Source: an uncultured Rubrobacteraceae bacterium
GTDB lineage: Bacteria; Actinomycetota; Rubrobacteria; Rubrobacterales; Rubrobacteraceae
Reading direction: 5' to 3'
Assembly: GCA_902806105.1 (NCBI GenBank)
Contig: CADCVI010000004.1
Span: 1 to 18,578, forward strand
DNA length: 18,578 bases
The notes under the pieces were generated by a model that saw nothing but the letters and a program-made list of their open reading frames with translations, ran no database searches and was not told the DNA's origin. Below, piece by piece: positions 1 to 18,578 of this stretch (position 1 is its first letter; every line of letters starts with the position of its first letter). The position numbers were made by a program, and so were the translations under genes.

Positions 1-203
1 CGATCCGTACCGCTGCCTATCGGGCTTGCCCTACCGCCCACAGAGGCCTTGCCGTCGAGGGTGCTGACCATGTTGATGGCCACGCGTGGTAGACCTTTCG
101 GACCCTCACGATCCTGGAACACAAGATCGGCGTAGACGTCATCGACCGCCAACTCTTCCGAGGGACCTGGGTAAAGGCGCAAGGCTCTGGCGGCGGATCT
201 CAC
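1..203 (-). CDS. RibD C-terminal-type (pyrimidine/dihydrofolate reductase family) protein, N-terminal part only
   Basis: Only the first 67 codons are inside the window; the gene runs off the left edge. It starts at a GTG at 203, preceded 7 nt away by the purine-rich ribosome site AAAAGGA (217-211). The start lies 28 nt after the hflX stop. An ATG at 211 is out of frame and stops after three codons. The visible protein contains VAINMVSTLDGKASVGGRAS followed by a GTDR segment. This resembles the first beta strand and NADPH-binding loop of the RibD C-terminal reductase domain (5-amino-6-(5-phosphoribosylamino)uracil reductase and relatives, typically with a 'NMxSSLDG' signature). The family includes stand-alone reductases outside riboflavin synthesis, so the substrate cannot be told from this fragment. 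The close spacing suggests co-transcription with hflX. Confidence 0.72.
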   Translation of the reverse strand, partial: MRSAARALRLYPGPSEELAVDDVYADLVFQDREGPKGLPRVAINMVSTLDGKASVGGRASPIGSGTD

Positions 204-231
204 GAGGTCATCCTTTTACCACTGCCCCGTT

Positions 232-1578
232 CTAGGACTGGACGGTTACTCGATACCGGTCGTACGCCGCGAGGTCTCGCTTTGGCAGGGTGACGTCCAT
301 CCACACGCCCTCTTCGGTGCTCTTCTCGGTGTGTATCTCTGCCGAGCCGTACAGCCGAGCGGCCCTGGCGTACTCTGCGTGGGGTATGAGGATACACGCG
401 CGCTCGAAGCCTGAAGAGAGCTTGCGCCTGATGGCTTGCGCGAGGGGCGTAATGCTTTCTACGGCGCTGATCGCCACGGCGCCCGGATGCTCCCTCTCCA
501 GCTCCGCAAGCTCGTCTTCGCCGAGCAGGTCTATCTTGTTCAGGCAAAGGAGGGAATCTCCGGCGTCGATTCCGGCCTCCTCCAGCGTCCCGACGACGGA
601 GGCGAGCTCCTCTCGCAGCCCGACGAGGTCACCACCGGCGTCCGCGCAGATGACCAGGAGGTCGGCGTCCCGGGCGGCCTCGAGGGTAGCCGCGAAGGAG
701 TGGACGAGCTGCGTCGGGAGCTTCCTGATAAACCCCACGGTGTCCGTCACCACGAAGTCGGGGCCGGAAGGAACGCCACTTACGGAACCGTTGCCGGAGG
801 CGCCGGGGACGCCGCTCACGAGGCGCGTCGTCGTCTCGAGGGTCTCGAAGAGCCGGTCGGCGGTCGAACGCGTCTCGCCGCTCAGGGCGTTGAGGATCGT
901 GGTCTTGCCGGCGTTCGTGTATCCGACGAGGGAGACAGTGGGCTGGCCGCCCTTCTTGAGGCGAGAGCCCCGGGTCGCCCTCCCCGCCTTCTCCTCCTTC
1001 AGCCTCCGCTTTATAGAGGAGATCCTCTCCCGTATCACGCGGCGGTCGTACTCCAGCTGCTGCTCGCCAGGCCCCCTCGTGGCCCCCCTGCCGCCGGCCC
1101 CGGCGCCTCCGGCGACACCGCCGCCCCCGAGGCGGCTCAAAGCCGTGTTGCCTCCCTTGACCCTGGGAAGCCTGTACGTAAGCTCCGCGAGCTCGACCTC
1201 GAGCCTGCTCGCTGCATCCCGAGCATGCTCGGCGAAGATCCTGATGATCAGGGCCGTCCTATCGACGACCGGGACCCCAGCGTCGCCCTCAAGGATCCGG
1301 GACTGTGAGGCGGTAAGCTCGTCGTCAGTAACCACGAGACCCGCGCCGACCCCCTCCACGAATTCCCTGAGTTCCTGCCGCTTACCGCGCCCCAGATAGC
1401 CCGCCCCGTCGCGCCGGGCCTGCTCCATCTCCCCGGCCACCTCTAGGCCAAGCGTCTCCACGAGCCTCGCAAGCTCGCCGAGCTCGCGATCTTCGCCCGC
1501 GCCGACGAGCACGACCCTATCCTCCACGACTCTGCCTTCTTCCAAATCTTCCCCGCCTCGACCGCCGCTTATGCCCAT
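232..1578 (-). CDS. hflX: HflX, ribosome-associated GTPase
   Basis: About 448 residues. HflX binds the large ribosomal subunit and splits or rescues stalled ribosomes under stress, using GTP. Visible parts, numbered from a GTG at 1584: an N-terminal HflX domain with YLGRGKRQEL (63-72) and the TDDELTASQ glycine-poor loop (86-94); a coiled linker; G1 GYTNAGKTT (221-229); G3 DTVGF (281-285); G4 NKID (349-352); G5 near AISA (371). The linker at 152-175 is unusually glycine-rich. There is an extra Gly/Ser/Val insert between switch I and G3. The start is uncertain. I prefer ATG 1578 because a consensus -10 puts +1 on that base and no ribosome site precedes it. GTG 1584 and an internal GTG (residue 25, behind GGAGGA) are alternatives. 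The start overlaps the last codons of miaA, as in many miaA-(hfq)-hflX clusters. Confidence 0.95.
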   Translation of the reverse strand: MGISGGRGGEDLEEGRVVEDRVVLVGAGEDRELGELARLVETLGLEVAGEMEQARRDGAGYLGRGKRQELREFVEGVGAGLVVTDDELTASQSRILEGDAGVPVVDRTALIIRIFAEHARDAASRLEVELAELTYRLPRVKGGNTALSRLGGGGVAGGAGAGGRGATRGPGEQQLEYDRRVIRERISSIKRRLKEEKAGRATRGSRLKKGGQPTVSLVGYTNAGKTTILNALSGETRSTADRLFETLETTTRLVSGVPGASGNGSVSGVPSGPDFVVTDTVGFIRKLPTQLVHSFAATLEAARDADLLVICADAGGDLVGLREELASVVGTLEEAGIDAGDSLLCLNKIDLLGEDELAELEREHPGAVAISAVESITPLAQAIRRKLSSGFERACILIPHAEYARAARLYGSAEIHTEKSTEEGVWMDVTLPKRDLAAYDRYRVTVQS

Positions 1579-2453
1579 GAGCACATTATATCATGCATTA
1601 TATGCTTTGTCTCCCCGTGCTCGGTTTCTACCACGGCCCTTGGGGTAGTCTTAGGGAGCGTACGGACCAGCTTGTCGAACCAGCGCATCTGGCGCCGGGC
1701 CAGGCGGCGGGTTCGGGCCGCTATTTTGTCCCGTGCCTCCTCGGGGCCGAGTTCACCGGAGGCGAGCAGCATCATCTCCCTGGGGCCGACGGCCTGCCTC
1801 ACGGAGTCGTTGGGGCTCATGGAGAGGAGGGTTTCCCCTTCTTGGGCCGCGTCCCTGGCTATCTTCTCGGAGCGGCCCGCTATTCTGAGGTCCAGGGATG
1901 ACCTTTGTGGCCTGAGGTAGATCACGTACGCATCGTAGATCGGAGGCCCGGACCACACCGAGCCCCTAGGCGCGTCGTGGCCGGCGAGCCTGAGCTCCTC
2001 CTCCCTCGCCGCCCTCCTCGGGTCCTTCGCCCCCTCAGAAGCCATCTCTGCCTCCACCCGGTGACGCGCGGAGACCTTCGGGGCAAGAGGTATGCCGAGC
2101 ATTATGGCGTTCAGGTACATGCCGGTGCCGGCATCGAGGACGAACGGTGAGACGTCGCGCAGGCCCGAGATGATGCCCTCGACACCCTCCTTGTGCCTGG
2201 CGACCGTCCATTCCTCCTCGACGGAGACCATGCCTACCATCTCGGCCGGCCTCTCACGGGCCTGGTTGGTCGTCAGCGGTATCTCGGCGTACACCTGCAT
2301 GGAGTCGACGACGAGGGTGGGCACCCATCCCCCAAAAACCTCCGAGAGTCCGTCCGCGAGACCGTCCGCCACCGAGCTCTTCCCGGCGGCGGTAGGCCCG
2401 CACACGACGACGGCCTTCTTGGGTCTGGCCTCCCCGTCAGAAGTTGCCTGCAT
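1569..2453 (-). CDS. miaA: MiaA, tRNA dimethylallyltransferase (divergent)
   Basis: 294 residues, a usual family length. MiaA transfers a dimethylallyl group from DMAPP to N6 of A37 in tRNAs reading U-starting codons; MiaB then methylthiolates the product. Seen: P-loop GPTAAGKS (19-26), the DSMQVY motif (50-55) with the acidic residue expected for A37 catalysis, DAGTGMYLNAI (107-117), which matches the family's GGTGLY region, QAVGPREM (220-227) for the usual QAIGYKE, and the C-terminal RTRRLARRQMRWF (247-259). The conserved His-Leu-(I/V)-Asp segment after the substrate loop is not recognisable; it reads GMVSVEEEWTVARH (74-87). The 'RRxIRALEV' segment is eroded. The ATG at 2453 follows miaB by 45 nt, with no good ribosome site close by. 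The final codons carry the hflX promoter-like sequence. Confidence 0.9.
   Translation of the reverse strand: MQATSDGEARPKKAVVVCGPTAAGKSSVADGLADGLSEVFGGWVPTLVVDSMQVYAEIPLTTNQARERPAEMVGMVSVEEEWTVARHKEGVEGIISGLRDVSPFVLDAGTGMYLNAIMLGIPLAPKVSARHRVEAEMASEGAKDPRRAAREEELRLAGHDAPRGSVWSGPPIYDAYVIYLRPQRSSLDLRIAGRSEKIARDAAQEGETLLSMSPNDSVRQAVGPREMMLLASGELGPEEARDKIAARTRRLARRQMRWFDKLVRTLPKTTPRAVVETEHGETKHIMHDIMCSWA
1585..1613 (-). promoter_or_regulatory. Putative internal promoter for hflX (leaderless)
   Basis: On the minus strand a perfect TATAAT lies at 1590-1585. GAGACA, four of six matches to TTGACA, lies at 1613-1608 with a 17-bp spacer. Six bases separate the hexamer from ATG 1578, so the predicted +1 is the A of that ATG. 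A second TATAAT lies 12 bp upstream at 1602-1597 without a convincing -35. Both sit in the 3' end of miaA, in an AT-rich patch that stands out in this GC-rich DNA. Leaderless transcripts are common in Actinobacteria; its use here is an inference. Confidence 0.55.
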
Positions 2454-2498
2454 GGGCTCGGGTCGCCGCTCTGCCTTCTCTGTCCTACCGGTGGCGCG

Positions 2499-3920
2499 CT
2501 AGGAAATGGTCCCGTTGGCGTAGAGAACGTGAGGGCCTGCGTTCTCTATCCTTGCCCTCACGTATTCGCCGGGCGCCGCGTCTGTGGGGACGTGCACCGA
2601 GTGGCCGCTCCAGGTCTCGCCGACGGCGCGGCCATCCCCCGTGCGTCCGTGCCTGACGTAGATCTCCTCCACCGAACCTATCTTCGACCTGTTCCTCCCC
2701 AAGGCGTTCTGCTCGACGGCGCGCAGCACCTCCACGAACCTCCGCTGCGCGACTTCCCCCGGCACGGCAGCCTCGCCGCACATCCCCGCCGCCTCCGTCC
2801 CTGCCCTCGGAGAGAACTTGAAGACGTAAGCAGAGTCGAAGGCGCAGTCCTCAACTAGACGCAGGGTCTCCTCGTGATCCGCCTCCGTCTCGCCAGGGTG
2901 CCCGACTATGATGTCCGTCGAGAGCGTGCCGTCGGGCACGGCATCGCGGAAAACCCCTATCTTCCTCCTGTACCTGTCCGAAGAGTACCCCCGGTGCATG
3001 GCAGAAAGCATCGCGTCGGAGCCCGACTGCACGGGCAGGTGCAGCCTCCCGACGATCGTCGACTTCTCCCCGATAAGCTTCAGCGTCCGATCCTCCATGT
3101 TCGACGGGTGACTCGTCGTGAACCATACCCTCGGCGCCTCGTCCGCCACCCGCTCCAGAAGGTCGCAGAACCTCTTACCGCCCTCCCTCTCCCGCCAGGC
3201 GTCGACGGTCTGACCGAGGAGCGTCACGTACCGAGTCCCGGACGCGACGAGACGCCTCACCTCCCCGACCACGCTCTCCATAGGCCTGCAAACCATCCTG
3301 CCCCTCACGCTAGGCACGATGCAATAGCTGCACCCATAATTGCACCCCGTCATAATGGTCACGAAAGCCTGATGCTCCCCCTCCGTCCCGGGGAGATCCG
3401 GGGTGTACGTCTCTTCCATCCCCGGCAGACCCACGAATTCGGCCAACTCATATGTATTATGAGTACCGAGTACGAGGTCTATGCCGTAGGTGTCGCGGAG
3501 CTGGGAGGCTTCCTCGGCAGCGCCCACGCAGCCGGTGAGGGCGAACTTTTTGACGCGGCCCTCCTTCTTGAGGCGGGAGAGCTCACCGAGGTGGCCGCGG
3601 ACGCGGTCCACTGCGTTCTCCCGGACGTAGCAGGTGTTCAGGACCACGACGTCGGCATCCTCGTAGCGCTGGACCTCGGAGTAACCGGCGTCGCGGACCA
3701 TGCGCAGCATCCTGTCCGAGTCGTGGACGTTCATCTGGCAGCCGAAGGTCCTGATGCACGCTGTCTTGCCGGCGCCAGGGGGTGGGCCGACGGGCAGGCT
3801 CTCCGGAACACTCTCGACCGACGGCTTCCTGCCCAGCGTCACGGAGACCGGGGCGGGCCCCCCGGGTCTCGTGTTCGAGGCCGTCGCGGGTGTACCAAAA
3901 CCGTTCGCCATGCTAGTCAT
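2499..3920 (-). CDS. miaB: MiaB, tRNA-2-methylthio-N6-dimethylallyladenosine synthase
   Basis: 473 residues. This radical-SAM methylthiotransferase adds the 2-methylthio group to i6A37 of tRNA. Three domains are clear. The N-terminal UPF0004 domain starts near residue 53 and has cluster cysteines C61 (in FGCQMNVHDSD), C97 and C131. The radical-SAM core carries C193, C197 and C200 (TGCNYGCSYC), followed by LLGQTVDAW (234-242), HLPVQSGSD (294-302) and TDIIVGHPGET (335-345). A TRAM-like tail spans about 410-473. The first roughly 50 residues are a low-complexity Pro/Gly-rich extension that most family members lack. The ATG at 3920 overlaps the TAG stop of the upstream GHKL gene, behind a GGAGGAG stretch, so the two are translationally coupled; ATG 3911 is a possible alternative. 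DAW and TSH replace the commoner NSY and SPH in two motifs, but the family assignment is secure. Confidence 0.95.
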   Translation of the reverse strand: MTSMANGFGTPATASNTRPGGPAPVSVTLGRKPSVESVPESLPVGPPPGAGKTACIRTFGCQMNVHDSDRMLRMVRDAGYSEVQRYEDADVVVLNTCYVRENAVDRVRGHLGELSRLKKEGRVKKFALTGCVGAAEEASQLRDTYGIDLVLGTHNTYELAEFVGLPGMEETYTPDLPGTEGEHQAFVTIMTGCNYGCSYCIVPSVRGRMVCRPMESVVGEVRRLVASGTRYVTLLGQTVDAWREREGGKRFCDLLERVADEAPRVWFTTSHPSNMEDRTLKLIGEKSTIVGRLHLPVQSGSDAMLSAMHRGYSSDRYRRKIGVFRDAVPDGTLSTDIIVGHPGETEADHEETLRLVEDCAFDSAYVFKFSPRAGTEAAGMCGEAAVPGEVAQRRFVEVLRAVEQNALGRNRSKIGSVEEIYVRHGRTGDGRAVGETWSGHSVHVPTDAAPGEYVRARIENAGPHVLYANGTIS

Positions 3921-4875
3921 CCTCGTACTCCTCCTCCGGCTCGTAGACGCGGGCCTTGATCACGATCTCACCGGGCCGACCTTCGGCGGTGAGGCCGGAG
4001 AGGTCGAGATAACTCGCCCTCGCGACCTTTTTGAGAACGACGAGCAGCTCCGCGAGCTCCCCGTCCCCGAGCTTGAGTATAGGCCCTCCGGCCCCGGCTC
4101 TACCACCCCCGACGGAACGCTCGGTCATCTGCCCCAGGTCTGCGCTCTTCTTCCCCCCCACCCCCTCCGCAACCCCCACCTTTCCCCCGAGCACCCTCTG
4201 GGCCGTCCTCAAGGAAACCTCCAGCCCTACAGAGTTTGCGCGCTCCCGGAGCGACGCGGCAGACCTCGAATCTAAGTGTATTATGTGGTTATGAAGGAGG
4301 CGGGAGAGGATGCTGGCGGGAGAGCCGTGGTAGAGGTTCGGAGGGGGTTCGGTGAGGTTCTTCGTTTGTCGAGGGAAGCGGGAGAGGACGGCGGGGAGGT
4401 TGGATGCGGCGGGTCTGGTGGTGGATTGGAGGCTTTTTTCGGGGAGGCCGTGGCGGGTGTCGAAGACGGCTTTGATAGAGGTTGGGGCGGAGGTGGAGAG
4501 GACCTCCGCGGAGACGGCGGCCCTTCTTATGTGGTGCAGGGAGAGGCCGGCGCCGTGGGCGGACGGTTTGTCCGGGGCTCCTGCCGGTTCCGGCACGGGG
4601 GCGAGGTGGCGGGTTGTCACGCCGGGCTCGAAGATCAGGCCGGCGTGGGACTCGGGGATGCCGTGGCCGTCGTCTATTACCGTGAGGACGCGGTAGCGGC
4701 GGGATTTGAGGATGGAGGCGACGTAGATGTTCGAGGCGCCCGCGTCGCGGGAGTTGCGCAGGAGCTCGAAGAGAGCGTCCTCCACGGAGCGCAAAGGGGC
4801 GGGTGCGCGCCTGAGGCCCTCGGTGCCGGCGAGGCGAGCGAAGCCGGCGCCGAGGTCTCTGTAGGGGCCTTCCAA
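3913..4875 (-). CDS. GHKL-fold ATPase protein of unknown function (MutL/histidine-kinase-like ATP-binding domain)
   Basis: 320 residues; I do not recognise the family. Residues about 25-142 form a GHKL ATP-binding domain: N box ELLRNSRDAGASNIYVA (37-53), G1 box DDGHGI (68-73), an ATP-lid region with TT (87-88), and G2 box HGAGLSLHH (107-115). The N box with DAGASxI resembles MutL, while the G2 box resembles histidine kinases. There is no dimerisation-histidine segment, receiver or membrane helix. Residues 184-232 are helical and may contain a helix-turn-helix (SLRERANSVGLEVSLRTAQR). Residues 265-320 form a small alpha/beta tail ending in acidic residues. The start is a TTG at 4875, the only in-frame start after the upstream stop, with a weak AGG site. 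The gene begins 13 nt after rny and its stop overlaps the miaB ATG. Codons such as ATA, TTA and AAC around 4265-4290 are less GC-biased than in neighbouring genes. Confidence 0.8.
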   Translation of the reverse strand: MEGPYRDLGAGFARLAGTEGLRRAPAPLRSVEDALFELLRNSRDAGASNIYVASILKSRRYRVLTVIDDGHGIPESHAGLIFEPGVTTRHLAPVPEPAGAPDKPSAHGAGLSLHHIRRAAVSAEVLSTSAPTSIKAVFDTRHGLPEKSLQSTTRPAASNLPAVLSRFPRQTKNLTEPPPNLYHGSPASILSRLLHNHIIHLDSRSAASLRERANSVGLEVSLRTAQRVLGGKVGVAEGVGGKKSADLGQMTERSVGGGRAGAGGPILKLGDGELAELLVVLKKVARASYLDLSGLTAEGRPGEIVIKARVYEPEEEYEDD

Positions 4876-4888
4876 GGGGTGGGCCCTG

Positions 4889-6445
4889 CTAGTGGGCGAC
4901 CTCGGTCACGCGGCTCTCGCGGATGACCGTCACCCTGATCTGGCCGGGGTACTCGAGGTCCTGCTCGATCTGCTTCGAGATGTCGAAGGCGAGCTTGGCG
5001 GCGATCCGGTCGTCAACCTCGCTCGGCTGGACCATCACCCGGACCTCACGCCCGGCCTGTATCGCGTACGCCTTGTCCACACCGCGGTGGCCGAGGGCTA
5101 TGTCCTCCAGGGAACGCAGGCGCTCGACGTACATCTCGCTCGACTCGCGGCGGGCGCCGGGCCGGGAGGCCGAGACGGCGTCGGCCGTCGCCACGAGGAC
5201 ATCCTCGACGGTCTCCATCTCGATCTCGTGGTGATGGGCGGAGATGGCCCTGACTACGTCCTCGGACTCCCCCGCCTTTTTGGCCATGCGCCCGCCGATC
5301 AGGGCGTGCGTCCCCTCGACCTCGTGGTCCACGGCCTTGCCTACGTCGTGGAGCAGGGCGCCGCGCCTCGCAAGCTTGACGTTGGCCCCGAGCTCCTGGG
5401 CCATCATGCCGCAAAGGTTGGCGACCTCGACGGAGTGGGAGAGGACGTTCTGCCCGTAGGAGGTCCTGTACTTGAGGGCGCCGAGCATGCGGGTGAGGTC
5501 CGGGGCCATGCCACCGGTGATCTTGGCGTCGAAGACGGCCTGACGCCCCGCAGCCTTTACCTCCTTCTCGACGTCTTTTTTCGCCTTGGAAACGATCTGC
5601 TCGATGCGGCCCGGGTGGATGCGGCCGTCCTGGACGAGACGCTCCATCGACACGCGCCCGACCTCGCGCCTCACCGGATCGAAGCTGGAGATGACGACGG
5701 TCTCCGGCGTGTCGTCGATGATGACGTCGACCCCGGTGGCGGTCTCGAAGGCCCGTATGTTCCTACCCTCACGACCGATGATCCGGCCCTTCAGGTCGTC
5801 CGACGGCAGCGGTATGGCCTTGACGGTCGACTCCGCGGTTATGTCGGACGCCAGGCGCTCCATCGTTAGCGCGGTGATGCGGCGAGCCTCTGCATCGGCC
5901 CTCTCCTCGGCCTCGAAGGTTCTGTCCCTGACCATGCGCCCGAGCCTGTCCTCAAGCTCGACCTCAAGGTCATTGATGAGCCTGCGCTCGGCCTCGGCGC
6001 GCGTCAGGCCGGAGACCTCCTCGAGGACCTTGAGTTGTTCGGCCTCGCGTCCGTCGAGCTCGGCGGCCCGCGCCCTCAGGGCCTCCTCGCGCCGTGAGAG
6101 CTCGCGCCTCTCCCGGTCCATCTCGGAGTCGCGGCGGTCGAGGGCGGAGTCGCGGGCTTCTAGGCGCTGCTCGATGCGGGCGATCTCCGCCCTTCGGGCC
6201 CGCGCCTCGGCCTCTGCCTCGTCCTTGATCTTGATGGCTGCCTCTTTTGCCGCGAGGTCGGCTTCTCGCCGGGCGTTCTCGGCGTCACGGCGGGCCTCCT
6301 CGACTATGCCGCGGGCGGAGTCGCGGGCCGCGGCGCCCTCGGCCTCGGCCTCGGAGCGCGCCCTCGACTTGAAGTACAGGTAACCCGCCACCGCGCCGAG
6401 GCCCAGACCGGCCGCGACGCCGAGGACCAGTAGAAGAACATCCAT
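4889..6445 (-). CDS. rny: Ribonuclease Y (RNase Y), membrane-anchored endoribonuclease
   Basis: 518 residues from ATG 6445. That ATG is preceded by GGAGGA (6456-6451) at a 5-nt spacing; a longer reading from GTG 6475 would add ten untypical residues and run through the ribosome site. RNase Y starts decay of many mRNAs in Gram-positive bacteria by internal cleavage. Seen: an N-terminal membrane helix (about 2-24), a long charged coiled coil (about 25-190), a KH domain with GRIIGREGRNIRAFE (220-234), and an HD phosphohydrolase domain with H337 and the HD pair at 366-367 (LLHDVGK), followed by HHHEIE (404-409). Length and order match the family. It follows recA-recX, as it follows recA in Bacillus, but ymdB is not next; the GHKL gene is. 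Confidence 0.97.
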   Translation of the reverse strand: MDVLLLVLGVAAGLGLGAVAGYLYFKSRARSEAEAEGAAARDSARGIVEEARRDAENARREADLAAKEAAIKIKDEAEAEARARRAEIARIEQRLEARDSALDRRDSEMDRERRELSRREEALRARAAELDGREAEQLKVLEEVSGLTRAEAERRLINDLEVELEDRLGRMVRDRTFEAEERADAEARRITALTMERLASDITAESTVKAIPLPSDDLKGRIIGREGRNIRAFETATGVDVIIDDTPETVVISSFDPVRREVGRVSMERLVQDGRIHPGRIEQIVSKAKKDVEKEVKAAGRQAVFDAKITGGMAPDLTRMLGALKYRTSYGQNVLSHSVEVANLCGMMAQELGANVKLARRGALLHDVGKAVDHEVEGTHALIGGRMAKKAGESEDVVRAISAHHHEIEMETVEDVLVATADAVSASRPGARRESSEMYVERLRSLEDIALGHRGVDKAYAIQAGREVRVMVQPSEVDDRIAAKLAFDISKQIEQDLEYPGQIRVTVIRESRVTEVAH

Positions 6446-6450
6446 ACATT

Positions 6451-6462
6451 TCCTCCAAAAAA
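6451..6462 (-). promoter_or_regulatory. U-tract plus Shine-Dalgarno of rny
   Basis: Minus strand TTTTTTGGAGGA, ending 5 nt before ATG 6445. This strong ribosome site decides the rny start. The same TTTTTGGAGGA arrangement occurs before recA. Confidence 0.8.
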
Positions 6463-6484
6463 GGCCGCCCGCCACGACGATGCC

Positions 6485-6515
6485 GGGTGACGCGAGGCGT
6501 TACCGCCGCGCACCC
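6485..6515 (-). promoter_or_regulatory. Bulged hairpin with GUAA tetraloop in the rny leader
   Basis: Read on the minus strand, GGGTG pairs with CACCC, CGCG with CGCG, and GCG with CGC. One T and one CT bulge interrupt the 3' side, and a GTAA (GNRA-type) loop closes the stem. This gives 12 pairs in the 110-nt recX-rny gap (6446-6555). A shorter hairpin, CCGGA-gctt-TCCGG, follows the recX stop. I see no clear promoter in the gap. The hairpin is 22 nt upstream of the U-tract, so it is not a normal intrinsic terminator. Its function is unknown. Confidence 0.4.
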
Positions 6516-6555
6516 ACCAGCGTCGCGGAGCAGAGCGGCCGGAAAGCTCCGGTCT

Positions 6556-7176
6556 TTACTCCCCGGCTTCCCCCTCGCGGTACCCCTTGGCGATCTCGGC
6601 GCACACACCCACCGAATACCCCCGTCGAGCGAGGAAGCCGTAGACCCGGCGCGCGAGCGCGTCGGACCTCTCGTGGGTATTATAGCGCCGCTCTGCCGCC
6701 CGGGAGGCCGCCTCCATCTCGTCGTCGCCCGTGAACTCCTCCTCGACGGCCCCGAGCGCGACCTCGTCGTCCACCCCGCTCCGCTTGAGGTCGATCAGTA
6801 TCCTGCGGGGCCCGTACTTGCGGGCCTTCTCGTGCGCGGCGGTCCTCGCGAACTCCTCGTCGTCGAGGTACCCGAGCTCACGGAGCCTCTCGATCACGGC
6901 CTCGACCGTCCCGCCGGCGTAGCCCGCACGCTCCAGCTTCTCCCGCATCTCGCCCTCGGAGCGCGCCCGGTAGCCGAGCACGTTCAGGGCGCGCGTCATC
7001 GCGAGGGGGCGCTCACCGGCGACCCTCACCTCCGCGAGGTCAACGTCGGAGAGCTCGGTTCCTTTAGAGAGGCCCCGCTCGTAGGCGACGGCGGCGTCGA
7101 GCTCGGCCCAGAACTCCCCGTCGACGAAGACCTTCGCCCGCCCCCGCCGCTCCACGAGACCCGTCACCGTGGGCAA
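6556..7176 (-). CDS. recX: RecX, regulator of RecA
   Basis: 206 residues, within the usual RecX range. RecX binds in the groove of RecA filaments and limits or modulates strand exchange. Seen: an N-terminal extension with FVDGEFWAELDA (17-28), then the RecX helical repeats. ALNVLGYRARSEGEMREKL (63-81) with RAGY is the first repeat. The signature LRELGYLDDEEFARTA (98-113) follows, then KYGPRRILIDLKRSGV (119-134), and a final repeat, FLARRGYS (180-187). The start is TTG 7176, behind GGGGGTAGG at 5 nt; GTG 7167 is an alternative. The gene follows the recA stop by 31 nt with no terminator between, so the two are probably one transcript. Confidence 0.93.
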   Translation of the reverse strand: MPTVTGLVERRGRAKVFVDGEFWAELDAAVAYERGLSKGTELSDVDLAEVRVAGERPLAMTRALNVLGYRARSEGEMREKLERAGYAGGTVEAVIERLRELGYLDDEEFARTAAHEKARKYGPRRILIDLKRSGVDDEVALGAVEEEFTGDDEMEAASRAAERRYNTHERSDALARRVYGFLARRGYSVGVCAEIAKGYREGEAGE

Positions 7177-7207
7177 CGAGACCTACCCCCGTCGCTGCCC
7201 CGACGCC

Positions 7208-8314
7208 CTAGATCGGGCGGTCGGCACCCAGGACCGCGGCGCCGCGGGCGTCGGCCGAGCCGTTGGACGCACCGTTCTCGGACGAGTCCCCGGCTTCGTT
7301 CGCGTCCGCAGGATCCTCCTTGAAGACGGGAGGGTCGAAGCCGAGCTTCTCGTGGATGTCGACGAGGATGCGGTGGCGGACGGAGGCGTTGTTCTTGAGA
7401 AACTGCTTGGCGTTCTCGCGTCCCTGGCCGAGGCGCTCCGGGCCGTAGGCGAACCAGGCGCCGGACTTCTGCACGACCTCGTGGGTGATGCCCATGTCGA
7501 GGATGCTCCCCTCCTTGGAGATGCCCTCCCCGTACATGATGTCGAAGAAGACCTCCTTGAACGGCGGCGCCACCTTGTTCTTGCGGACCGTCACCTTGGT
7601 CTGGTTGCCGACCGTGTCGGTGCCGACCTTGAGAGCCCCGATCCTGCGCACGTCCAGCCTGATGCTCGAGTAGAACTTCAGGGCGCGACCGCCCGGGGTC
7701 GTCTCGGGGGAGCCGAACATGACCCCGATCTTCTCGCGAAGCTGGTTGATAAAGATCGCCGTCGTGTTGGAGCGGCTCAGGGAGCCCGAGAGCTTCCTGA
7801 GGGCCTGGCTCATCAGGCGGGCCTGCAGGCCGACGTGGGAGTCGCCCATCTCGCCCTCGATCTCGGCGCGCGGCACGAGGGCTGCGACGGAGTCGATGAC
7901 GACGACATCGAGGGCGCCGGAGCGTATCAGGGTGTCGGCGATCTCAAGGGCCTGCTCGCCGTTGTCCGGCTGGGAGAAGTACAGGTTCTCGAGGTCGACG
8001 CCGATCGCCTCGGCGTAGGTCGGGTCGAGAGCGTGCTCGGCGTCGATGAACGCGGCGTAGCCGCCGGCCTTCTGGGCCTCGGCGATAACGTGCAGGGCCA
8101 GCGTCGTCTTGCCCGACGACTCGGGGCCGTAGATCTCCACGATGCGCCCCCTGGGCACCCCGCCGATCCCGAGCGCGAGGTCGAGCGCTATGGCGCCGGT
8201 TGAGATCGACTCCATCTTCCGGGGCCCCTCGTCGCCCATGCGCATGATCGAACCCTTGCCGTGAGCCTTCTCTATCTGCGCGACGGCGGCGCCTATCGCT
8301 TTGGTCTTATCCAC
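7208..8314 (-). CDS. recA: RecA recombinase
   Basis: 368 residues from GTG 8314, which follows GGAGGA (8326-8321) at a 6-nt spacing. The same frame is open further upstream, but those codons lie in the leader. RecA forms ATP-dependent filaments on single-stranded DNA for strand exchange and SOS signalling. Seen: N-terminal helix [20 protein letters not shown], Walker A GPESSGKT (63-70), Walker B VVVID (137-141), loop-2 region with [20 protein letters not shown] (189-208), GGRALKFY (208-215), and a C-terminal domain with KSGAWFAY (283-290). The tail after about residue 333 is acidic and Asn/Ser/Gly-rich, as in other RecAs. Just upstream is a RodZ-like gene, where Bacillus has rodZ-pgsA-cinA-recA. 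No intein is present. Confidence 0.98.
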
Positions 8315-8320
8315 TTTGCA

Positions 8321-8331
8321 TCCTCCAAAAA
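8321..8331 (-). promoter_or_regulatory. U-tract plus Shine-Dalgarno of recA
   Basis: Minus strand TTTTTGGAGGA, then TGCAAA and the GTG start at 8314. It fixes the recA start and matches the rny ribosome site over 11 bases. Confidence 0.8.
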
Positions 8332-8376
8332 GAACCGTGTCTCTTGCGTTTCGTGATCTCGGGCTATGCAAGGAAG

Positions 8377-8405
8377 ATTATACAGGGAGGGCACGGGCGT
8401 CCCAA
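8377..8405 (-). promoter_or_regulatory. recA promoter
   Basis: Minus strand TTGGGA (8405-8400), a 17-bp spacer, then a perfect TATAAT (8382-8377). Predicted +1 is near 8370, giving a leader of about 56 nt. A short inverted repeat, CCCAA-N7-TTGGG (8401-8417), overlaps the -35. I find no GAAC-N4-GTTC-type SOS box of the Bacillus or actinobacterial kind in the gap, so LexA control is not evident. Confidence 0.75.
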
Positions 8406-8430
8406 TGATCCTTTGGGGATGATCTGAGCG

Positions 8431-8452
8431 AAAAACGCCAACCGAGGGCCGG
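8431..8452 (-). terminator. Possible weak intrinsic terminator after the RodZ-like gene
   Basis: Minus strand CCGGCC-CTC-GGTTGG forms a 6-bp stem (two G-U pairs), then CG and TTTTT (8435-8431). It lies between the RodZ-like stop (8486) and the recA promoter, where a terminator is expected. Two further GC hairpins (CGGGC-AA-GCCCG and GGACG-CCG-CGTCC) lie just upstream, at about 8460-8480. The stem is short, so the call is tentative. Confidence 0.4.
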
Positions 8453-8485
8453 AAACGGACGCGGCGTCCGGGCTTGCCCGAAGGG

Positions 8486-9415
8486 CTAACCGGGGGCGAA
8501 GGTCTGGCTCGTGACCTGACCCTCGTAGCCGAGCAGGCCGATGCCCCGGCCGTCCACCTCGACCGAGACCGCGCCGGCGTCGCCGGCAGTTACCGTCACG
8601 TACTCGCGCCCCTCGAAGGTCGAGACGAACCCGGCCGGGGCGGTCTCGTAGTAGACGACGAACCCGTCGGCTTCGACGTTCAGCCACGACGGCCTGTCCC
8701 CCACGCTGATCTCGACGTCCACCTTCCCGTCGCTCGCCTCGTCCGGAGTTTCGGTGGGGGCCTCCCGGGAGGCCTGAGCCTCTTCGACGGCCGGCTCCTC
8801 CGCGGGAGGGGCCTCCTCCGCGGGCTCCGGGTCGGGCTCGGGCTCTTCTCGGCGGGGCTCCGCGGGTTCCCGTTCGGCGGGGGCCCGGTCCTCGGGGTTG
8901 CCGGGCTGGCTCGCGGATGGGTCGGCGGCCGGCGTCCCGGCGGACCTGGAACCAACGTAGTAGAGGGCTCCGCCGAGGAGCGCTATGAGGACGAGGGCCA
9001 GCACTACCGTAAGGACGGCGGCGCCGGAGATTCTACGCCGCTCCGCGCCCGCGAGGCCGCCGGGGCTCATCATAGGCCGCTCGAACTCGCTCGACCGCGG
9101 GCGCTCGTAGTTGAGCCCGCGTTCGCGGCGCGGGGCCCGCCGCTCCCTGAAGTCCTGGGCGAGCGAATCGCCGTCGAGGCCGAGAAAGTTCGCGTAGGTC
9201 TTCAGGAAACCCTGGACGTAGACCTGATCCGGGAGCATGGAGTAGTCCTCCTGCTCCAGTCCTTCCAGGTAGCGCGTGCGGATCTTCGTCGCGTTCTCGA
9301 CGTCGCGCAGCGAGAGGCCCCTCTCCCTGCGAGTCTGCTCCAGAAGCTCACCGGTTCTGCCGCCGTCGACCTGCCCGTTGTCCGTCCCGTCGCTCACCGA
9401 AACGGAGCCTACCAC
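8486..9415 (-). CDS. RodZ-like membrane protein (HTH_25 + TM + C-terminal beta domain)
   Basis: 309 residues. It has the cytoskeletal RodZ/YmfM plan: a cytoplasmic Xre-like helix-turn-helix domain (about 21-88; LLEQTRRERGLSLRDVENAT, then TRYLEGLE and VQGFLKTYANFLGLD), a basic linker, one membrane helix (about 130-154), a Pro/Glu-rich spacer (about 160-228), and an outer beta-rich domain (about 230-309, SWLNVEADG) like DUF4115. RodZ links the MreB cell-shape system to the envelope, but no mreB is visible here. In Bacillus the homologue ymfM lies between the ftsK-like gene's neighbourhood and recA, which supports the call. The start may be GTG 9415, 14 nt after ftsK, or GTG 9397. I leave the symbol blank because actinobacterial homologues are poorly characterised. 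Confidence 0.82.
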   Translation of the reverse strand: MVGSVSVSDGTDNGQVDGGRTGELLEQTRRERGLSLRDVENATKIRTRYLEGLEQEDYSMLPDQVYVQGFLKTYANFLGLDGDSLAQDFRERRAPRRERGLNYERPRSSEFERPMMSPGGLAGAERRRISGAAVLTVVLALVLIALLGGALYYVGSRSAGTPAADPSASQPGNPEDRAPAEREPAEPRREEPEPDPEPAEEAPPAEEPAVEEAQASREAPTETPDEASDGKVDVEISVGDRPSWLNVEADGFVVYYETAPAGFVSTFEGREYVTVTAGDAGAVSVEVDGRGIGLLGYEGQVTSQTFAPG

Positions 9416-9429
9416 AAAAGGAACGAAAT

Positions 9430-12030
9430 CTAGAAGCCCGGAACGTCCTCCCCGTCCCGGCCGGTGGCTCGGCCGCCACGGGCTCCGGGACCTTCGCCGT
9501 GCGGCTCGTCGCCGTCGAAGCGGCCGAACGGGAACTCGACGCCGCCGTCGTCACTAAAGGCGCCGCCGGAGACGCCGGCCTCGTGGTCCGGGGAAGGGTC
9601 GGCCGGGGGCGTGTTCGGGGCCTTCTCGGTATCGAAGATGCGGGGGAGTTCGAACTCGGTGGCGACCACGGACCGGCTCTTGGAGCCCTCGTGTGGCCCT
9701 ACTACGCCCTTGCGTTCGAGGGCGTCGACGATCCTGCCGGCGCGCGAGTACCCGACGCGGAAGCGGCGCTGCACGGCGCTAACGGAGGCCTGCTGAGTGG
9801 CGACGACGAAGCTCGCCGCGTCCTGGAGCAGGTCGTCCTCGGGCTCGGAATTTTCCTCCTCGCCGCCGCGGATCTCCGTAACCTCGTCGATGAACCTCGC
9901 CTGGGCCCGCTCGGCGCACGCGGTCACGACCTCGTCGACCTCGGTCTCGGAGATGTACGCGCCCTGCACCCTCGAAGGCCGCATCGCGCTAACCGGCTTG
10001 AAGAGCATGTCGCCCTGCCCGAGTAGGGCTTCCGCGCCGGGCGTGTCCAGGATCACGCGCGAGTCGACTTGGCTGGAGACGGCGAAGGCGATGCGGCTCG
10101 GGACGTTCGCCTTGATCATGCCGGTGATCACGTCGACGCTCGGCCGCTGGGTGGCGACGACGAGGTGTATGCCGACGGCGCGCGCCTTCTGGGCGAGCCG
10201 GATGACCGCGTCCTCGACCTTGGCCGCCGAAGTCATCATAAGGTCCGCAAGCTCGTCGATGACCACTATGACGTACGGCATCTGCTTCTCCGGGCGCTTC
10301 TCGTTGTAGCCGTCGAGGGAGCGGACCCCGAACTTCTCCAACACCTCGTAGCGCCGCTCCATCTCCGCGACGGCCCAGGAGAGCGCGTTGGCAGCCTTCT
10401 TGACGTCCGTGACGACGGGGGTTATGAGGTGCGGCACGCGCGCGAACTGCGAGAGCTCGACCCTCTTGGGGTCGATCAGGACCATCTTGACCTGCCTCGG
10501 GTCTGTCGTGAGCAGCAGCGAGGTGAGGAGCCCGTTCAGCATCACGCTCTTGCCGCTCCCCGTGGTCCCCGCGACCAGGAGATGCGGCATCTCGGCCATG
10601 TCGAAGAAGACTGCCCGACCGGAGATGTCCTTGCCGAGGGCAACCGGCAGGCTCCAGTCGTTGCCGGCCGGGTACTCGCGGAAGACGTCCCCGAGCGTGA
10701 CCACGGCGGGACGCGTGTTCGGCACCTCGACGCCTACTGCGCTCTTGCCGGGGATGGGCGCGAGGATACGAACCTCGGTCGCGGCGAGCGCGTAAGCGAT
10801 GTCTTGCTGAAGGTTCCTGACCTTGCCGACCTTCACGCCGCTCCCGAGCCTCAGCTCGTAGCGCGTGACCCGCGGGCCCACGACCGCTCGCAGGACGGTC
10901 GCCTCGACCCCGAGGTCCGCCAGCGCCCGCGTGAGGCGCTTGCTCGTCCCCTCGGCGTCGTGCTCCGGCTCGCTCCGGCCCGCCCTGAGCATCGAGAAAG
11001 GCGGCATCGTGTACTCGCCGGGTACGGCGGGCCGCTCCTCGTCGAAGCCCCCGATCTCGTCCCGAAACTCCGGCAGAACCACCTCGAACGAACCCTCGGG
11101 CTCCTCCGGCTCCTCCGGCTCGACGATTTCGGGGGGACCGGAGGCATCCGGCTCGTCCTCGTAGTCGAAGACCTTGCCCGAAGAGGTGGAGAGCTCCCCC
11201 ACGGGCTCGTCAGTCCCCGGGAGCGACGCCTCTGGCGGGGCGGCAGCGCCGTCTTCGACACTCGGCTCGGCTCGAGGAGCTCGGGTGGCACGCTTCGGAG
11301 CGGCCGGCCTACGCTCCTCCTCGCGCTGGCGCTGCTCCTTTTGTTGCCTGCGGCGCTCCCTCGCGCCAGCCAGCTTCTCCTTCAGGGAGCCGGCGGCGGA
11401 GCCCGTCGCGGCGGTCGCGGTCGCGGCGGATTCTCGCGGGGAGAGGCCGGTAAGGAGGAAAAGACCGGCTGCGTAGAGGGCGAGCAGTACGATCGCCGCC
11501 CCGACGGGGCCGCCCGCGGCGTCCAACGCCCCGTAGAGCCCGCTGCCGACGAGCCCGCCGCGGCCCGTGTAGGCGGCTTCGTCGAAGCGGGCCGCCGCAG
11601 GCAGGGTCGCGGCGAGGGTAGCGGCGAGGGAGACCAGCAGGAGCGCGAGACCGGCGGCCCGCTTCCCGGGGAAGCGGCCGAGCAGCAGCAGGGCGCCCGC
11701 GAGGACGGCGAGGGGCGCGAGGGCGAGACCCACGAGGCCGAGGGCTCGTGTCGCTGCCGACAGGCCCGCCTCGCCGAGCAGGGCACCGCGACCGGTCAGA
11801 AACGCTGCGGTAAAGAAGATCCCGGCGACCAGCAGGACCAGCCCGACCGCCTCGCGCGAGAGTAGCTCTCCGAGGCGGGAGAAGAGGCCCGCCTCCCCGT
11901 TACGCGAGCCGGATGAGCGCTTCTTCGCGGCGCCGCCGGAGGTCTTGTTCGAAGCCTTGCCGGTCGCCTTGCTCGGGGCCTTGCCCGAGCCTCGGGCGGG
12001 GTGTCTGCGGGGGGATCTGTTCGTCGCCAT
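9430..12030 (-). CDS. ftsK: FtsK/SpoIIIE DNA translocase
   Basis: 866 residues. FtsK pumps chromosomal DNA through the division septum. Seen: a basic N-terminal tail (1-45); about four membrane helices (60-80, 95-118, 124-145, 175-196); a charged, low-complexity linker (215-345) with Arg/Glu/Gln and PEEPEEPEGS runs; the alpha/beta motor with LxPIPGKSAVGVEVPN (423-438), Walker A GTTGSGKS (488-495) and Walker B VVIDELADLMM (589-599); and the gamma winged-helix domain (732-795; SAVQRRFRVGYSRAGRIVDA), which reads polar sequence signals. About 70 acidic, Gly-rich residues follow the gamma domain, where most FtsKs end sooner. ATG 12030 has no usable ribosome site (GAGG is only 1 nt away) but a -10-like hexamer lies 7 nt upstream. 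The gene is followed at 14 nt by the RodZ-like gene. Confidence 0.96.
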   Translation of the reverse strand: MATNRSPRRHPARGSGKAPSKATGKASNKTSGGAAKKRSSGSRNGEAGLFSRLGELLSREAVGLVLLVAGIFFTAAFLTGRGALLGEAGLSAATRALGLVGLALAPLAVLAGALLLLGRFPGKRAAGLALLLVSLAATLAATLPAAARFDEAAYTGRGGLVGSGLYGALDAAGGPVGAAIVLLALYAAGLFLLTGLSPRESAATATAATGSAAGSLKEKLAGARERRRQQKEQRQREEERRPAAPKRATRAPRAEPSVEDGAAAPPEASLPGTDEPVGELSTSSGKVFDYEDEPDASGPPEIVEPEEPEEPEGSFEVVLPEFRDEIGGFDEERPAVPGEYTMPPFSMLRAGRSEPEHDAEGTSKRLTRALADLGVEATVLRAVVGPRVTRYELRLGSGVKVGKVRNLQQDIAYALAATEVRILAPIPGKSAVGVEVPNTRPAVVTLGDVFREYPAGNDWSLPVALGKDISGRAVFFDMAEMPHLLVAGTTGSGKSVMLNGLLTSLLLTTDPRQVKMVLIDPKRVELSQFARVPHLITPVVTDVKKAANALSWAVAEMERRYEVLEKFGVRSLDGYNEKRPEKQMPYVIVVIDELADLMMTSAAKVEDAVIRLAQKARAVGIHLVVATQRPSVDVITGMIKANVPSRIAFAVSSQVDSRVILDTPGAEALLGQGDMLFKPVSAMRPSRVQGAYISETEVDEVVTACAERAQARFIDEVTEIRGGEEENSEPEDDLLQDAASFVVATQQASVSAVQRRFRVGYSRAGRIVDALERKGVVGPHEGSKSRSVVATEFELPRIFDTEKAPNTPPADPSPDHEAGVSGGAFSDDGGVEFPFGRFDGDEPHGEGPGARGGRATGRDGEDVPGF

Positions 12031-12037
12031 GCCTCGA

Positions 12038-12043
12038 AGTCTA
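12038..12043 (-). promoter_or_regulatory. Possible -10 element for leaderless ftsK
   Basis: Minus strand TAGACT, four of six matches to TATAAT, ends 7 nt before ATG 12030. That places +1 at about 12031/12030. There is no convincing -35 (CTTCTG at 17 bp). The call is supported mainly by the missing ribosome site and the terminator-like hairpin just upstream. Confidence 0.3.
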
Positions 12044-12066
12044 GCGCAGGGCGACGGGGGCAGAAG

Positions 12067-12090
12067 GGGGGCACGCTATGTGGTGCCCCC
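12067..12090 (-). terminator. GC-rich terminator-like hairpin after rnj
   Basis: Minus strand GGGGGCAC, an 8-nt loop CACATAGC, then GTGCCCCC: eight perfect pairs. It starts 8 nt after the RNase J stop and is followed only by C and TTCTG. A GC stem with a poor U-tract is common in high-GC genomes. It separates rnj from ftsK and could also stabilise the rnj 3' end. Confidence 0.6.
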
Positions 12091-12097
12091 TCGCGCC

Positions 12098-13756
12098 TTA
12101 CACCTCTACGATTAGGGGCAGGATGATCGGGCGCTTGCGCGTCTTCTCCGTGAGGAAGCCGGCGAGGTCCTTGCGGATAGCCTTCTTCAGCTCGCTCCAG
12201 TCCGTGACGCTGCGCTGCGCGGTGCGCTCCAGGGTCTTCGTGACTACCTTAATGGAGTCGTCGACGAGGCCGTTCTGGGAGGCTTGATCCACGAAGCCGC
12301 GGCTGATGACGTCCGGCGGCCCGAGCAGTTCGCCCGACTTCGAGTTGATGCGCGCGACGACTATGAACATGCCCTCCTCCGAGAGCTGCTGGCGCTCGCG
12401 CATGATCGACTCGGAGTTGTCCGCAACACTCCCGGCGTCCACGAGGAACATGCCGCTCGAGACGGGGTCGAGCTTCTTCGCCGCACCCGCCTTGAACTCG
12501 ATCGGCTCCCCGTTCTCCAGGATAAACACGTCGTCGGCAGGGATGCCCATGGAGATCGCCGTATCCTTGTGGTGCTTCTGCATCCTGTACTCGCCGTGGA
12601 CCGGGACGAGAAACTTCGGCTTGAGGAGCGAGAGCACGATCTTCTGCTCTTCCTGCGCCGCGTGGCCGGAGACGTGAACCCTGTGAAGCGGCGAATAGAG
12701 CACGTCGGCGCCCCGCTTCATCAGGCTGTTGATGGTGCGCGAGACGCCCCGCTCGTTCCCCGGGATGGGGTGGGCGGAGACGATCACGACGTCGCCCGGA
12801 CCCGCCTCGATGGTGCGGTGCTGCCCCGCGGCGATGCGGGAGAGCGCGGCCATCGGCTCGCCCTGCGAACCCGTAGTCAGGATCACGATGTCCGAGTCCG
12901 GGACCTTGTTTATGTCCCGCTGGTCCACGTACATCGACTGCGGAAGGTCCATGTAGCCGAGATCCCGCGCGATCTGCACGTTGCGGATCATGGAACGGCC
13001 CGTGACGCCGACGAGACGACCGTGCGCCTTTGCTGCCTCGACCACCTGGTTGACGCGGTGGATGTGGCTCGCGAACGAGGCGACGATGATGCGGCCCTTC
13101 GTCCGCTCGAAGACCTGGTTGAAGGTCTCGTTGACTACCCGCTCGGACGGCACGAAGCCGGGCCGCTCGGAGTTCGTCGAGTCGCCGAAGTACGCGAGGA
13201 CGCCCTCCTGCCCGAGCATCGCGAAGCGGTTCAGGTCCATCGGCTCGCCCTCTATGGGCGTGAGGTCGATCTTGTAGTCGCCGCTGAAGACGATGAGACC
13301 CGCGTTGGTGCGCAGGGCGACCGCCACGGCGTCAGGGATGGAGTGGTTGACGTTGACGAACTCCATGCCGAAGCCGCCGAGCTTCATCTTGTCGCCGGCC
13401 TTGATCTCCCTGAGATCACCCTTCTTTATGCCGTGCTCGGCGAGCTTGGGCCGCACGAGCCCCAGGGTGAGCTTCGTCCCGTACACGGGGACGTTGAACT
13501 CCCGCAGGATGTACGGCAGGGCGCCCACGTGGTCCTCGTGGCCGTGCGTGAGGATGATGCCCTTGAGCTCGTTTCGGTGCTCCCTCAGATAAGAAAAATC
13601 CGGGAGGACGAGGTCTATCCCCGGCATCTCCTCATCCGGGAAAGACATGCCGGCGTCCACGAGAACGATGCCGCTCTCCTGTCGCACGGCGGTCATGTTT
13701 TTGCCGATCTCCCCCAGTCCTCCTAGTGGGATGACCTGCAGTGTATTGCTATCCAA
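12098..13756 (-). CDS. rnj: Ribonuclease J (beta-CASP metallo-RNase)
   Basis: 552 residues, typical length. RNase J is a zinc-dependent 5'-3' exonuclease and endonuclease acting in mRNA decay and rRNA maturation. Seen: a metallo-beta-lactamase fold with the PLGGLGEIGKN start (10-20), HGHEDH (71-76), H138 in NVNHSIPDA, and the SGDYKID region with D160. The beta-CASP insert covers about 205-370 (SFASHIHRV, TTGSQGEP, SAHPIPGNE, HVSGHA). The last metal histidine, H387, is in PVHGEYRMQKHH, and a C-terminal domain covers about 450-552. The start is TTG 13756, 12 nt after AGGAGG (13774-13769), a long spacing. This start gives the normal number of residues before IPLGG. A perfect stem-loop sits 3 nt upstream of the ribosome site. 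Only one RNase J gene is in view, so J1 versus J2 cannot be assigned. Confidence 0.96.
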   Translation of the reverse strand: MDSNTLQVIPLGGLGEIGKNMTAVRQESGIVLVDAGMSFPDEEMPGIDLVLPDFSYLREHRNELKGIILTHGHEDHVGALPYILREFNVPVYGTKLTLGLVRPKLAEHGIKKGDLREIKAGDKMKLGGFGMEFVNVNHSIPDAVAVALRTNAGLIVFSGDYKIDLTPIEGEPMDLNRFAMLGQEGVLAYFGDSTNSERPGFVPSERVVNETFNQVFERTKGRIIVASFASHIHRVNQVVEAAKAHGRLVGVTGRSMIRNVQIARDLGYMDLPQSMYVDQRDINKVPDSDIVILTTGSQGEPMAALSRIAAGQHRTIEAGPGDVVIVSAHPIPGNERGVSRTINSLMKRGADVLYSPLHRVHVSGHAAQEEQKIVLSLLKPKFLVPVHGEYRMQKHHKDTAISMGIPADDVFILENGEPIEFKAGAAKKLDPVSSGMFLVDAGSVADNSESIMRERQQLSEEGMFIVVARINSKSGELLGPPDVISRGFVDQASQNGLVDDSIKVVTKTLERTAQRSVTDWSELKKAIRKDLAGFLTEKTRKRPIILPLIVEV

Positions 13757-13777
13757 TTTGGTTGCTTACCTCCTCTA

Positions 13778-13827
13778 AAACATCCCGGCCGGCCAGCGAG
13801 AATAAAGGCTGGCCGGCCGGGATGTTT
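13778..13827 (-). promoter_or_regulatory. Perfect 20-bp stem-loop in the rnj leader (attenuator, terminator or RNase target)
   Basis: AAACATCCCGGCCGGCCAGC (13778-13797 on the plus strand) is the exact reverse complement of 13808-13827; the loop is ten AT-rich bases (13798-13807). Each arm also contains the self-palindrome GGCCGGCC. In RNA from the minus strand, the 3' arm ends in UUUU, then AG and the AGGAGG ribosome site. It starts 21 nt after the M16 peptidase stop (13849). The 21 nt between stem and rnj start cannot hold a promoter and I see no good one just upstream, so rnj transcripts probably read through it. Attenuation or cleavage by RNase J/RNase III are inferences. Confidence 0.85.
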
Positions 13828-13848
13828 AGTTCCTTTTGCTTTCGATGT

Positions 13849-15111
13849 TTATGCGGCGAGGTACCTGCCAAGATCGAGCTCCTTCGGCCCGACGGCGGAG
13901 AGGTACATGTCTTCCCTCTTGAGGTGCTGGTTGGCGAGGCGCTTGAGGTCTTCGGCCGTGACGGCGTCGATGCGCCTGGCTATCTCGTCGGGCGTCAGAA
14001 GCTCGGAGCCGGTGATCAAGCTGCGGCCTATGCGCGTCATGCGCGCCGCGGTGCTCTCCAGAGCGAGGATCGTCGAGCTCTTGAGCTGCTCCTTGGTCCG
14101 GTGGAGCTCCTCCTCGGTGACGGTCTCCTCCCGAACCCTGTCGAGCTGCTCGGCGATGATGCTCACCGCCTCCTCGACGTTCCCGGTGGTGGAACCGACG
14201 TACATCTTCACGGCGCCCGCGTCGGAGTAGCCCTGATGATACGAGTACACGGCGTAGGCGAGCCCGCGCTTCTCCCGAACCTCCTGAAAGAGCCGGCTGG
14301 ACATCCCGCCGCCGAGCACGTTGTTCAGGGCGAGCATCGCGTACCGATCGTCGCTGCTCGCCGCTATCCCCTGCGAGCCCATCGCGACGTGGTACTGCTC
14401 CGTCTCCTTGAACTTGTAGAAGAAACGGCTCGCGGGCGGCGTAACCTCGGCCTTCCTCACGAACGGCGTCCCGCTCGGGAGCTTGCTACCGAGCTTCTCC
14501 TCGACCATCTTCTCGAAAGAAGCCGATTCTAGCTTCCCCGCACCCACGACGAAGACGTTCTGGGCCGTGTACGTGTCCTGGTGGAAACCCCTGAGTATCT
14601 CGTGGTCCACGCCGCGCACCGTCTCGGCGGAGCCGATGATCGGGCGGCCCAGAGGGTCGCCGTGAAAGACGAGGCCGGAGAGGTACTCGTCGGCGAGCTG
14701 GTCGGGACGGTCCTCGTACATCCGGATCTCCTCGACGATGACCTCGCGCTCGCGCTCGAGATCCGCGAAGGTCGGGCGCGTGACCATGTCGCTCATGATG
14801 TCCAGGGCGCGCTCGAGGTGCTCGGGGAGGAACCGCGCGTAGAGCACGGTGTACTCCTCCCCCGTCGCCGCGTTCTCCTGGGCGCCTATCCCCTCGAACG
14901 CCTCGGCGATGCCGAGGGCGTCCATGGAGGGCGTGCCCTTGAAGAGCATGTGCTCCATGAGGTGCGTGATACCGGCTACCTCGTCCTTCTCGTCGCGGCT
15001 CCCCGCGCGGATCCAGACTCCCAAAGAGACGCTCGTCGCCTCCGACAGGGGCTCGGAGAAGACCCTGAGGCCCCCCGGAAGCTCCTTCTTGTTCACGTTC
15101 GTCTCGCTCAC
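13849..15111 (-). CDS. M16-family zinc peptidase (YmxG/MlpA-like, processing-peptidase type)
   Basis: 420 residues, the usual size of the single-chain bacterial M16B form. Seen: the inverted zinc motif HLMEHMLFKG (50-59), with ligands H50 and H54 and catalytic E53. The distal acidic ligand is expected at E127/E128 in VIVEEIRMYEDRPDQ. The second half carries the partner-domain signature LGGGMSSRLFQEVREKRGLAY (about 275-296), which contributes the substrate-binding Arg/Tyr. No signal peptide is seen, so it is probably cytoplasmic. GTG 15111 starts 3 nt after the pnp stop, and its GGAGG site lies inside the end of pnp, so translation is coupled. Downstream of pnp is the classical place for this family, as with ymxG in Bacillus. 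Its natural substrate is not known from sequence. Confidence 0.92.
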   Translation of the reverse strand: MSETNVNKKELPGGLRVFSEPLSEATSVSLGVWIRAGSRDEKDEVAGITHLMEHMLFKGTPSMDALGIAEAFEGIGAQENAATGEEYTVLYARFLPEHLERALDIMSDMVTRPTFADLEREREVIVEEIRMYEDRPDQLADEYLSGLVFHGDPLGRPIIGSAETVRGVDHEILRGFHQDTYTAQNVFVVGAGKLESASFEKMVEEKLGSKLPSGTPFVRKAEVTPPASRFFYKFKETEQYHVAMGSQGIAASSDDRYAMLALNNVLGGGMSSRLFQEVREKRGLAYAVYSYHQGYSDAGAVKMYVGSTTGNVEEAVSIIAEQLDRVREETVTEEELHRTKEQLKSSTILALESTAARMTRIGRSLITGSELLTPDEIARRIDAVTAEDLKRLANQHLKREDMYLSAVGPKELDLGRYLAA

Positions 15112-15114
15112 GGG

Positions 15115-17175
<2,061 letters not shown>

Positions 17176-17228
17176 ATTCTCTTCTCCTCTTGCTTCTTTG
17201 GAAAACTCGATACTGCCGTACCGCTACC

Positions 17229-17495
17229 CTAGCGGCGCAGACCGAGCCTGGAGATGATCGAACGGTACCGCTCGACATCCTTGCTCTGGAGGTACTTCAA
17301 GAGCCGCCGCCTCTTGCCGACGAGCTTCAAAAGCCCCCGCCTGGAATGGTAGTCGTGCTTGTGCGTACGCAGGTGCTCCGTCAGGTGCCGGATGCGGGTG
17401 GTCAGCACCGCGACCTGAACCTCGGGCGAGCCGGTGTCGCCCTCGTTTACCGCGTACTCCGAAATTATCGCCTCTTTGTTCTCGACAACCGCCAA
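17229..17495 (-). CDS. rpsO: 30S ribosomal protein S15
   Basis: 88 residues, exactly the usual S15 size. S15 binds the central domain of 16S rRNA early in 30S assembly. The family signature is present: [17 protein letters not shown] (19-35), [20 protein letters not shown] (37-56), and [10 protein letters not shown] (61-70). The start is TTG 17495, preceded by AGAGGAGA about 9-10 nt away; no ATG or GTG fits the conserved N-terminus. The gene sits between ribF and pnp, the common order in Gram-positive bacteria, and has its own promoter. The predicted leader is only about 20 nt, too short for the pseudoknot-type S15 autoregulation known in E. coli. Confidence 0.97.
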
Positions 17496-17521
17496 CTTCG
17501 TCGTTCTCCTCTTTGCTGTCT

Positions 17522-17549
17522 CTTATAATATAAACCTGTTTCTTGTCAC
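17522..17549 (-). promoter_or_regulatory. rpsO-pnp promoter
   Basis: Minus strand GTGACA (17549-17544, five of six matches to TTGACA), a 16-bp spacer, then TATAAG (17527-17522, five of six matches to TATAAT). The region is strikingly AT-rich for this window. Predicted +1 is near 17515, about 20 nt before the rpsO start. It lies between the ribF stop (17583) and rpsO, so rpsO-pnp-M16(-rnj) can be expressed apart from truB-ribF. Confidence 0.7.
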
Positions 17550-17582
17550 CCTGTATGCTACCACAAGCAACGGGCAACACCC

Positions 17583-18470
17583 CTACACGACCCCGACCAC
17601 CCCGCGCGCAGCCTCGACGTCGCGCCCGATCTGGGCCTTCAACTCCTCGATCCCCGAGAACTTCTTCTCGCCCCGAAGCTTCTCAAGGAAGCTCACGTCC
17701 ACGACCTCCCCGTAGATATCTCCGTCGAACCCGATCAGGTAGGCCTCGACTCGCCTCTCCCGCCTCTCGAACGTCGGCGCCTCCCCAACGTTCGTGCAGG
17801 CGCCGTATGTCGTCCCGCCGACCGTCACGCACCCGGCGTATACCCCGGTCCCGGGCACGACGACCCGATGGTCGGGGAGCACGTTCGCGGTCGGGAAGCC
17901 GATCTGGCGCCCCCGCCTGTCCCCGACGACGACCTCCCCACGCAGGGCGTATGGCCGGCCCAGCAGCCTCGCCGTCTCCCGAACCTCCCCCCCCGCCACA
18001 AGCTCCCGGATCCGCGTGGAGCTGACATCCTCCTCGAAGGCGAGCATCGACACGGCGTGCGCGTCTCCACCGAGCTCCCTCATCTGGCGCCGCAGGCTCT
18101 CGAAGTCCCCCGAGGCCCTGTGCCCGTACCGGAAGTTCTCCCCCACGACCACGGCCGCAGCCCCCATCCCACGGACGAGGACGTCGCGCACGAACTCATC
18201 CGGGCTCTTCTTCGAAAGGGCCTCGTCGAAGCGTATCTCCCGAACCTCGTCGGCCCCGTAACGGAGCAACAACTCCCGCCTGACCTCCCGGGTCGTCAAC
18301 AGCTTCGGGCCGCTCCCCGGCCAAAGAACCTCCCTCGGATGCGGCTCGAACGTCGCGGCCATCATCCGGAGACCCAGGCCGCGGGCCTCCTCCACGGCAC
18401 GCCGGAGCACGGCCTGGTGCCCCAGATGGACCCCGTCGAAGTTGCCGAGCGCAACTACTACCCCGCGCAC
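17583..18470 (-). CDS. ribF: Bifunctional riboflavin kinase / FMN adenylyltransferase (FAD synthetase)
   Basis: 295 residues, usual for the bifunctional enzyme that turns riboflavin into FMN and then FAD. The N-terminal nucleotidyltransferase has GNFDGVHLGH (9-18), ATFEPHP (39-45), VVVGENFRYGHRASGD (107-122) and SSTRIRE (150-156). The C-terminal kinase has GRQIGFPTANV (187-197), YGACTNVGEAPTF (222-234), and E242 of VEAYLI, which matches the usual catalytic base. The start is GTG 18470, which overlaps the end of truB by 13 bp, so the two are translationally coupled. The truB-ribF-rpsO-pnp order is a widespread Gram-positive arrangement. Confidence 0.96.
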   Translation of the reverse strand: MRGVVVALGNFDGVHLGHQAVLRRAVEEARGLGLRMMAATFEPHPREVLWPGSGPKLLTTREVRRELLLRYGADEVREIRFDEALSKKSPDEFVRDVLVRGMGAAAVVVGENFRYGHRASGDFESLRRQMRELGGDAHAVSMLAFEEDVSSTRIRELVAGGEVRETARLLGRPYALRGEVVVGDRRGRQIGFPTANVLPDHRVVVPGTGVYAGCVTVGGTTYGACTNVGEAPTFERRERRVEAYLIGFDGDIYGEVVDVSFLEKLRGEKKFSGIEELKAQIGRDVEAARGVVGVV

Positions 18471-18578
18471 AACACCACCTCGGCCCTGCCGACCTCCCCG
18501 TCGTCCCGATACACCGCCAGCAGCTCCCCGCCATGCTCCACCCGATAACTACTGCCCCCCAACCCGGACATGCTCATC
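18458..18578 (-). CDS. truB: TruB, tRNA pseudouridine-55 synthase, C-terminal end only
   Basis: Only the last 39 or so codons are in the window; the gene continues past the right edge. The reading frame ends in tandem TAG codons (18460-18458, then 18457-18455). The visible tail contains YRVEHGGELLAVYRDDGEVG and then RAEVVLCAG. It resembles the C-terminal PUA-like end of TruB ('G.LLAVY...G..RPEVVL'). Overlap with ribF in the classical rbfA-truB-ribF order supports the call. With no catalytic residues in view it rests on this short match and on context. Confidence 0.72.
   Translation of the reverse strand, partial: MSMSGLGGSSYRVEHGGELLAVYRDDGEVGRAEVVLCAG

Follow-up and report, generated by a model that had tools for sequence, protein, structure and literature searches.

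Which role could a perfect 20-bp stem-loop play when it lies a few nucleotides in front of the ribosome-binding site of a ribonuclease gene? The question arises at the rnj (RNase J) gene of the window, that is, the whole stretch of 18,578 nucleotides that was analysed. The window is Rubrobacter DNA; the M16 peptidase that it encodes is 92–93% identical to those of the MAG LC5_3 (L001) and Rubrobacter marinus (L002), and its RNase J is 92% identical to that of R. marinus and 95% to that of the MAG LB3_11 (L008), the M16 protein of which is 83% identical. All genes called in the window are on the minus strand, in the order ribF, rpsO (S15), pnp, M16 peptidase, hairpin, rnj, ftsK, rodZ, recA, recX and rny. 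The gene calls and the gap types that result from them are those of our own simple gene caller, not of an annotation, and the names ftsK and rodZ come from NCBIfam matches below the cut-offs. The features of the region are, from rpsO to rnj:

17229-17495, minus strand: rpsO
15115-17175, minus strand: pnp, polynucleotide phosphorylase (NCBIfam PRK11824, 954 bits, above the cut-off)
13849-15111, minus strand: M16 peptidase gene between pnp and rnj, stop codon at 13849-13851 (Pfam PF00675 and PF05193; NCBIfam YfmF/YfmH below the cut-off)
13828-13848, minus strand: 21 A-rich, unpaired nt that separate the M16 stop from the stem (sequence and fold)
13808-13827, minus strand: 5' arm of the hairpin on the coding strand (sequence and inverted-repeat search)
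13798-13807, minus strand: AT-rich loop of 10 nt (sequence and inverted-repeat search)
13778-13797, minus strand: 3' arm of the hairpin, ending in three bases that are the first three U of the UUUU run (sequence and inverted-repeat search)
13777-13780, minus strand: UUUU run closing the GC-rich part of the stem (sequence; 4-5 U within 3 nt of the stem also in L001, L002, L004, L007 and L008)
13769-13774, minus strand: rnj Shine-Dalgarno AGGAGG, predicted to be accessible (sequence; opening cost 1.3 kcal/mol)
13757-13768, minus strand: spacer of 12 nt that opens, in frame with rnj, with a TAA stop (start-codon table)
12098-13756, minus strand: rnj, RNase J, TTG start at 13754-13756 (NCBIfam TIGR00649, 614 bits against a cut-off of 400; Pfam RNase_J_b_CASP and RNase_J_C)

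The first-pass annotation had taken pnp for the immediate neighbour of rnj; the M16 peptidase gene (13849-15111) is directly upstream, and pnp is one gene further up. The stem-loop described in the same annotation, with its perfect 20-bp stem, its AT-rich loop of 10 nt and its position 3 nt before AGGAGG, was confirmed by an inverted-repeat search and by shuffles. The arms at 13778-13797 and 13808-13827 are 100% complementary over 20 bp, the loop between them holds 7 A or T out of 10 nucleotides, and this repeat ranks first among the 12 inverted repeats listed for the window. With loops of 3 to 20 nt, the longest perfect arm was 20 in the window and 8-15 in 200 dinucleotide shuffles of it. The hairpin is the minimum-free-energy fold of the 92-nt M16-rnj gap when the gap only is folded on the coding strand (−45.7 kcal/mol, z −7.3), and a plus-strand fold of 121 nt gave −51.4 kcal/mol (z −4.6). 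Seen from upstream, a stable GC-rich stem of 20 bp follows the M16 stop codon after 21 nt; seen from downstream, AGGAGG lies 12 nt before the TTG of rnj, and the stem 3 nt before AGGAGG. None of 4227 Rfam families matched the hairpin above the gathering threshold, and a standard terminator scan, which requires 5 T among 8 nt and accepts loops of up to 8 nt, left it unlisted.

A block to ribosomes was among the three possible uses of the stem named in the first-pass annotation. We found this use to be unsupported for the window, since opening GGAGG has a predicted cost of 1.3 kcal/mol with or without the hairpin, and burial of the Shine-Dalgarno by the hairpin was thus rejected here. A steric effect of the stem at the edge of the 30S subunit is possible. 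Among the relatives, the opening cost exceeded 5 kcal/mol in 11 of 37 copies (L020, which has no GGAGG, was dropped from the 38). The leaders of L012, L015, L017, L027 and L163 have a second small hairpin beside the stem, in which CCTCC pairs with the rnj Shine-Dalgarno, and their opening costs are 5.1-7.6 kcal/mol. We also looked for a separate rnj promoter, by a sigma-70 scan and by codon homogeneity only. No promoter fits into the 21 nt between the stem and the rnj start, and the sigma-70 scan listed no site near the 3' end of the M16 gene. A promoter or other element embedded in that 3' end was rejected, as the homogeneity of synonymous codons shows no rise at that point (the last two windows of 20 codons in M16 give 0.48 and 0.56, compared with 0.56-0.76 elsewhere).

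We then considered the rnj start codon. The weak TTG start pointed out in the first-pass annotation is real, and the trait extends beyond what had been claimed: in 38 syntenic copies the likely start is CTG in 20, TTG in 15, ATG in 2 (L018 and L026) and GTG in 1 (L155). The distance from AGGAGG is 9 nt for 19 of the 20 CTG starts (5 nt in L023) and 12 nt for 14 of the 15 TTG starts (3 nt in L020). All but five copies (L017, L018, L023, L148 and L155) have an in-frame stop upstream within 12 codons, mostly a TAA or TAG that follows the Shine-Dalgarno immediately; the window's spacer begins with the in-frame TAA, and therefore no rnj start lies further upstream. A GAT/GAC codon in second or third position, which varies synonymously in most copies, argues against a start further on, at the TTG or CTG found at codon +5 in most copies. 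An automatic start pick applied to 35 rnj copies returned 19 CTG, 13 TTG, 1 ATG, 1 GTG and 1 without a pick. The same rule returned no CTG in 27 ribF, 32 rpsO, 31 pnp and 33 M16 genes; for ftsK, which is poorly aligned, it returned 1 CTG and 13 without a pick out of 14. A TTG start by itself is unremarkable, all 32 of the 32 rpsO genes examined having one. CUG is a rare start codon in bacteria, and public gene calls may misplace the rnj start. RNase J in Rubrobacteraceae is predicted to start mostly at CUG or UUG.

To place the hairpin within the operon, every gap of the Rubrobacteraceae loci with the same gene order was folded together with 100 shuffles of the same gap, provided that both genes were present and that the gap measured 30-260 nt. 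The M16-rnj gap reached z<−2 in 20 of 33 loci and z<−3 in 16 of 33. Elsewhere in the operon z<−2 was found in 2/30 ribF-rpsO, 1/31 rpsO-pnp, 1/18 rnj-ftsK and 3/22 ftsK-rodZ gaps; the pnp-M16 gap, foldable in 2 loci with z<−2 in 1, was omitted from this sum. The comparison of 20/33 with the summed 7/101 gives a Fisher p of 7e-10, which treats species as independent and so overstates the significance. In Rubrobacteraceae, structure within this operon is concentrated in the gap between M16 and rnj. In a wider set, z<−2 was found in 23 of 38 rnj gaps, in 12% of 218 codirectional gaps of R. marinus and in 17% of 108 other gaps from rnj loci. When a raw stem score, uncorrected for composition, was used instead, the threshold was reached by 23/38 rnj gaps, 129/218 gaps of the R. 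marinus background and 31/108 other gaps from the same loci; this score does not separate the rnj gaps from the R. marinus background, although it separates them from same-locus gaps. L007, L016 and L021 had poor scores in the gap-only folds despite visible short stems, and the stem of L016 overlaps the M16 stop. The locus L001 has no rnj hit; it was placed by sequence for the wider gap folds, the start-codon table and the Shine-Dalgarno opening costs, and it is absent from the per-gap z comparison (20/33), the stem-type tree and the automatic start picks. In the distant loci L028-L080, an rnj hit was found in 2 of 53 within 5-kb flanks, and M16 followed by rnj within 400 nt in none, so these loci offer no outgroup test.

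If the gap keeps a structure, which part of it is conserved? Absence of the stem from close relatives had been named as an observation that would count against the first-pass interpretation. The picture is mixed, but it is not one of absence: the stem is present in L001, L002 and L008, imperfect in L004 and L007, and L005 has a weak one only. Four leaders can be aligned (window, L001, L002 and L008), and in this alignment standard pairing holds in 92.4% of the cells for the 20 pairs of the window, compared with at most 50% when the pairing is slid. Covariation in the four leaders was limited to one double change (C-G, U.G, U-A), a value reached by 301 of 500 shuffles and hence not above them. 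Beyond these leaders the letters change. L006 has a perfect stem of 21 bp with other letters than the window's, and in many MAGs the stem arms at the same M16-rnj site consist of 7-nt units, TCAGCnn or TCAGGnn. When the stem types were placed on a tree of 37 RNase J proteins, 15 changes were required for 6 classes (minimum 5), the classes and the non-alignability between them having been assigned by eye, and the sister pairs L017/L148, L013/L163 and L025/L027 differ in stem type. Thirteen of the 37 copies were classed as weak or none, including R. taiwanensis, with its gap of 18 nt, and the close relative L005. The stems at the rnj site range from 9 to 40 Watson-Crick pairs; in 23 stems the median distance to GGAGG is 8 nt, and 12 of the 23 lie 0-5 nt from the M16 stop (21 nt in the window). 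G.U mismatches were not in excess over A.C mismatches in the rnj stems (35:26, p 0.31; background gaps 306:263 and 59:41), and therefore we see no sign of selection on the coding-strand RNA. As judged from these sequences, it is the predicted hairpin at the M16-rnj site that recurs in evolution, not its letters.

We asked what kind of hairpin the window stem resembles. In the ten rows nearest to the window (the nine-row clade of the RNase J tree plus L001), 4-5 U lie within 3 nt of the stem in six (window, L001, L002, L004, L007 and L008), L003 and L005 have UUU, and L006 and L019 have no U-run. Further out, L021 has a U-run, and L012, L017, L025 and L136 are among the many without one. A sample of 800 kb from R. 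marinus, comprising 72 convergent, 350 codirectional and 110 divergent gaps of at least 30 nt, contained perfect stems of at least 12 bp in 19 convergent, 25 codirectional and 2 divergent cases, and 11 in coding sequence. Stems in gene sense (n=52, arms of at least 11, within 60 nt of a stop) were followed by at least 4 T in the next 8 nt in 11 cases (21%), compared with 4.3% of random intergenic 8-mers, and A was enriched before the stem. Such a pattern is that of intrinsic terminators with a weak U-run. Among the 15 R. marinus 3' hairpins listed, the stop-to-stem distance is 6-45 nt, into which the 21 nt of the window fit, and by its form and place the window stem appears to belong to this class of long hairpins 3' of genes. 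Only 4 of the 25 codirectional stems end at most 50 nt from the next called start; a stem set against the next ribosome-binding site is therefore uncommon.

The 7-nt-unit palindromes are distributed in a similar way. In a 400-kb sample of the genome G028 they occupied 10/31 convergent, 18/127 codirectional and 1/43 divergent gaps, and of the clusters in stretches of G007 picked around hits, 17 fell into convergent, 23 into codirectional and 2 into divergent gaps. Because both the R. marinus stems and the 7-nt palindromes lie mainly 3' of genes, the GC-type and the 7-nt-type stems at rnj both look like 3'-end hairpins. Dispersed TCAGCnn/TCAGGnn palindromes, mainly 3' of genes, were collected as L184-L203 (G028) and L164-L183 (G007), and the units occur in the M16-rnj gaps of L012, L013, L017, L025, L136 and L163. 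Triple hits of the unit reach 394 (overlapping) in one genome, G028; in a phylum sample, G084, G116, G126 and G146 have 19-73, and any hit was found in 43 of 296 genomes, some of these being simple tandem repeats.

From the hairpin, its place, its recurrence in the family, the turnover of its letters, the U-run in six near relatives, the predicted accessibility of the Shine-Dalgarno and the CTG or TTG start, all of which can be read in the DNA, we infer termination, read-through and a low level of RNase J. We tentatively propose, as a reading with slightly less than an even chance of being right, that a terminator-like 3' hairpin has been set against the rnj ribosome-binding site and acts as a partial attenuator, rnj being expressed by read-through. 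The hairpin would be the intrinsic-terminator-like 3' end of a transcription unit that holds pnp and M16, abutting the rnj ribosome-binding site. RNA polymerase arriving from pnp and M16 would meet a stable stem with UUUU, where a fraction would stop, and the polymerases that read through would yield rnj mRNA. Past the hairpin, an open Shine-Dalgarno and a weak start would be exposed, and the hairpin together with a CUG or UUG start behind a long spacer would keep RNase J low relative to the upstream genes. Recurrence of the hairpin with other letters suggests a partial stop signal that helps to keep RNase J scarce. An attenuator or partial terminator had been one of three uses suggested for the stem-loop, and it is the best supported of them, now that a UUUU closing the GC-rich stem and an R. 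marinus class of hairpins 3' of genes with extra T have been added. Setting the pnp-to-rnj ratio alone, as had been suggested, is not what such a device would do; if there is one transcript, it would set rnj against the whole ribF-rpsO-pnp-M16 unit.

Several observations argue for a partial stop: the concentration of z<−2 in the M16-rnj gap (20/33 versus 7/101 in the other gaps), the position of the long R. marinus stems mainly 3' of genes with T enriched behind them, the window's stop-to-stem distance of 21 nt, which falls within the range of those stems, the 4-5 U within 3 nt of the stem in six near rows, and the 7-nt-unit palindromes of other lineages, which also lie mainly 3' of genes. It is weakened by the missing U-run in 4 of the 10 near rows and in many other lineages, by a wobble ratio without asymmetry (35:26) and covariation not above shuffles, and by the 13/37 copies that are weak or none, with a raw stem score no better than the R. 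marinus background. The title of a work referenced in PMC8355165, according to which the mycobacterial polymerase requires a U-tract, also counts against a partial stop. Distance from the stop codon should matter for termination. As far as the excerpted text of PMC4824070 goes, an E. coli terminator a few bp behind a gene was almost fully repressed and regained strength with distance, which its authors ascribe to ribosome-polymerase coupling. The stem lies 21 nt from the stop in the window and 0-5 nt in 12 of 23 stems; if distance matters, we predict that the stem would indicate how close behind the ribosomes on M16 are.

The main rival of partial termination is a role in RNA processing or stability, which we consider unlikely. 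An endonuclease would cut near the hairpin, and the hairpin would guard either the 3' end of the pnp-M16 message against PNPase or the 5' end of the rnj message against RNase J, in the manner of stabilisers made of a 5' stem-loop and a ribosome-binding site, or of REP elements. A pure barrier of this kind fits a structure that is kept without its letters, the median of 8 nt to GGAGG (23 stems) and the many lineages without a U-run. Stabilisation by a 5' stem-loop and ribosome binding is known for B. subtilis aprE, to judge from a reference title in PMC7509114, and the excerpted text of PMC9312406 describes the M. tuberculosis RNase J as rate-limiting for structured GC-rich RNA. Protection from nucleases nevertheless leaves the U-run of six near relatives unexplained. 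In the B. subtilis aprE leader, as at rnj, a stem is followed by a strong Shine-Dalgarno within a few nucleotides; in contrast to aprE, the rnj stem lies between two genes and is not known to be at a 5' end.

We hold it to be unlikely that the hairpin results from drift, with many intergenic palindromes in Rubrobacter genomes, a short gap that tolerates them and a rnj hairpin without a function of its own. The 7-nt palindromes are indeed dispersed, stem types swap between sister species, wobble asymmetry is lacking and 13/37 copies are weak or missing, all of which fits drift. Yet the other four operon gaps are structured in 7/101 cases compared with 20/33 at M16-rnj, different types of palindrome converge on one site, and palindromes are rare in divergent gaps, so that they are not neutral to gene orientation. 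The dispersed 7-nt units that make up the stems of many relatives recall REP-type and other dispersed intergenic palindromes. In contrast, the arms of the window stem were found on inspection to be free of TCAGCnn/TCAGGnn units, and the pattern of its core has a single occurrence in R. marinus, at rnj, and none in three other genomes.

Feedback by RNase J or RNase III, with the hairpin as a target that limits the enzyme's own mRNA by analogy with RNase III at pnp and RNase E at rne in E. coli, appears improbable; an RNase III-cleaved rpsO-pnp hairpin is a precedent in Streptomyces and E. coli (excerpts of PMC5872136 and PMC10126417) and the structured gap is the one before rnj (20/33) and not rpsO-pnp (1/31), but the stems differ in letters, span 9-40 Watson-Crick pairs and have no evident shared recognition feature beyond the duplex. 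We give equally little credence to a sequence-blind device, in which any strong-enough hairpin before the rnj Shine-Dalgarno and the CUG or UUG start would hold RNase J down and RNase J would read the hairpin and feed back on its own mRNA; only the duplex would then matter, and lineages could therefore swap the stem for a palindrome common in their own genome.

Returning to partial termination, RNase levels need close setting, and the known feedback devices (rne leader, rpsO-pnp hairpin and rny leader) come from a few model bacteria. By analogy, the device that the rnj hairpin of Rubrobacteraceae would resemble most in its working is the rpsO-pnp intercistronic terminator with the RNase III hairpin, known from E. 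coli and Streptomyces coelicolor, where a hairpin of the rpsO-pnp region tunes a downstream gene for an exonuclease of RNA decay; in E. coli, the excerpt of PMC5872136 presents terminator read-through as part of the design. There the hairpin precedes pnp, whereas in Rubrobacteraceae it lies two genes later, before rnj, and rpsO-pnp is structured in 1/31 loci. Intrinsic terminators of Actinobacteria with a weak U-run or none also have a long GC-rich stem shortly after the stop and T mildly enriched behind; in M. tuberculosis, according to the excerpt of PMC8355165, the U trail is absent or mixed with A in nearly 90% of such structures. Unlike these terminators, the rnj hairpin stands within what appears to be one operon, with the next Shine-Dalgarno 3 nt away. 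A literature search, mostly without subscription papers, returned among the matches listed no title that deals with RNase J in Rubrobacter, with a hairpin in an rnj leader, with Rubrobacter terminators or with RNase J starting at CUG. One actinobacterial family appears to place a hairpin before rnj instead of pnp, the structure being kept while the sequence is exchanged, and the roughly two dozen stems at one site (23/38 gaps with z<−2) form a natural series for the structure and the stop-codon distance needed in partial termination.

Finally, L157 (G003), L158 (G032) and L162 (G019) each have a further RNase J gene, with about 76-78% identity to that of the window. These second copies, which were excluded from the gap and start-codon counts, have no M16 gene upstream and a different leader, and the leaders of L157 and L158 have the stretch GCCGATCGCTGG in common.
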